Shown here one piece after another: positions 1 to 64,000 of a stretch of 64,000 nt of DNA; the stretch's first letter is position 1; the number at the start of each line of letters is the position of its first letter. Source of the stretch: Betaproteobacteria bacterium (GTDB taxonomy: Bacteria > Pseudomonadota > Gammaproteobacteria > Burkholderiales > SG8-39). The stretch covers positions 1 to 64,000 of the forward strand of contig SHXR01000006.1 in the NCBI GenBank assembly GCA_009693235.1, in the 5' to 3' direction. Below the pieces are notes generated by a model. It searched no databases, was not told the origin of the DNA, and was given only the letters and a program-made list of their open reading frames with translations. The position numbers were made by a program, and so were the translations under genes.

Positions 1-53
1 GCGCGCCCGTGCACTTCGAATCCCTTCGCCGCCGCCAGGGTCATTTGCTTCAT
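1..53 (-). CDS. IS5-family transposase, N-terminal fragment (runs off left edge)
   Basis: Reverse strand from 53 reads MKQMTLAAAKGFEVHGR, resembling the N-terminus of IS5-group transposases; it sits just inside an IS-like terminal repeat at 130-145. Confidence 0.6.
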   Translation of the reverse strand, partial: MKQMTLAAAKGFEVHGR

Positions 54-145
54 CGTCGATCTCTTCCAGCGCAGTCATCCATCTCGCAACTAACGCATGG
101 GCATCGCGTATGGTCGACTGCATTGGGAACTTAATCAGTGTTTCT
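1..145 (-). mobile_element. End of an IS5-like insertion sequence (partial)
   Basis: Terminal repeat CTTAATCAGTGTTTCT (130-145; outward reading AGAAACACTGATTAAG) flanked by TTAG (146-149, matches YTAR), with the transposase-like start at 53. The adjacent coxL-like reading frame stops within the repeat. Confidence 0.65.
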
Positions 146-149
146 TTAG

Positions 150-1196
150 ATTGGGCACGTGATACTGCCCGCATAGATGGCTGATGGTGTTCGACGGCGC
201 ACCGATTCCGACCGGCGTATAGGCGCCGGAATCCTTGGTGAACGTGTCGATCACGGCGTGTATGCGGCCCGCGCTGTCGAATACGATTTCGGCATCATGC
301 ACATCGTCTCTGGCGTGCGTGGAATTGAGCAGATGCTCGCGGCGCTCTTCGATCCAGGCGACCGGCCGGCGTAGCCGCTTGGCAAGCCACGGAATCAGGA
401 TGTCTTCGGGATAAACATGCCCTTTCACGCCGAAGCCACCGCCAACATCCCGCGCGACGCAGCGTACGCCGCCCTCAGGCAGCTTGAGCTGCTTCGCTAC
501 TTCGCGGCGCACCCAATGCACCACCTGCGTCGCCGACCAGATCATCATGCTGTCTTGACTATCGTCGTAGTCGGCCACCACGCCTCGGCACTCGATCGGC
601 GCGGCAAGCAAGCGGTGATTGATAAAGCGACGCCGGATGCGCCGCAGTGTTTTCAATGCATCGGCCTGTGCGTTACCTTTGCGCATGCGAAACTGCGCCA
701 CGATATTGTTTGCGTGTCCGGCATGGATGGCGGTAGCGCCAGGCTGCAACGCGTCATCGATTGTCGCCACCACCGGCAGCGGCTCGAAGTCCGCGGTGAT
801 CAACTCCAGAGCATCCTCGGCGATCTGGCGGCTTTCCGCGACGACGATGGCATAGGCTTCGTCAACATAGCAGATCTTATCGGCTGCCATTAACGGCGTA
901 TCGGGAATGTTGAAGCTGTGCTCCACCGCATCGCGCCAGGAGGCCGGTTGGCGATTCTGCGTGCCGGGCACGGCGTTGAGATCCGCGGCTACAAACACCC
1001 CGACCACGCCCGGCAACACGCGCGCACGCGCCGCATCGATACTGCGAAGACGCGCATGGGCGAGGCTGCTGCGCGCAAAGGCGACCTGCAACATACCCGG
1101 CAACCGGAGATCCGCGATGAAACGGCCACGACCAGTAAGGAGCCGCTCGTCCTCTTTACGAAGCACCGATTGTCCGACGATGCAGGGACTACTCAC
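150..1196 (-). pseudogene. Xanthine dehydrogenase/CO dehydrogenase family molybdopterin-binding (large) subunit, truncated by IS
   Basis: MSSPCIVGQSVLRKEDERLLTGRGRFIADLRLPG... DVGGGFGVKGHVYPED is typical of CoxL/XdhB. The frame ends ...YHVPNL then KKH* inside the IS terminal repeat; about 350 aa instead of the usual ~780. Confidence 0.8.
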
Positions 1197-1204
1197 CCGC
1201 TCTC

Positions 1205-2069
1205 CTAGACCACCGGCGCATGTGACAATTCGATATGGTCACTCAAGGTTTCCAGCTTGCCCGACATCACCCGATGCGGACGCGCCCCGACTTCCGGAAA
1301 CAATTCCATGCCATGACCGTACTCCACCGGCAAGCCATCGGGGTCGCGAAAGAAGAGGAAGGTGTTGCCTGACGGCGGATGGAAGCCATCCCATACCATC
1401 GGCACTTTATTGGCGGTAAAGCGTGCGCGCGCGAATGAGGTCGTCTGGCCCGTCCACCATCAAATTGAAGTGATGCAAGATATTGACCGGGGCAGGCGCC
1501 AGGGCGAGGCTGTGATGCAGCGGATTAGGAAAACAGCGCATGAGCCGGATGCGTCCATCTATTTCATCCGACGTACGAAAGTTCAGCACCTGCTCATAAA
1601 ACTCAACCGCTTGACGGAAGTGCGGCGTACCGATCCCGATGTGGCACAGAAACTGCAGGTTTGCGACCGTTGGTTGAAACGGCGTGTCCATCTGCGGCAT
1701 GCCCGACCCGAAACAATAGACCGTCGTCCCGGCGACCGGTTCTGTCATGCGGATGGTGTGACGCATGCCGGTCGCTGCACATTCCGCTTCACTCAGCGCA
1801 CGCCAGGCTACCTGGTGACGATCCAATGTATCGGTGAGGACTTGGATCTGCTCATCCGCTTCGAGCTGCCAGGCAACCCGCTGCAAGCCGGGGCGGTCGC
1901 TTTGGTACAGCACGAGACTGTGATGATCGGCGTCAGCACGCAAATAGACTTCGCCCGCAGCGACGATGTGATTGAACTGCAACCCAACCATGTTTTCGTA
2001 CCACACCCTGGAGCGCGCAACATCGCTGACATTGAGTGCAACATAGCCAAGCTTTTTATAGCGAATCAT
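1205..2069 (-). pseudogene. VOC family / type I extradiol dioxygenase-like protein, one frameshift near 1405
   Basis: ORF 1407-2069 (YKKLGYVALNVSDVARSRVWYENMVGLQ...HHFNLMVDGPDDLIRARTL) continues in another frame as (NK)VPMVWDGFHPPSGNTFLFFRDPDGLPVEYGHGMELF (1205-1405). Confidence 0.75.
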
Positions 2070-2638
2070 GGGCGCCTCCTGCCTTGTAGCGCTGTCTTGA
2101 AAATCTTGCGCGTCTCCGGACCGTGAATGAAGCCGTAATCCTTTGGCGATTCTTCGCCCGGCTCGATCTGCAAGGTGACAAAGGTCGGCCCGACCGCCGC
2201 AAGGAGCGCGGGGATCGCCGCAGCGAATGCCGCGAGTTCCGCAAATTCATGCACGTCGCGATAACCGGCCGAGCGGGCAAACCCGGCAAAGCTCACTTCA
2301 CCGCGACGCGGAATCGGCACCCCACCATTTGCTTCATAGGTGCCGTTCTGGCAGACGAAATGGATCAGGTTCTTTGGGGCTGCTTCGGCAATCGTGACCA
2401 GACTGCCCAGATTCATCAGCAGACTGCCATCGCCATCCAACACGATGACTTGCCGGTCGGGACACCCAAGCGCCAATCCGAGACCATTGGACGATGCCAA
2501 GCCCATTGCCCCAACCGAGTAGTAGTTCAAGGGATGCGGTTGGATGCGCATCAGGTCAAACGCCGCGTGATAGACCGCCACCACGATTTGGTCGGTCCGA
2601 TGGCGCGCCAAAGCAGCTAGGCACAGATCGCGCTTCAT
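2066..2638 (-). CDS. Thiamine pyrophosphate-dependent enzyme, TPP-binding subunit (sulfopyruvate/phosphonopyruvate decarboxylase beta-like)
   Basis: GAMGLASSNGLGLALGCPDRQVIVLDGDGSLLMNLGSL: GDG...N TPP motif; separate short ORF overlapping its partner. Confidence 0.7.
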   Translation of the reverse strand: MKRDLCLAALARHRTDQIVVAVYHAAFDLMRIQPHPLNYYSVGAMGLASSNGLGLALGCPDRQVIVLDGDGSLLMNLGSLVTIAEAAPKNLIHFVCQNGTYEANGGVPIPRRGEVSFAGFARSAGYRDVHEFAELAAFAAAIPALLAAVGPTFVTLQIEPGEESPKDYGFIHGPETRKIFKTALQGRRRP

Positions 2639-3162
2639 GGAGCGGCCTCCGGTCGGCGCCCGATCAAGATGGCAAGCGGCTTGGAATCGCGATAGGCGCG
2701 CGCGATGGCAGGTTCGATGCCTGGCACATCCTCATCGGTTTCGATCAACAACCGGGTAATGCCCATGGCATCCAAAATCGGTTCGACGATGCGCACGCCG
2801 TAGTCCTTCGATTCCTTGGGCAACACACCCGGTTCCTTGCCGATCAAGCCCACCATCATACAAATCGGCAGGCTGTACTCGACCGCGTTGTTGCGCAAGG
2901 CATTGATGGAATCGAGCAACCCGGTGCTTTGCATGAGCAGCACGCCACGCTTATCGGCGAACGACAGACCGGCAAGAATCCCTACGCCCTCATCTTCCTT
3001 GCAGACGCGCACAAAACGAAAGTGCGCGTCTCGCGAGATCGGCTTTAGGACGCCCTCGACCGTCGTGATATCGGGCAGCGCCGCGATGAATTCGATGCTG
3101 CTCGCTTTGAGCGCAGCGATCAGCTGCGCGCCCTGCAACCTTTGAACCGTCGGATTGGCCAT
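2635..3162 (-). CDS. Thiamine pyrophosphate-binding protein (decarboxylase alpha-like subunit)
   Basis: LIAALKASSIEFIAALPDITTVEGVLKPISRDAHFRFVRVCKEDEGVGILAGLSFADKRGVLLMQSTGL; overlaps the beta-like subunit by 4 nt. Confidence 0.7.
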   Translation of the reverse strand: MANPTVQRLQGAQLIAALKASSIEFIAALPDITTVEGVLKPISRDAHFRFVRVCKEDEGVGILAGLSFADKRGVLLMQSTGLLDSINALRNNAVEYSLPICMMVGLIGKEPGVLPKESKDYGVRIVEPILDAMGITRLLIETDEDVPGIEPAIARAYRDSKPLAILIGRRPEAAP

Positions 3163-3171
3163 CTTGCCCGC

Positions 3172-4131
3172 TCAATTCGCCGTCGCGCCAATGGCCTGAA
3201 TGACTGGCCCGATGCGGTCCAGATCGGCGCGAATAAATGCGTCGAATTCCATCGGTCCAAAATCGCGCGGGAAGATGGCTTGCGCTGCAAATTTATCGCG
3301 GAGCGTTCTATCGGCGGTGACCTGTCGAATTTCGCGGCTCAATTGATCGATGATCGCGCGCGGCGTTTTGGCCGGTGCCACGAAACCATAATACGTTGCG
3401 TATTGGAATCCGGACAAACCCGATACCTCTTCGACCGTGGGTACGTCAAGCGGCGATCGGAGCGGCTCGCGCGTGGTCACGCCAAGGGCAAGCAGGCGGC
3501 CTTCCTTGATGTGTTGCAACAGGAACGCAACCGGGACGACCATCGCCTCGATACGACCGGCCACCATGTCCACCACCAATTCACCGCCCTTATAGGGAAC
3601 ATGGACCAATTCGATGCCGGCTCGTGAGGCGAAAAAGGCAGCGCCAATGTGAGTTGTCGTGCCGATGCCCGCCGATCCGTAATTGATTTGACCGGGCGAT
3701 TTCTTCGCTGCCGCAATGAATTCCTTGAGCGTGCGCACGCCAAGCTTCGGATGCACCACCACCAGACTCGGCGCCTCACCGATCTGCGCGATACCGGCGA
3801 ACTCCGCGAGCGTATCGTAGGGCAGTGACTTGTAAAGCGTTGGATTGATCGTGTGCTGTGAATTGACGATGAGAATCGTATAGCCATCGGGGGCGGCCTT
3901 GGCGACCGATTGCGCGGCGATGGTGCCGCCGGCGCCGGGACGGTTCTGCACCACGACCGATTGGCCGAGCCGCTGCGTGAGTAGGTCGGCGTAAGCGCGG
4001 GCGAAAAAATCAAAGGTGATACCGGCAGCGAGCGGCGCGATCAACTGCACCGCCTTCGCGGGAAATTTGTCTTGTGCAAGTGCAAGGCTCAGAGCGATCG
4101 CCCAGACGGGCAATACGGCCAACCATCTCAT
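3172..4131 (-). CDS. Tripartite tricarboxylate transporter substrate-binding protein (Bug family)
   Basis: Signal peptide MRWLAVLPVWAIALSLALA, then FPAKAVQLIAPLAAG...YTILIVNSQHTINPTLY. Met at 4131 preferred because the upstream ORF extension lies in a repeat element. Confidence 0.85.
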   Translation of the reverse strand: MRWLAVLPVWAIALSLALAQDKFPAKAVQLIAPLAAGITFDFFARAYADLLTQRLGQSVVVQNRPGAGGTIAAQSVAKAAPDGYTILIVNSQHTINPTLYKSLPYDTLAEFAGIAQIGEAPSLVVVHPKLGVRTLKEFIAAAKKSPGQINYGSAGIGTTTHIGAAFFASRAGIELVHVPYKGGELVVDMVAGRIEAMVVPVAFLLQHIKEGRLLALGVTTREPLRSPLDVPTVEEVSGLSGFQYATYYGFVAPAKTPRAIIDQLSREIRQVTADRTLRDKFAAQAIFPRDFGPMEFDAFIRADLDRIGPVIQAIGATAN

Positions 4132-4143
4132 TGGAGCTCCTAG

Positions 4144-4263
4144 GGAAACGCTGATTAAGCTATCCCGCGTAATCAGCGTGCTCAAATATACAGGGAGTTA
4201 CGAGGGGTAATGAAGGGGTTGGGGCCCCGTCATCCTCAACCAGCCCCCTTGTTCAGGGATTCC
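4144..4263 (+). mobile_element. MITE-like element copy A (120 bp, long variant)
   Basis: GGAAACGCTGATTAAG ... CTTGTTCAGGGATTCC terminal repeats, flanked by CTAG (4140-4143) and CTAG (4264-4267). Confidence 0.85.
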
Positions 4264-4326
4264 CTAGGGGCATCCTATTCACAGCATGGTACGCTTTACA
4301 CATCAAAGCTTTTCGAGGTCACCGAC

Positions 4327-5550
4327 GTGGAAGTAGCGATCATTGGTGGGGGCATCGGCGGCTTGGCGACCGCCCTCTATTTGCATCAGGCAAATATAAA
4401 ATGCCAAATCTATGAATCGGCCGACAATTTTACGCAGCTGGGCGTTGGCATCAACCTGATGTCGCATGCGATCCGTGCGCTGGGCGAGCTTGGCTTGGTT
4501 GAAGCGGTCGGCAAGGTGGCGGTGGAGCCGGAGTGGCGTTGCTATTACAACCACCATGGACAACTGATTCACCGCGAGCTCACCGGGCGTTTCGCGGGCT
4601 ACCAGTGGTCGCATTACAGCGTGCATCGTGGCGATCTGCATGAAATTCTGTTGCAGGCAGTCCAAGATCGTTTGGGCCCGGACGTGGTCCATATGGGACA
4701 TCGGTTCACCAAGGTCGTAGAGGATGATGGCGGCGTGACTTTGCACTGGGCCGACCCACATGGCGAGCCCCTTCCACCAACGACTGCGACCATTGCAATC
4801 GGCTGCGATGGCGTCAACTCAGCGGTGCGACGCCAGTTCCATCCGAATGAAGGACGGCTCGCATTCGGTGGCATCAATATGTGGCGAGGGTCGTCTGTCT
4901 ACCGGCCGATTCTGGATGGCAAGAGCGTGATCCTCGCCGGTTCGATGAAGTACGGCAAGCTCGTGATCTATCCGATGCGCAATTACCCGGATGGCCGGCA
5001 GCTCATCAACTGGAATGTCGAAGTGAAATCCGAAGTCGCCGGTCCCAACGCCTGGAACAAGAGCGGCAACGTCGAGGACTTCATCTGGCGCTATAAGGAT
5101 TCCAGCATCGAGTGGGTCGATTTCGCCGACTTGGTGAGCCATGCCGATATGGTGCTCGAGTATCCGATGGTGGACCGCGATCCGGTCGATCGCTGGACCT
5201 TTGGCCGTGTAACGCTCCTTGGCGACGCCGCGCATCCGATGTATCCGAGGAGCGGCAACGGCGCAGCGCAATCGATCCTCGATGCGCAGGCGGTGGCGCG
5301 CTCGATTGCCGGCATGCCGCCAGTCGAAGCACTCCAGGCGTTTCAGCAAGAACGCCTGGAGGTCGTCAACAAGATCGTCGTGTCGAGCCGAACCAGTCCA
5401 CCCGATCTCATCATCGAGACGGTGGAGCAGCGCACCAACGGCGCGCGGTTCGAAAAACTGGATGACGTGATCTCGAAGGCCGAGCTGCAAGGCATCATCG
5501 ATAATTTTCATCGACTGACCGGCTCCACGCTCGCCGCGGTAAATCGCTAA
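4327..5550 (+). CDS. FAD-dependent aromatic-ring hydroxylase-like monooxygenase
   Basis: VEVAIIGGGIGGLATALYLHQ (GxGxxG) and TLLGDAAHPMYPRSGNGAAQSILDA (GD motif). The called start at 4210 lies inside element A; GTG at 4327 fits the family better. Confidence 0.8.
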   Translation: MEVAIIGGGIGGLATALYLHQANIKCQIYESADNFTQLGVGINLMSHAIRALGELGLVEAVGKVAVEPEWRCYYNHHGQLIHRELTGRFAGYQWSHYSVHRGDLHEILLQAVQDRLGPDVVHMGHRFTKVVEDDGGVTLHWADPHGEPLPPTTATIAIGCDGVNSAVRRQFHPNEGRLAFGGINMWRGSSVYRPILDGKSVILAGSMKYGKLVIYPMRNYPDGRQLINWNVEVKSEVAGPNAWNKSGNVEDFIWRYKDSSIEWVDFADLVSHADMVLEYPMVDRDPVDRWTFGRVTLLGDAAHPMYPRSGNGAAQSILDAQAVARSIAGMPPVEALQAFQQERLEVVNKIVVSSRTSPPDLIIETVEQRTNGARFEKLDDVISKAELQGIIDNFHRLTGSTLAAVNR

Positions 5551-5583
5551 TCTGCATTCACCGCAAACACGACGGCGCGTCGC

Positions 5584-6558
5584 TTACTCCAGCCGAATCG
5601 CTGCGCGCCGGCCAACGCTCGACCACCGTTTGAATTCGTCGGCGGCAAACGCTGCCAGATCTTCTGGCGACCCAAGCGGCAAGCTGACTCCTTGCGCAAC
5701 CAGGCGTTCACCCGCTTCGGTCGCAAACGCGGTACGCGCTTCGCGATTGAGCCAATCGATGACCGGGCGCGGCGTTCCGGCGGGCGCGTACAGGGCAAAC
5801 CACGCACCGCCCTCGACATCTGGCAAGCCCTCTTCGGCGGTCGTCGGCAGATCAGGCATCACCTTCGCGCGTACCTTGGTCGCGACGGCCAGCGCGCGCA
5901 TCTTGCCGGCGCGTACATTGGGTAAGGCCAAGGCGGTGACGTCGAACATCATATTGATCTGCCCGCTCATCAAATCGCGGACGGCTTCGGCGGGACCCTT
6001 GTATGGCACATGGACAATATCGATGCCCGCACTAAGGCGAAACAATTCGCCGGCAAGATGACCGGAGCTACCGTTTCCTTGCGAGGCGAACGTGAGTGTG
6101 CCGGGCTTCGCCTTGGCGAGCGCGACGAGTTCTTTGATCGATTGCACGGGCATCGTCGGATTGATGACCAGCACATTCGGCACGGTCATGGCAAGGATCA
6201 CCGGCGCCAGATCCTTGATCGGGTCGAATGGCATCTTCGCACCGAGCGCAGGCAAAATCGCATTCAGCCCATGAAATCCGATCAGCAATGTATAGCCGTC
6301 GGGCGCGGCCTTCGCGACCGCATCGCCACCGATAATCCCGCCACCGCCGGGCCGATTCTCGACGACGAAAGGATGTTTGGCCGCATTTGACAGCCGTTGC
6401 GCGAGGACGCGCCCGGTCAAGTCGCCAAGGCTCGCAGGCGTGGTGGTCACGATGATGCGGACCGGCTTGGCCGGATACTCCTGGGCCGGTGCGGTGTTGG
6501 TGAGCACCACCGACGCAATCACAAGCAGCATGTAGCCTATTGCACGAATCGAATTCAT
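5584..6558 (-). CDS. Tripartite tricarboxylate transporter substrate-binding protein (Bug family)
   Basis: MNSIRAIGYMLLVIASVVL signal peptide; YPAKPVRIIVTTTPASLGDLTGRVLAQRLS; VENRPGGGGIIGGDAVAKAAPDGYTLLIG. Confidence 0.85.
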   Translation of the reverse strand: MNSIRAIGYMLLVIASVVLTNTAPAQEYPAKPVRIIVTTTPASLGDLTGRVLAQRLSNAAKHPFVVENRPGGGGIIGGDAVAKAAPDGYTLLIGFHGLNAILPALGAKMPFDPIKDLAPVILAMTVPNVLVINPTMPVQSIKELVALAKAKPGTLTFASQGNGSSGHLAGELFRLSAGIDIVHVPYKGPAEAVRDLMSGQINMMFDVTALALPNVRAGKMRALAVATKVRAKVMPDLPTTAEEGLPDVEGGAWFALYAPAGTPRPVIDWLNREARTAFATEAGERLVAQGVSLPLGSPEDLAAFAADEFKRWSSVGRRAAIRLE

Positions 6559-6640
6559 AGCCACCCCTTCAAAAGCGATCATACCGCGCTGAGCACATCC
6601 GGTCCGGCGTGTCACAACGCCTTCAAGAGTCGGTGTCACA

Positions 6641-7637
6641 ATGCAGGCCTTAGCCGTCTCATGCAGGCCCGCAATGCGCATCTGGTACGTCGTGATCCTA
6701 GCGGTCCTTACCTCCGCAGCTGCCCAGGCGCAGATGACGGTGTATCCCAATCGTCCGGTCCGGGTCGTCGTACCGTTCCCACCGGTGGACTCAATGACGT
6801 GGTCGCCCGTCTCGTCGCGCAAAAGCTCGCGGAGAATCTCGGTCAAAGCATCCTCATCGAAAATCGTGGTGGAGCGACCGGCACGATAGGCTCCGGTATC
6901 GTAGCCAAAGCGCAGCCGGACGGCTACACGATCCTGTCGAGCGGATCAACCACCGCAGCCGTTGCGCCTCACCTGTATGCAAATCTCCCCTACGACCAAG
7001 CCAAAGATCTGGTCGCCATCGGACGCATCGGCGCCGTGGCAAGCATCGTCCTGGTTCATCCGTCTGTACCGGCCAACACGATGACGGACTTGGTCGCGCT
7101 CCTCAGAGCGAAGCCCGGTGCGATCAACTTCGGCTCCGGCGGATCAGGCGGCTCGCAACATATCGGCGCTGAGTTGCTGAAGACGCTCACCGGCGTGAGC
7201 ATCACACACGTGCCCTACAAGGGCGGGGGTCCAGCGATGATCGACCTCGTGGCCGGTCAGATATCGATGATGATCGAGCCGATGCCAAGCGCGTTGCCAC
7301 AGATGCACGCGGGCAAGGTGCGGGCCCTGGCGGTCACGACATCGCGACGGTCCGGTGTTTTACCCGATCTACCCACCGTGGCTGAAACGGGCATCGCGGC
7401 GTACGACCTCACCATTTGGCTCGGTTTTTTTGCTCCAGCCGGAACGCCGCGCGAGGTCATTGGGAAGTTGAACACCGAACTCGCGCGCACCCTCAACGCC
7501 CCTGACATGCGCGAACGATTGGCGCAGCAAGGCGTCGAAACCATCGTGACACCCCGGAAGAATTCGGCGCTTACGTCAATACTGAAATCCCCCGCTGGGG
7601 CAAGGTCGTGCGCGACGCGGGCGCCAAACTGGATTAA
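6641..7637 (+). pseudogene. Bug-family substrate-binding protein with two apparent frameshifts
   Basis: YPNRPVRVVVPFPP (frame of 6641) continues as GGLNDVVARLVAQKLAENLG (frame of 6397). The C-terminus TPEEFGAYVNTEIPRWGKVVRDAGAKLD* is in another frame and ends with TAA at 7635-7637. Confidence 0.8.
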
Positions 7638-7725
7638 GGAATATTTAAACAAGGGGCTCGCCCCCGCGTAATTCCCCGAAAAATAGGGTACGCTGATTAC
7701 GCGGGGTAGCTTAATCAGCGCTTCC
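7638..7725 (-). mobile_element. MITE-like element copy B (88 bp)
   Basis: GGAATATTTAAACAAG ... CTTAATCAGCGCTTCC, flanked by TTAA (7634-7637) and TTAA (7726-7729). Confidence 0.85.
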
Positions 7726-7743
7726 TTAACAAGAAAACATGCA

Positions 7744-9660
7744 TTGATCGACAAACTGTTCCCGGGGCGTCTCCGGTTGCTATGGGTCCTGCTACTTGCC
7801 TTCCTCGCTTTTAATGGAGCCGTCCGTATCGGGTTGGTGGGCTATAACGGCCGGTTAGGCCTGTTTTCCCCCGAGTATCTGTTACCGGCGCTTGCCATCG
7901 GCGCGCTGTTTGATGCCGGCGTGGCCGCGTTCTTTCTCGCCCCGCTTGGCTTACTCATCATCGTCTGGCCAAACACCCGGACCGGGCTACGCGCGACATC
8001 GTTTGCCATCATGCTACCGCTGATGGTCACCATGGTGTTCGTCGGCGCATCCGAATTCACATTCTGGAACGAGTTCGCATCGCGCTTCAATTTCATCGCG
8101 GTCGACTACGTCATCTATACCAATGAAATGATCGGCAATATCCGCGAGTCCTACAACCTGCCGCTCTTGCTAGGCGCGGTGGCGGTTGCTTGCATCCATC
8201 GGCATCTGGTTGATCGTTGCGCGGTCGCTCCGCGCCCATTGGCGTGCCCCGCTCAACCTGCGCCATCGCTTCGTCGCGCTCGTGTTGCTCTTGCTTGCAC
8301 CGTTCGCCGCCGTGTATGGCCTTGATGCTCGCTATAAGGAATTCTCGAACGACGCCCAGGCTAATGAAATCGCCGGCAATGGTTACTTCGACTTCTGGCA
8401 CGTCTTCTGGGCGAACGAGATCGACTACGAACGTTTCTACAAAACCATACCCCTGCAACGCGCGCTCGTTACCATAGCCAATAAATTTGCCCGGCCGCGC
8501 GTCGAGGCCGAGATCTCGCAGCGCCCCTTCGAGCGCACCGTCGTCAACACCGAACCGAAGAAGCTGTTGAACGTTGTCCTCGTCTCAATCGAGAGCTTTT
8601 CGGCCGAGTTCATGGCGGCATTCGGTAACAAACAAAACATCACTCCTGCCACCGACAAGCTCGCGACCGAAGGGCTCTTATTCACCCAGTTCTACGCGAC
8701 CGGCACGCGCACGGTACGCGGCTTGGAGGCGCTTACCCTCTCGGTGCCACCCACACCCGGACACTCCATCGTCAAACGCCCCAACAACGACAACCTGCTT
8801 ACGATCGGCGAAGTCTTCAAGGAATCCGGCTACGAGCCGATTTATCTTTACGGCGGCTACCGCTACTTCGACAACATGAATGCCTTCTTCAGCGGCAACG
8901 GTTACACCGTCATTGACCGCACCGCGCTAAAGCCAGACGAGATCCACTTCGCCAACATCTGGGGCGTGGCCGATGAAGATCTGTTCAGCCTCGCGCTCCG
9001 TGAATTGGATAAACGCCATGCGGCAGGCGTCAAATTTTTCGCGCATGTGATGACCACTTCCAACCACCGGCCGTTCACCTACCCCGCTGGCCGCATCGAC
9101 ATTGCATCGAAATCCGGGTGGGATGGAGGCGTGAAGTACACCTGAAGTACACCGATTGGGCGATCGGCAATTTTGTCGAACGGGCCCGCACCAAACCTTG
9201 GTTCGATAACACGCTATTTATCTTCGTTGCCGACCATACGCATAAGGGCCGCGGGCGACAGGAATTGCCGCCTGAGAACTATCACATCCCGATGGTCATC
9301 TACGCGCCCTTGCATGTGCAGCCCGGCCGCGTGGATACGCTCGCTTCGCAGATCGATGTCGCGCCCACTTTGCTTGGGCTCCTCAATTTCAGCTATCGCA
9401 GCAAGTTCTTCGGCCACGATATCTTGCGCGAAGGCCGGCAACATCCGCGCGCCTTTATGGCCAATTATATGACCGTTGGCTATTATGAGCAGGGACGCAT
9501 CGTCGAACTCAAACCCAACGGCCGCACGCGCGTGGTCGATCCGCTGACCGGTCGTGAAACGGCCGACGACGCGCTCGCAAAAGAATTGATCGACGATGCG
9601 ATCAGTTACTACCAGGTCGCATCACGCGCTTATCGGCGGGGCGAGTTACGCAATCGTTGA
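7744..9660 (+). pseudogene. LTA synthase family / sulfatase-fold phosphoglycerol transferase-like membrane protein, split in three frames
   Basis: N-terminal TM region (7744-8325), VVLVSIESFSAEFMAAFG...TNSNHRPF-like sulfatase fold (8186-9145), and DNTLFIFVADHTHKGRGRQELPPENYHIPMVIYAP (9118-9660). Frame breaks near 8180 and at an 11-bp tandem duplication (9132-9153). Confidence 0.75.
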
Positions 9661-9699
9661 GATCGCATCGCGATGTTTGACCGGTTGCGATACGATTGA

Positions 9700-9786
9700 G
9701 GAAGCGCTGATTAAGCTATCCCGCGTAATCAGCGTGCTCAAATATTCAGGGAGTTACAAGGGGGCGAGCCCCCTTGTTCAGTGACC
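9700..9786 (+). mobile_element. MITE-like element copy C (about 87 bp, degraded right end)
   Basis: GGAAGCGCTGATTAAG ... CTTGTTCAGTGACC, body near identical to copies F, G and H; no clean target duplication (TTGA/ATGA). Confidence 0.8.
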
Positions 9787-10875
9787 ATGAAAATCACCAC
9801 CGCACAGTCTCGTCTAATCAAAGTACCCGCCGATGAGCCGCTCGCAGGCGGTGCCATCCTCATGGGCCCCACCCGCGATTTCGTAACGCTAACCTTGCGA
9901 ACCGACGCCGGCATTGAAGGCATCGGTTACGCCTTTTTCGGCGGCAATCTGGCCCCGCAGTTGAAAGGCATGGTCGACACGCTCGCCACGCTCATCATCG
10001 GTCAGGATCCGTTGCCGATCGAAGCATTGGTGAACAAGATCCGCGCCGCGACGATCGCCGGGCCAAGCGGCATGGTGACCCTCGCGCTTTCGGCGATCGA
10101 TATCGCACTGTGGGACATCAAAGGCAAGGCGCTCAATGTGCCGGTCGCTACGTTGGCCGGCGGCTATCGCACCACCGTGCCGACCTACGCATCCGGCGCG
10201 TTGTCGCGTGACGGTTTGCTCGATAATTTGTTGCGCTGCGCACGCACCTTGAAAGAGGCCGGCTGGAAACAGATGAAGACGCAGCTCGCCCTTCCTGGTC
10301 CGACGACTGTACCGAAAGAGATCGAACGTATTCGCGAAGTCCGCAAGGTGATCGGCGATGACATCGATCTGATGTGCGATATCAACCAGCGCTGGGATGT
10401 TCGCCAGGCGATATCAATCGGCTCACGTATCGAGGAATATGGTCTTTATTGGCTGGAAGACGCGGTCGCCTGCGATGACTATGCCGGCCACGCTGCGGTC
10501 AGCGCAGCGCTCGCTACACCGACTGCGGCCGGTGAATATGTGTTTGGCATCGTGCCGTTTCGACATATGTTTGAAGCACGCTCGGTCGACATTGCGATGC
10601 TCGATGTCGTGCGCACCGGTGGCATTACCGGCTGGCTGAAAATCGCTGCGATGGCTGAAGCGTTCAATCTACCGGTCGTAAGTCATCTGTATCCGGAGAT
10701 CTCGGTGCATCTGATTGCGGCGATTCCCAATGGGCTCACGGTGGAGTACATGCCATGGACGACGCAAATGTTCCAGGAGGTTCCAAAGATGGCGGGTGGC
10801 ACCTTGACCGTCCCGCAGAAGCCCGGGCTCGGACTTACCTTCGATGAGAAATTCTGCGCCAAACACGCGGCGTAG
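9787..10875 (+). CDS. Mandelate racemase/muconate lactonizing enzyme family protein (enolase superfamily)
   Basis: MKITTAQSRLIKVPADEPL...ALWDIKGKALNVPVATLAGG...DLMCDINQRWD...YWLEDAV; the Asp/Glu metal-ligand pattern is visible. Confidence 0.85.
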   Translation: MKITTAQSRLIKVPADEPLAGGAILMGPTRDFVTLTLRTDAGIEGIGYAFFGGNLAPQLKGMVDTLATLIIGQDPLPIEALVNKIRAATIAGPSGMVTLALSAIDIALWDIKGKALNVPVATLAGGYRTTVPTYASGALSRDGLLDNLLRCARTLKEAGWKQMKTQLALPGPTTVPKEIERIREVRKVIGDDIDLMCDINQRWDVRQAISIGSRIEEYGLYWLEDAVACDDYAGHAAVSAALATPTAAGEYVFGIVPFRHMFEARSVDIAMLDVVRTGGITGWLKIAAMAEAFNLPVVSHLYPEISVHLIAAIPNGLTVEYMPWTTQMFQEVPKMAGGTLTVPQKPGLGLTFDEKFCAKHAA

Positions 10876-10889
10876 GCGGGTCCCACTTA

Positions 10890-11273
10890 ATGTCGGAAAG
10901 TGAATTCAAGAGCACGAACGGGCTTGCGCGCATTATGAAAGCGGCGGGTTATTCAATGGCCGACCTGCGGGAAGCATGGCGGGTCGAACATGCGTTTCGT
11001 CAGGAACTGGTCATCGCCGTCATCCTCACGCCAATCGCCTTGTATCTCCCGGTATCAGCGTTCGAGAAGCTGCTCTTGATCGGCAGCTTGGTGGTCGTAT
11101 TGATCATCGAGCTGCTCAACTCCGCCGTGGAGGCGGCCATCGACCACACGTCGCTCGAACGGCATCCGCTTGCCAAGCGCGCGAAAGATCTCGGCAGCGC
11201 GGCGGTGTTGCTCGCGATGCTCCTAGTCGCGGCAAGTTGGTCGGTGGTGATTGCGGGAATCGTCATCCGTTAG
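10890..11273 (+). CDS. dgkA: Diacylglycerol kinase
   Basis: FRQELVIAVILTPIALYLP...VVLIIELLNSAVEAAIDHTSLERHPLAKRAKDLGSAAV is the DgkA signature. Confidence 0.93.
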   Translation: MSESEFKSTNGLARIMKAAGYSMADLREAWRVEHAFRQELVIAVILTPIALYLPVSAFEKLLLIGSLVVVLIIELLNSAVEAAIDHTSLERHPLAKRAKDLGSAAVLLAMLLVAASWSVVIAGIVIR

Positions 11274-11363
11274 GGAAACGTTGATTAAGCTATCGCGCGC
11301 AATCAGCGTAACCATATTTTTCAGGGAGTTCTGAGTGGGCGAGCCCCCTTGTTCAGCGATTCC
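11274..11363 (+). mobile_element. MITE-like element copy D (90 bp)
   Basis: GGAAACGTTGATTAAG ... CTTGTTCAGCGATTCC, flanked by TTAG (11270-11273) and TTGG (11364-11367, one mismatch). Confidence 0.82.
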
Positions 11364-11411
11364 TTGGCGGCGGCGGACCACTTGCCGTGGTCCGCCATCC
11401 GTTACGACGCG

Positions 11412-12017
11412 TTACATCAAGCCTTCGGCTTTCAGCGCCTCAATCACCTTCGGCCGCGCTTCCATGCGCTTCTCAAAAGCGACCACATTCGGAAACGCAG
11501 TCAGATCGAGGTTCACACGACGGGCCCAGCGGATCATGTTGTAAAAGTAGCCATCCGCCACGCAGAATTTCGCGCCCATCAAATAATCCTTGCCGGCAAG
11601 CTGCTTGTCGACATAGCCGAAACGCATTGCGAGGCGATCGCGGAAAATATTCTTGCCATCTTCTGGCATCGCGGCATTGAACAGCGGTGAAAACGTCTTG
11701 TGCAGCTCGGAGCTGATGAACGTCAGCCACTCCTGCAAGCGATAACGTTCCATCGTGCCCGCTTTAGGCGCCAAGCCGCTTTCCGGTCTTTGATCGGCGA
11801 TGTACTGCACGATGACCGCACCTTCGACCAGCAATTCACCATTGTCGAGTTGCAAAGCCGGAATGTAGCCCTTCGGATTGATCGCCATGTAATTGGCGCC
11901 GGTGGAGGTCTTCTTTTCCTTGAGATCGACCTTGTCGATTTCATGGGGAATGCCCGCTTCGCACAGGGCGATATGCGGCGAGACCGAGCAGGCGCCCGGT
12001 GTGTAATAGAGTTTCAT
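11412..12017 (-). CDS. Glutathione S-transferase (GstA-like)
   Basis: MKLYYTPGACSVSPHIALCEAGIPHEIDKVDLKEKKTSTGANYMAINPKGYIPALQLDNGELL. Confidence 0.9.
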   Translation of the reverse strand: MKLYYTPGACSVSPHIALCEAGIPHEIDKVDLKEKKTSTGANYMAINPKGYIPALQLDNGELLVEGAVIVQYIADQRPESGLAPKAGTMERYRLQEWLTFISSELHKTFSPLFNAAMPEDGKNIFRDRLAMRFGYVDKQLAGKDYLMGAKFCVADGYFYNMIRWARRVNLDLTAFPNVVAFEKRMEARPKVIEALKAEGLM

Positions 12018-12125
12018 AGAGGTTCTCCTAGTTGCGGCGTCGCCGATCGGCTCCAGCTGACTTACGCCAACCGCAAGTGTAGCGTGCAGTGCGCCGCCTT
12101 GCAGCGAGCAGGCCGATGCAATGCT

Positions 12126-13433
12126 TCACCGCATCACCGACGGCAACCAGGTTGCAATCGGTGGGAATAGAAAAATCAACACCAACGCGAAGGTCGAGAG
12201 CAGCATGTAGGCAATACTCGCCTTCCACACATCGCTCATCGAGGCATCCGGGACCACGCCCTTCAACACGAACAGCGCCAACCCATAGGGCGGGGAAATA
12301 GTGGCGATCTCCAAAGTGATCAGCATCATTAAGCCGAACCATACCGGGTCAAACGCCAAGGCCTTGACCAGTGGCATGTAGATCGGAATCGAGATCATCA
12401 TGAGCGCCAGCTCATCGAGAAAAGTGCCGAGGATGATGGCGGTGGCGAGCATGCCAACCAGAATTAACCAGGGTGCCAGCCCCGACTCGGTGGCAAACGA
12501 AACAAGCTTCGAGGTGGTACCGGTGAACGCGAGAATCTGGCTGAATGCCGCGGCGCTGATGATGATGAGGAACACCATCGAGGTGATCTTCACCGAATCA
12601 AACAGTGCCACACGCAGCACCTTCCATGACATACGCCGGTAGATCGCCATGACTAACAGCGAGCCCAGCACACCGATCGCGGCCGCCTCCGAAGGCGTCG
12701 CGATGCCAAACAACATGACGCCCCATACGCTCAAGGTCACGATCAAAATCGGACTAATCCGTGCCAAGGCGCCAAAGCGCGCCGACCATGGGACGTATTC
12801 GACATCGATGCGCGGCGCCACCGATGGATTGATCCGCACGCGGACCAGGATATAGATGACATAGAGAGAAGCCAGCAACAAGCCGGGGATGATGCCGGAA
12901 ATCAGCAGGTCACCGACCGGAATCTGGCCAAGCGATCCCAGCAACACGCCTAACACGCTTGGCGGGATGATCATCGCCAGACAACCGCTGCCAAGAATCG
13001 GCCCAAGGGCCATTTCCTTGCTGTAGCCGCGGCGGCGCATTTCGGGCGCGAGGGTCGAACCGAGCACTGCCACCCCCGATACCGCCGACCCGCTCATCGT
13101 GCCAAACAGCGTGCCCGCACCCACAGAAACCAAGGCCAGGCTACCGCGTACGCCGCCCACCCATTTGCCCACCGCATCCAACACAATCGATACGACGCCC
13201 GACTGAAACAGCAGCTCGCCCATCAGGATGAAGAGCGGCACGGCAACCAGTGGAAAGGAGGCAATGCTCGCGAACGCGGAAACGGTCAGCAGCGAAAGAC
13301 TATCAACACCACCCATCCAGAAATAGATGGCGATGAAGTTAAAGAGCGTAAATGAAAACGCGACCGGCAGACCGGAGAGAAAGAAAATCGACAGGACCAC
13401 CAGAATGATCGATAAATAGGCCCACCACTCCAC
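12126..13433 (-). CDS. TRAP transporter large permease (DctM-like)
   Basis: 12-TM protein; GSAVSGVAVLGSTLAPEMRRRGYSKEMALGPILGSGCLAMIIPPSVLGVLLG. Confidence 0.9.
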   Translation of the reverse strand: MEWWAYLSIILVVLSIFFLSGLPVAFSFTLFNFIAIYFWMGGVDSLSLLTVSAFASIASFPLVAVPLFILMGELLFQSGVVSIVLDAVGKWVGGVRGSLALVSVGAGTLFGTMSGSAVSGVAVLGSTLAPEMRRRGYSKEMALGPILGSGCLAMIIPPSVLGVLLGSLGQIPVGDLLISGIIPGLLLASLYVIYILVRVRINPSVAPRIDVEYVPWSARFGALARISPILIVTLSVWGVMLFGIATPSEAAAIGVLGSLLVMAIYRRMSWKVLRVALFDSVKITSMVFLIIISAAAFSQILAFTGTTSKLVSFATESGLAPWLILVGMLATAIILGTFLDELALMMISIPIYMPLVKALAFDPVWFGLMMLITLEIATISPPYGLALFVLKGVVPDASMSDVWKASIAYMLLSTFALVLIFLFPPIATWLPSVMR

Positions 13434-13448
13434 TTGAATCTCCAGTGA

Positions 13449-13979
13449 TTAGGCCGCGAGGCCGGCGCTTCGGGTGGGCATGGTGAACGCGCGGCGCACG
13501 AATTGCAGCGTGAGCAACAAGAGACCGGGTGGAATGATCACCATGATCAGCCATTTCTTGACCAGAACTGCTTTGAAGAGAATTTCACCCGTACCGTAGA
13601 TCTCCCAGATGTAGGTGCTGCTCACCCAGCAGAACAAGCCACAGACCCCAGCGCCCGCGAGCGAGGTGATGACATGTAGCGTCTCTCTGACATGGGAGGA
13701 CAGGATTTCGATCAATAGTTCGACCTTCACATGCCCCTCTTCCTTCAACACCCACGCCCCACCAAGAAAAGCGAGGTAGAGGAGCGCGTACTCGCTGAAC
13801 TCGACCACCCAACGCGTCGGCCGGTTGAACGCGTATCGCATGACTACCTCAAACGTGACGACGCATACCAACGCAACCAGAATCGCCACGGCGGCGACGA
13901 CGGACGCATAGAGCAGCGCGTCGAGCAGGCGCCCCGCGCGGCGGAAAACGGGGGCGTCTGCGAGGGGCGGGAGCTTCAA
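13449..13979 (-). CDS. TRAP transporter small permease (DctQ-like)
   Basis: 4-TM ORF upstream of the DctM gene; VVTFEVVMRYAFNRPTRWVVEFSEYALLYLAFLGGAWVLKEEGHVKVELL. Confidence 0.88.
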   Translation of the reverse strand: MKLPPLADAPVFRRAGRLLDALLYASVVAAVAILVALVCVVTFEVVMRYAFNRPTRWVVEFSEYALLYLAFLGGAWVLKEEGHVKVELLIEILSSHVRETLHVITSLAGAGVCGLFCWVSSTYIWEIYGTGEILFKAVLVKKWLIMVIIPPGLLLLTLQFVRRAFTMPTRSAGLAA

Positions 13980-14006
13980 GATGCAGGTCGAATGGAATGC
14001 GTTCGT

Positions 14007-14993
14007 CTAGTTGGGCGCATAGCGCTTCATGATGTCCACCAGGGCCGGGCCGTATTTCGGCGAGGGGCCGGTGAGGAAGATCTTCGTCCCTGCTTCCCAA
14101 TGGGCTTTGCGGATCTTCACCATATCAGCGTCGGTGGTCGCAATGTTCTGGATGCCAAATTTCGCCATAGCCGCATCTTCGCCTCTTTCTTTTTCCTGAT
14201 AGTACGCCGGCACTTCCTTCTCGATCTCGATCATGGCGTCGACGAGAATCTTCTTCACATCAGGGGCCAGCGCATCAAACGCCTTGGCATTGATCAGCGC
14301 AACGTCCGTGCCGACCCACCATGGCGGCGTGACCTTGAACTTCACTGCCCGCGCATACCCGGGGCCGGTTACTGCCACCGCGGGCCATGCGAAGCCATCG
14401 ACGATGCCGGTTTCCAACGCAGTCAACAACTCAGCAGGCGGCACGGTGACCGTGGCTGCGCCGAGTGCTTTCAATACCGGCTCGTACACGGGCGTGGTCC
14501 GCAGCTTCAGGCCAGTGAGATCAGCCTTGGCAATCGGCTTCTTCAAGTACACGTTGAACCGCATCTGCAATGGCAAGCCGAGCACAGCGACCCCGGCCTT
14601 CTCACGCGTCACCTTGTCGAGTGCATCGACCAAGCCCGCTGCGCGCAACTCGGCGGGCGTCGCACCGAATCCGAACCAGGTGGCGTTTAGCTCAGGCAAC
14701 GCGCCCGCCACATAAGCGGTCGATGTGACGACCGTTGAGAACACACCACGCTTCAACGGCTCCAACTGCTCGAAAGACGGATAGACCTCCGGCCCGCCAA
14801 CATAATCGATGCGGACCTTGCCGGCACCCTTGTCGTTGACGCGCTTCACCCAGTCCATGTACTTGTCGACGAACGGAAGACTCTTGTCCCACGCGGTCAC
14901 CGCCTTGAGCACGACCGGCTGTTGCGCGAACACACTCGATGTGAACAACGCGGCGGCGAGAGCGAAAGCACCCGCCAATGCTTGCCTATTCAT
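14007..14993 (-). CDS. TRAP transporter substrate-binding protein (DctP-like)
   Basis: Signal peptide; VRIDYVGGPEVYPSFEQLEPLKRGVFSTVVTSTAYVAG...LKLRTTPVYEPVLKALGA. Confidence 0.88.
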   Translation of the reverse strand: MNRQALAGAFALAAALFTSSVFAQQPVVLKAVTAWDKSLPFVDKYMDWVKRVNDKGAGKVRIDYVGGPEVYPSFEQLEPLKRGVFSTVVTSTAYVAGALPELNATWFGFGATPAELRAAGLVDALDKVTREKAGVAVLGLPLQMRFNVYLKKPIAKADLTGLKLRTTPVYEPVLKALGAATVTVPPAELLTALETGIVDGFAWPAVAVTGPGYARAVKFKVTPPWWVGTDVALINAKAFDALAPDVKKILVDAMIEIEKEVPAYYQEKERGEDAAMAKFGIQNIATTDADMVKIRKAHWEAGTKIFLTGPSPKYGPALVDIMKRYAPN

Positions 14994-15073
14994 GATGTCT
15001 CCCTTGGGGTTGTCGACGAGCGACGTATCGCGCAGCGTCGTTACTTTCTTAAAGCGTCGAAGGTACTCTTACC

Positions 15074-15877
15074 CTACCAATTATTCGGCCCCAAGTCGAG
15101 CCGGCAAACGATGCCCTTCAGCTCAGGCTTCGGGGCCGGATATCGCTGCAGCACTAGCGGATCATGCCCCGGAACGACATTCTTCGGTGAGCCTGCCAAT
15201 TCATAGGCGCGCTGATGACCTCGCAGCATGTCGAATACGTTGTAGACGATCGGAAAGGGTCGCCCCTGTTCCATGTTCGCGTACATATGCGATGCGTCCG
15301 CCGCTAGCACAAGCCAGCCCGTTTGCGTCCAGACGCGCACCATTTGCAGACCCATCGTGTGGCCGCCGACATGATGAACAGTGATGCCTGGGGCAATCTC
15401 GGCATCGCCATTGTGGAAGATGATCCGATCCTCAAACACGCGATCAACCATCGTCGTAATGTCTTTTGCGGTGAAGGGCCCGCGTAGCGCAGGCATGCAC
15501 ATGCAAGGCCCCGTCGCGTATTGCATCTCCTTTTCCTGCACATGAAACTTCGCTTTGGGAAATAGATGATGGCTGCCGCAATGGTCGTAGTGAAAATGGG
15601 AAATGATCACCTCTTCCACCTGCGTATGGTCGATGCCGACGAGCTTCAAGGCATCGCCGCAATCCCGATCGACGATGCGCCCGCGCTTCTTGCCTTCAGC
15701 CGCATCAAACCCGGTATCGACTACCCACACGCGGCCATTGCCTTTGATCGCCCACACAAAGTAGTCGATCGGGCCGGGCCCGTCGTGCGGATCGCCACCG
15801 ATAAAATTGTCGGCCATTTTGCGGACATGGCTGGCGTACTTGATGGCATAGACTTCGTAGGTGGGCATTTGCGCCAC
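15074..15877 (-). CDS. Metallo-beta-lactamase fold, N-acyl homoserine lactonase family protein
   Basis: SHFHYDHCGSHHLFPKAKFHVQEKEMQYA (HxHxDH) with a downstream HHVGGHTMGLQMV. Confidence 0.8.
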   Translation of the reverse strand: MAQMPTYEVYAIKYASHVRKMADNFIGGDPHDGPGPIDYFVWAIKGNGRVWVVDTGFDAAEGKKRGRIVDRDCGDALKLVGIDHTQVEEVIISHFHYDHCGSHHLFPKAKFHVQEKEMQYATGPCMCMPALRGPFTAKDITTMVDRVFEDRIIFHNGDAEIAPGITVHHVGGHTMGLQMVRVWTQTGWLVLAADASHMYANMEQGRPFPIVYNVFDMLRGHQRAYELAGSPKNVVPGHDPLVLQRYPAPKPELKGIVCRLDLGPNNW

Positions 15878-15889
15878 GGCTGATCCGCC

Positions 15890-16273
15890 TTATTTCTTAG
15901 CGTCGATCTCAGCGAACACTTCCCGCGCGCAGCGAAATGCCTCGACGCCCGCCGGAATGCCGCAGTAAATGGCGGCTTGCATCAACACCGCGCGGATTTC
16001 GTCGCGCGTGCAGCCGTTGGTGATGGCACCCTTGATATGCAACTTCAGTTCGGTCGAACGATTAAGCGCCGTGAGCATCGACAGATTCAACATGCTGCGC
16101 GTCTTCCTGGGGAGATCTTCGTTGGTCCAGATCGCGCCCCAGCAATACTCGCTCACGAGTTCCTGGAACGGGCGGTTGAAATCATCCGAATTCTTATATG
16201 AGCGCTCCACGTATTCCTTGCCGAGCACTTCAGCGCGACATTTGAGACCGTCTTCCAGCAGTTTTTATCCATG
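15890..16273 (-). CDS. Carboxymuconolactone decarboxylase family protein (N-terminus apparently frameshifted)
   Basis: Called ORF MLGKEYVERSYKNSDDFNRPFQELVSEYCWGAIWTNEDLPRKTRSMLNLSMLTALNR. The upstream frame would read MDKKLLEDGLKCRAEVLGKEYVE if the A5 run (complement of 16262-16266) were A6. Confidence 0.85.
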
Positions 16274-16408
16274 TTGACTGACTCCGGTGGGTGAACGCCG
16301 GAAGTCTAACAGCACCCGCGCCGTAAGCTCGATCGTGAAAGGGATGCTAGATTGGTTGAGGTTCCCGCACGGTAGCGGGTTTATGCCAACACAAGGAGGC
16401 CTTCCACG

Positions 16409-16789
16409 ATGGCGGCATTTCCAGATATCGAATGGATGGAGCAGTTTCGCGCGCGAGTCAATGGTGACCCGGAAATGAAGGTGATCGGCGACTGGTTCAC
16501 CACGGCGATCTCGTTCACCTTCGGTGAACAACGCTACGTCGTGGCGGTCGAAAAGGGCGGGATCACCCACATCAACGCCGCGCCCCGCATCGATTCGCGC
16601 TGCACGTTCGGCTTTCGCGCGCCGATGGAAGTCTGGAATCGCTTTGTCGGCCCCAATCCGCCACCACTCTATCACGACTTCTTTGCGATGCTGATGCGCG
16701 TTCCGGAATTCGTGCTGGAAGGCGACGGGTTGGTCGCGACGCAAAATGCGCGGGCCTTGCACCGCATGATGAATCTCATGAGAGGTTGA
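16409..16789 (+). CDS. Hypothetical protein (possibly SCP2-like sterol-carrier fold)
   Basis: Short complete ORF preceded by an AGGAGG-like site; MAAFPDIEWMEQFRARVNGDPEMKVIGDWFTTAISFTFGEQRYVVAVEKG. Confidence 0.6.
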   Translation: MAAFPDIEWMEQFRARVNGDPEMKVIGDWFTTAISFTFGEQRYVVAVEKGGITHINAAPRIDSRCTFGFRAPMEVWNRFVGPNPPPLYHDFFAMLMRVPEFVLEGDGLVATQNARALHRMMNLMRG

Positions 16790-16794
16790 GGACC

Positions 16795-17637
16795 ATGGCA
16801 GTCAATTACGAACCGATAACCGGTCGCTACGTCGCAGTCAAAGACGGCGGCGAGACATACCGCGTCTTCTTCGAAGAAGCCGGCCAAGGCATTCCGCTCC
16901 TTTGCCTGCACACGGCCGGTGCCGATAGCCGTCAGTGGCGCCATGTGCTAAATGATCCGGAAATCACCAAACGCTTTCGCGTGATTGCGTTCGATTTTCC
17001 GTATCACGGCCGCTCCACCCCGCCTGATGGCTGGTGGCTGAAAAAATATCAGCTCACCACCATGAACTACCTGTCCATGATTCGGGCGGTGTGGCAAACC
17101 CTCGAACTCGAGCGTCCGGTCGTGATGGGTTGTTCGATGGGCGGTGCCATTACCCTCAAAGTCGCCGCCGATTTTCAAGATGAACTCACCGGCATCGTCG
17201 GCCTCGAATCGGTTGCGCATGCGCGCGGGCGCTACAACGATTTCTTGCATCATCCTGCGGTCCACGGCGGCGAACTGTGCGCCACCTACACGATGGGCCT
17301 CAATGCACCATCCAGCCCGGAGGTGAGCAAACGCGAGAACTGGTGGTACTACTCGCAAGGTGGACCCGGTGTGTATGCAGGGGATGTGTTCTTCTACAGC
17401 TTCGACTGGGACGCGCGTGAAGACATCAAGCGCATCGACACCAGGCGTTGCAAGGTGTCCCTCCTCACCGGCGAGTACGACTATTCCTGCACACCGGCGA
17501 TGACCGAAGCAGTGGCCAAAGAGATCCCCGGCTGCCGCATGACGATCATGAAGGGCATGGGTCACTTCCCAATGGTGGAGAACTATGCGGCATTCCGGCC
17601 ATTCCTACTGCCTGAGTTGCAGTACATGGCTGGGTAG
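16795..17637 (+). CDS. Alpha/beta hydrolase
   Basis: GIPLLCLHTAGADSRQWRHVL...VVMGCSMGGAITLKVA (GxSxGG nucleophile elbow)...GMGHFPMVEN. Confidence 0.88.
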   Translation: MAVNYEPITGRYVAVKDGGETYRVFFEEAGQGIPLLCLHTAGADSRQWRHVLNDPEITKRFRVIAFDFPYHGRSTPPDGWWLKKYQLTTMNYLSMIRAVWQTLELERPVVMGCSMGGAITLKVAADFQDELTGIVGLESVAHARGRYNDFLHHPAVHGGELCATYTMGLNAPSSPEVSKRENWWYYSQGGPGVYAGDVFFYSFDWDAREDIKRIDTRRCKVSLLTGEYDYSCTPAMTEAVAKEIPGCRMTIMKGMGHFPMVENYAAFRPFLLPELQYMAG

Positions 17638-17721
17638 TTGGCCCCTCTCCCCGGCCTTCTCGCAGTGGGGCGAGGGTGAGGTAAGTCCTCGTTCGCTGCC
17701 GCGAAAAAATAGGAGAACTCA

Positions 17722-18480
17722 ATGTCACGCTTGCAAGGCAGATCGGCCCTCATTACCGGCGGCAACACCGGCATCGGACGGGCCATTGCGCTTGCCTATG
17801 CGCGGGAAGGCGCCGATGTCGAGATCGCATGGATCGATCGCGAAGCAGACGCTACATCGTTGGTGCGCGAGATTCAATCGATCGGGCGGCGCTCCATAGC
17901 GGTGCGCGCCGATGTCACGCGTGAAGCCGATGTCGTTTCCTTGTTCCGCGATGTCATAGCGGGCTTAGGCGAGCTCGACATCCGCGTCAGCAACGCCGGC
18001 ATCCAGCGCCCGCAGGCGATCACCGAGATGACGGTCGATGATTGGGACCGCATGATGGCCGTGCATTTGCGCGGCGCTTTCCTCTGCGGTCGAGAAGCAT
18101 CCCGCCACATGATCCCGCGCAATAACGGATGGTTGATCTTTACCTGCTCGCAGCTTGGCTACATCGGGCGCGATCGCTACACCGCCTATTCCGCTGCGAA
18201 AACGGGTCTCATCGTCTTCATGCGTTCGCTCGCGAAGGAACTCGCCCCGCACGGCATTCTGGTGAATGGCGTGTCACCCGGCCTGGTCGACACGGGTTTT
18301 GATCCGCTGTCCGAAGACGTCAAGCGCGCCCATACGGCAAGCCTGCCGTTGAAGCGCCTCGGCACGCCGGAAGACATGACGAGCGCCTACGTTTTTCTCG
18401 CCTCAGACGATGCTCGTTACTACTGCGGACAGCTTTTGCATCCGAACGGCGGGGAGATCATGCCGCAGGAATCCGTGCCC
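17722..18480 (+). CDS. SDR family oxidoreductase (3' end ambiguous)
   Basis: ALITGGNTGIGRAIALAYAREGADVEIA (TGxxxGIG), YTAYSAAKTGLIVFMRSLAKEL (YxxxK), ...YYCGQLLHPNGGEIM. The open frame continues to 18861 but that part is antisense to a TRAP permease; the end given is approximate. Confidence 0.8.
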
Positions 18481-18552
18481 TGCCGTGCCCGGATTCCTCA
18501 TGAATGCATTTCGTGGCGCCTTGGTGCCTTGGTGGTTCAGAATGCAATCGGA

Positions 18553-19866
18553 TCAATGCGAAAACCGCGGCAACCAGGTTGCAAGCGGTGGAAACGCGAT
18601 AATCATGGCGATCAGCAACATGACGCACGCAATGAACGGCGCGCCGGCGAGATAGACATCCCGCATCGTGGTACCTGGCGGCGCCACACCTTTCATCACG
18701 AAGAGCAAGAGCCCAAACGGCGGTGTGGTGTAGCCGATCTCAAGGGCCAACAACATGATCAAGCCGAACCAGGCGAGATCAAAGCCGAGCGTTTTCGCCA
18801 GCGGAAAGAAAATCGGCGCAGTGAGCATCATCATCGAGAGCTGATCCATGAAGCAGCCTAGAAAGAGGATGATGCCGATCATGATCATCAGCATGCCCAT
18901 CGGTGTGAGGTCAAACGCGAGGAAGTAACTGACCAATCCACTTGAACTGCCGGTGAAAGCGAGCACCTGGGCGAAGGTGGCCGAACCGAAGATGACGAGA
19001 AACGACATCACCGTCACGCGCAACGCGCCATCGACCGATTTTTTGAACGCTTCCCAGGAAAGCAGGCGATACGCCGCGGCGAGCAGCAAGACCGAGAGCG
19101 CACCGAGCGCCGCGGCTTCCGTTGGCGTGGCCCAGCCGACAATCATGATGACCACCGAGAAGACAATGACGCCCACCATCGGCACCACGTCCACCATGAT
19201 CAACCGCCACTTTTCGCGCGTACTCGCCTTCTCGGCCGCGTATTGTGGCGCGGCGCTGGGATCGTAGATGGTCCATCCCCAAATCAGAACGCCATACATC
19301 AAAGCGAGCACCAGCCCGGGAATGACCCCGGCAATCAGCAAGTCACCAACGTCGGTTTGACCAAGCGTTGCCAGCAGCACGGTCAGTGCCGAGGGTGGAA
19401 TGATGACCGCAAGGCCGCCAACCCCCATGATCGGCCCCATCGACAGATACTTGTTGTAGCCCCGCTTCATCATCTCTGGGACCATCAATGAACCAAGCAA
19501 TGCGCAGGCCCCCATGCTCGAACCGGCCGGACCCGCGAAGGCCGTGCCGCCGATCAGCGTGACGTAGGCAAGGCGGCCGGGCACATTACCCATCAGCTTG
19601 TCGACGGCGTTGAAGAAGCGGGTGGCGAGTCCGGTGTGATAGAAAAACTCGCCCATCAAGAGGAACATCGGGATCGGCACCAGGGCGAAGTTGGTCATCG
19701 CGCCAAAGCCGTTGTTGATGATCTGCCAGAGCCCCCGCTCGCCGCCCATGAAAATTAGCGCAGCGATGAGATTGGTCGCGAAGAATGAAATCGCCACCGG
19801 AATACCCAGCATCATGAAGCCGACGCCGCAGCCGAACAGAATCGCAGCGGCCCAGTACCATTCCAT
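18553..19866 (-). CDS. TRAP transporter large permease (DctM-like)
   Basis: GPAGSSMGACALLGSLMVPEMMKRGYNKYLSMGPIMGVGGLAVIIPPSALTVLLATLGQ. Confidence 0.9.
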   Translation of the reverse strand: MEWYWAAAILFGCGVGFMMLGIPVAISFFATNLIAALIFMGGERGLWQIINNGFGAMTNFALVPIPMFLLMGEFFYHTGLATRFFNAVDKLMGNVPGRLAYVTLIGGTAFAGPAGSSMGACALLGSLMVPEMMKRGYNKYLSMGPIMGVGGLAVIIPPSALTVLLATLGQTDVGDLLIAGVIPGLVLALMYGVLIWGWTIYDPSAAPQYAAEKASTREKWRLIMVDVVPMVGVIVFSVVIMIVGWATPTEAAALGALSVLLLAAAYRLLSWEAFKKSVDGALRVTVMSFLVIFGSATFAQVLAFTGSSSGLVSYFLAFDLTPMGMLMIMIGIILFLGCFMDQLSMMMLTAPIFFPLAKTLGFDLAWFGLIMLLALEIGYTTPPFGLLLFVMKGVAPPGTTMRDVYLAGAPFIACVMLLIAMIIAFPPLATWLPRFSH

Positions 19867-19868
19867 CG

Positions 19869-20390
19869 TTATTTATCCTTGGCTGGGTTGGCGGCAGCGC
19901 CCATCGATCCGAGAAAATCTTCACCGCGTGCGAGGAACCGCGCGAATTCAATCGCCATCATCAGAAACGACAACGGGATCCACACGACCAGCATCCAGCG
20001 CGGCGTATCAAACACCCGCGTGTCCTGCCGGTTCTCGGTGAAATCACGCAGCGTTACCTCGAAGCCATACCATGCGAGCACGAGGCAGACGATGATGCTG
20101 GTAACACCGATCGCCTGAGTGGCCCGCATCCGCGCACGCGGGGCGAGATACATGAGCAGGATCTCGACGAAGACGTGGCCTTTCTCCCGCACCAGCCAAG
20201 GCGCGCCCAGACATGGAATCAGCAGCAAGGAATACTCGCTGAAGGTAAAGAAGACCGACGAGCTTTGAAAGCCAAGATTGCGAAGGATCACGTCGATCAC
20301 GATCGTCACCATCATCGCTACCATCAGGAAACCCGCAAGCCAGGCCATGCTGGTGAGGATCGCGGTGTGTGTGTTTGCGATGCTGCGCAT
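19869..20390 (-). CDS. TRAP transporter small permease (DctQ-like)
   Basis: 4-TM ORF; TIVIDVILRNLGFQSSSVFFTFSEYSLLLIPCLGAPWLVREKGHVFVEILLMYL. Confidence 0.88.
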   Translation of the reverse strand: MRSIANTHTAILTSMAWLAGFLMVAMMVTIVIDVILRNLGFQSSSVFFTFSEYSLLLIPCLGAPWLVREKGHVFVEILLMYLAPRARMRATQAIGVTSIIVCLVLAWYGFEVTLRDFTENRQDTRVFDTPRWMLVVWIPLSFLMMAIEFARFLARGEDFLGSMGAAANPAKDK

Positions 20391-20436
20391 TGCTGACTGC
20401 GTAAGGAGTAAACAGTGAAGGGTGAGCCCGCAGGGA

Positions 20437-20462
20437 GGCGGAACGCGCTACGCTGTTCCGCC
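20437..20462. repeat. Palindromic repeat GGCGGAACgcgctacgctGTTCCGCC
   Basis: Perfect 8-bp stem with 10-nt loop; related sequences at 30330-30355 and 30418-30443. Confidence 0.7.
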
Positions 20463-20491
20463 CTACGCTAATACCTCTTTCCTGGCAACGA

Positions 20492-21499
20492 TCAGCCGGG
20501 CGCGAAGAGTCTTTGGATCCGGTCAGCGTCTTGCGAGCCACCGGCTTTTTCCATCCGTTCCTTCATGCGCGTCCAACTCGCATCCTGCGCGCCCTTCAAG
20601 AAACGCTTGCTCGCTTCCGCCGACATCGTTACCGATTTCATTCCGCGTTTCTCCAGCTCGGCGAATTCCTTGATGCGCAATGCCGCGAGATCCTTGACGC
20701 TGGAAATCTCGTGCTCGATAGCGAGCCGGTTCAACATCTCGCGCGTCTTGTCCGACAGGCTATTCCACTTCCGCACGTTGATCACTACGCCAAGATCCGT
20801 TGAGAAGAAGGCTGGTTCGACGCGAAACTTGAGGAACTTGTCCCAATTGGGGTCCATGAGTCCGATCTGCGTCCAGGCGGTGAGATCGACCGTTCCCCGT
20901 TCAAGGGCGGTGTAAAGCTCGGTGGAATTCAGGTTGATGACCTGCGCCCCAAGGTAATTCGTGAGGAACGCGTTATAGATCGGGTTGCCTCGCACTTTGA
21001 AACCTTTGATATCGAGATGTCCACTGGCGTCCAGCTTCGGTTCCTTGGTCGCCCAGATATTGAAGCGGATACCGCTGTCAAACCAGCCGAGGTAGTACAC
21101 GCCCATCCGGCGGATGTGTGATTCCTTGATGGCGTCATAGGCGCCGTTCTTACGCGCGGCCGGGCCATCGAGCGTGCTCGCGCTCACTGCATCGCACTCA
21201 GGGACGGTTGCCGCGTAGAAAGCGCAGGGTGCATAGACCATGTCGACCACGCCATCGCGCGCGGCATTCGGTTGTTCCATCATGCCGATGGCCTCCGGAC
21301 CGCCACGCACCTGAATAGCAAACACGCCCTTGCCGGCTTCATTCGCTTTCTTCACGAACTCAAGAAAGCTGCGCGAATACACCCAATTGGCCGGAAACGC
21401 GTGCGTCGCAGTCAGCTTGTCCTGCGCACCGACAGGAGCGGAAACGGCAACCATGGCGGGCAAGGCCAAAGTGCAAAGAACCTTCCAAATAGCCTTCAT
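20492..21499 (-). CDS. TRAP transporter substrate-binding protein (DctP-like)
   Basis: Signal peptide; FAIQVRGGPEAIGMMEQPNAARDGVVDMVYAP...GFKVRGNPIYNAFLTNYLGAQVINLNSTELYTALERGTVD. Confidence 0.88.
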   Translation of the reverse strand: MKAIWKVLCTLALPAMVAVSAPVGAQDKLTATHAFPANWVYSRSFLEFVKKANEAGKGVFAIQVRGGPEAIGMMEQPNAARDGVVDMVYAPCAFYAATVPECDAVSASTLDGPAARKNGAYDAIKESHIRRMGVYYLGWFDSGIRFNIWATKEPKLDASGHLDIKGFKVRGNPIYNAFLTNYLGAQVINLNSTELYTALERGTVDLTAWTQIGLMDPNWDKFLKFRVEPAFFSTDLGVVINVRKWNSLSDKTREMLNRLAIEHEISSVKDLAALRIKEFAELEKRGMKSVTMSAEASKRFLKGAQDASWTRMKERMEKAGGSQDADRIQRLFAPG

Positions 21500-21635
21500 G
21501 ACTCTCCCCTTAAAATGGCTCGCATCGCGCCAGGGAGAATCTTACAGGGACCAATGCGCTTACGCGCGGAGCGCGCGCCGGATCACGACAGATGAACGGT
21601 GAAGGGTGCAGGCAACACCCTTCACTGCACCGAAC

Positions 21636-22616
21636 TTACCAAGTGAGCGCAATGGCCCCTGTCGTCTTCCGCGCCGCCATATCCCGATGCGCCTGGGCTG
21701 CTTCAGTGAGCGGATACCGGTGCCGCACCGCCAGTTTGACGATGCCGGTTTGGAGTGCCTCGAAGTATTCCTTCGCGCGCATCAACAGTTCATCGCGATC
21801 GGTCGTGTAGGTGAGGAGGCCCGCGCTCGTTACATACAACGAACCCATGTGATTCAAGCGGAAGATATCGAACGGTGGCAGGGGCCCGGAAGAGGTCCCA
21901 AAGCTCACCAAGAGGCCACGGGGTTTCAGGCATGCCAGCGATTTGTCGAACGTCGCCGGGCCGATCGAGTCATACACGACATCGGCGCCGCGCCCGCCGG
22001 TGATCGCCTTGACCCGCGCGGCGAGATCCTCGCTCTCGTTGACGATCACATGATCACAGCCAAAACCACGCGCCAACGCGATCTTCTCATCGGCCCCAAC
22101 GGTACCAATCACCGTCGCGCCAAGATGCTTGGCCCATTGGCACACGATCTGTCCGACGCCACCCGCCGCGGCATGCACGACGATGATGTGTCCGCGCGCA
22201 ACTTCGAATGTGCCCTTGATCAGGTAATGCGCCGTCAATCCACGCAAGATGCTGGAAGCAACAAGCACCATGTCGAGCCCGGCCGGCACCGGAACGAGAC
22301 GATCGGCCGGCATGATGCGCCATTCGGCATAACCACCGGGTGGCGGAGTAGTGTACGCGACACGATCACCGCGCTTGCAAGAGGTGGCGCCCGGACCAAC
22401 CTCTTCAACCACGCCAGCGGCTTCCATGCCGATGACCGCAGGATAGGACGGGAGCGGATAACGACCGGTGCGGTGCTGCAGGTCGATGTAGTTGACACCG
22501 GCCGCCGCCTGACGAATCAGCACTTGCCCGGCCGACGGCGCACCGACTTCGCGTTCTTCGACGCGTAATACTTCCGGACCGCCGGGGCGGTCCATGACGA
22601 CGACTCTTGACTTCAT
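21636..22616 (-). CDS. Zinc-binding dehydrogenase / NADPH:quinone reductase-like
   Basis: VIGMEAAGVVEEVG...IIVVHAAAGGVGQIVCQWAKHLGATVIGTVG (AxxGxxG). Confidence 0.9.
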   Translation of the reverse strand: MKSRVVVMDRPGGPEVLRVEEREVGAPSAGQVLIRQAAAGVNYIDLQHRTGRYPLPSYPAVIGMEAAGVVEEVGPGATSCKRGDRVAYTTPPPGGYAEWRIMPADRLVPVPAGLDMVLVASSILRGLTAHYLIKGTFEVARGHIIVVHAAAGGVGQIVCQWAKHLGATVIGTVGADEKIALARGFGCDHVIVNESEDLAARVKAITGGRGADVVYDSIGPATFDKSLACLKPRGLLVSFGTSSGPLPPFDIFRLNHMGSLYVTSAGLLTYTTDRDELLMRAKEYFEALQTGIVKLAVRHRYPLTEAAQAHRDMAARKTTGAIALTW

Positions 22617-22722
22617 TTGATGTGCATTAGGTACGTCGAACTGAGCCGGTGACGGGTTATCCCATCACCCTTTTCTGCCCCTCTCCCGCAGTGGTGGGGC
22701 GAGGGGTTTGTCGAAAATGACG

Positions 22723-23970
22723 TTACTTTTTCGGCCAGATCGGTTTCGCCAGCGCAATGTCGGTCGGGTAAACGGTCACCGGCTCGCCGTTCTGCCACTG
22801 AATGATCATGATGCCGGCGCCGGCACGACGGCCATCGTCATTGAACTTGATGCGGCCGCCCGGATAGAAGTTCGCTGGGCCGCTCTTGGTGTCCATCGTG
22901 CGAATCGCATCGGCGATTTTCTTCCGATCGGCAACGCCCGTTTTTTCCAGCGCCTCCTTGAAGATCCACATGTCACCATAGCTGGAGAGGCTGTCTTGCG
23001 TCATCCATGGCTCGCCGGTGCGTTTCTTGAAATCGGCGATGAGTTTCTCCTGCCCCTTCTGGGTCCAGTTCGCAACGATAACCAGCATGCCTTCCATCAG
23101 ATCCTTGCCGACCGACTTAAGCAATTCCGGCATGCCCAACGGCGCCCCGTTACCAATCATCGGGATGCGGCCGCGCCCGAGGCCCATTTCGTTCATCTTT
23201 TCCAAAATGAGCTTGGAGTCGGAAGTGTTGGTGGGGACAAACAGCACCGCCTCAGGACGGATGCTCCGCACCTTTTGCACCATCGAGGTCGCATCAGAAA
23301 GCGGCGGGGTGAAGATCTCATCCACGGTGAGCTTGATGCCCATCTTCTCCAGCCCACCTTCGCGCATCGGCTTCAGAAAGCTGACCGGCGATGCCGTGTT
23401 GTCACCGACAATGGCGATGGTCCTCAATTGTTGACCGGTCGCGGCCCTACCGAGTTCGACAATCGCGGGCATCGCGCCCACCGACTGCGCACCTGCGGTG
23501 GGCGAGGTCTGAAACACATATTTGAAGCCGCGTGCGGTGATCTGATCCGAATACGATAACGTGAGGATCGACATCTCCGCACGCTCGGTCACCTCGGTGA
23601 CGGCCAGGGTAAACGACGAGAGCCAAGAGCCGGTCGCCCCGATCATGTCGGGTTCGGAGGCGACGAATCGTTGCGCCGCGTTCTTAGCCTTTTCAGTTGA
23701 ATCGCCCGCATCGGCGGTGACCAAACGCAGTTTCGCGCCCTGCATCGATTTGATGCCACCGCCATTGTTGATATCTTCGATCGCCATCTGCGCGCCCTTC
23801 AACATCAACTCACCCTGGCGCGCCCACGGCCCTGACAGCGGTGCAATCAGGCCGACCTTCACTTCCCTGGCTTGCCCGAGCGCGGCAGGTGCTGCGATCG
23901 CCAAGCCCACAGCGACCAGCGCGGCCGCGACGTTACGCCCCATTCCAACTTGTCGAGTGAATTGCATCAT
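22723..23970 (-). CDS. Branched-chain amino acid-type ABC transporter substrate-binding protein
   Basis: Signal peptide; VKVGLIAPLSGPWARQGELMLKGAQMAIEDINNGGGIKSMQGAKLRLVTADAGDS. Confidence 0.9.
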   Translation of the reverse strand: MMQFTRQVGMGRNVAAALVAVGLAIAAPAALGQAREVKVGLIAPLSGPWARQGELMLKGAQMAIEDINNGGGIKSMQGAKLRLVTADAGDSTEKAKNAAQRFVASEPDMIGATGSWLSSFTLAVTEVTERAEMSILTLSYSDQITARGFKYVFQTSPTAGAQSVGAMPAIVELGRAATGQQLRTIAIVGDNTASPVSFLKPMREGGLEKMGIKLTVDEIFTPPLSDATSMVQKVRSIRPEAVLFVPTNTSDSKLILEKMNEMGLGRGRIPMIGNGAPLGMPELLKSVGKDLMEGMLVIVANWTQKGQEKLIADFKKRTGEPWMTQDSLSSYGDMWIFKEALEKTGVADRKKIADAIRTMDTKSGPANFYPGGRIKFNDDGRRAGAGIMIIQWQNGEPVTVYPTDIALAKPIWPKK

Positions 23971-24015
23971 TAGGTCTCCTTAATTCCATCAAACTGCTGT
24001 TCGCCTGCTCGTGAT

Positions 24016-24723
24016 TTACATCCCAAGATAAGCACGCTTGACCCGCTCATCGCGAATCAACGTGTCATGCACACCTTCCAGAACCACCCTGCCCGATTCG
24101 AGCACATAACCGCGATCGCAGGCTTCGAGGGCCTCGGCCACGCGTTGCTCGACCAGCAGGATTGTAATCTTCGATTCACGATGAATCTCTTCGATGCGCT
24201 CGAAGATCTGATCGGCGATGGTGGGTGCCAGACCCATCGAGGGCTCATCGAGCATCAACACACGGGGCGATGAGGCCAAGCCGCGGCCGATCGAGAGCAT
24301 CTGTTGCTCGCCGCCGGAGAGCGTGCCGGCGAGCTGATCGCGCCGTTCGGCCAGCACCGGGAACAGCTCCAGGATCTGGGCCAGATTACGCGCCCAGTCG
24401 GCACGGCCGCGCATGGAGTGCGCGCCCATTTCAAGATTTTCGAGCACGGTGAGCGAGCGGAACACCTGGCGGCCTTCCGGGACATGCGCGATGCCAAGAT
24501 GCGCACGCTCCGACGGCGGGATCGACAAAAGATCCTTGCCGTCGAACATCACGCTGCCAGAGACCGGCTGCACGATCCCTGAGATCGTTTTGAACAAGGT
24601 CGTCTTGCCGGCGCCGTTCGGGCCGACGATCGCAATGAACTGGCCCTCGGCGACTTCGACCGTGACGTCGACCAGCGCCTTCAATCCACCATAGGCAACT
24701 GTGAGAGACTTAATGCTGAGCAT
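24016..24723 (-). CDS. ABC transporter ATP-binding protein (LivF-like)
   Basis: GPNGAGKTTLFKTISG (Walker A), LSGGEQQMLSIGRGLASSPRVLMLDEPSMGLAP (signature and Walker B). Confidence 0.92.
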   Translation of the reverse strand: MLSIKSLTVAYGGLKALVDVTVEVAEGQFIAIVGPNGAGKTTLFKTISGIVQPVSGSVMFDGKDLLSIPPSERAHLGIAHVPEGRQVFRSLTVLENLEMGAHSMRGRADWARNLAQILELFPVLAERRDQLAGTLSGGEQQMLSIGRGLASSPRVLMLDEPSMGLAPTIADQIFERIEEIHRESKITILLVEQRVAEALEACDRGYVLESGRVVLEGVHDTLIRDERVKRAYLGM

Positions 24724-26488
24724 GCTTCATCCACCGCTTGCCAAGATAAGCTTCGATCACCGCCGGATCCTTGGTGACCGCCTCGGGTTTGCCCTGCGCG
24801 AGCATGCGGCCGTGGTCCAACACCACGAAGCGATCCGCCAGCCGCACCATGGCCTGCATCGTATGTTCGATGATCACGATGGTCGACCCGTTTTTGGCGA
24901 GCCCATCGATCACGGCGAGCATGCGCTCGACTTCCTGACTACCAAGGCCGGCCAGCGTTTCATCGAGGAGCAGCAACTGTGGCCGCGACGCCAGCGCACG
25001 CGCGAGTTCCATCAAGCGCAATTCAGCATTGGTGAGGCCACCCGCCAGCGCGGTGACGCGTTCCGACATGCCAACGCGCGCCAAGGCCTCGATGGCAAGA
25101 GCGATCGCCTTGTCATCGTCACCCTCGGCGACGAATGCCCCGACCACCACATTCTGCAGCACGGTCATACGCGCGAACGGACGCACCACCTGAAACGTGC
25201 GTCCAATGCCGCGGCGACAAATTTCGTTTGGGCGGAGGCCAATCAGATTCTCGTTTCGCCACATGACGCGCCCGGCGTGCGGCGGCAAAAATCCGTTCAG
25301 CAAGTTAAAGAGCGTAGTCTTGCCCGCGCCGTTCGGGCCGATGATGCCAAGCACCTCGCCCTTATGCACATCAAAGCTGACATCTTCGACCGCCTTCAAT
25401 CCACCAAACGCACGCGAGATGCCCTCTACCTTGAGGACGACCTCCGTGCTCACTGTTCGGTTGGCATGACCCGCCATGGCAGGTTCCATCAGCACGGATG
25501 CCGTGACTGAAGTGGCGCCGCCTCCCAATGCGGCTTCGCGGCGCTTGCGCAGCGCCTCGCGGATATGGGGAACGATCCCTTCCGGCGCAAGCAGAATGAC
25601 GAGGACGATCGCCAGTCCAAACACGACACCTTGAATGCCGGGAATCTTGTCGCCCAATTCCGCATGCAGAATCTCCGCCAGAGGAATCAGGATTGCCGCG
25701 CCAATTACCGGCCCCCAGACCGTCGCCACGCCACCGAACAAGGTGACGATCAGCGCTTGTGCAGAGGTGAGCATGCCGAAGACGCTGGGTGGCGTGACGA
25801 TCAACAGCACGACGGCATAGAACCCACCCACGGCCGCAGCGATTGCACCGGACACCATGATTGCGCGCATTTTCCAGGCGAGCGTGTTGATCCCCGCGGC
25901 TTCGGCGGCGGGTTCATTTTGTTTGATGGCAAGCAGCGACAGACCGAACCGCGAACGTTCTATCTTCAAGGAAATCGCCATGGCAACGACCAGCATCGCT
26001 AAGGCGATGCCGACATACCACCGGTAATCCTTGAACTGCATGAAGGCCGCGGGGGACTCCCGTTTCATCGGCAGCGACACTTCTTGATAGCCAGCCCATT
26101 CAAAGATATAGAGGAGCGCAAGCGGATAGGCCAACATGGCGAGCGCGAAATAGTGGCCACGCAAGCGAAATGTGGGCCAGCCGATCAGCGCGCCGGCAAG
26201 TCCCCCCACCACCATGCCGACCGGGATGCCAAACCAAGGCGACACATTGAGCTTCACCATCAACAAGGTCACCGTATAGGCGCCCAGCCCGAAAAATGAC
26301 GCGTGCCCAAACGAGACCAAACCCGAGTAACCGGAGAAGACATTCCATGAGATACCGAGGATGGCCCAAACCGGCACCAGGGTGAGCATCAGTTGGTAAT
26401 ACTGGTTTTCAATCAGCATCGAGGCCGCGAGATAAACGATCGCGACGATAATGATGAGACCAACGTCGCGGCCAATGGTCCGTTGCAT
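24710..26488 (-). CDS. Fused branched-chain amino acid ABC transporter permease (LivM-like) and ATP-binding protein (LivG-like)
   Basis: 592-aa ORF: N-terminal LivM (ISWNVFSGYSGLVSFGHASFFGLGAY), C-terminal LivG (GPNGAGKTTLFNLLNGFLPPHAGRV...LLLDETLAGLGSQEVERM). Confidence 0.9.
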   Translation of the reverse strand: MQRTIGRDVGLIIIVAIVYLAASMLIENQYYQLMLTLVPVWAILGISWNVFSGYSGLVSFGHASFFGLGAYTVTLLMVKLNVSPWFGIPVGMVVGGLAGALIGWPTFRLRGHYFALAMLAYPLALLYIFEWAGYQEVSLPMKRESPAAFMQFKDYRWYVGIALAMLVVAMAISLKIERSRFGLSLLAIKQNEPAAEAAGINTLAWKMRAIMVSGAIAAAVGGFYAVVLLIVTPPSVFGMLTSAQALIVTLFGGVATVWGPVIGAAILIPLAEILHAELGDKIPGIQGVVFGLAIVLVILLAPEGIVPHIREALRKRREAALGGGATSVTASVLMEPAMAGHANRTVSTEVVLKVEGISRAFGGLKAVEDVSFDVHKGEVLGIIGPNGAGKTTLFNLLNGFLPPHAGRVMWRNENLIGLRPNEICRRGIGRTFQVVRPFARMTVLQNVVVGAFVAEGDDDKAIALAIEALARVGMSERVTALAGGLTNAELRLMELARALASRPQLLLLDETLAGLGSQEVERMLAVIDGLAKNGSTIVIIEHTMQAMVRLADRFVVLDHGRMLAQGKPEAVTKDPAVIEAYLGKRWMKHAQH

Positions 26489-26490
26489 GA

Positions 26491-27450
26491 TTAGACCCGC
26501 TCCGCGTTGCGGCCGAACAGGCCTTCGGGACGAATCAGGATGATCAGCAGGAACACGACAAAGATCGCCGCGTTCTGCAACTGCACCGGCAGGATCAGCG
26601 TGGAAAGCTGCTGAACGAGCCCGATGGTGAGGCCGCCCCAGAAAGCGCCAACGATGCTGCCAAAGCCACCTAGCACGACGCCGGCGTACATGATGATCAC
26701 GAACTCCAACCCCACATACGGCTGGAACGGATAGTAGGTAGCGACGAGTCCGCCCGCAATCGCGGTCAGCGCGATGCCGAGCGCGAAAGCCACGCGATAG
26801 GCGCGGTCGACATTGATCCCCATGTATGTGGCGGCTTCCGGATTGTCCGCCGCGGCACGCAGAGTCTTGCCGGTACGCGACCGACTAATGAATAGGTACA
26901 AGAGAATCGCGACGATCACGGAGACGATGAAGGCGACGCTGCGAGCTTTGTTGAGGAAGATCGACAGGTCCTGACCGATGAGCGGCCCGATCTCCCAGGC
27001 CGATGCGGACAACGGCGTCCGAATGCCCTGCGGCATCGAGCCGAACACGATCAAGCCGCCGTTGGCAATGATGAGCGACATGCCAAGGGTGAGGATGAGC
27101 TGCGGATAGTGCCCTTCGCTTTCGGTCCCGGCGACGCGGATACCGGTTACGCGCGACAACAGCGTGCTATGCAGCAGCACGCCAAAGCCGTACAGGATCA
27201 CCGCACCAAGCAACGCCGCCACCACCGGACCCAGGTAGGGTCCAAGGTACTGTCCAAGACTGAGCCAGCCGAATAGATACAGCGTGGCGTACATGCCCAG
27301 CATCAGGAAATCGCCCTGCGCGAAATTGATGACCCGCATCACGCCATAGATGAGGCCAAGGCCGACACACATGAGACCGTAGACGCTGCCGACCAGAATG
27401 CCGGCCGCGAGCGCCTGCAGGATATTCTCGGTGATGACGATTGCGTTCAT
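26491..27450 (-). CDS. Branched-chain amino acid ABC transporter permease (LivH-like)
   Basis: GSVYGLMCVGLGLIYGVMRVINFAQGDFLMLGMYATLYLF. Confidence 0.92.
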   Translation of the reverse strand: MNAIVITENILQALAAGILVGSVYGLMCVGLGLIYGVMRVINFAQGDFLMLGMYATLYLFGWLSLGQYLGPYLGPVVAALLGAVILYGFGVLLHSTLLSRVTGIRVAGTESEGHYPQLILTLGMSLIIANGGLIVFGSMPQGIRTPLSASAWEIGPLIGQDLSIFLNKARSVAFIVSVIVAILLYLFISRSRTGKTLRAAADNPEAATYMGINVDRAYRVAFALGIALTAIAGGLVATYYPFQPYVGLEFVIIMYAGVVLGGFGSIVGAFWGGLTIGLVQQLSTLILPVQLQNAAIFVVFLLIILIRPEGLFGRNAERV

Positions 27451-27458
27451 CGATTTTT

Positions 27459-27568
27459 GGAAATGCTGGATAAGCTATCTTGCGAAATCAGCATGAGATC
27501 CTTTTCGGGGAGCTACGAGGGGGCTTTGGAGGGGTTGCCCCCCAACAAGCCCCTTGTTCATTCAATTT
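27459..27568 (+). mobile_element. MITE-like element copy E (about 110 bp, long diverged variant)
   Basis: GGAAATGCTGGATAAGC ... GGGGAGCTACGAGGGGGCTTTGGAGGGGTTGCCCCCC...CCCCTTGTTCATTCAATTTC; no clean target duplication; overlaps the stop codon of the DUF35 gene. Confidence 0.65.
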
Positions 27569-27959
27569 CAAGCCGAAAGCGTGGCAGCGTTATCGAATCG
27601 GACACGTCTTCGAAGGTCACGCGAACGGCTAGCCCCACCCGCAGCGCTTCCGCGCCGATGATCGATGCAGTCAGCCGAGGACCCTCCTCCAATTCAATTT
27701 GTACCACGTTGTACGGTAGATCGTCTTTGAATGCAGCGAACCACGGTTGGTGAACGACGGTCCATGTGGAGATGATGCCGCGGCCGCTTGCCTCGCGCCA
27801 TCGGAGGGCGTCCGAAAAACAGAACGGACACACCGGTCCGGGCGGCAGATGCGGCTTCGCACAGTCCAGGCAAGTCGGTAACATCAGCCGATGCGCCTTG
27901 CAGGCATCCCAGAATGGTTTGGAGTCGGGTGTGATACGCGGCAACGGTTTGGTGTTCAT
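27558..27959 (-). CDS. Zn-ribbon / OB-fold acyl-CoA-associated protein (DUF35 type)
   Basis: LPTCLDCAKPHLPPGPVCPFCFSDALRWREASGRGIISTWTVVHQPWF (CxxC...CxxC); ATGA overlap with the upstream thiolase. Confidence 0.85.
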   Translation of the reverse strand: MNTKPLPRITPDSKPFWDACKAHRLMLPTCLDCAKPHLPPGPVCPFCFSDALRWREASGRGIISTWTVVHQPWFAAFKDDLPYNVVQIELEEGPRLTASIIGAEALRVGLAVRVTFEDVSDSITLPRFRLEIE

Positions 27960-29134
27960 AGCGCGTTGCCAAGGATCACCGAATCGCCCCAACAGGTGCT
28001 GAACTGGAGGTGCTTCGCGTTCGGGATCTGTCGTGGCCCCACCTCACCACGCAACTGGCGGACCATTTCGAGAATGGAATTCCAGCCGCCGACATGCGCC
28101 TCTGACAGTAGACCGCCTGATGTGTTCATGGGCAGTTCGCCACCCAATTCAATACGACCGTTCTGCACCCACTCTGCGGCGTCGCCCGGACCGCAATAGC
28201 CGAAGCGCTCCAGCACGAAGAGGATCAATGGCGAGAAGGCGTCGTAGGTGTACAGACCATCGATATCCGGCAAACCGACGCCTGCCATCGCAAACACTTC
28301 GTTATCGGCGGCAGTGAATCGGCGGGAGTGTGCAGGCTGTTGGTTAATGCCAAGATTGGGTGGCGCGAAGATGAATTCATCGCGACCGGAGCGCATGCCT
28401 TGCATGCCAGCGATCGGAATCGGCTTCTTCTTCATGTCGCGTGCCCGCTCCATGGTCGTGACGATCGCGACGGCCGCGCCATCGGTGACGAGACAACAAT
28501 CGAAGAGCCGCAACGGATCGACCACCATCCGCGCGCGCTGATGATCGGCAAGGGTCAGCGGCTTTTTCATCGTGGCATAAGGCGAGAGCAGCGCATGCTT
28601 GCGAAAGGCAATCGGTACCGCGGCCAGCTGTTCGCTGGTAGCGCCGTACATCGCCATATAACGCTGCATCGCGATCGCGGCACCGCCCGCTGGGGCCGTC
28701 AATCCATAAGACGGTGATTCGCCATGCGTACCACCGTCTTCGCGTGAGCCTTCATGATCGCCCGGCCCGCCGAGAATCTGCCGCTCACGAGTGAAGCTGA
28801 TCGCGGTAACGCAAGCCACCACGTTAGCGAGCCCACACGCGACCGCCATCGCCGCTTGCTGGAGGGCACTGGTGACGAACCGGCCATGCAGCCAAGTCTG
28901 CGCGGCCCAACGCGTATTGAGCCCGTACGCCTCCGCCACCCGGTCGTAATCGAGACCAAGCGGCCAACCCATGTGGATCGACAGGCCATCGATGTCTTCG
29001 CGCTGTAAGCCTGCATCATCGAGCGCGGCCTTGAGCGCGCGGGCACCCAGCTTCAATTGCGAGTCGGGCAGGTTGCGGCCGTATTCGCTTTGGCCAATGC
29101 CGGCGATGGCGGTTTGATTGCTGATGGAGGGCAT
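27956..29134 (-). CDS. Thiolase family protein (acetyl-CoA acetyltransferase-like)
   Basis: TAIAGIGQSEYGRNLPDSQLKLGARALKAALDDAGLQREDIDGL...GGELPMNTSGGLLSEAHVGGWNSI. Confidence 0.88.
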   Translation of the reverse strand: MPSISNQTAIAGIGQSEYGRNLPDSQLKLGARALKAALDDAGLQREDIDGLSIHMGWPLGLDYDRVAEAYGLNTRWAAQTWLHGRFVTSALQQAAMAVACGLANVVACVTAISFTRERQILGGPGDHEGSREDGGTHGESPSYGLTAPAGGAAIAMQRYMAMYGATSEQLAAVPIAFRKHALLSPYATMKKPLTLADHQRARMVVDPLRLFDCCLVTDGAAVAIVTTMERARDMKKKPIPIAGMQGMRSGRDEFIFAPPNLGINQQPAHSRRFTAADNEVFAMAGVGLPDIDGLYTYDAFSPLILFVLERFGYCGPGDAAEWVQNGRIELGGELPMNTSGGLLSEAHVGGWNSILEMVRQLRGEVGPRQIPNAKHLQFSTCWGDSVILGNAL

Positions 29135-29194
29135 GGTTGGGCGAACTATCTGCAGTCCACGCCCCCTCTCCCCTGCCCCTCTCCCGCACGACGC

Positions 29195-30238
29195 TTATCC
29201 ATTCGGCCGCATCACGATCCGCCCTACGGCTTTGCCTGACTCCACCAGCTCATGTGCTTTGGCGGCTTCTTCAAGCGGGAAGGAAGCGGTGATCACCGGC
29301 TTTATCTGGCCGCGCTTCATGAGCGTCAGCACATCCTCCAATTGCCGGCGCGATGTACTCATTACCGAATACATCGACTGGTTCTTGAGAAACAACTGCG
29401 CGGGATTAAACGGTACAAACTCACCGGTGAGTTGCCCGATCATGATCCAGCGTCCGCTTTGCCCGAGACTCTTTCGCATTGCATCGAACAATGGAGTGCC
29501 GACGTTGTCGATCAGCACATCGACCCCTTTACCATCGGTAAGCTTCTTCACTTGCGCCGAGAAGTCGTCGCCCCGCGCATGCAGGACCACCTCATGCGCC
29601 CCCATGCTACGGACGAGTTCAACCTTATCAGGCGAGGTGGTCTGTGCGATCACATACGCACCCGTTTGTCGCGCGAGCTGCACCGCGTGCAGACCGAGGC
29701 CGCCACCCGCGCCGGTGATCAAGGTGGACTCGCCCACCTGCAGTTTGCCGACATCGCGAATGCCATTCAGAATCGTGCCGATCGCGCAGGCGGCGATCGC
29801 CGCGCCATCCAGTGCGACGTTGTCGGGAATAAGCGCGAGATTGTCATCTTCGATCGCGACGTATTCGGCGTAGCCGCCGACCAGGCCGTAGTCACCGAGA
29901 AATTTCCGTTCCGCACATTGCGATTCCCGCCCGGTCCGGCAGAAGTTACAAGCGCCGCAGATGTGATAGCGCTGCGCGGAAGCGACGCGATCACCGACCT
30001 TAAACTGCCGGACGTCGCGTCCAACATCGACAACCGTGCCGGCGATTTCATGACCGAGAATGCAGGGCATTTTGATGCCCGCCCGCAACGTACCATTGCG
30101 CGTGAGCACATCGTGAAAGCACACACCGCATGCGCCAACTTTCAGGACAACATCCTTTGGGCCGGCGAGCGGCTCAGCGACTGATTCGATCTTCATGACA
30201 TCAGTCCGGCCAGGTTGATGAACGACGATGGCTTTCAT
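29195..30238 (-). CDS. Zinc-binding alcohol dehydrogenase family protein
   Basis: GACGVCFHDVLTRNGTLRAGIKMPCILGHEIAGTVVDVG...CGACNFCRTGRESQCAERKFLGDYG. Confidence 0.92.
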   Translation of the reverse strand: MKAIVVHQPGRTDVMKIESVAEPLAGPKDVVLKVGACGVCFHDVLTRNGTLRAGIKMPCILGHEIAGTVVDVGRDVRQFKVGDRVASAQRYHICGACNFCRTGRESQCAERKFLGDYGLVGGYAEYVAIEDDNLALIPDNVALDGAAIAACAIGTILNGIRDVGKLQVGESTLITGAGGGLGLHAVQLARQTGAYVIAQTTSPDKVELVRSMGAHEVVLHARGDDFSAQVKKLTDGKGVDVLIDNVGTPLFDAMRKSLGQSGRWIMIGQLTGEFVPFNPAQLFLKNQSMYSVMSTSRRQLEDVLTLMKRGQIKPVITASFPLEEAAKAHELVESGKAVGRIVMRPNG

Positions 30239-30272
30239 AGATAAACCTCAATAGGCGCTTACTACAGAACTC

Positions 30273-30501
30273 AGAAATTCACCGCGGAGGACGCAGAGGA
30301 CCCGGAGGAAAAACAATGAAGTAGCGTAGGGTGGAACAGCGCAGCGCGTTCCACCACGCCTGCGCGTTCTAGCCGCGACCTCCCTATTGTTCCGTAGTTT
30401 CTTGCTTTCCCCGCTACGGCGGAATGCGCTACGCTTTTCCGCCCCACCTGAAACAAATGCGCCTTTCCTCCATTCCCTCCGCGTCCTCCGCGGTGAATTT
30501 C
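30273..30501. repeat. Composite inverted repeat (229 bp) with two internal palindromes
   Basis: Left arm AGAAATTCACCGCGGAGGACGCAGAGGACCCGGAGGAAAA (from 30273) and right arm CCTCCATTCCCTCCGCGTCCTCCGCGGTGAATTTCT (to 30501). Inner palindromes GGTGGAACagcgcagcgcGTTCCACC (30330-30355) and GGCGGAAtgcgctacgcttTTCCGCC (30418-30443). Confidence 0.8.
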
Positions 30502-30515
30502 TGTGGCCGTACGGG

Positions 30516-30923
30516 TCATGGCTTGAACCGCACCAGCGTCACTGCATCCGTCACCGCATCGAAATGCGCCCGCACCTTCATGCCGATCTTGATTCTCTCG
30601 CGCGGTACATCCACCAGGTTTGAGAACAGTTGCACACCCTCCTTCAATCGCACCTGCACGACATCGTATGGCACGTCGCCGGCGAAACTCGGCCAATACG
30701 CCTTGTGAAAGCCGCAGTACGAGACCACCATCCCTTGCCCGCTCGTGGCTTGCCATTCACTGCGCTCGCCCAGGCAGCTTGGGCAATAGCGCGACGCGGG
30801 AAAGCGATATTGCGCGCAGTCGAGGCAGCGTTGCAGCATCAACTTTCCCGCTCGGGCGCCGGCCCAGAATGGCGCGTTCAGCCCATCGATCGGCGGAAGT
30901 GGCTTAGCGTACACGTCGCTCAT
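30516..30923 (-). CDS. Zn-ribbon / OB-fold acyl-CoA-associated protein (DUF35 type)
   Basis: LMLQRCLDCAQYRFPASRYCPSCLGERSEWQATSGQGMVVSYCGFHKAYWPSF. Confidence 0.87.
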   Translation of the reverse strand: MSDVYAKPLPPIDGLNAPFWAGARAGKLMLQRCLDCAQYRFPASRYCPSCLGERSEWQATSGQGMVVSYCGFHKAYWPSFAGDVPYDVVQVRLKEGVQLFSNLVDVPRERIKIGMKVRAHFDAVTDAVTLVRFKP

Positions 30924-32065
30924 TTCGCCTCCTTACCGTAGATCATCGAGGTAATCACCGGTGCGGCCGTCATGTATTGCACGAGGTTCGCATCCTTGAC
31001 TTGGCGCGCACCGCACTCCCCACGCACTTGCCGCACCGCCTCGACATTGAGCGCCCAGCCCTGCATGTACGACTCCGAAAGATGACCCCCGCTGGTGTTG
31101 GTCGGAAACTCTCCACCGAGTTGCAAGCGGCCGTTCTCGACAAACGGCCCGCTTTCGCCCGTCTTGCAAAAACCAAAGCCCTCCAGACAGAACATCACGG
31201 TCGGTGTGAAGTTGTCGTAGATCATCAGCGCGTCCATATCCGCAGGCTTCGCGCCCGCCATTCCGTAGGCCGAGCGCGCCACTTTCTTCATCGGCGCCGC
31301 CCAATAATCGTCCGGCGGAAACGTCGAGCCAGTGAACTTGGCCGTCTGGCCGAAGCCACGAATATAGACCGGTGGTTTGGCAAGATTCTTGGCGCGCTTG
31401 GCGTTAGTGAGAATCATCGCGACACCGCCATCATTGATGAGACAGTAATCGAGCAGATGCAACGGCTCGCACACGAAGCGTGAGGCGTGGTAGTCGGCAA
31501 GTGTGAACGGATCGCGCATCACCGCTTGCGGATTCAGCGCAGCATGCCGGCGAAACGCCATCGCCACCTGACCGAGCTGATCGGACGTGGTGCCGTACTG
31601 CTCCATATGCCGCTTGGCCATCAACGCATGAAACGCGCCCGGCGAGGTCATGCCATAAGGAAACCAAAGTCCCGGACCGCCGCTGCCATAAATGTCGGTA
31701 GCACCACCATATTGGTCGCCGGCCGAGCGCCCGTTGTTGCCATAGACCAGTGCGACAGTCTTGGCCATGCCGGTTGCAATCAACGCGACCGCAGTCTGGA
31801 TGCAGATACCGGAGAACCGGCCATGCCCAGGCGTGATCGTCGTGTAAGAAGGGTTGAGGCCGGCGAGTTCGCAGAAACGCTGATAGTCGGGAATGCGATT
31901 GAGAATGACACCGTCGATATCGGCGATCTTCAATCCGCAATCAGCCAGGGCCTCTTTCAACGCCCAGATGCCAAGATCATAGGGATCGTATTCGGGTAGA
32001 CGGCCGTATCGCGTGGTACCGACACCGGCGACGGCGACCTTACCTGCTAGGGATTTATTGGGCAA
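30920..32065 (-). CDS. Thiolase family protein (acetyl-CoA acetyltransferase-like)
   Basis: KVAVAGVGTTRYGRLPEYDPYDLGIWALKEALADCGLKIADIDGV...GGEFPTNTSGGHLSESYMQGWALNVEAVRQ. Confidence 0.88.
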   Translation of the reverse strand: MPNKSLAGKVAVAGVGTTRYGRLPEYDPYDLGIWALKEALADCGLKIADIDGVILNRIPDYQRFCELAGLNPSYTTITPGHGRFSGICIQTAVALIATGMAKTVALVYGNNGRSAGDQYGGATDIYGSGGPGLWFPYGMTSPGAFHALMAKRHMEQYGTTSDQLGQVAMAFRRHAALNPQAVMRDPFTLADYHASRFVCEPLHLLDYCLINDGGVAMILTNAKRAKNLAKPPVYIRGFGQTAKFTGSTFPPDDYWAAPMKKVARSAYGMAGAKPADMDALMIYDNFTPTVMFCLEGFGFCKTGESGPFVENGRLQLGGEFPTNTSGGHLSESYMQGWALNVEAVRQVRGECGARQVKDANLVQYMTAAPVITSMIYGKEAK

Positions 32066-32927
32066 ACCGCACCTCCGCCAATCCTTTCACACCCGGATCC
32101 ATTGCCAGCACGCTTCCGGCCCACGGCTGCGCCGCCAGCGCCTGTTCATCGAGATCCAAGGTGGCCGTCGTGATGTAAAGCGTCGCGAGATCCGGCCCAC
32201 CGAACATCACGCTCGTTGGTCGTTGCACCGGCATGCGCACCGATCGCTCAAACTTTCCGTTTGGATCGTAACGATTGATGCACCAGCGATCGAATTGTGC
32301 GCTCCAAACGAACCCCTCTCTATCGACGGTCATGCCATCAGGCCCGCCATGTCCCGGCGCCACCTCGACGAAAACGCGCCGATTCGTTGCCTGACCGCTG
32401 GCAAGATCGTAATCGTAGGCGAAGATACTGTGGGACGGCGTATCGGTGTGATAGAGCGTTCGATTGTCCGGACTCCAGCCGATGCCGTTCGAAACGGTAA
32501 CACCAGCTGCCAAGCGATCGACGCGAAACGTGCTGTCGACAGAATACAAATCTCCGATCGGACGCGAGAGTTTGCGGTCCATTGCGCCGACCCAAAAACG
32601 GCCGGCGCGATCGGTCTTGCCATCGTTGAATCGTATCTCATTGAAGTCGAGCTCTGGCATCGGCAACCACGTCACTTCACTGCCCGGCTGATTCAGCGTT
32701 GCAATGCCACCCCGAAAAGCGATGAGAAAACCACCGCCTTGCCTGAGCGCGAACGAGCCAACCAGTTTCGGCAGCGGCCAGCTTTGCGACCGCTTGGTCG
32801 CGGGATCGAACCGCCACAGCTCGGGCGGCGTAATGTTGATCCACCACAGCACGCGCTCGCTCGGGCACCATACCGGGCCTTCGCCCAACACATTCCGACA
32901 GTCGACAATGCGCTCGACGCCCGACAC
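32055..32927 (-). CDS. SMP-30/gluconolactonase/LRE family protein
   Basis: LGEGPVWCPSERVLWWINITPPELWRFDPAT...TVSNGIGWSPDNRTLYHTDTPSHSIFAYDYD...GHGGPDGMTVDREGFVWSAQF. Confidence 0.92.
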   Translation of the reverse strand: MSGVERIVDCRNVLGEGPVWCPSERVLWWINITPPELWRFDPATKRSQSWPLPKLVGSFALRQGGGFLIAFRGGIATLNQPGSEVTWLPMPELDFNEIRFNDGKTDRAGRFWVGAMDRKLSRPIGDLYSVDSTFRVDRLAAGVTVSNGIGWSPDNRTLYHTDTPSHSIFAYDYDLASGQATNRRVFVEVAPGHGGPDGMTVDREGFVWSAQFDRWCINRYDPNGKFERSVRMPVQRPTSVMFGGPDLATLYITTATLDLDEQALAAQPWAGSVLAMDPGVKGLAEVRFAQ

Positions 32928-33002
32928 CTTGCTGCTCCTTTGTGAGTTTCAAGCTCTTAAACGATAATCTCATCGTAACCTCGAACGAGCCTGCCCACAA
33001 CC

Positions 33003-34373
33003 GTGAACGTGCCACTCGACGCAGCCATTCATTCGCCCCCAATCGCGCGCGGCATCGCCCGGTATGCGATGGCGTTTTCAAATGGCAATCCGATCCTCAC
33101 TGACAAGGTGCGGACCTGCGTATATGACTGTCTGGCGGGTGCGTTGCTCTCTCGGGATCTGCCGTGGAGCCGGCAAACGATCGACTACGCCAATGCGATG
33201 GGTGGAACCGGTACCACCATCGTGGCGGCATCGCGTACGGCTGGCTGCGCGGATGCGGCCTTTGCCAATGCAACGATGGCCCATGGACTCGTCCAGGAAG
33301 ACATGCACGCGGCTGCGGTCGCCCATATCGGCGTGGTCATCATTCCGACCCTGCTCGCGCTGGCCGAGGGCGAGCGCGTTACCGGAAAGACATTTATCGA
33401 CGCAGTCGTCGTTGGATACCAGGTCATGGCGAGATTGGGCCGCGCCCTCATTACCCGTGAAGTCGCGCGCACGTTTCGTCCAACTGGACTGATCGGCGCG
33501 ATCGCAGCCGCCGCGGCAGGTGCCCGCATACGCGGGCTCACCGAAGACGCAGCCGTCAGCGCCGTTGCGCTCGCTGCCAACACAGCGAGTGGACTCAATG
33601 AATGGCCGCATACCGGCGGCAGCGAAATGTATTTTCATCCCGGATTCGCCGCACGCAATGCGATCACTTCGATCCTGCTTGCCAAGCTTGGTGCGCGCTG
33701 CTCTGAAACTGCGATCGATGGGCCGGGCGGATTGCTGGCGGGCTATCGCGCCTTGCCTGCCTCTCGACACTGGCTGGAAGACTTTAGTGGCGCCGATGAA
33801 ATTCTCGAGGTCTATCACAAGCCGGTACCCGCCTGCAACTATGCGCAGACACCCGCGCAGGCCGCGCTCGCCGTCGCACGTCAACTGAACGCGCCGCTCG
33901 ATTCCATTCGCGCCATTCGCGTGCGGAGTTTTCCGGCCGCCATCGAGTATCCCGGCTGCAATGGTGCCGGTCCGTTCGCCAACGTCCTGCAAGCGAAGAT
34001 GAGCATGCAGTTCGCCGTCGCCACCGCACTGGTGACGGGCAGCGTCGCAGAAGAAAACTTCCGCGTGCAGGATGATCCGCGCGTCGCACGGCTCTGCAGC
34101 AAGATCTCCTTCGAAGTCGATGACGCGTTCACCCGCGCTTTTCCGCCAAGTCAGGGCGCTGAGGTGATCGTCGAATTGATTGATGGCAGACGTGTCGCGG
34201 CTCGACTCGATGATGTGGTATCTCTCGCACCGCCTGCCGTGCAGGCGCGTTTTCACGCAGCGAGTACCCGCGTCTTCGGTGAGCATCGCACCAAAGAAAT
34301 TGAATTACTGATCGATGCGCTGCCCACACTAGATGACATGACCCGCCTGATTCGGCTGCTGCGCGCCGCATGA
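33003..34373 (+). CDS. MmgE/PrpD family protein
   Basis: ARGIARYAMAFSNGNPILTDKVRTCVYDCLAGALLSRD...ATMAHGLVQEDMHAAAVAHIGVVIIPTLLALAE. Confidence 0.88.
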   Translation: MNVPLDAAIHSPPIARGIARYAMAFSNGNPILTDKVRTCVYDCLAGALLSRDLPWSRQTIDYANAMGGTGTTIVAASRTAGCADAAFANATMAHGLVQEDMHAAAVAHIGVVIIPTLLALAEGERVTGKTFIDAVVVGYQVMARLGRALITREVARTFRPTGLIGAIAAAAAGARIRGLTEDAAVSAVALAANTASGLNEWPHTGGSEMYFHPGFAARNAITSILLAKLGARCSETAIDGPGGLLAGYRALPASRHWLEDFSGADEILEVYHKPVPACNYAQTPAQAALAVARQLNAPLDSIRAIRVRSFPAAIEYPGCNGAGPFANVLQAKMSMQFAVATALVTGSVAEENFRVQDDPRVARLCSKISFEVDDAFTRAFPPSQGAEVIVELIDGRRVAARLDDVVSLAPPAVQARFHAASTRVFGEHRTKEIELLIDALPTLDDMTRLIRLLRAA

Positions 34374-34419
34374 ATCCAATCCATCACCGCACGCGCCTGC
34401 CAAAGTACTGACCACCGCC

Positions 34420-36003
34420 ATGCCCATTATGCCCGTTGCCCGCACGGTCCCCGCCCTCATCGATGAGATGGCGGTCCGCTTTCCCGATCGGGAAGCATTA
34501 GTTGGTTCCGGTCAACGATTTACGTACTCACAGCTGCGTCGTGAAGTTCGCCGCGTCGCACGGGGCCTCGCCGCGCTCGGTGTGCGACCGGGTGACAAGG
34601 TGGCGATCCTCATGGGCAACCAACCCGAATGGATCATCGCCGACCTGGCAATCTGTTTGTTAGGTGGCATCATGGTTGGCGTCAATACCTGGGCGACGCC
34701 GCGCGAGCTGGAATATGTGCTGCATCATTCCGATTCGACCCTGCTGATCACGTCGGGCCGGTATCTCAAGTACGACTACCTGGAGATGCTGGCCACCATG
34801 ACACCGCGCAGCACACGGCTGCCGCGCTTGCGCGAAGTCATCCTCGCGAGCGACACCGATCAAGCCGGTTGCCGTCCGTACCGCGATCTTGCACGACTTG
34901 CTGAATCCGTCCCGGAGTCGGTCATCGATACCGCCCAACGACGCATCGACTCCAAGGACAACTGCTATCTGTTGTACACGTCAGGCTCGATGTCCAATCC
35001 GAAGGGCGTCTTGCTCCAGCACTACGCGCTCATCGAGAACATGTGGCAAATCGGCGAGCGCCAGCGTGTGACGAAACGCGATCGGCTATGGCTGGCGGTG
35101 TCATTGTTCTGGGGCCTAGCCTGCGAGAACGCGCTTTTCAATCTCTATACGCATGGCGGCTGCGTGGTGCTGCAGGAACATTTCGAGCCCGGTGAAGCGC
35201 TTGCAATCATCGAGCAGGAACGCTGCACGATGTTTTACGGCACCCCCAATATGGGGCAAGCAATGGCCGAACATCCTGACCGGCCACGCCGCAATCTCTC
35301 CTCACTGCGGGGCGGGGCAACGATCGGCACACCCGAGCAGATGATGCGCGTCGTCAACCTGGGCGCCAAAGAGATCTGCAATATCTACGGTCTTACTGAG
35401 ACCTATGGCAACTGCAACGTAACGGACGCATACGATTCGCTCGACAAACGCCTGACCACGGTCGGACAACCACTCGTTGGTGTCACCCAGCGCATTGTTG
35501 ATCCCGAGACCGGGCGCGTATTACCCACGGGCGAAATCGGCGAAGTACGAGTGAAGGGCTATGTGACCGTCGGTTATCTGAAAGAGCCTGGTCTCACGCA
35601 GGCGGCGTTCGACGAAGAGGGCTTTTTCAAGACAGGCGATCTTGGCTTCGTCGATGGCGAAGGCCATTTATCGTTTCGTGGACGCATTAAGGAAATGGTG
35701 AAGACGGGCGGCATCAACGTCGCACCGATCGAAGTAGAAGAAGTACTGATGCAGCATCCCGGTGTGCATCTTGCGTTTTGCACCGGCGTTTCCGATGCGG
35801 TGCGCGACGAAGTGCTGGCCGCGGTGATCGTCGCCAAGCCCGGCGTTCAACTCACCGACGCAATGCTGACGGAACACTGCAAAGCGCAACTGGCCTCCTA
35901 CAAACTGCCGCGGCTGTACCGATTCGCCAGTGAAAAAGAACTGCCGCTCACCACCACCGGAAAGCTACAGAAGAACAAGCTGGCGGCGGTGTTTTTCAGT
36001 TGA
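34420..36003 (+). CDS. Class I adenylate-forming enzyme (AMP-dependent acyl-CoA synthetase/ligase)
   Basis: YLLYTSGSMSNPKGVLLQH, YGLTETYGNCN, GFFKTGDLGFVDGEGHLSFRGRIKEMVKTGGINVAPIEVEEVL. Confidence 0.93.
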   Translation: MPIMPVARTVPALIDEMAVRFPDREALVGSGQRFTYSQLRREVRRVARGLAALGVRPGDKVAILMGNQPEWIIADLAICLLGGIMVGVNTWATPRELEYVLHHSDSTLLITSGRYLKYDYLEMLATMTPRSTRLPRLREVILASDTDQAGCRPYRDLARLAESVPESVIDTAQRRIDSKDNCYLLYTSGSMSNPKGVLLQHYALIENMWQIGERQRVTKRDRLWLAVSLFWGLACENALFNLYTHGGCVVLQEHFEPGEALAIIEQERCTMFYGTPNMGQAMAEHPDRPRRNLSSLRGGATIGTPEQMMRVVNLGAKEICNIYGLTETYGNCNVTDAYDSLDKRLTTVGQPLVGVTQRIVDPETGRVLPTGEIGEVRVKGYVTVGYLKEPGLTQAAFDEEGFFKTGDLGFVDGEGHLSFRGRIKEMVKTGGINVAPIEVEEVLMQHPGVHLAFCTGVSDAVRDEVLAAVIVAKPGVQLTDAMLTEHCKAQLASYKLPRLYRFASEKELPLTTTGKLQKNKLAAVFFS

Positions 36004-36045
36004 CCACCTGGCACCCAGCCCACAACAGCGGTCGCCGTGAACCTC

Positions 36046-37125
36046 TCACGCCCCCGCGATCGCCACCGTCTCTTTCGCCGCCAGTCCAACCTTCTCACCT
36101 GCTGCAAGAATCTCTTTCCATGAAGTGATATCCACCGGCACGCCTTCGGCGAGGCGCCTCTTCTTCGATTCGCGCTCCGGATCGCCCGCGATGCGCAGTT
36201 TGTCGAAATCCGCAGGCACCGGTGATTGGTTCAGCCATTTCAAGAACGCTTCGATCTCGTTCTGGAAATGCTGCGTGGTGCCCATGCGCTCCGGATCGAT
36301 CAGGATCGACAGCATGCCGTTGAAGACGCGCTTCTTGCCTTCATAGGGAATGCGACCGGTCTCCCCGCCGGTGAGCGCGCCACCAAGTAGCTCCGCGATG
36401 AGTGCAAGGCCATAGCCCTTGTGTTCCCCAAACGGGAGGATCGCGCCGAACGGTGGAATCACCGTATAGCGCGGATCAGTGGTGGGCTCACCTTTATCGT
36501 CGATGATGATCCCTTCGGGCAATGCCTTGCCTTGGTTGTGTGCGACGCGGGTCTTGCCCTGCGCGATGCGGCTCGTCGCGAAATCGAGAATGATGGGATC
36601 ACCCTTGGCGCGCGGGATCGCGATGCAGACAGGATTGGTGCCAAAGCGTCCGTCGCCACCGCCCCAGGGCGCGACGATAGGCCGCGAAATGACGTTGACG
36701 AAATGGATCGATACGAAGCCCGCCGAAAGCGCCTGCTCGGCCCACGCGCCGATCCGCCCGATGTGATGCGCGTTGTAAAGCCCACTGATGCAAAGCCCAT
36801 GTTGCTTGGTCCGCTCGATCGCATGGTTCATCGCGTCATGGCCGATGACCTGACCGTAGCCTTGTTGGCCATCCATACGGAGCATCGTACCGGTGTCCAG
36901 AACAATCTTCGGTGCCTGGTTCGCGATCAATCCACCTTCCAGCAGTGAATCGATGTAGCGCGGAATCATCCCCACGCCATGCGAGTCATGCCCCTTCAGA
37001 TTCGCCTCGACCAGATTGGCGGCGACCAGACTCGCTTCGCGCGTATTCGAACCACCCTTTTTCACGATGGCTTCAATCGCTTGGGTGAGTCGCGGCGCGG
37101 CTAAGGTGATTTCGTCTGCCATCAC
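36046..37125 (-). CDS. Ldh family (malate/L-lactate dehydrogenase-like) oxidoreductase
   Basis: LVEANLKGHDSHGVGMIPRYIDSLLEGGL...AHHIGRIGAWAEQA...FGTNPVCIAIPRAKGDPIILDFATS. Confidence 0.92.
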   Translation of the reverse strand: MMADEITLAAPRLTQAIEAIVKKGGSNTREASLVAANLVEANLKGHDSHGVGMIPRYIDSLLEGGLIANQAPKIVLDTGTMLRMDGQQGYGQVIGHDAMNHAIERTKQHGLCISGLYNAHHIGRIGAWAEQALSAGFVSIHFVNVISRPIVAPWGGGDGRFGTNPVCIAIPRAKGDPIILDFATSRIAQGKTRVAHNQGKALPEGIIIDDKGEPTTDPRYTVIPPFGAILPFGEHKGYGLALIAELLGGALTGGETGRIPYEGKKRVFNGMLSILIDPERMGTTQHFQNEIEAFLKWLNQSPVPADFDKLRIAGDPERESKKRRLAEGVPVDITSWKEILAAGEKVGLAAKETVAIAGA

Positions 37126-37211
37126 AATCTCAAAGAAATGAAAGTCGCCAATGCTATCGCGGCTGGGTCACTCGGGTAAGTCACCGAGGGATTGCGGCAT
37201 AATGGCAGACT

Positions 37212-38459
37212 ATGTCAACCGCTCCCACCCTGCCCGCAGAGCCAACCCGACGACTCGCCGCTAGCGGCAAGCTCGCCGAAAACGTCATGCACTTTGCCCG
37301 CGTGCTGCGCGCCGCGGGATTGCCGGTCGGCCCCAACAAGGTACTCGATGCGCTAGCGGCAGTAGAAGTCGCAGGCGTCGATCGCCGTGAAGATTTCTAC
37401 TGGACGCTGGCCTCGGTACTCATCGATCGGCGCGAGCAGTTCGAGATCTTTGATCAGGCCTTTCACATCTTCTGGCGTGATCCGCAGTTGCTGGAACGGA
37501 TCATGTCGCTCTTTCTGCCAAAGGTCTACGGCAAGGGCGATGACGAAGCGCCACAGCCCTCGAACCGGCTGGCCGAGGCGCTCGCACCACCGCCCGATGT
37601 GCAGGAGCGCGAACAGGAGCGGGAGGAAAAGGTCGAGATCGACATGGCCTTCACCGTCTCCGAGCGGGAAGTGCTGCAACATGCCGATTTCGAGACGATG
37701 ACCGGCGAAGAACTCGCGCAGGCGAAAAAACTCATCGCCGAATTGCGCTTGCCGATCCCCGAGGTGTGCACCCGCCGCCTGCATCGCGATTCGCGCGGAC
37801 GCCGCATCGACATGCGGGCGACCATGCAGGCGAGCCTGCGCACGGGCGGGGCGATCATTCCGCTGCAACGCCTCACGCAGGAAAAACGCCATCCGCCGTT
37901 GGTCGTGCTCTGCGATATCTCCGGTTCGATGAGCCGCTATTCGCGCATGTTCCTGCACTTCATGCACGCCATCACCAATGATCGCGATCGCGTTTATACT
38001 TTCGTCTTCGGCACGCGGCTCACCAACATCACCCGCAATCTCAAGCATCGCGATGTCGATGTCGCGCTCAACTCGGTGTCGGATGCGGTGGCCGATTGGT
38101 CGGGCGGTACACGTATTGGTTCGAGTCTGCGCGAGTTCAATTTACGGTGGTCGCGTCGTGTACTCGGCCAGAACGCCGTGATGCTGATGATCACCGACGG
38201 CCTGGACCGCGATCTTGGCAAGGATCTCTCGGTTGAAATGGAGCGCCTGCACAAATCTTGTCACCGCCTCATCTGGCTCAATCCACTGTTGCGCTATGAG
38301 GCCTTCGAAGCGCGACCCGCCGGCATTCGGGCGATGCTGCCGCATGTCGATTCATTCCTGCCCGCGCACAACATCGAGAGCCTGCGCGAACTGTCCAAAG
38401 TGCTTTCGAGCCAACCTAAAAAGTCGACGCGGATCGTTTCGGCCGGCCGCGTGCAATAG
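37212..38459 (+). CDS. VWA domain-containing protein (CoxE-like)
   Basis: HFARVLRAAGLPVGPNKVLDALAAVEVAGVDRREDFYWTLASVLIDRREQFEIFDQAFHIFW...PLVVLCDISGSMSRYSRMFLHFMHAI (MIDAS DxSxS). Confidence 0.88.
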   Translation: MSTAPTLPAEPTRRLAASGKLAENVMHFARVLRAAGLPVGPNKVLDALAAVEVAGVDRREDFYWTLASVLIDRREQFEIFDQAFHIFWRDPQLLERIMSLFLPKVYGKGDDEAPQPSNRLAEALAPPPDVQEREQEREEKVEIDMAFTVSEREVLQHADFETMTGEELAQAKKLIAELRLPIPEVCTRRLHRDSRGRRIDMRATMQASLRTGGAIIPLQRLTQEKRHPPLVVLCDISGSMSRYSRMFLHFMHAITNDRDRVYTFVFGTRLTNITRNLKHRDVDVALNSVSDAVADWSGGTRIGSSLREFNLRWSRRVLGQNAVMLMITDGLDRDLGKDLSVEMERLHKSCHRLIWLNPLLRYEAFEARPAGIRAMLPHVDSFLPAHNIESLRELSKVLSSQPKKSTRIVSAGRVQ

Positions 38460-38518
38460 ATCCGCTGCGCCCCTACGCGCGCGGCACATCCCGTTTCAAA
38501 ACAAAGGGAACCTGCATC

Positions 38519-39103
38519 ATGGAAATGACCGGCGAACAAATCATCGACCAGCCGCAATCGAAAGTTTGGGAAGCGCTCAATGATCCGGCGGTGCTCAAGG
38601 ACTGCATCCCGGGATGCGATACGCTCGAGCGCGTTTCCGACACCGAATACAAGATGACGATGACCGCGGCGGTCGGCCCGGTCCGCGCCAAGTTCAACGG
38701 CAAGCTGAATCTGTCGGAAGTAAATCCGCCGGTCTCGTACACCATTGCATTCGAAGGATCGGGCGGTGCGGCAGGCTTCGGCAAGGGCTCGGCACAGGTG
38801 GCGCTTGCCCCGGAAGGCAACGGCACCAAGCTCTCCTACAGCGCCAAGGCGCAAATCGGCGGGAAGCTCGCGCAGGTGGGCGCCCGGCTCATCGATGGGG
38901 TCGCGAAGAAAATGGCGGATGATTTCTTCTCCGCCTTCAAGAAGCGACTGACACCAGTGGCCGCCGAGGCACCCGCGACAGCAGCGCCCACCGCCGACGC
39001 TGCATCGCCGGCTGCCGATGTACCGGCGCCAAAGATGACCCCGCTCGTCATCTTCGGCATTGCGCTGGTAGTCATCATCGTTCTGTACTTCGCACTCAAG
39101 TAA
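38519..39103 (+). CDS. Carbon monoxide dehydrogenase subunit G-like protein (SRPBCC, CoxG)
   Basis: MEMTGEQIIDQPQSKVWEALNDPAVLKDCIPGCDTLERVSDTEYKMTMTAAVGPVRAKFNGKLNL, with a C-terminal TM helix. Confidence 0.9.
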   Translation: MEMTGEQIIDQPQSKVWEALNDPAVLKDCIPGCDTLERVSDTEYKMTMTAAVGPVRAKFNGKLNLSEVNPPVSYTIAFEGSGGAAGFGKGSAQVALAPEGNGTKLSYSAKAQIGGKLAQVGARLIDGVAKKMADDFFSAFKKRLTPVAAEAPATAAPTADAASPAADVPAPKMTPLVIFGIALVVIIVLYFALK

Positions 39104-39185
39104 CATTGCGGCAGCCAGCAAAGCGTAGTGGCATACTGGGCGGATTCGATGGCAAGATAGCCGATCGAGACTAACGAGGAGGGGT

Positions 39186-40409
39186 TTGACGATGAATCAG
39201 CCGTTCACGCATTCGTTTCTGCAATCGATTCGCATCGCAGCCGGTGGACTTTCACTTGCCCTAGCGGCTGTGGCCACCGCCGCCCCATCCGGCCCGCCCA
39301 TTCGTGTGGGTGGGACCCTAGCGCTCACCGGACCGCTCGCATCGACCGCGCTGATCTGCAAGCTCGCGGCTGAGACCTTCATCGAGCAGATCAACAAGAA
39401 AGACGGACTGCTTGGACGCCCGGTGGAATGGGTGCTGCTGGATGATCAATCCAAGCCTGACCTCGCTCGCACGCTATACGAAAAGCTCACGACCGCCGAC
39501 AAAGTCGATCTTTTGATTGGCCCTTACGGAACGGGCGCGATCCTCTCGGCCATGTCGGTGGCCGAGCGCCATAGCAAGATGCTGATCCACAGCTCGTTTG
39601 GCATTCCTAAGCTGGCGAAATACGAGCGGCATATTCCGGTCGCGCCATTCGGCTATGTTCCCGAGGATACCTACCCGAATCGCCTGTTCGATGGTCTGGC
39701 GGCGAACGGCAAGATGCCGAAGACGATCGCCATCATATCGAGCAAATTTTCCTCGGTGCACTTCTTATCGTTGGGTGCCCGCGAGGTCGCGAAAAAGCGC
39801 GGCATCAATGAAGTGCTGTTTCTGGAATTCGAATTCGGCACGCGCGATTTCGGTCCGATCGCCGCACGCATCCGCGACGCGAAGCCCGATTTCCTCTGGA
39901 TGGGCTCGATCGGTCTGGAAAGCAACTCATTGATCGAGGCGATGAAGAAACTCGACTACATGCCGCGGAACCACTTCCATCTCTATCCGGCACCCGGCCC
40001 GCTTGCTTTGTCGCCCGATGCGCAAAACGCACTGTCGCTCACCTTCTTTGAGGAGCATGCGCCGTTCACCAATGATCCGGTCGCCGCGGAATTTGCCAAG
40101 GGATACCGAGAGCGCGCCATCAAGGCCGGCCTGCCTTATGTGGAGACCGATCAACAGGCATCTAACGTCTTCGTAAGCTGGCAAGTCTTGACCGCCGCCG
40201 TCACCGCCACCAAGAGCCTTGATGACAAGGTGCTCACGCAGTGGATCAAGACCAACAAGATCAATACAATTTACGGTCCGCTGCGCTTTGACGGCACCAA
40301 CAACTTCGGCGATGACCTCTCCAAAGTAAAGCAGGTGCACAAGAACAAGTGGGTCGTGGTATGGCCACCGGAGTTTGCTCCGCCCGGGGTAAAAATGATG
40401 CTGCAGTAA
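39186..40409 (+). CDS. ABC transporter substrate-binding protein (amino acid/amide type)
   Basis: Signal peptide; IRVGGTLALTGPLASTALICKLAAETFIEQINKKDGLLGRPVEWVLLDDQSKPDLARTLYEKL. Confidence 0.88.
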   Translation: MTMNQPFTHSFLQSIRIAAGGLSLALAAVATAAPSGPPIRVGGTLALTGPLASTALICKLAAETFIEQINKKDGLLGRPVEWVLLDDQSKPDLARTLYEKLTTADKVDLLIGPYGTGAILSAMSVAERHSKMLIHSSFGIPKLAKYERHIPVAPFGYVPEDTYPNRLFDGLAANGKMPKTIAIISSKFSSVHFLSLGAREVAKKRGINEVLFLEFEFGTRDFGPIAARIRDAKPDFLWMGSIGLESNSLIEAMKKLDYMPRNHFHLYPAPGPLALSPDAQNALSLTFFEEHAPFTNDPVAAEFAKGYRERAIKAGLPYVETDQQASNVFVSWQVLTAAVTATKSLDDKVLTQWIKTNKINTIYGPLRFDGTNNFGDDLSKVKQVHKNKWVVVWPPEFAPPGVKMMLQ

Positions 40410-40490
40410 GTAGTAATCCGGCGGTTCGCGGGCGGCACGCACCTCAGTGGCGGATTGATTGATCCGAATTATCCGCAACGAGTGACTGAT

Positions 40491-41852
40491 TCACGCCCGC
40501 GGTGCCAGCCGCTCCATGCAGCGAAGTGCATCAAGCACCCGGTCGTCCTCGAAGCGCTGGCCGACGATCTGGATCGAAAGAGGCATACCGCTCTGCCCCG
40601 TCCCCCAGGGAATGCAGCCGGCGGGCGCTTCCAAAATGTTCGCAATGCCGCACAGATCGGCCTGATTGACGGGCGGTGTCGGCGAAAAAGGAAACGCGGT
40701 CTGAGGAGCAGTCGGCAGCAGCAGGACATCGACCGATCGCATGACCTCCTCCAGCATCGCGCGCAATTCCCGTAATCGACGATACGACAGCACAGCGCGC
40801 GCTGCCGTCTGCTTGGCACCGAACGCGATCATTGCGCGGAACTCGGCCGAAAATCCCGACGGGTTGGCAGCGATCGCCTCGCTATGCACCGTCGAACCCT
40901 CCATCTCAATCAGCAGCAAACAGTCGCGGCGCACCTTATCGAACGCGTAGTCGGGCAACGAAAGCGCCACCGGCGTTGCTCCGGCATCTTGCAGCGCATG
41001 TATCGCCTCGTCATAGGTCGCACGCACATCGGGTTCGACCGTTGTGCCGGGAAAATCATGCAGTACACCGACCCGCAGTCCACCCACCGAGTCGTGATTA
41101 CGAACCCATGAGGTACTGTATGGGGCAGCGCGCGCCAACGGCCAGTCGCGATCGAACTGCGCGCTGGCACGCAGCAGCAGGCGCGAATCTTCAACGCATG
41201 ACGCGAGATAGCCAACATGGTCGAACGTCGCTGCGATGGGCATGACACCTCGCGTGCTGAGCAGTCCGTACGTCGGCTTGATGCCCGTCACACCGCAATA
41301 CGCGGCGGGAATCCGCACTGAACCCAGCGTATCGGTGCCAAGCGCAGCCGCGCATAGGCCGGCCGCGACGGCCGCACCCGATCCGCCACTCGACCCGCCC
41401 GCTGTGTAGCCTGTCCGCAGTGGATTTTCACAACGGCCAAACCACGGGTTATCGGTTGTCCCGCCCAAGGCGCCTTCATGCATGTTGAGCTTACCGAGCA
41501 ACACCGCACCCGCGTCACGGAGCGTCGCAATGACAAAGGCATCCTCTTTGGGGATTACATGCCGATAATGCTGAATGCCACCAGCGGTGGGCATCCCTGC
41601 AATATCAATGTTGTCCTTCACTGCAATGGGCACTCCGTCCATGACACTACGCGGGACACCGGTACGAATACGTCCATCCGCATCCCGCGCCTGCGCAAGA
41701 GCGCCCTCGGCATCGACATGCACGAAGGCTTTCAGCCGCGCATTCTCTCGGTCGATGCGGGCGAGATACTCGCGGGTCGCCTCAACCGAAGAGAGTTCGC
41801 CCGACCGTAACGCACGGGACAAAGCGACCGCGCCAACCGGCAGACTGCTCAT
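40491..41852 (-). CDS. Amidase (amidase-signature family)
   Basis: GVPIAVKDNIDIAGMPTAGG...TAGGSSGGSGAAVAAGLCAAALGTDTLGSVRIPAAYCGVTGIKPTYG. Confidence 0.92.
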   Translation of the reverse strand: MSSLPVGAVALSRALRSGELSSVEATREYLARIDRENARLKAFVHVDAEGALAQARDADGRIRTGVPRSVMDGVPIAVKDNIDIAGMPTAGGIQHYRHVIPKEDAFVIATLRDAGAVLLGKLNMHEGALGGTTDNPWFGRCENPLRTGYTAGGSSGGSGAAVAAGLCAAALGTDTLGSVRIPAAYCGVTGIKPTYGLLSTRGVMPIAATFDHVGYLASCVEDSRLLLRASAQFDRDWPLARAAPYSTSWVRNHDSVGGLRVGVLHDFPGTTVEPDVRATYDEAIHALQDAGATPVALSLPDYAFDKVRRDCLLLIEMEGSTVHSEAIAANPSGFSAEFRAMIAFGAKQTAARAVLSYRRLRELRAMLEEVMRSVDVLLLPTAPQTAFPFSPTPPVNQADLCGIANILEAPAGCIPWGTGQSGMPLSIQIVGQRFEDDRVLDALRCMERLAPRA

Positions 41853-41898
41853 CGAATGATTCCTTTCATCTCACGCTTCCCCGAACTTACGTTCAACA

Positions 41899-43488
41899 TT
41901 ATCGATCGGCATCCTCAAGAATCATAACGGCTGCTTTCTCCGCGATCATCATGGTCGGCGCATTCGTGTTACCGGTTGTCACGCTTGGCATCACCGACGC
42001 ATCGGCGATGCGCAAGCCTTCTATGCCATGCACGCGTAACCGGCTATCGACCACCGCCATCGCATCCCCACCCATCTTGCAGGTTCCGACCGGATGATAG
42101 ATGGTCGTCCCGGTCTTGCGAACCACCCTCGCGATTTCGTCATCGGAGCGCGCGTCGGCACCTGGCAGCGTCTCGCAAACGACGTGCCGGGCGATGACGG
42201 ACTGGGAAAAAATATCGCGCACGCGACGCATCCCGGCGAGGATCGTGCGCAAATCAGCCGGTACGGAAAGGTAGTTGGGCTGGATCGCCGGCGACTCAAA
42301 CGGGTTGTTCGAACGTGCCATCACCGTACCCCGACTCTTAGGCTGCACCGCACACACCGCAACGGTAACACCGGGATTTCTTTCCAGCTCGCCGAATCGA
42401 CTCTGATCGTAACTGGCCGGGGTAAACAGCAATTGCAGATCAGGACTCGCCAGACCTTCCCGACTGCGCGTGAAGACCGTCGATGAGGTGACCCCAAATG
42501 TCAGCGCACCGTTGGCGGTGAATAGCCAACGCAAGATCTCCCGACCAAGGCGCCATCCACGCGCCAATTCATTGATCGAGACGGCATCCTTGACCCGGAA
42601 CGCGGTGAAGCCCACATAGTGATCGGAAAGATTCGCACCGACGCCCGGCGAATCATGCACGACGTCAATACCGTGCGAGGAGAGGTGCATCGCCGGCCCG
42701 ATTCCAGACAATTGCAGTAAGTGCGGTGATTTGATCGATCCGGCTGCGATGATCACTTCCCGCTCGGCATGCAAGGTATGGTCGACGCCACCTTGCCGAT
42801 ACAGCACGCCGCGACAACGCCCGCCATCGATGAGGAGCTTGGTGACCATCGCGCGCGTCGCCACCCGCAAGTTCAATCGCCCACGTGCTACCCTGAGGAA
42901 CGTTGACGCAGTCGAGCCGCGAAACCGCCCAAGACGGGTCATTTGTGAATAGCCGACGCCCTCCTGCTGCGCGCCGTTGTAGTCACTGGTAAGCGGAATG
43001 CCTGCGGCACGGGCGGCCGCGACGAAGCGGTCAGTAAGGGGTAGCACGGTGCGGTAGTCTTCGACGATCATCGGACCGGCCTTGCCGCGATAACGATCGT
43101 CACCTTTCGCGTACGACTCGCTTTTCTTGAAGTAGGGCAGGATGTCTGCATAGCCCCAGCCGGCGCAACCACCGCGCGCCCAGCCGTCATAGTCAGCGGG
43201 ATTGCCACGCACATAAAGCATGCCATTGATCGATCCACTGCCGCCAATCACTTTCCCGCGTGACCAATGCATCGTGCGACCGTCGATACCGGCGTCGGGC
43301 TCGGTCATGAAATTCCAATTCACACGCGGATTCCGATGCAGCGATCGCACGCCGGCCGGAACATGAATCATCGGATGCCATGCGCGCGGCCCGGCCTCCA
43401 GCAAGACGACCCCTGCGCCGCCTTCACTCAATCGATGCGCGAGCAGGCAGCCCGCCGTGCCGGCACCGATGATGATGTAGTCTGTCTG
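41899..43488 (-). CDS. GMC family oxidoreductase (choline dehydrogenase-like)
   Basis: MQTDYIIIGAGTAGCLLAHRLSEGG...WSRGKVIGGSGSINGMLYVRGNPADYDGWA...YHPVGTCKMGGDAMAVVDSRLRVHG. Confidence 0.92.
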   Translation of the reverse strand, partial: QTDYIIIGAGTAGCLLAHRLSEGGAGVVLLEAGPRAWHPMIHVPAGVRSLHRNPRVNWNFMTEPDAGIDGRTMHWSRGKVIGGSGSINGMLYVRGNPADYDGWARGGCAGWGYADILPYFKKSESYAKGDDRYRGKAGPMIVEDYRTVLPLTDRFVAAARAAGIPLTSDYNGAQQEGVGYSQMTRLGRFRGSTASTFLRVARGRLNLRVATRAMVTKLLIDGGRCRGVLYRQGGVDHTLHAEREVIIAAGSIKSPHLLQLSGIGPAMHLSSHGIDVVHDSPGVGANLSDHYVGFTAFRVKDAVSINELARGWRLGREILRWLFTANGALTFGVTSSTVFTRSREGLASPDLQLLFTPASYDQSRFGELERNPGVTVAVCAVQPKSRGTVMARSNNPFESPAIQPNYLSVPADLRTILAGMRRVRDIFSQSVIARHVVCETLPGADARSDDEIARVVRKTGTTIYHPVGTCKMGGDAMAVVDSRLRVHGIEGLRIADASVMPSVTTGNTNAPTMMIAEKAAVMILEDADR

Positions 43489-43663
43489 CATCGAAAAATG
43501 GTCCCCTGCTTCGGGTAGCACGGTGTTGTGCGAGAAACGCGCCCGTCACCAATCGAATTCAACGCCAAGGCTACTCCACGCAGGCGTTGGTCGCCTGCCA
43601 CCGCATCGTTCCCGACTCGCAGGCCAGATAGAATCCGTGCTCACCTCATGATGTCCGCCCGCC

Positions 43664-44866
43664 ATGCCAAACCCAACCCTGCCGCTCGCTGGTCTTCGCG
43701 TCCTCGCCGTTGAACAATATGGCGCCGGTCCGGCCGGTACCGTCTACCTTGCAGACCTTGGCGCCGAGGTGATCAAAATTGAGAACCATCTGGATGGGGG
43801 GGATTTCGGCCGCGACGTGGGTCCGCATTTTTTCGGACCAAAGGACAGCCAGTTCTTCGAGACTTTCAATCGCAACAAGAAAAGTTTTACCCTCGATCTC
43901 AAACATGCCGATGGGAAAAAGGTCTTTCGCGAACTGGTCGAGACGGCCGATGCTGTAATCAATAATCTGCGCGGCGACCAGCCGGCCAAGCTTGGCATCA
44001 CGCATGAGGATTTGAAGGCCGTCAATCCGAAGATCGTCTGCGTCCATCTTTCTGCCTACGGCCGGGAGGGATCCCGTGCGGCATGGCCAGGCTATGACTA
44101 TTTGATGCAAGCCGAAACCGGGCTCATGTCACTCACCGGCGACCCGGATGCGCCGCCCGCGAAGTTCGGGGTCTCGATCATCGATCTCATGACCGGATTG
44201 GCCGCCTCCTATGCCTTGCTGGCCGGCGTGACGAGTGCACGCGCCACCGGTCGCGGACGCGATCTCGATACCAGCCTGTTCGATCTTGCGCTGTACAACC
44301 TCAATTATCCGGGGACGTGGTATCTCAACGGCGGCCATGTGACCGGGCGCGTGCCGCGCTCGGGCCATCCCTCCTTGGTACCCAGCGAGCTCTATAAGAC
44401 GCAAGACGGCTGGATCATGATCATGTGCAACAAGGAAAAATTCTGGGGTGTGCTGGCCGATGCGCTGGGAAAACCGGAATGGAAGAGTGATCCGAGACTC
44501 AATACATTTAAAGCGCGGCTGGCCCATCGCGATCTTGTAAGAGAGCTCCTTGATGCAACGCTCTCTACGCATACGACCGCCTATTGGGTCCAGCAACTCG
44601 GTGGGATCGTGCCGGTTGCGCCGGTCTATGATGTCAAGGAAGCGCTCGACAGCGCCTATGTGAGAGAGCGCGGCGACATCGTGACGTTCAGCGCACCAGA
44701 TGGCCGGACGGCGAACATGTTGGCCGGCCCCATTCGTCTGCCGAGCGTCGAGCTGCCGAAGAACATGGCACCACGCTTAGGCGAGGACACCGATGCGCTG
44801 CTGCGCGAGCTAGGCTACGACGATGAAGGCATCGCGGCGTTACGACACCGGCGCGTGATTCAATAG
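43664..44866 (+). CDS. CaiB/BaiF (type III) CoA-transferase family protein
   Basis: PLAGLRVLAVEQYGAGPAGTVYLADLGAEVIKIENHLDGGDFGRDVG...LDLKHADGKKVFRELVETADAVINNLR. Confidence 0.92.
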   Translation: MPNPTLPLAGLRVLAVEQYGAGPAGTVYLADLGAEVIKIENHLDGGDFGRDVGPHFFGPKDSQFFETFNRNKKSFTLDLKHADGKKVFRELVETADAVINNLRGDQPAKLGITHEDLKAVNPKIVCVHLSAYGREGSRAAWPGYDYLMQAETGLMSLTGDPDAPPAKFGVSIIDLMTGLAASYALLAGVTSARATGRGRDLDTSLFDLALYNLNYPGTWYLNGGHVTGRVPRSGHPSLVPSELYKTQDGWIMIMCNKEKFWGVLADALGKPEWKSDPRLNTFKARLAHRDLVRELLDATLSTHTTAYWVQQLGGIVPVAPVYDVKEALDSAYVRERGDIVTFSAPDGRTANMLAGPIRLPSVELPKNMAPRLGEDTDALLRELGYDDEGIAALRHRRVIQ

Positions 44867-46161
44867 CGCCGGCCGGCTGACCGGCCCGACCGGGTTAAAT
44901 CCCACCAGGGCGGTCACCCCCGCCCCCGGCGCGCTAGTGAGGGAAAGCGTCCACTTATGCCGATCGCAAATGCGTTTGGCGAGATAAAGGCCGAGGCCGG
45001 AACCCGAGCTGTTCGGCCCGGAGTAGTAACACTCTAAGACGCGTTCGAGATCGCCAGAATCGATCATTTCGCCGGGATTGTGGATGCGCACAGCGCGGTC
45101 ATCGATACTGATCGTGATGAGCCCGGAATCGGTGTAGGCAATGGCATTACGCAAAAGATTGCCAAGGACGATGCTGAGATCCGCATCAAAGCAGGCAATG
45201 GCCGGTGATGCCGCCGCATGCAGCGCGATCTCTAGTGAACGCCCGACGAGGAGCGGGCGATGCTGCTCGATCAGCAATTCGCAAAATGAACGAAGATCGA
45301 TCACCTGCTCACCGTTCTTATCGACATGCCGGGCGTCGCGTGCCAGCGCCAGCAGCGAGCTCACGAGGCGGGAAACCTCGTCCACCGACTTTTGAATGCG
45401 CGCCACCTGCTTGACTGCCCGTTCATCAAGGCGCTTGTTGCCGGCGAGAAGCTCGGCCAACGTCGAGAGAATCGACAATGGCGTTCGCAGTTCATGGCTC
45501 ACTGCCGAGGTGAACGATGTCTCGCGCTCGATCAGACGGTCCATCCGCTCCAGATATAGATCGAACGCGTCGGCGATAATCTGAATTTCGCCGCTACGCG
45601 CGGCCGAGCTCAAGCGGACATTGCGCACGGTGGGGTCGAGCGCACCCACTTCCTTGGTGAGCGCGGTGAGCGGCGCAACGATGTGTCGCGATAACCAAAA
45701 CCAGAATACGGCGGCAAACGCGAGGGCAATCAGCACACCGGCGGTCAGCATTTGAATGATCTTTACCTCTTCATGCTCCACCTCGGTGACATCGACCGCA
45801 AACCACGCGCTCTCGGTCCCGATCGTCGTTACGTTGACGTGGTACGCACGACCATCGTGAATGACATCGTGATGCAGTCCCAGCGGCAGCGCGGCAAGCG
45901 CGGGGGGGGTACCGGATCTCCGCCGGGACGTGCCGGGAACCACACGCTGATGAGCGCGGCGTCGGGCAAGGGTACGTTAGGGTCGCGCTCATAGGCCGCG
46001 GCGAAGACGGCAGCCTCGTGCTTGACGATGATATCGAGCAACCCGATCTGTAAGTTCAGGTTTGAATAGTAATAGGCCAGTGCACCGAGGATATTGACCA
46101 GCGTCGCGAGCACCAGGATGCCCATCATGACCCGCGTGTGAATACCCGTCGCCTTATTCAT
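44840..46161 (-). pseudogene. Sensor histidine kinase, frameshifted at a G8/C8 homopolymer (45902-45909)
   Basis: N-terminus 45829-46161 (MNKATGIHTRVMMGILVLATLVNILGALAYYY) and C-terminus 44840-45943 (FTSAVSHELRTPLSILSTLAELL...NLLRNAIAYTDSG...SGSGLGLYLAKRICDRH) are in different frames joined at the tract. Confidence 0.8.
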
Positions 46162-46556
46162 GGCCCAGTCCCAATGCGAAATCCATCCTTCGGCTCGGCA
46201 GGGCGCACGAGTGCAAGGAGACGCGCTTCCAGCGCCGATAGCGCAAATGGCTTGACGAGATAATCATTGGCGCCCGCGGCCAGGCCATGCATCTTGTCGT
46301 TATGGGATTCCCGGGCAGTGACAATGAGCACCGGCGTCGATTGACCCGCGTCAGTACGAAGCCTTCTGCAGACCTCGAGCCCATCCATTCCGGGCAAGCC
46401 GAGATCGAGGACAATCACATCGTAATCGCCACCTGCCGCCATGCGCAGGCCCATGCGCCCGTCGGTCGCAAAATCCACGGTGTGATCGCGACCCTCGAGA
46501 AACATGCCGATGTTCTCCGCAAGTTCCCGATTGTCTTCAACGACCAACACATTCAT
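46158..46556 (-). CDS. Response regulator, receiver domain only
   Basis: MNVLVVEDNRELAENIGMFLEGRDHTVDFATDGRMGLRMAAGGDYDVIVLDLGLPGMDG...VLIVTARE...DYLVKPFALSALEARLLALVRP, ending after 132 aa at the kinase start codon (ATGA overlap). Confidence 0.85.
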   Translation of the reverse strand: MNVLVVEDNRELAENIGMFLEGRDHTVDFATDGRMGLRMAAGGDYDVIVLDLGLPGMDGLEVCRRLRTDAGQSTPVLIVTARESHNDKMHGLAAGANDYLVKPFALSALEARLLALVRPAEPKDGFRIGTGP

Positions 46557-46668
46557 CGCAGCATCCTTCAGGCCATCCAGGATGGTTTTCTACGACTCGC
46601 CGGCGATCATCAAGCATGCCGTTCGCATTCGGGGCCGATTCCTCGGCCGGCGCAGAAATATTCCCTAT

Positions 46669-46757
46669 GGAAACGCTGATTAAGCTATTCCGCGTGATCA
46701 GCGTGCTCAAATATTAAGGGAGTTACGAGGGGGCGCGCGCCCTTGTTCAGTGATTCC
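46669..46757 (+). mobile_element. MITE-like element copy F (89 bp)
   Basis: GGAAACGCTGATTAAG ... CTTGTTCAGTGATTCC, flanked by CTAT (46665-46668) and CTAT (46758-46761). Confidence 0.88.
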
Positions 46758-46824
46758 CTATATGCAAAACGCAGCAGGCAACGCCACGGGATCCACGATA
46801 TGTTCTATCGCAACGCTGAGAGAT

Positions 46825-47835
46825 CTACCTGACGATACAGCTGCCGCCCCGCGCTGCCGACTCGATAATGGCCTCGAACACAGCAACGCCATGCTGCTCG
46901 TCACCCCCTATGACAGCGATAGCACGCCGCAGGATGGCGGCGCAGGCAAAGTACTCAAGCTCGGCACGTTCCGTGCTCATCGCTGCAAATTGCGTCGTCT
47001 GCGGTCGCATCGGCTTGAACAGATTCGATTGATCGATGAAGTTCGTGCGCAACGTCCATGTCGTAAGGTGTTCGGCGTCCCCCACTTCGGCCCATCCTTT
47101 CGATCCGAACACCTGCATCCGCCATGTTTCAGCGGTGGCGATGACGGTCGCAAGATAACCGCTCGACCCGCCGCGAAATTTAAAGAGCATCGAGGTGGTG
47201 TCATCGAGGCCCAACGCCATGACGCGGCGTGCGCTTTGCGCGTACACCGATTCCACCTGGCCGGACAAGTAAAGCATGGCGTCGACAAGATGCACCCCAC
47301 GACCGGTCATGCCGCCGGCGGGGCCCTGGTCAGGATCGTTCCGCCAATGTTGGGAATCAAATCGGTACACACTGGGCCCGCAAAAATTGCCCTCGATATG
47401 CAAGAGCGTGCCAAGCGTACCGTCGTCAAGCATTGCCTTGATCCGCTGCAATGCCGGTTGAAAACGCCAGTTATAACCGACGGCGAGCGTTACGCCATGT
47501 CGCGTACACGCCTCAATCGCGCGGCGGGCTGATTGGGCATCAAGCGTCAGCGGTTTCTCACAAAACACATGTTTGCCGGCCGTCGCAGCCGCGATGATTT
47601 TGTCGCCGTGGTCCGCATGGGGAGTTGCCAACACCACGGCGTCGATTCGGTCGTCGCGAAGCAATGCAGCATAGGTATCAAAAAGCTCAACGCCATGACC
47701 AAGGGCGAATTCGCGCACTTTGTCCGGCGTCCGGTTCCAGCCGGCGACAAAGCGAATCGCATCGCTTTTGCCGTGCACGCTCTGCACGAGATTCTGTCCC
47801 CAGCGGCCCATTCCGACGATAGCGGCGTTAAGCAA
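46825..47835 (-). CDS. Gfo/Idh/MocA family oxidoreductase
   Basis: LNAAIVGMGRWGQNLVQSVHGKSDAIRFVAGWNRTPDKV...DAVVLATPHADHGDKIIAAATAGKHVFCEKPLTLD. Confidence 0.92.
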   Translation of the reverse strand: MLNAAIVGMGRWGQNLVQSVHGKSDAIRFVAGWNRTPDKVREFALGHGVELFDTYAALLRDDRIDAVVLATPHADHGDKIIAAATAGKHVFCEKPLTLDAQSARRAIEACTRHGVTLAVGYNWRFQPALQRIKAMLDDGTLGTLLHIEGNFCGPSVYRFDSQHWRNDPDQGPAGGMTGRGVHLVDAMLYLSGQVESVYAQSARRVMALGLDDTTSMLFKFRGGSSGYLATVIATAETWRMQVFGSKGWAEVGDAEHLTTWTLRTNFIDQSNLFKPMRPQTTQFAAMSTERAELEYFACAAILRRAIAVIGGDEQHGVAVFEAIIESAARGGSCIVR

Positions 47836-47861
47836 TGCGCCCTCCTTAACCGATCAGGTTG

Positions 47862-48701
47862 CTACGAATTGACAGGATGCCGCTCGTCAAACAGCGTCGC
47901 CGCCGCTTCCATCGTCATGAACGCCGCGCCCTCACCTGCCATGCGCTCGATCAGTTGTTCGAGGATCATCATGCGATGACCGCGACCAATCACGAAGGGA
48001 TGGAAGGTGTAAGTGATGATTCCCCAATCAAGCGTACGGCGCATATAGAGGAAATCATTGATCCAATTCTCCAGCACATCGCTTGCATTCATGAGCCCCG
48101 GGGCAATCGCCGTGCCCATCCGCACATACTCGAAATGCGGATAATCATCGAGCGACCAGCTGATCGGCATTTCAATGAGACGGGTCGAGCGCCCAAACAC
48201 CGCTGGGTGCTGCAATTCGATTACATTACCCTGCCGGACCCGATAGGGCGTGTAGTCATCGCCCATCATGCTGCTATCGTAATAAAACCCGTGCTTGAGC
48301 AATAGCTCCACCGAATGGGCGCTCAAATCCCATGATGGCGAGCGGTAGCCGCGTGCATACCGACCGGTTAACCGCTTGATTTGTTCGTTCGCGCGCACGA
48401 GCTCGGCTTCCTCTTCCTCACGCGACATGCCAGAAGGCGGCGCATGGGTCCAGCCGTGATGGCCGATTTCATGACCGGCTTCGGCAACCTGGCGGCAAAT
48501 ATCCGGGTAGGTCTCAAGCGTATGTCCGGGAATGAACCAGCTGGTCTCGATCTTGTAACGTGCCATCAGCGCCAGCAGTCGCCCTGCACCCACGATGCCG
48601 AATTCACCCCGCGAAATGGGCGTGGGTGATGTCATGCCACGTGCAATCCATGGCGACATGGCATCAAAATCAAACGTGATGCACACGATATGGCGGGGCA
48701 T
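47862..48701 (-). CDS. Polysaccharide deacetylase family protein
   Basis: VCITFDFDAMSPWIARG...ISRGEFGIVGAGRLLALMARYKIETSWFIPGHTLETYPDICRQVAEAGHEIGHHGWTHAPP (NodB-type motifs). Confidence 0.9.
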   Translation of the reverse strand: MPRHIVCITFDFDAMSPWIARGMTSPTPISRGEFGIVGAGRLLALMARYKIETSWFIPGHTLETYPDICRQVAEAGHEIGHHGWTHAPPSGMSREEEEAELVRANEQIKRLTGRYARGYRSPSWDLSAHSVELLLKHGFYYDSSMMGDDYTPYRVRQGNVIELQHPAVFGRSTRLIEMPISWSLDDYPHFEYVRMGTAIAPGLMNASDVLENWINDFLYMRRTLDWGIITYTFHPFVIGRGHRMMILEQLIERMAGEGAAFMTMEAAATLFDERHPVNS

Positions 48702-48795
48702 GGGTGGGTCTCTCGTTCGTTAATTGGCCAAAACGAAGCGAACGATACAATGAAGGCCGCACGCCGACATCCCGTTTCGGCAGGAGACTGACACC

Positions 48796-49200
48796 ATGAT
48801 CGAAATGAATCTCGCCATCGCGCTCAAAGCCACCCATGCTGCGCAGGAAAAAGCCAGATCGCTCGGCCTCGCCATGACCGTATCGGTCGTCGATGAGTCG
48901 GGCCGGCTGGTCGTTACGATGCGGGCCGACGGCACGGGCTTCATGACCCCGGAATCATCGCGAGCGAAAGCGGTCGCTGCGGCGGCGTTCCGCACCTCAA
49001 CGTTGAAATTGGCCGCGTCACACGCCACTAATCCATTTTGGTCCGGCGTTCCGACCATCACCCGTGGCGAAGCGCTCCCCACCGGAGGCGCCGTGCCGAT
49101 CATCATCGGCGGCCGTGTGATCGGCGGAATCGGCTGCGGCGGTGGAACCGCCGAGCAGGACGATATTTGTGCCACAGCGGGCGCGCAGGCGGTCGCGTAA
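48796..49200 (+). CDS. GlcG/HbpS family heme-binding-like protein
   Basis: NLAIALKATHAAQEKARSLGLAMTVSVVDESGRLVVTMRADG...GGAVPIIIGGRVIGGIGCGGGTAEQDDICATAGAQAV. Confidence 0.88.
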   Translation: MIEMNLAIALKATHAAQEKARSLGLAMTVSVVDESGRLVVTMRADGTGFMTPESSRAKAVAAAAFRTSTLKLAASHATNPFWSGVPTITRGEALPTGGAVPIIIGGRVIGGIGCGGGTAEQDDICATAGAQAVA

Positions 49201-49209
49201 ATCTGCCGG

Positions 49210-50655
49210 TCAGCGGGCGAGAAATGCCCGCACCCGTGCGGCGATGCTCTGTTGATCGAAGGCCCCGAAGCGGGCGGCGTTCAAGCCTTGCGGGTCGCCC
49301 GCAAAAAATCGCTCATACAACACCTGGCGGCCGGCAAACGCGCTCCCGCAGAGATCCCACGCCAGACGAAATAACCGCACGCGTTCATGCCCCATTAGAT
49401 TCGCGGACTGAAAGTACCGGTCGATGTCGGCAGCGAGTTCGGGCCGGTTGAGATCGGCCTCGTCCGGAATCGCCATCAGGCCACTTGATCCGACCAGTTG
49501 CAGGATTTCAATCAGTCTCGGATAGATCTTCGGAAAGTAATTGCGGGCGGTAAACATCACCTCAGGATTGGGCGCATAGAAACCGTAGGCATCGCGAACC
49601 GCGTCCACTTCGGCGGTTCGCAGATAAGCGCGCAGCGTGACCACCGCATCGACGATTTCCGCCAGCATCTGCTGATACGCGGACAGCTCGGTTCGCCCGA
49701 TCGCGTCGGCCAGGAGGGTGGCGACGCCAAGCACGGTTTCGGCTTTCACCAGGCTCTTCACCGTCGATTGATGGATGCCGTGAACGAACGCAGACGTATC
49801 GCGCGATGCACGATTGCACAACTCCACGTTGCCTTTCAGAAACACCCGCTCCCAGGGCACCAAAACTTCGTTGCAGACGATGACAGCGTCCATCTCCTCA
49901 TAGCGCGACGACAAGGGGTGGTCCGCCACCGGCCCGGCAGCATCGAGGCTCGGTCGGCAAATGATGCGAAGGCCTGGCGTGGCAAGCGGGATGGCAAAAG
50001 CGAACGCATAGCGCTCCGCGTCGGTCGGCCGCGCACGCGACGGCGACGGAAACACCAGTAATTCGTCGGCAAAAGGAGCAAGTGTGGCGAGCATTCTTGC
50101 CCCGCTGACGATGAGTCCCGCCGCGTTCTCGCCGACGATCGAAAGCGCAACGCCCAGGTCGCGCTGCTCGCTTTGACCACGCGCCCGATTGACCTGCGGA
50201 TCGACCAATGAATGGGTGAGACAGACATCATGCGTTCTGCACCATTCATAGTACGCAGTCAGTCGCTTTGCATAGTCCGGCCCATTTTGTGCAAAGAACG
50301 GTGCCGCCATCGCAAATCCGGTGAGCAAGGTATTCGGATAGTCGGGCGAGCGGCCAAAAAACCCCAGCGATTCTTGGGACCACCGATAGAACATGCGTCC
50401 ACGTCGCGCGACATCCTCCGCAGAACGGGGCTGAGAATAGGCAAGGCTGCAACGATCATCACTGTCTGGCGACACATAGGTGAGGACATCGCGCGCATCC
50501 GGGGCGCATTGCAGGTCATACAGCCTGGCAATGGATCGCGCGGTGCGACCGAGGAGCGGATGCGTGGTGACATCGGCAACCCGTTCACCGCTGCACCAGA
50601 CTTCCCGCGTATCGAGCAGTCCGGCGAGGTATTGGTCCCCATTTCGCACTGACAT
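49210..50655 (-). CDS. 4-hydroxyphenylacetate 3-hydroxylase family protein (FADH2-dependent monooxygenase)
   Basis: GDQYLAGLLDTREVWCSGERVADVTTHPLLGRTARSIARLYDLQ...LSLTHSLVDPQVNRARG-like region...VCNEVLVPWERVFLKGNVELCN. Confidence 0.88.
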   Translation of the reverse strand: MSVRNGDQYLAGLLDTREVWCSGERVADVTTHPLLGRTARSIARLYDLQCAPDARDVLTYVSPDSDDRCSLAYSQPRSAEDVARRGRMFYRWSQESLGFFGRSPDYPNTLLTGFAMAAPFFAQNGPDYAKRLTAYYEWCRTHDVCLTHSLVDPQVNRARGQSEQRDLGVALSIVGENAAGLIVSGARMLATLAPFADELLVFPSPSRARPTDAERYAFAFAIPLATPGLRIICRPSLDAAGPVADHPLSSRYEEMDAVIVCNEVLVPWERVFLKGNVELCNRASRDTSAFVHGIHQSTVKSLVKAETVLGVATLLADAIGRTELSAYQQMLAEIVDAVVTLRAYLRTAEVDAVRDAYGFYAPNPEVMFTARNYFPKIYPRLIEILQLVGSSGLMAIPDEADLNRPELAADIDRYFQSANLMGHERVRLFRLAWDLCGSAFAGRQVLYERFFAGDPQGLNAARFGAFDQQSIAARVRAFLAR

Positions 50656-50657
50656 AG

Positions 50658-50746
50658 GAAATCACTGAACAAGGGGGCTCGCCCCCTTGTAACTCCCTGA
50701 ATATTTGAGCACGCTGATTATGCGGGATAGCTTAATCAGCGTTTCC
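50658..50746 (-). mobile_element. MITE-like element copy G (89 bp)
   Basis: GAAATCACTGAACAAG ... CTTAATCAGCGTTTCC, flanked by ATAG (50654-50657) and ATAG (50747-50750). Confidence 0.88.
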
Positions 50747-50784
50747 ATAGGACTTCGGACTTGGCTGGATTGAGTCGAGCCGCG

Positions 50785-51702
50785 CTACGTTGCGAATCTT
50801 TGCGTCAACGGCAGACCTTGGACACTTGCACCAAACTCCGCCATTTCAGGCAGCGCGCCCCACAGGCAAAACGACTGCGGCGCAAAGGGGAACTGGCGGG
50901 GACGATAGCTCGCATCAAGGGCCGGTTGAATCTCGCGCATGCCATACGAATAGGCGTAGATCATTTTGTCCGGCCCTGCAAAATAAAGAAAGATGGCCGA
51001 TGACGTCGGATCACGGCCTGGTCCGAAGAGGATCTTCACGCCCTGCTCGCGCAGGAAATACCAGGAACGCATGAGGTCATCGAGCGTCTTGACCGCGAAG
51101 CTGACGTGCTGCAAGCCGGTCCGACCGGATGGATAGAGCGCAAGCGAGTGGTGCCGGGTACCCATCCGTAGCAGGGCCACATCACCGATCCGATCGGACA
51201 CGCGCAGCATGCCACTGCGCATCCAAAAGGCTGCATCGCGCGATGCATTCGAGGTGCGCAAACCAATATGGCTGAGTCGCGTGAGGCCGGCATCGCGCAT
51301 CGACTGCCGACGCGCATCGCCTTGATGCGGGCGCGCGACGATCTCGATGCGATGGCCACTTGCAGCACGGAACGCCATCAATTGCCGGACCCGGCGCCCG
51401 CTCGCTTCCCGCTCGGTGCCGATGCGAATCCGTTGCCCGGTTGCCTCGATGGCCGCTGCTGCCGCATTGAAATCCGCGGGATCTGCCAGTTGGAGACCAA
51501 TCGTTTGATCACTGGGATCACCGTCAAAATAGACAAGCGTGTGATCAGGCGCATCACCTTGCGTTGCAACGCTACGCAAATACGCAACGCCGCCCTCGCG
51601 CCGGACCAGTGCGAGGCCAATGATCCGCGTCGCGAATTCGATCGCGCCCGCGAGGTCACGCGTGCCGATGCGCACGTAATGGAGGTCGTGGAGCTTGATC
51701 AT
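50785..51702 (-). CDS. VOC family / extradiol dioxygenase-like protein (third metal ligand apparently lost)
   Basis: LHDLHYVRIGTRDLAGAIEFATRIIGLALVRREGGVAYLRS...LSHIGLRTSNASRDAAFW...GLQHVSFAVKTLDDLM...YFAGPDKMIYAYSYGM. Confidence 0.85.
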   Translation of the reverse strand: MIKLHDLHYVRIGTRDLAGAIEFATRIIGLALVRREGGVAYLRSVATQGDAPDHTLVYFDGDPSDQTIGLQLADPADFNAAAAAIEATGQRIRIGTEREASGRRVRQLMAFRAASGHRIEIVARPHQGDARRQSMRDAGLTRLSHIGLRTSNASRDAAFWMRSGMLRVSDRIGDVALLRMGTRHHSLALYPSGRTGLQHVSFAVKTLDDLMRSWYFLREQGVKILFGPGRDPTSSAIFLYFAGPDKMIYAYSYGMREIQPALDASYRPRQFPFAPQSFCLWGALPEMAEFGASVQGLPLTQRFAT

Positions 51703-51724
51703 AAGCTAACCTGCGCGGCGCCGA

Positions 51725-52642
51725 TCACACCACCCGCAATGGCGCCCCTTCCGGCTTCTTCACCTCGAATTCACGAACGTCTGGCACCGCTCCCCACATG
51801 CATAGCGAAAACTTCTCAAACGGAAACTGGCGCGGGCGATAGCTGGCGTCCTCCTCATGAGGGATCAGTTTCACGCCGACCGAGTATTCGTAGACCATGC
51901 CATCGGGCCCCTCGAAGTAGACCATCACTGCTGAGGACAGCGGGTGGCGCCCCGGACCCCAGACGATTCGTACGCCTTTTTCCTTGAGGAAGTAGTAAGA
52001 GCGCATGACATCATCAATATCTTCGACCTGATGATTGATGTGCTGGATCCCCGGAAAGGTCGAAGGGAACAGCGCGAGCGAATGATGAATCGTATCGATC
52101 CGCAGTAGCGCTGCCTCGCCGATCCAATCGGACACGCGGGCGTTCATGACCTTGGTCCAGAAGGCTTCATCGCGCGCGGGGTTGGCAGTGCGCAACCCGA
52201 TATGGCTGAAATTGGTGATGCCGGCGTCGCGCGTTGGATGGTAGCGAACCCCGCTGTGATAGGGCCGCGCCACGATCTCGATCTTGTTGCCGCTCGGGTC
52301 TTGCGAGAAGAGCACCTGGCGCGTGCGTCTGAGTTCGGATTCGTCCTTGGTGCCAAGACGTACCGGATAGCCGGCCTTCTCCAGTTTGGCGGCAACCGCA
52401 TCGATTTCCGACGGATCACGCAGATCGAAGCCGACCGCATGATCCTTCGGATCGCCTTCGAAGTAGACCAAGGTATGGTCGCGCGTATCGCCGCGTACCG
52501 GCACCTTGTCGCTGCGGAAATACGCGGCCTTGCCTTCGCGGCCGACCAGTTGGAGACCAACGATCTTCGTGGCGAACTCGATCGCATCATCGAGCCGCGG
52601 CGTGCCAATGCGAAGGTAACGAATATCGAACAGATCAACCAT
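51725..52642 (-). CDS. VOC family / extradiol dioxygenase-like protein
   Basis: MVDLFDIRYLRIGTPRLDDAIEFATKIVGLQLVGREGKAAYFRSD...FSHIGLRT...GIQHINHQVEDIDDVM...YFEGPDGMVYEYSVGV. Confidence 0.87.
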   Translation of the reverse strand: MVDLFDIRYLRIGTPRLDDAIEFATKIVGLQLVGREGKAAYFRSDKVPVRGDTRDHTLVYFEGDPKDHAVGFDLRDPSEIDAVAAKLEKAGYPVRLGTKDESELRRTRQVLFSQDPSGNKIEIVARPYHSGVRYHPTRDAGITNFSHIGLRTANPARDEAFWTKVMNARVSDWIGEAALLRIDTIHHSLALFPSTFPGIQHINHQVEDIDDVMRSYYFLKEKGVRIVWGPGRHPLSSAVMVYFEGPDGMVYEYSVGVKLIPHEEDASYRPRQFPFEKFSLCMWGAVPDVREFEVKKPEGAPLRVV

Positions 52643-52892
52643 GGGGTCCTCTTCATCAGGATGGAAAATTCGGCTGCGGACCACACGCCTTGGCGTGGCA
52701 GCGTGCGCAGCCACAAATGTAGCACCGATGGCGCGGAATGCATGCCCCGGCCCGTGTCAAACCCTGCCGTTCGAGCCCGACCGCGACGCGTTCATGGGGT
52801 CCGCGCTAGAGTGTTGCCTACGGAATTATTGTTGGAGACATCACCGCAGAAATTCATCGCAGGTGCAGGACAACCAGAGGAGGGACCAGGCC

Positions 52893-54947
52893 ATGGCGCA
52901 ATGGACGACGGAACACATCCGTACCATCGCACTCGTCGGACACGGTAGTTCCGGCAAGACGACGCTTACGGAAGCCTTGCTCCACCAGGCGGGTGCCATC
53001 GCGGTAAAAGGCGCGGTTGAACGCGGCACGACCGTGTCCGATTACGACCCGCTGGAAAAAGAGTTCCAGCACTCCCTGCACACCTCAGTGATGCATCTGG
53101 AGCACGCCAGCACCCGCATCCACCTCGCCGACACTCCGGGTTTCCCCGATTTCGTCGGACAGGCAGTCGGTGCGCTGGATGCCGTTGAGACCGTCGGCAT
53201 CGTCATCAATGCGCAACATGGCATTGAGATGATTGCCTCCCGCATGATGCAGTGGGCGGCCGAGCGGCAATTGTGTCGGATCATCATCGTCAACAAAATC
53301 GACGCGGAAAACGTCGATCTCCCGAAGCTGCTCGCCCGCATCCAGGACGTTTTCGGCAAGGAATGCCTGCCGATCAACCTGCCCGCGGCGGGTGCCACGA
53401 AGGTGGTCGACTGCTTTTTCAATCCGGCCGGCGAGGCGGATTTTTCCTCGGTGGCGAGCGCGCATCAAGCGCTCATCGACCAGACGGTCGAGGTCGACGA
53501 AGCATTGATGGAGAAGTATCTCGAACAAGGCGAAATTGCCCTCGATGCGCTGCACATGCCCTTCGAAAAAGCGCTGCGTGAAGGGCACCTGATACCGGTG
53601 TGTTTTGTGTCGGCGCGCAGCGGCGCAGGCGTTGCGGAGTTGCTCGATATCATCGTGAAGCTCCTGCCCAATCCCATCGAAGGCAACCCACCTTTGTTCT
53701 ACAAAGGCGCAGAGGAAAGGGCGGCATCGTTCCTGTCGGTGCCGCACCCAAGCCTCCATGCGCTAGCCCATGTGTTCAAGATCGTCGTCGATCCGTTCGT
53801 GGGCAAGCTGGCGGTGTTTCGCGTCCATCAAGGCACCATCAAAAAGGATGCCAATCTTTACGTCGGCGCCAACAAGAAGCCCTTCAAGGTGAGCCACCTG
53901 TTCTTGCTGCAGGGCAAGGATCTGAAGGAAGTGAACACGGCCGGGCCGGGCGATATTGCGGCGGTGGCCAAGGTGGACGAGCTCGAATTCGACTCGGTGC
54001 TGCATAACTCGCATGATGAAGACCAGATCCATATGCGCCCGCTCGCATTTCCGACGCCAATGTATGGGCTCGCGGTGGAACCGAAGCGCCGTGGTGATGA
54101 GCAGCGCATCTCGGAGGCGCTCCATAAGATCGAGATCGAAGACCCAACCCTCAAGGTCGAGCACGATCCGGTGATGAATGAAACCGTCATGCGGGGATTG
54201 GGTGAACTACATTTGCGGTCGGTGATTGAGCGCCTCTCCAAGGTCTTCAAAGTTGAGGTCACGACCCGGCCGCCCCGCATTCCGTTTCGGGAGACGATTA
54301 CCGCGAACGCCGAAGGCCACAGCCGTCACAAGAAGCAATCGGGCGGGGCCGGCCAGTTTGGCGAGGTGTTCCTGCGCGTGGAGCCCCTAGAGCGCGGCGC
54401 CGGTTTCAAGTTCATCGATGCAGTAAAAGGCGGCGTCATTCCAAGCCAGTTCATTCCCGCTGTGGAAAAAGGCATCCAGCAAGTGCTGGCGGCAGGACCC
54501 GTGGCGGGCTATCCGATGCACGACATCCAGGTCACTGTCTATGACGGCAAACACCATCCGGTGGACTCGAAGGAGATCGCCTTCATCGCCGCCGGTCGCA
54601 AGGCCTTTCTTGATGCCATCAGCAAAGCGCGACCGATCGTGCTGGAGCCGATCGTGAACATGCAAGTGGTCTGCCCGGACGCCAAAGTCGGCGACATCGC
54701 GGGGGACCTTTCTTCACGGCGCGGTGCCGTGTCGGGGACCGATAATCTGCAACCCGGCACATGGGTCGTCAACGGACATGCACCGCTATCGGAACTCGAC
54801 GGTTACGCCAACCGGTTGAAGTCAATCACCGCCGGGCAGGGTTCCTTTTCGATGGAACTCAGTCGCTACGATCCGGCACCGTCCGCATTGCAGATGAACC
54901 TGGCCACCGAGCATGCTAAGACACGCAAGCACGCCGAAGACGATTGA
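52893..54947 (+). CDS. Elongation factor G-like GTPase (EF-G paralogue)
   Basis: MAQWTTEHIRTIALVGHGSSGKTTLTEALLHQAG, DTPGFPDFVG, NKIDAENVD, C-terminal EF-G domains IV/V; start at 52893 follows GAGGAGGGACC. Confidence 0.88.
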   Translation: MAQWTTEHIRTIALVGHGSSGKTTLTEALLHQAGAIAVKGAVERGTTVSDYDPLEKEFQHSLHTSVMHLEHASTRIHLADTPGFPDFVGQAVGALDAVETVGIVINAQHGIEMIASRMMQWAAERQLCRIIIVNKIDAENVDLPKLLARIQDVFGKECLPINLPAAGATKVVDCFFNPAGEADFSSVASAHQALIDQTVEVDEALMEKYLEQGEIALDALHMPFEKALREGHLIPVCFVSARSGAGVAELLDIIVKLLPNPIEGNPPLFYKGAEERAASFLSVPHPSLHALAHVFKIVVDPFVGKLAVFRVHQGTIKKDANLYVGANKKPFKVSHLFLLQGKDLKEVNTAGPGDIAAVAKVDELEFDSVLHNSHDEDQIHMRPLAFPTPMYGLAVEPKRRGDEQRISEALHKIEIEDPTLKVEHDPVMNETVMRGLGELHLRSVIERLSKVFKVEVTTRPPRIPFRETITANAEGHSRHKKQSGGAGQFGEVFLRVEPLERGAGFKFIDAVKGGVIPSQFIPAVEKGIQQVLAAGPVAGYPMHDIQVTVYDGKHHPVDSKEIAFIAAGRKAFLDAISKARPIVLEPIVNMQVVCPDAKVGDIAGDLSSRRGAVSGTDNLQPGTWVVNGHAPLSELDGYANRLKSITAGQGSFSMELSRYDPAPSALQMNLATEHAKTRKHAEDD

Positions 54948-54968
54948 CGCCTTCTCACAGCTGCCTTC

Positions 54969-55220
54969 TCACAGCTTATTGTGCGACCCATCGCAAAATG
55001 GTCCGTTACCGGTGTGCTTGCAGCCGCACAGCGGCCGTGTTTCATCCTTCTCGTGGGTCCAGACGACCGGCTTCAATCCCGCTTTCGACACCGTGTGTGA
55101 GCCGTCGCAAAAAGGCTGGTACTTCGAGAGGCCACAGGCGCACCACGCATACCGATAGGTGGCCTTGAGGTCGATTCGATAGGGGCCATTCTGCGCAACC
55201 ACCGGTCCTTCATTCGACAT
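54969..55220 (-). CDS. CDGSH iron-sulfur domain-containing protein
   Basis: YAWCACGLSKYQPFCDGSH and RPLCGCKHTGNGPFCDGSH: two CDGSH-type motifs. Confidence 0.93.
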   Translation of the reverse strand: MSNEGPVVAQNGPYRIDLKATYRYAWCACGLSKYQPFCDGSHTVSKAGLKPVVWTHEKDETRPLCGCKHTGNGPFCDGSHNKL

Positions 55221-55335
55221 GGCTTTCCTTCCTGCAATAATCCGATTGACGACGTGCCTGCCATTAGCTTACCGTTAATCCATCTTCGTGGTCCAGCCAT
55301 CACTGCGCCAGGGCGCTCACCCGTGAGAGAAACTT

Positions 55336-56016
55336 ATGCAAGCCAAGACACCTGTTAATGCCGATCCTAATCAGGTCGTCGTCGTCAATACCAATGAAAT
55401 GCCGTGGGCAAGCACCGGCCAGCCCGGGGTTTTCCAGAAGGTCATGGAGCGCGTGATCGATCCCCGGAAGGGTCGCGAAACCTCGTTGCTCAAGCTCGAT
55501 CCGGGCGCGCAGTTGCCGGCCGAAGTGCTGACTGAGCGCGTCGATATTTTCGTCCTCGAAGGCAGTTTCAAAGACGAGCAAGGCACGTACGGCACCCATT
55601 CATTCGTGCGCAACCAACCCGGATACCGTCTCAATGTCGAATCAGTCGATGGCTGCGTGATGTACATGAAGCGCCGGGTGCCGATTCACCGGGAGGAGGA
55701 GCGGAAGGTCATCGACGGCAAGACCGCGCAGTGGATACCTTTCCCCCATCGCGGCGCCGACGTGCTGCATCTTTATCGCGACCTGCACGGCATCGAAACA
55801 TCGCGCTTTGGCAACGTCCACCCGCAGAAAAAAATCCCGTCGCACGACCATGCGATGGGTGAAGAAACCTTCATCGTCAAAGGCGTGCTGAAGGACGAAT
55901 ACACCGCGTACACGCCCGGGGTGTGGTTTCGCATACCGATCGGCATCCCACACGCACCCTACACCGAGGATCAGAACTGCATGATGCTGATCCGCGAGGG
56001 CGATCTGGTTTGGTAG
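55336..56016 (+). CDS. Cupin domain-containing protein (ChrR-like)
   Basis: MPWASTGQPGVFQKVMERVIDPRKGRETSLLKLDPGAQLPAEVLTERVDIFVLEGSFKDEQG...KKIPSHDHAMGEETFIVKGVLKDE. Confidence 0.82.
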   Translation: MQAKTPVNADPNQVVVVNTNEMPWASTGQPGVFQKVMERVIDPRKGRETSLLKLDPGAQLPAEVLTERVDIFVLEGSFKDEQGTYGTHSFVRNQPGYRLNVESVDGCVMYMKRRVPIHREEERKVIDGKTAQWIPFPHRGADVLHLYRDLHGIETSRFGNVHPQKKIPSHDHAMGEETFIVKGVLKDEYTAYTPGVWFRIPIGIPHAPYTEDQNCMMLIREGDLVW

Positions 56017-56042
56017 CACCAAAATAACATTGAGGAGACAGC

Positions 56043-57047
56043 ATGCTCGCCGCTCGACACACCGTTCGATCCATTCTTTCCGTGGGCGCTCTGGCACTCG
56101 CCGCGTCCCAGTCAATCGCCGCCGATTTCACGATGAAGATCGGCTTTGGCACGATGAACGACATCCAACACCAATGGGCCAACTGGTACAAGGAGTCACT
56201 GGAAGCGCGGACCGGCAAGCGCATCGAAGTGCATATTTTTCCACGCAGCCAGCTCGGCACCATCGCGAGTCAAATCGAAGGCATGCAGCTTGGCACGGTA
56301 GAGGCCCTCACATCACCCACGGACTTTTATGCCGGCGTCGATCCGCGCTTTGGCACCTTTGCCATCCCGGTCTTATTCAAGGATGCGAAGCATGCCGAGA
56401 AAGTAGTGCTCGATGCCGAGATGAATAAGGAAATCCAGACGCTGGGCGCCGACAAAGGGCTGCAAGTCGTCTCAGTGTTTCCTTACGCCGCCGCACATTA
56501 CTTTGGCAAACAACCGATGCGTCGGCTCGATGACTTCAAAGGCAAGAAGCTCCGTGTCAACGCCACTGCCGCCGAGCGCGCGAAGATGCGTCAGTTCGGC
56601 GCCTCCGCGGTGCCGATGGAACTGTCCGAAGTCGTACCGGGCCTGCAACAAGGTGTGATCGACGGCACCATGAGTGCAGCGGCGGTCTATGTCAATCTGA
56701 AGTTCATCGACATCGGCAAGGTCATCTTGCAGACCAACGATACGATGATCATTTCGGTCGGCACCGTAAGCCGTCCCTGGCTCAACAAGTTGCCGGCCGA
56801 CTTGCGACAAGCCGTGATCGAGGAAGGCAACAAGCTTTCCGGCCGCACCGCCCTGCAATCGCATGTCATCGATGAAGGCGCACGCAAACGCTGGCAAGAA
56901 GCCGGTGGTGAATTCGTCATGCTGTCGGCAGACGAGCAAAAGCGGATGCAGGTGCTGCTGGCCGGCGTCGGCGAAGAAGTCACGAAGGCGGTGCCCGCCG
57001 TCAATGCGTTCTACAAGAAGATGCTCGCGACCAGTCAAAAATACTAG
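56043..57047 (+). CDS. TRAP transporter substrate-binding protein (DctP-like)
   Basis: Signal peptide; FTMKIGFGTMNDIQHQWANWYKESLEARTGKRIEVHIFPRSQLGTIASQIEGMQLGTVEA. Confidence 0.92.
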   Translation: MLAARHTVRSILSVGALALAASQSIAADFTMKIGFGTMNDIQHQWANWYKESLEARTGKRIEVHIFPRSQLGTIASQIEGMQLGTVEALTSPTDFYAGVDPRFGTFAIPVLFKDAKHAEKVVLDAEMNKEIQTLGADKGLQVVSVFPYAAAHYFGKQPMRRLDDFKGKKLRVNATAAERAKMRQFGASAVPMELSEVVPGLQQGVIDGTMSAAAVYVNLKFIDIGKVILQTNDTMIISVGTVSRPWLNKLPADLRQAVIEEGNKLSGRTALQSHVIDEGARKRWQEAGGEFVMLSADEQKRMQVLLAGVGEEVTKAVPAVNAFYKKMLATSQKY

Positions 57048-57087
57048 GGAACGTCGGCAGACAATCAGTCCGCCTAATCGCGCATCC

Positions 57088-57609
57088 ATGGCAGATGCGT
57101 TGGCGACCTTGCCCGCCACTGCGGGACAGCGGGACCGATCGATCCTCGCGTTCACCTTCATCACCGTCCCCGAGCTCATCATGGGCACGCTGATGCTGGT
57201 TGGCGTGGCGATCAACATCGCCAACGTCATCGGCCGGTATCTGTTTGGTTATGCGTTCTTCTGGGCCGAAGAGATCATGGTGTTCATCACGATCTGGGGG
57301 GTGTTCATTGGGCTCGCGGCAATGACCTACCGGGGCGATTACCTGAACATGGACCTGTTTTCGCGCGCCTTCACTGGCCGCGCGCGGCTGGTATTGAACG
57401 GCGTCATCGCGATCACCTTGCTGGCGTGCTGTGCATTCATGATCATGCAGTCCTACCGGGTCGTCACGATGCTGGCCGCGGCCGGACAGGTGAGCGTCTC
57501 TGCCAGCATTCCAAAGCAGATTCCCCATGCCGCCCTGCTGGTCGGATTCATTTTCACGGTGCTTGCCATCATCGTTCGCGTCCGTTCCTACATCACCGGA
57601 AAATTTTAG
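57088..57609 (+). CDS. TRAP transporter small permease (DctQ-like)
   Basis: ELIMGTLMLVGVAINIANVIGRYLFGYAFFWAEEIMVFITIWGVFIGLAAMTYRGDYLNMDLF. Confidence 0.9.
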   Translation: MADALATLPATAGQRDRSILAFTFITVPELIMGTLMLVGVAINIANVIGRYLFGYAFFWAEEIMVFITIWGVFIGLAAMTYRGDYLNMDLFSRAFTGRARLVLNGVIAITLLACCAFMIMQSYRVVTMLAAAGQVSVSASIPKQIPHAALLVGFIFTVLAIIVRVRSYITGKF

Positions 57610-57640
57610 CCCGCGCCATGCACGCGCCAGAGAGGGAGTC

Positions 57641-58912
57641 GTGAGCTGGGTTCTGGTGCTGCTGCCACTTGCAATGCTGGCGTTGGGCTTTCCATTCTTT
57701 CTGATCCTGCTCACCACCGCAGTGGTGGTCTTGGCGTTCTTTTCGAACCTGCCATCAGTGGCGATCCACCAAGTCATGTTCAGCAGCCTGGACAAATACG
57801 CCTTGCTTGCCGTGCCGTTTTTTCTGTTTGCAGGCGACTTGATGGGCCGGGGTGGGGTCTCCGAGCGGCTGGTCAACTGGGTGACCTCGATGATCGGTCG
57901 CGTGCGTGGCAGCCTGCCGTTTACCGCGCTGGGCACCGCTGCCGTATTCAGCGCCATCTCGGGTTCCACTGCGGCGACCACCGCCGCAGTGGGTTCGCTC
58001 ACCTATCAGCGCTTGCGCAATGAAGGGTACAACGAGCGCTTTTCCTCGTCACTCTTGATCTCGGTGGGCGCCATCGACAATCTCATTCCGCCGTCGATCG
58101 GCTTCATACTGTACGGCATAGCGTCTGAGACGTCGATCGTCCGCTTGTTTGCCGCCGGCGTCTTTCCAGGCCTCGTGCTCACCGCATTTTTCGCGCTCTA
58201 CATCTATCTCTATTGCGTGAACCGTGGCGAAACGCGTGGTCAGCCCTTCACACTGGCGCGCTTTATTGCGGCGACGCGTGACGGGATCTGGTCGATTCTT
58301 GCGCCGGTCGTCATTCTTGGCGGCATCTACAGCGGGGTGTTCTCGCCAACCGAGGCGGCGGGCGTGGCCTGCGTCTACGCGATCATCATTACGGCTTTCG
58401 TCTATCGCGAAGTGACGCTTCGGGAGGTCTTTCGCATCGCCGCGCGTTCGATGTATCTCACCGCGCAGATCTTCACGATCGTGGCGGTGGCGGGCGTCTT
58501 TGCATGGATCCTGACCGTCAATGGCGTGCCGCAGGCGATGGTGGCCTCCATCGCGGAGCTCGCCATGCCGCCATGGGCCGTGTTGCTTGCGATCAACCTA
58601 TTGCTGCTCGCGGTCGGCATGTTTCTTGACACCGCGTCATCGATTCTCGTGCTCTCGCCGCTGCTGGTACCGATCGCGAAAGCAATCGGCGTCGATCCGG
58701 TTCATTTCGGCGTGATCCTGGTGATGAATCTCTCGATCGGCACCTTCACCCCGCCCTTTGGGATCAATATCTTCATCGGGCAGGCGGTGTTCAAGGCGCA
58801 ACTTTCGGCGATCTATCCAGGATTGATGCCATTCATCGCGATCGCGGTCGCCGCATTGATGGTCGTGACGTATATCCCGTCGCTATCGCTTTGGATGCTG
58901 CGATTCGTCTAG
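57641..58912 (+). CDS. TRAP transporter large permease (DctM-like)
   Basis: GDLMGRGGVSERLVNWVTSMIGRVRGSLPFTALGTAAVFSAISGSTAATTAAVG...LIPPSIGFILYG; GTG start inferred; TAG stop at 58910-58912. Confidence 0.9.
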   Translation: MSWVLVLLPLAMLALGFPFFLILLTTAVVVLAFFSNLPSVAIHQVMFSSLDKYALLAVPFFLFAGDLMGRGGVSERLVNWVTSMIGRVRGSLPFTALGTAAVFSAISGSTAATTAAVGSLTYQRLRNEGYNERFSSSLLISVGAIDNLIPPSIGFILYGIASETSIVRLFAAGVFPGLVLTAFFALYIYLYCVNRGETRGQPFTLARFIAATRDGIWSILAPVVILGGIYSGVFSPTEAAGVACVYAIIITAFVYREVTLREVFRIAARSMYLTAQIFTIVAVAGVFAWILTVNGVPQAMVASIAELAMPPWAVLLAINLLLLAVGMFLDTASSILVLSPLLVPIAKAIGVDPVHFGVILVMNLSIGTFTPPFGINIFIGQAVFKAQLSAIYPGLMPFIAIAVAALMVVTYIPSLSLWMLRFV

Positions 58913-59001
58913 GGAAACGCTGATTAAGCGATCCCGCGCAATCAGCGTGCTCAAATATTCAGGGAGTTACGAGGGGGCGAGCGCCCTTGTTCAATGATTC
59001 C
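58913..59001 (+). mobile_element. MITE-like element copy H (89 bp)
   Basis: GGAAACGCTGATTAAG ... CTTGTTCAATGATTCC, flanked by CTAG (58909-58912) and CTAG (59002-59005). Confidence 0.9.
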
Positions 59002-60444
59002 CTAGGCCGTCCCACCAACCGTCAGCGCATCGATGCGAAGCGTTGGTTGACCCACCCCCACCGGCACGCTTTGACCGTCCTTGCCGCATACGCCCACACC
59101 GGTATCGAGTTCAAGATCATTGCCCACCATTGACACCCGGGTGAGCGCATCCGGACCATTGCCAATCAGGGTTGCCCCCTTGACTGGATAAGTCACCCTG
59201 CCGTTCTCGATCATGTAAGCCTCGGTACACGAGAACACGAATTTACCGCTCGTAATATCGACCTGGCCACCACCGAAGCTCACTGCATAGAGCCCCGAAC
59301 TGACGCTCCGGATAATTTCTTCCGGGGGCGTTTTACCTGCCAGCATGTAGGTGTTGGTCATCCTCGGCAGCACCATATGGGCGAATGACTCGCGCCGCCC
59401 GTTGCCGGTGACCGGCATTTTCATCAGGCGCGCATTGAGGGTGTCTTGGATATAACCTTTCAGCACGCCGTTCTCAATGAGTACATTGCATTGCGTGGGA
59501 TTGCCCTCATCATCGATACTGAGCGAACCGCGGCGTCCGGGCAACGTGCCATCATCGACCACCGTCACACCCTTGGCAGCAACGCGCTTGCCGATCTTGC
59601 CGGAGAACGCCGAGCTGCCGCGCCGATTGAAATCCCCCTCCAGACCGTGCCCCACTGCTTCATGCAGCAGCACGCCCGGCCATCCGGGTCCCAGGACGAC
59701 CGTCATGGTGCCGGCTGGTGCGGGCCGCGATTCCAGATTGATGAGCGCCTGATCGACCGCCGCTTTTGCGTATTCGCGCAAACGTTCCTCGGTAAAATAG
59801 CCGTAATCCGATCGTCCGCCACCGCCTGAGCTGCCCTGCTCACGCCGGCCATTCTGCTCGGCAATCACCGACAGCGAAATGCGCACGAGCGGACGCACGT
59901 CGGCACCCATCACCCCATCGGATCGCGCGACCAGGATCACCTCGAACACGCTGGCGAGCGAGGCCATGACCTGCACGACCCGCGGATCCATGGCCCGACA
60001 CATGCGTTCCAAGCGTTCGAGCAGGCTCACCTTCTCAGCGTCGCCAAGCGAATCGAGGGGGTCGCGTGGCTCGTAGAGTGCCCGTGCCTGACCACTACGA
60101 ATCGCCGGCGCCTTGCCCCGCGAGCCATGCAAGGCGATCGAACGGGTGGTGGTCGCGGCAGCCAACAGCGCGGGCATGCTGATCTCGTCCGAATACGCAA
60201 ACGCGGTCTTCTCACCAGTGATCGCCCGCACACCGACGCCTTGCTCGATCGAAAAGCTTCCTGATTTGACGATGCCTTCCTCGAGACTCCAGCCCTCGCT
60301 GGTCGCGTGCTGAAAATACAGGTCGGCGAAATCGAGGTCGCGCTTCATCAGTTCGCCAAATACTCGGGAGAGCTGCGAGGCATCGAGCGAATAGGGTGCC
60401 AACAAGGTCGATTCGGCGGTCTTAAGCAGGCTCACTTGAGTCAT
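59002..60444 (-). CDS. tldD: Metalloprotease TldD
   Basis: [66 protein letters not shown] (HExxxH). Confidence 0.94.
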
Positions 60445-60580
60445 TGGCTCTCGCTATTCAGGGCGTCAGCGGCCATCCACAGGTCGATGGCGGCTCGGTG
60501 TAGGGAAGATCCGGAAGAGGCGTCACCCAAGATCCGGATGCCGTAGGCGAATTCTACTCGCCCGGGCCGTTGCTTCGCGC

Positions 60581-61384
60581 TCAAAGTCGGCGATGCTCAA
60601 GCGCAGGCAGGCTGGATCGCACACGGTTCAACACCGCAGGATCCAATTCGGCGGTCAACACCGCCTCGCCGCTCGCCCGTTCGGTGAGGATGGTGCCCCA
60701 CGGGTCGATGATCATGGTATGGCCATGCGTCTCGCGACCATTGGGATGATGTCCGCCCTGGGCGGGTGCCAGGACGTACGCTTGATTCTCGATGGCGCGT
60801 GCCCGCAGCAACACTTCCCAGTGGGCGCGGCCAGTGGTGGCGGTAAAGGCCGATGGCACCAGAATGATGTCGACCCTGCCCAATCCGCGATACAACTCAG
60901 GGAATCGTACGTCATAGCAAATGGTGAGGGCCACGCGACCGAAGGGCGTATCGATCGCAAGCGGCGTTGCACCCGGTTCGATGGTATTCGCCTCGCGATA
61001 GCGCTCATTGCCGGATTCAAACCCAAAGAGGTGAATCTTGTCATAGCGGGCAACCCGCTCACCTTGATCGTTGTAGACGAGGCAGGCACTCCGCACTTTA
61101 TCGGCGGCCGACGTGACCAGCGGCACACACCCACCGACCAGCCAGACACCTTCGCGCCGCGCCGTGTCGGCGAGAAATGATTGAATCGGCCCATCACCGT
61201 CTGCTTCGCGGACCGTGAGCTTGTCGCGCTCGGTCATGCCGAGAATGCAGAAATACTCGGGCAGCACGACCAATTGGGCCCCACGCGCGGCCGCCTGATG
61301 GACCAGTCGGCCCGCAGCGTCGAGATTTTCAGCGACGATCGGTGTCGAGACCATTTGAATGGCCGCCACGATGCTGTTGTTCAT
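60581..61384 (-). CDS. Carbon-nitrogen hydrolase (nitrilase/omega-amidase family)
   Basis: VVLPEYFCILG, YDKIHLFGFESG, ALTICYDVRFPELYRGL: Glu-Lys-Cys catalytic motifs. Confidence 0.93.
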   Translation of the reverse strand: MNNSIVAAIQMVSTPIVAENLDAAGRLVHQAAARGAQLVVLPEYFCILGMTERDKLTVREADGDGPIQSFLADTARREGVWLVGGCVPLVTSAADKVRSACLVYNDQGERVARYDKIHLFGFESGNERYREANTIEPGATPLAIDTPFGRVALTICYDVRFPELYRGLGRVDIILVPSAFTATTGRAHWEVLLRARAIENQAYVLAPAQGGHHPNGRETHGHTMIIDPWGTILTERASGEAVLTAELDPAVLNRVRSSLPALEHRRL

Positions 61385-61454
61385 TGACGACCATCGCTAT
61401 TGGGGCCGCGCCGTGCAGACCGTATCGGTCCCATAGATAACGAAACCGACATCA

Positions 61455-63983
61455 TCACTGCCCGACCGGGGTATCGGTCGCCGAATTCGGCGCCCGAAAC
61501 AGCGAGATGCGCTCCACTTTCGGATCACCCCAACTTCCGGTAACCGCGTATTCATGGGCGAGCAACCGACCGATCGGATCGCGCAGCAAACGCTGTGCAA
61601 TGAACGTCCCGAGTCCGACCAGTGGATTCAGCAGTGCAAGGCCTGCGACGGCGGCAACACTGTCCCCGATGATCGGCACGACGCGAACTTTCAACGTTTG
61701 CGTCTCATTATCGAGATCGACCGAGCCGGCAATGCCGACGCCGGCGGAGGGCCCAACCATGCGGAATTCACTGGTCGACATGATGCCCCTCTCAATCGAT
61801 GCGATGGCATTGATCTCATCGAACGAAAACCCATCGCTGAACACATCGCGAAAATCCAGCGTCAAACGCCGTGGCAACGACTGCAGGCTAAGCACGCCAA
61901 GCAAGCGCGCGATGCCAGGTTCGGCCTTCAGAAATCGTCCCGATTCCGCCTTGAGGGTGAGATTCCCCGTTAGCGTCGGGTAGTGAATGCGCGTGGGTGG
62001 ACCAGACCATCCGAATTGACCGGTGAGCTTTGCCTGCGCCCCCGAGACCGCACCTGGCTGGCCGATTCGCGCAAGATAACCGCCGACGTCACTCACTTCG
62101 GCCACCACATCGAGTTCGGTGCGGTCGCCGCGATCCGGCGGCTGCCAAAGCCCTTTGGCATTGATGGTTCCCTCGGGCGCCGATAGGGTGGCCTGATGCA
62201 CCCGCCATCCCGTCTTTTCGTTGATCGCAGTGAGTTCCAGACGCCCGAACTGCTTGCCGTACGCGGCAAAGGACTCGACAAAAATATCGAGCCCCGGCAA
62301 CTCCCGCACGATGACAGTTTCGGGCGCCCCTTCCGGTGTGACCGACTCAGGCAGATCGAAATGCTTGAAGCGGGCAATCATCCGGCCATCCCGTTCATTC
62401 AGCCAACGAAGGTCGCCGGCAAGTTCGCGGGCCTGAATGGAAGCGGCCCAACCGTCTGGCACCAGATCGACGCGAAACTGTGCATTATGAATCCGCCGTC
62501 CGGCCACCAAGAGCTCGGCGACCCGCATCGTTATCGGTCCAGTCGACAATTGGTTCGCCGCAGCGGGCCCGGCCGCGCCGAGCTTCTGCAAGACCGGCAT
62601 CAGTTGATCGAGATCGAGCGTGCCGAGATTGCCACTCACGCTAAGGAACGACCGATCAGGCAGGACGGCGGCAACGTCCCCCAACGTCAGCACCGCGCGA
62701 TCGAGGATGACTTCTTTCTGCTCGGGCCGAAACTGTGCGAGCCCCTTCACCAAAGGGCCAAGCGACACTTGCATATGGTTGCGTAGCTGCGGCCCTTTGC
62801 CGCCGGGCGATTCAACAATGTTTCGTTCGAGCTTGAACGCCATGCTCGCCTCGGGCGTTTTGCCGAAGGGCGCGGGCAGTGCGATTTGCGCGCCCTGGAG
62901 CGTCGAATCAATCGACAGATCAAATGTAGACCGGGTCACATTGAGCTGTGCGCTATAACGCGCCGCCCCTGACAGGTACTCGCCAAGCGGCACCGAGTAG
63001 GCTCGTTTCACCGCATCGATACCGACCGACCCCTGCGCCGCAACGCGCAGCGAGCCGTCGCGCGCGCTGAGATCGATGCGGACCGGGCCACCCAGGTATT
63101 CGGCGGTGAGGCCTGTTGCGCTGATGGCACGATCCTGAAATTCCAGCTTGCCGGCAAGTTTGTTGATCGGTGCCGCGTCGGCCGCCATGACGAGCTGATT
63201 GCCCATTAACTCGAAGGTGCCGCGGGCATCGATCTGATCGATCCGTCGCAATGGAATCTTCAGCGCCAAGCCAAGGCGGCCACGGCCCTGTGCAGTGGCG
63301 GCGCCGATAGCCGCGCCGATCGTCGTGCTAAGCGGGCTTTCTGCGATGTAACGTAAAAAATCGGGTGTGGATCCCATCGCGGTCGAATTGACCAGGAGCT
63401 CCGGATCACCATTGTCGAGATCCGGCGATCGAACATGCGTCGCACCGATTTCAACGCCGTACATCCGACCGCGTTGCGCCTGCACATCCAGCGACGTACC
63501 GCGAATCGCCACGTCACCATGGACCCCTTGAAACGGCGGGAAGTCGGGGGCGACCTTCAAGGTCATCGCACTCGCCTTGGCGCTCACCTGAAAGATGCCG
63601 TGCTGGTCCTCCCGGAAGGGAAAATGAAAGACCTCGCCCTTGATGCGCACGCGTCCATCGGTCGCATTGCCGGCGAGAAAGGCGTCCTTTAGCCAGGTTG
63701 CGGTCTTCGGATCCAGGCCGGGAATGTATTTGTAGATGGCACGCGGTTCCGCATTGGGAATGCGGAGGTCCAGATCGATGTAGCCGGGCGAGTCGGGCAG
63801 CGCGTGCCAAGCCACACTACCCACGATCGTCGCCTCGCGATTGACCAGCCGAATGGCCGGTATTTTCAGTTCAAACTGCGGCGCACCCGGCTTGTTCGGC
63901 ATGGACCAGTTCGCCTGCACCGTGACCGCATCGAAATCGACCGCATCGGTCCAACGAAGCGCGTAGGGATATGCGAGTCGCAC
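61455..63983 (-). CDS. yhdP: YhdP family (AsmA-like C-terminal) large envelope protein, partial at right edge
   Basis: 842-aa open frame reaching the window end; FRMVGPSAGVGIAGSVDLDNETQTLKVRVVPIIGDSVAAVAGLALLNPLVGLGTFIAQRLLRDPIGRLLAHEYAVTGSWGDPKVER; position next to nitrilase and tldD is the common arrangement. Confidence 0.88.
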   Translation of the reverse strand: MRLAYPYALRWTDAVDFDAVTVQANWSMPNKPGAPQFELKIPAIRLVNREATIVGSVAWHALPDSPGYIDLDLRIPNAEPRAIYKYIPGLDPKTATWLKDAFLAGNATDGRVRIKGEVFHFPFREDQHGIFQVSAKASAMTLKVAPDFPPFQGVHGDVAIRGTSLDVQAQRGRMYGVEIGATHVRSPDLDNGDPELLVNSTAMGSTPDFLRYIAESPLSTTIGAAIGAATAQGRGRLGLALKIPLRRIDQIDARGTFELMGNQLVMAADAAPINKLAGKLEFQDRAISATGLTAEYLGGPVRIDLSARDGSLRVAAQGSVGIDAVKRAYSVPLGEYLSGAARYSAQLNVTRSTFDLSIDSTLQGAQIALPAPFGKTPEASMAFKLERNIVESPGGKGPQLRNHMQVSLGPLVKGLAQFRPEQKEVILDRAVLTLGDVAAVLPDRSFLSVSGNLGTLDLDQLMPVLQKLGAAGPAAANQLSTGPITMRVAELLVAGRRIHNAQFRVDLVPDGWAASIQARELAGDLRWLNERDGRMIARFKHFDLPESVTPEGAPETVIVRELPGLDIFVESFAAYGKQFGRLELTAINEKTGWRVHQATLSAPEGTINAKGLWQPPDRGDRTELDVVAEVSDVGGYLARIGQPGAVSGAQAKLTGQFGWSGPPTRIHYPTLTGNLTLKAESGRFLKAEPGIARLLGVLSLQSLPRRLTLDFRDVFSDGFSFDEINAIASIERGIMSTSEFRMVGPSAGVGIAGSVDLDNETQTLKVRVVPIIGDSVAAVAGLALLNPLVGLGTFIAQRLLRDPIGRLLAHEYAVTGSWGDPKVERISLFRAPNSATDTPVGQ

Positions 63984-64000
63984 GTGGTCGCCACTGATCG

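Follow-up and report, generated by a model that had tools for sequence, protein, structure and literature searches.

IS5 of Escherichia coli is an autonomous element of approximately 1.2 kb. It duplicates a 4-bp YTAR target site (PMC10359306, PMC5493358), as does the element described here, which differs in having no transposase gene. MITEPsy1 of Pseudomonas syringae pv. phaseolicola is a 100-nt MITE attributed to the IS5-family element ISPsy2 (PMC3189936). Like our element, it is about 100 nt long, contains no gene and is flanked by a 4-bp duplication (CTAG or YTAA), and its terminal inverted repeat, GGAAGGTCTGAAAAAGCC, has GGAA...CTGA..AAG in common with GGAAACGCTGATTAAGC / GGAATCACTGAACAAGG here (PMC3189936). 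However, MITEPsy1 has six copies, some of them intragenic (PMC3189936), whereas the present MITE has more than 100, none of them intragenic; their internal sequences are unlike, and no partner IS was found for ours. QMITE2 of Coxiella burnetii resembles it in being a MITE family reported chiefly from 3' untranslated regions and intergenic DNA, but is longer, with duplications of 7–11 nt of variable sequence (PMC5896051), so its target has no built-in coincidence with stop codons. Our literature search found no direct precedent for stop-codon insertion by such elements.

Here we analyse a MITE with eight copies (A–H) in a 64,000-nt stretch of betaproteobacterial DNA (the window), for which the original prediction was that a YTAR target makes stop codons natural safe harbours, by selection or by targeting. 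An ordinary IS5-like MITE that inserts at any YTAR, followed by purifying selection, very probably explains why its copies coincide with stops.

The element and its target site

The element is short, repeated and without any gene, and it has terminal inverted repeats (its ends are GGAAACGCTGATTAAG... and GGAATCACTGAACAAG...), all of which are features of a MITE. A profile HMM built from the eight window copies was used to search the host genome, sampled as 108 stretches plus the window (757 kb of a 3.9-Mb assembly that is fragmented and 79% complete), and gave 136 matches, i.e., copies or fragments. The usual length is 87–91 bp, with a long form of 119–122 bp (approximately 120 bp). The long form has an extra internal hairpin-like segment (GGGGTTGGGGCCCC...) that is missing from the 89-bp form; the window has it at 4144–4263, and both the host and the same-genus genome G001 have many copies of it.

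The family's 4-bp target-site duplication (TSD) has the consensus YTAR, which is the IS5-type target. Our TSD search favours YTAR where element ends are ambiguous, but the 74 copies anchored at both ends are free of that bias: 37 of them have a perfect 4-bp duplication (chance approximately 1/256 each), and the duplicated tetramer is YTAR in 32 of these 37. The family is a non-autonomous MITE, and we call it IS5-like as opposed to a proven IS5-family member.

No full-length autonomous IS sharing the MITE ends was found in the host and three relatives (searched by transposase family) or in a contig collection (searched by end sequence). Matches to DDE_Tnp_1 (four in the host, one in genome G004 and four in genome G006) were never flanked by matching ends, which counts for little because these assemblies are fragmented and often lose repeats. 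Plasmid records gave no meaningful match to the element. The end-sequence search of genome contigs recovered related MITEs in two other MAGs. Another betaproteobacterial MAG (CANIIN010000235.1; L298, around 1451) has a related MITE immediately behind what looks like a C-terminus, ...VVVKPF then TAG, of a gene that is possibly HemJ. Genome G004 (L216, L221, L232) has a related MITE with only the right half in common and many near-identical copies, including one MITE inserted beside another on a shared YTAR.

Window copies and the genes they adjoin

A YTAR flank is present only at copies A, B, D and H; C and E lack a clear YTAR (Table 1). Copies F and G, both with CTAT duplications, form an inverted pair approximately 3.9 kb apart (46665–46761 and 50654–50750 with their duplications). 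Gene identities are backed by Pfam matches for diacylglycerol kinase, DctM, TldD and TctC.

Table 1. Element copies, target-site duplications and adjoining genes in the window
Feature	Position	Strand	Remarks
MITE copy A (long form, 120 bp)	4144..4263	+	TSD CTAG
Bug/TctC gene as now read	6397..7671	+	Frameshift just upstream of natural C-terminus; ORF enters copy B
Left TSD TTAA of copy B	7634..7637	.	Holds ancestral Bug (TctC) stop TAA 7635-7637
MITE copy B, 88 bp	7638..7725	-	HMM and TIR match
Right TSD TTAA of copy B	7726..7729	.
MITE copy C	9700..9784	+	HMM; right end eroded, no clear TSD
dgkA (diacylglycerol kinase)	10956..11273	+	Pfam PF01219; stop TAG 11271-11273 inside TSD
Left TSD TTAG of copy D	11270..11273	.
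MITE copy D, 90 bp	11274..11363	+	HMM
Right flank TTGG of copy D	11364..11367	.	One mismatch to TTAG; duplication now imperfect
MITE copy E, divergent	27459..27565	+	HMM; no clear YTAR
MITE copy F	46669..46757	+	HMM; TSD CTAT, not YTAR
MITE copy G	50658..50746	-	HMM; TSD CTAT, not YTAR
DctM gene	57527..58912	+	Pfam; stop TAG 58910-58912 within the left duplication at copy H
Left TSD CTAG of copy H	58909..58912	.
MITE copy H, 89 bp	58913..59001	+	HMM
Right TSD CTAG of copy H	59002..59005	.	Holds TldD stop TAG, minus strand 59004-59002
TldD gene	59002..60444	-	Pfam; ends within the right duplication at copy H

Copies B, D and H had been described as sitting exactly on stop codons, with the protein preserved. 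At copy H this is exactly what we see, the two CTAG tetramers carrying the stops of both flanking genes. At copy D, the dgkA stop does lie inside the left TTAG, but the right flank is TTGG and not the second TTAG that a duplication calls for. At copy B, the TAA within TTAA shares the reading frame of Bug's natural C-terminus (PEEFGAYVNTEIPRWGKVVRDAGAKLD, then the stop), but the present ORF overruns this ancestral stop owing to the frameshift just upstream, and preservation of the protein cannot be claimed there in the present assembly. The Bug gene and the adjoining sulfatase-like gene (7744–9660) are each broken across several reading frames, as real pseudogenes or through assembly errors.

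Two of these sites have empty counterparts in G001. Its dgkA (82% identical) has the same end codon, in CTAA, and no element, and at the counterpart of the copy H site one uninterrupted tetramer, reading TTAG on the strand of DctM, ends both TldD (96% identical) and DctM. The stops at D and H therefore predate insertion, and the proteins kept their ends.

This bears on whether the coincidence is an artefact, i.e., whether the element brings new stops with it or the gene finder simply calls ORFs that end at the element. IS ends often truncate ORFs, and a few ORFs, including the one at copy B, do enter the element. However, the in-frame TAR of a duplicated tetramer was already a stop before insertion, the shared end codons at the empty sites contradict an artefact for copies D and H, and 37 of the 39 stop-bearing host genes in the census below have a coding score of at least 24. 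We find an artefact scarcely credible.

Stop codons among the available target sites

For a genome-wide census, genes were called with our own hexamer-based finder on the fragmented host assembly, and a flanking-gene stop lay inside the tetramer in 39 of the 85 copies with a usable TSD, or in 35 of 85 under a stricter gene-calling score (41–46%). Stop ends spike at offset 0, with 41 cases, and the remaining offsets within 15 nt hold nine in total. Across the same DNA as a whole, stops account for 22–24% of the non-coding YTARs, so the excess that the original prediction had staked itself on is present (binomial p approximately 3e-6 with 39 matches; Fisher p 4e-4 with 35). In G001, 8 of 28 copies are on stops, with no significant excess over that genome's own background; for the related, nearly uniform MITE of G004 the count is 12 of 29.

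A null of all intergenic YTARs is too broad, because promoters, long gaps and missed genes are counted in it. We therefore recommend that claims of gene-end targeting be judged against a matched same-gap null, in which every YTAR tetramer in the intergenic gap concerned, taken as empty, has an equal chance of being the site. Against this null the host has 34 stop matches with 33.05 expected, and three genomes pooled have 55 with 53.6 expected. For 27 of the 34 in the host, the gap has no YTAR other than stops, and usually a single site. Since few gaps are informative (17 in the host), we also compared pooled YTAR occupancy by class: 51/246 at stops, 21/147 at 1–50 nt past a gene end and 14/163 far from one. 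Stops exceed far sites (OR 2.72, p 9e-4), but their excess over sites 1–50 nt downstream is not significant (OR 1.55, 95% CI 0.89–2.69, p 0.14). Overall, the two tests do not support insertion at stops beyond the same-gap YTAR expectation. Host tandem gaps taken alone gave 21 stop matches against 17.6 expected (p 0.03), which counts against a reading with no preference at all. The stop excess thus reflects a bias towards the 3' side in general, to which the stop itself adds a modest amount at most.

A transposase or host factor could direct insertion to stops or 3' ends, e.g., through DNA structure or machinery stalled where transcription or translation ends. Such active targeting would account for a stop fraction approximately twice that of all non-coding YTARs and for the 2.7-fold odds over YTARs far from 3' ends. 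However, there is no same-gap excess and no significant excess over YTARs 1–50 nt past the stop. An extended target motif around the TSD was sought and not found: flanking bases are like background, with no AT bias (flank GC 0.567 vs 0.573), and the mix of TSD tetramers is the same as in the background. Nor is there an orientation bias, with 20 stop contacts by the left element end and 23 by the right. We consider active targeting distinctly improbable, and this part of the original prediction is not supported. A transposase with a modest intrinsic preference for 3' ends or stops beyond YTAR, up to approximately 2.7-fold in odds (the upper end of the confidence interval for stops against sites 1–50 nt downstream), is unlikely; if it existed, the transposition system would be tuned to harmless sites.

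Probable selection and mechanism, and possible function

Not one of the 142 copies is intragenic by a coding-potential test with controls that flags 66–88% of true genic sites, although genes hold 861 of the 1505 YTARs of the host sample. A naive ORF test had suggested 25 possible intragenic copies among 85, and none remained after the coding-potential test. All perfect-TSD copies are more than 11 nt away from any start codon, though background YTAR sites do occur closer in. Stop and non-stop copies show no difference in element divergence, i.e., there is no age trend.

With ordinary insertion followed by selection as our preferred reading, the steps would be as follows. A transposase, presumably acting in trans, would insert the MITE at any accessible YTAR, and as insertion duplicates the tetramer, the stop of the upstream gene would stay intact. 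In this GC-rich genome, stops provide approximately a quarter of non-coding YTARs and often the sole YTAR of a short gap. Purifying selection, to which the absence of such copies points, would remove insertions in genes and within approximately 11 nt of start codons, so that survivors would be concentrated at gene ends or just past them. The transposase would not need to recognise stops, gene ends or translation. The coincidence would then arise because YTAR is Y plus TAA or TAG and because selection acts against insertions in genes and near starts. That the tetramer is a pyrimidine followed by TAA or TAG is a fact; uniform insertion at YTAR and subsequent selection are what we infer. The safe-harbour idea holds as a consequence, given the census excess over background, the lack of copies in genes and the two empty sites.

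Stop-located copies could also have been kept because they are useful, e.g., as a hairpin that stabilises mRNA at the 3' end or acts as a terminator. Their RNA folds well (z -1.4 to -4.4 in six strand tests), and they lie at 3' ends. However, hairpins form in TIR-bearing MITEs anyway, a 20-kb scan showed no terminator-like site inside copies A–D, and the element has no Rfam match. Nor is there an orientation bias, or better conservation of stop-located copies than of others. A functional role of the element at stops is not supported, and we regard retention for usefulness as very unlikely.

By itself, a short target consensus can put a substantial proportion of the surviving copies right on stops. 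Annotators should also be cautious: IS5-like elements in GC-rich genomes will often abut stop codons without functional meaning.

Copies also occur on the 5' side of genes. Copy A is off any stop and lies 12 nt upstream of a start codon. At its duplication (window 4140–4143), and likewise at L212, L105, L203 and L133, copies end 12–25 nt upstream of a start codon, and the ribosome-binding site is left in place.
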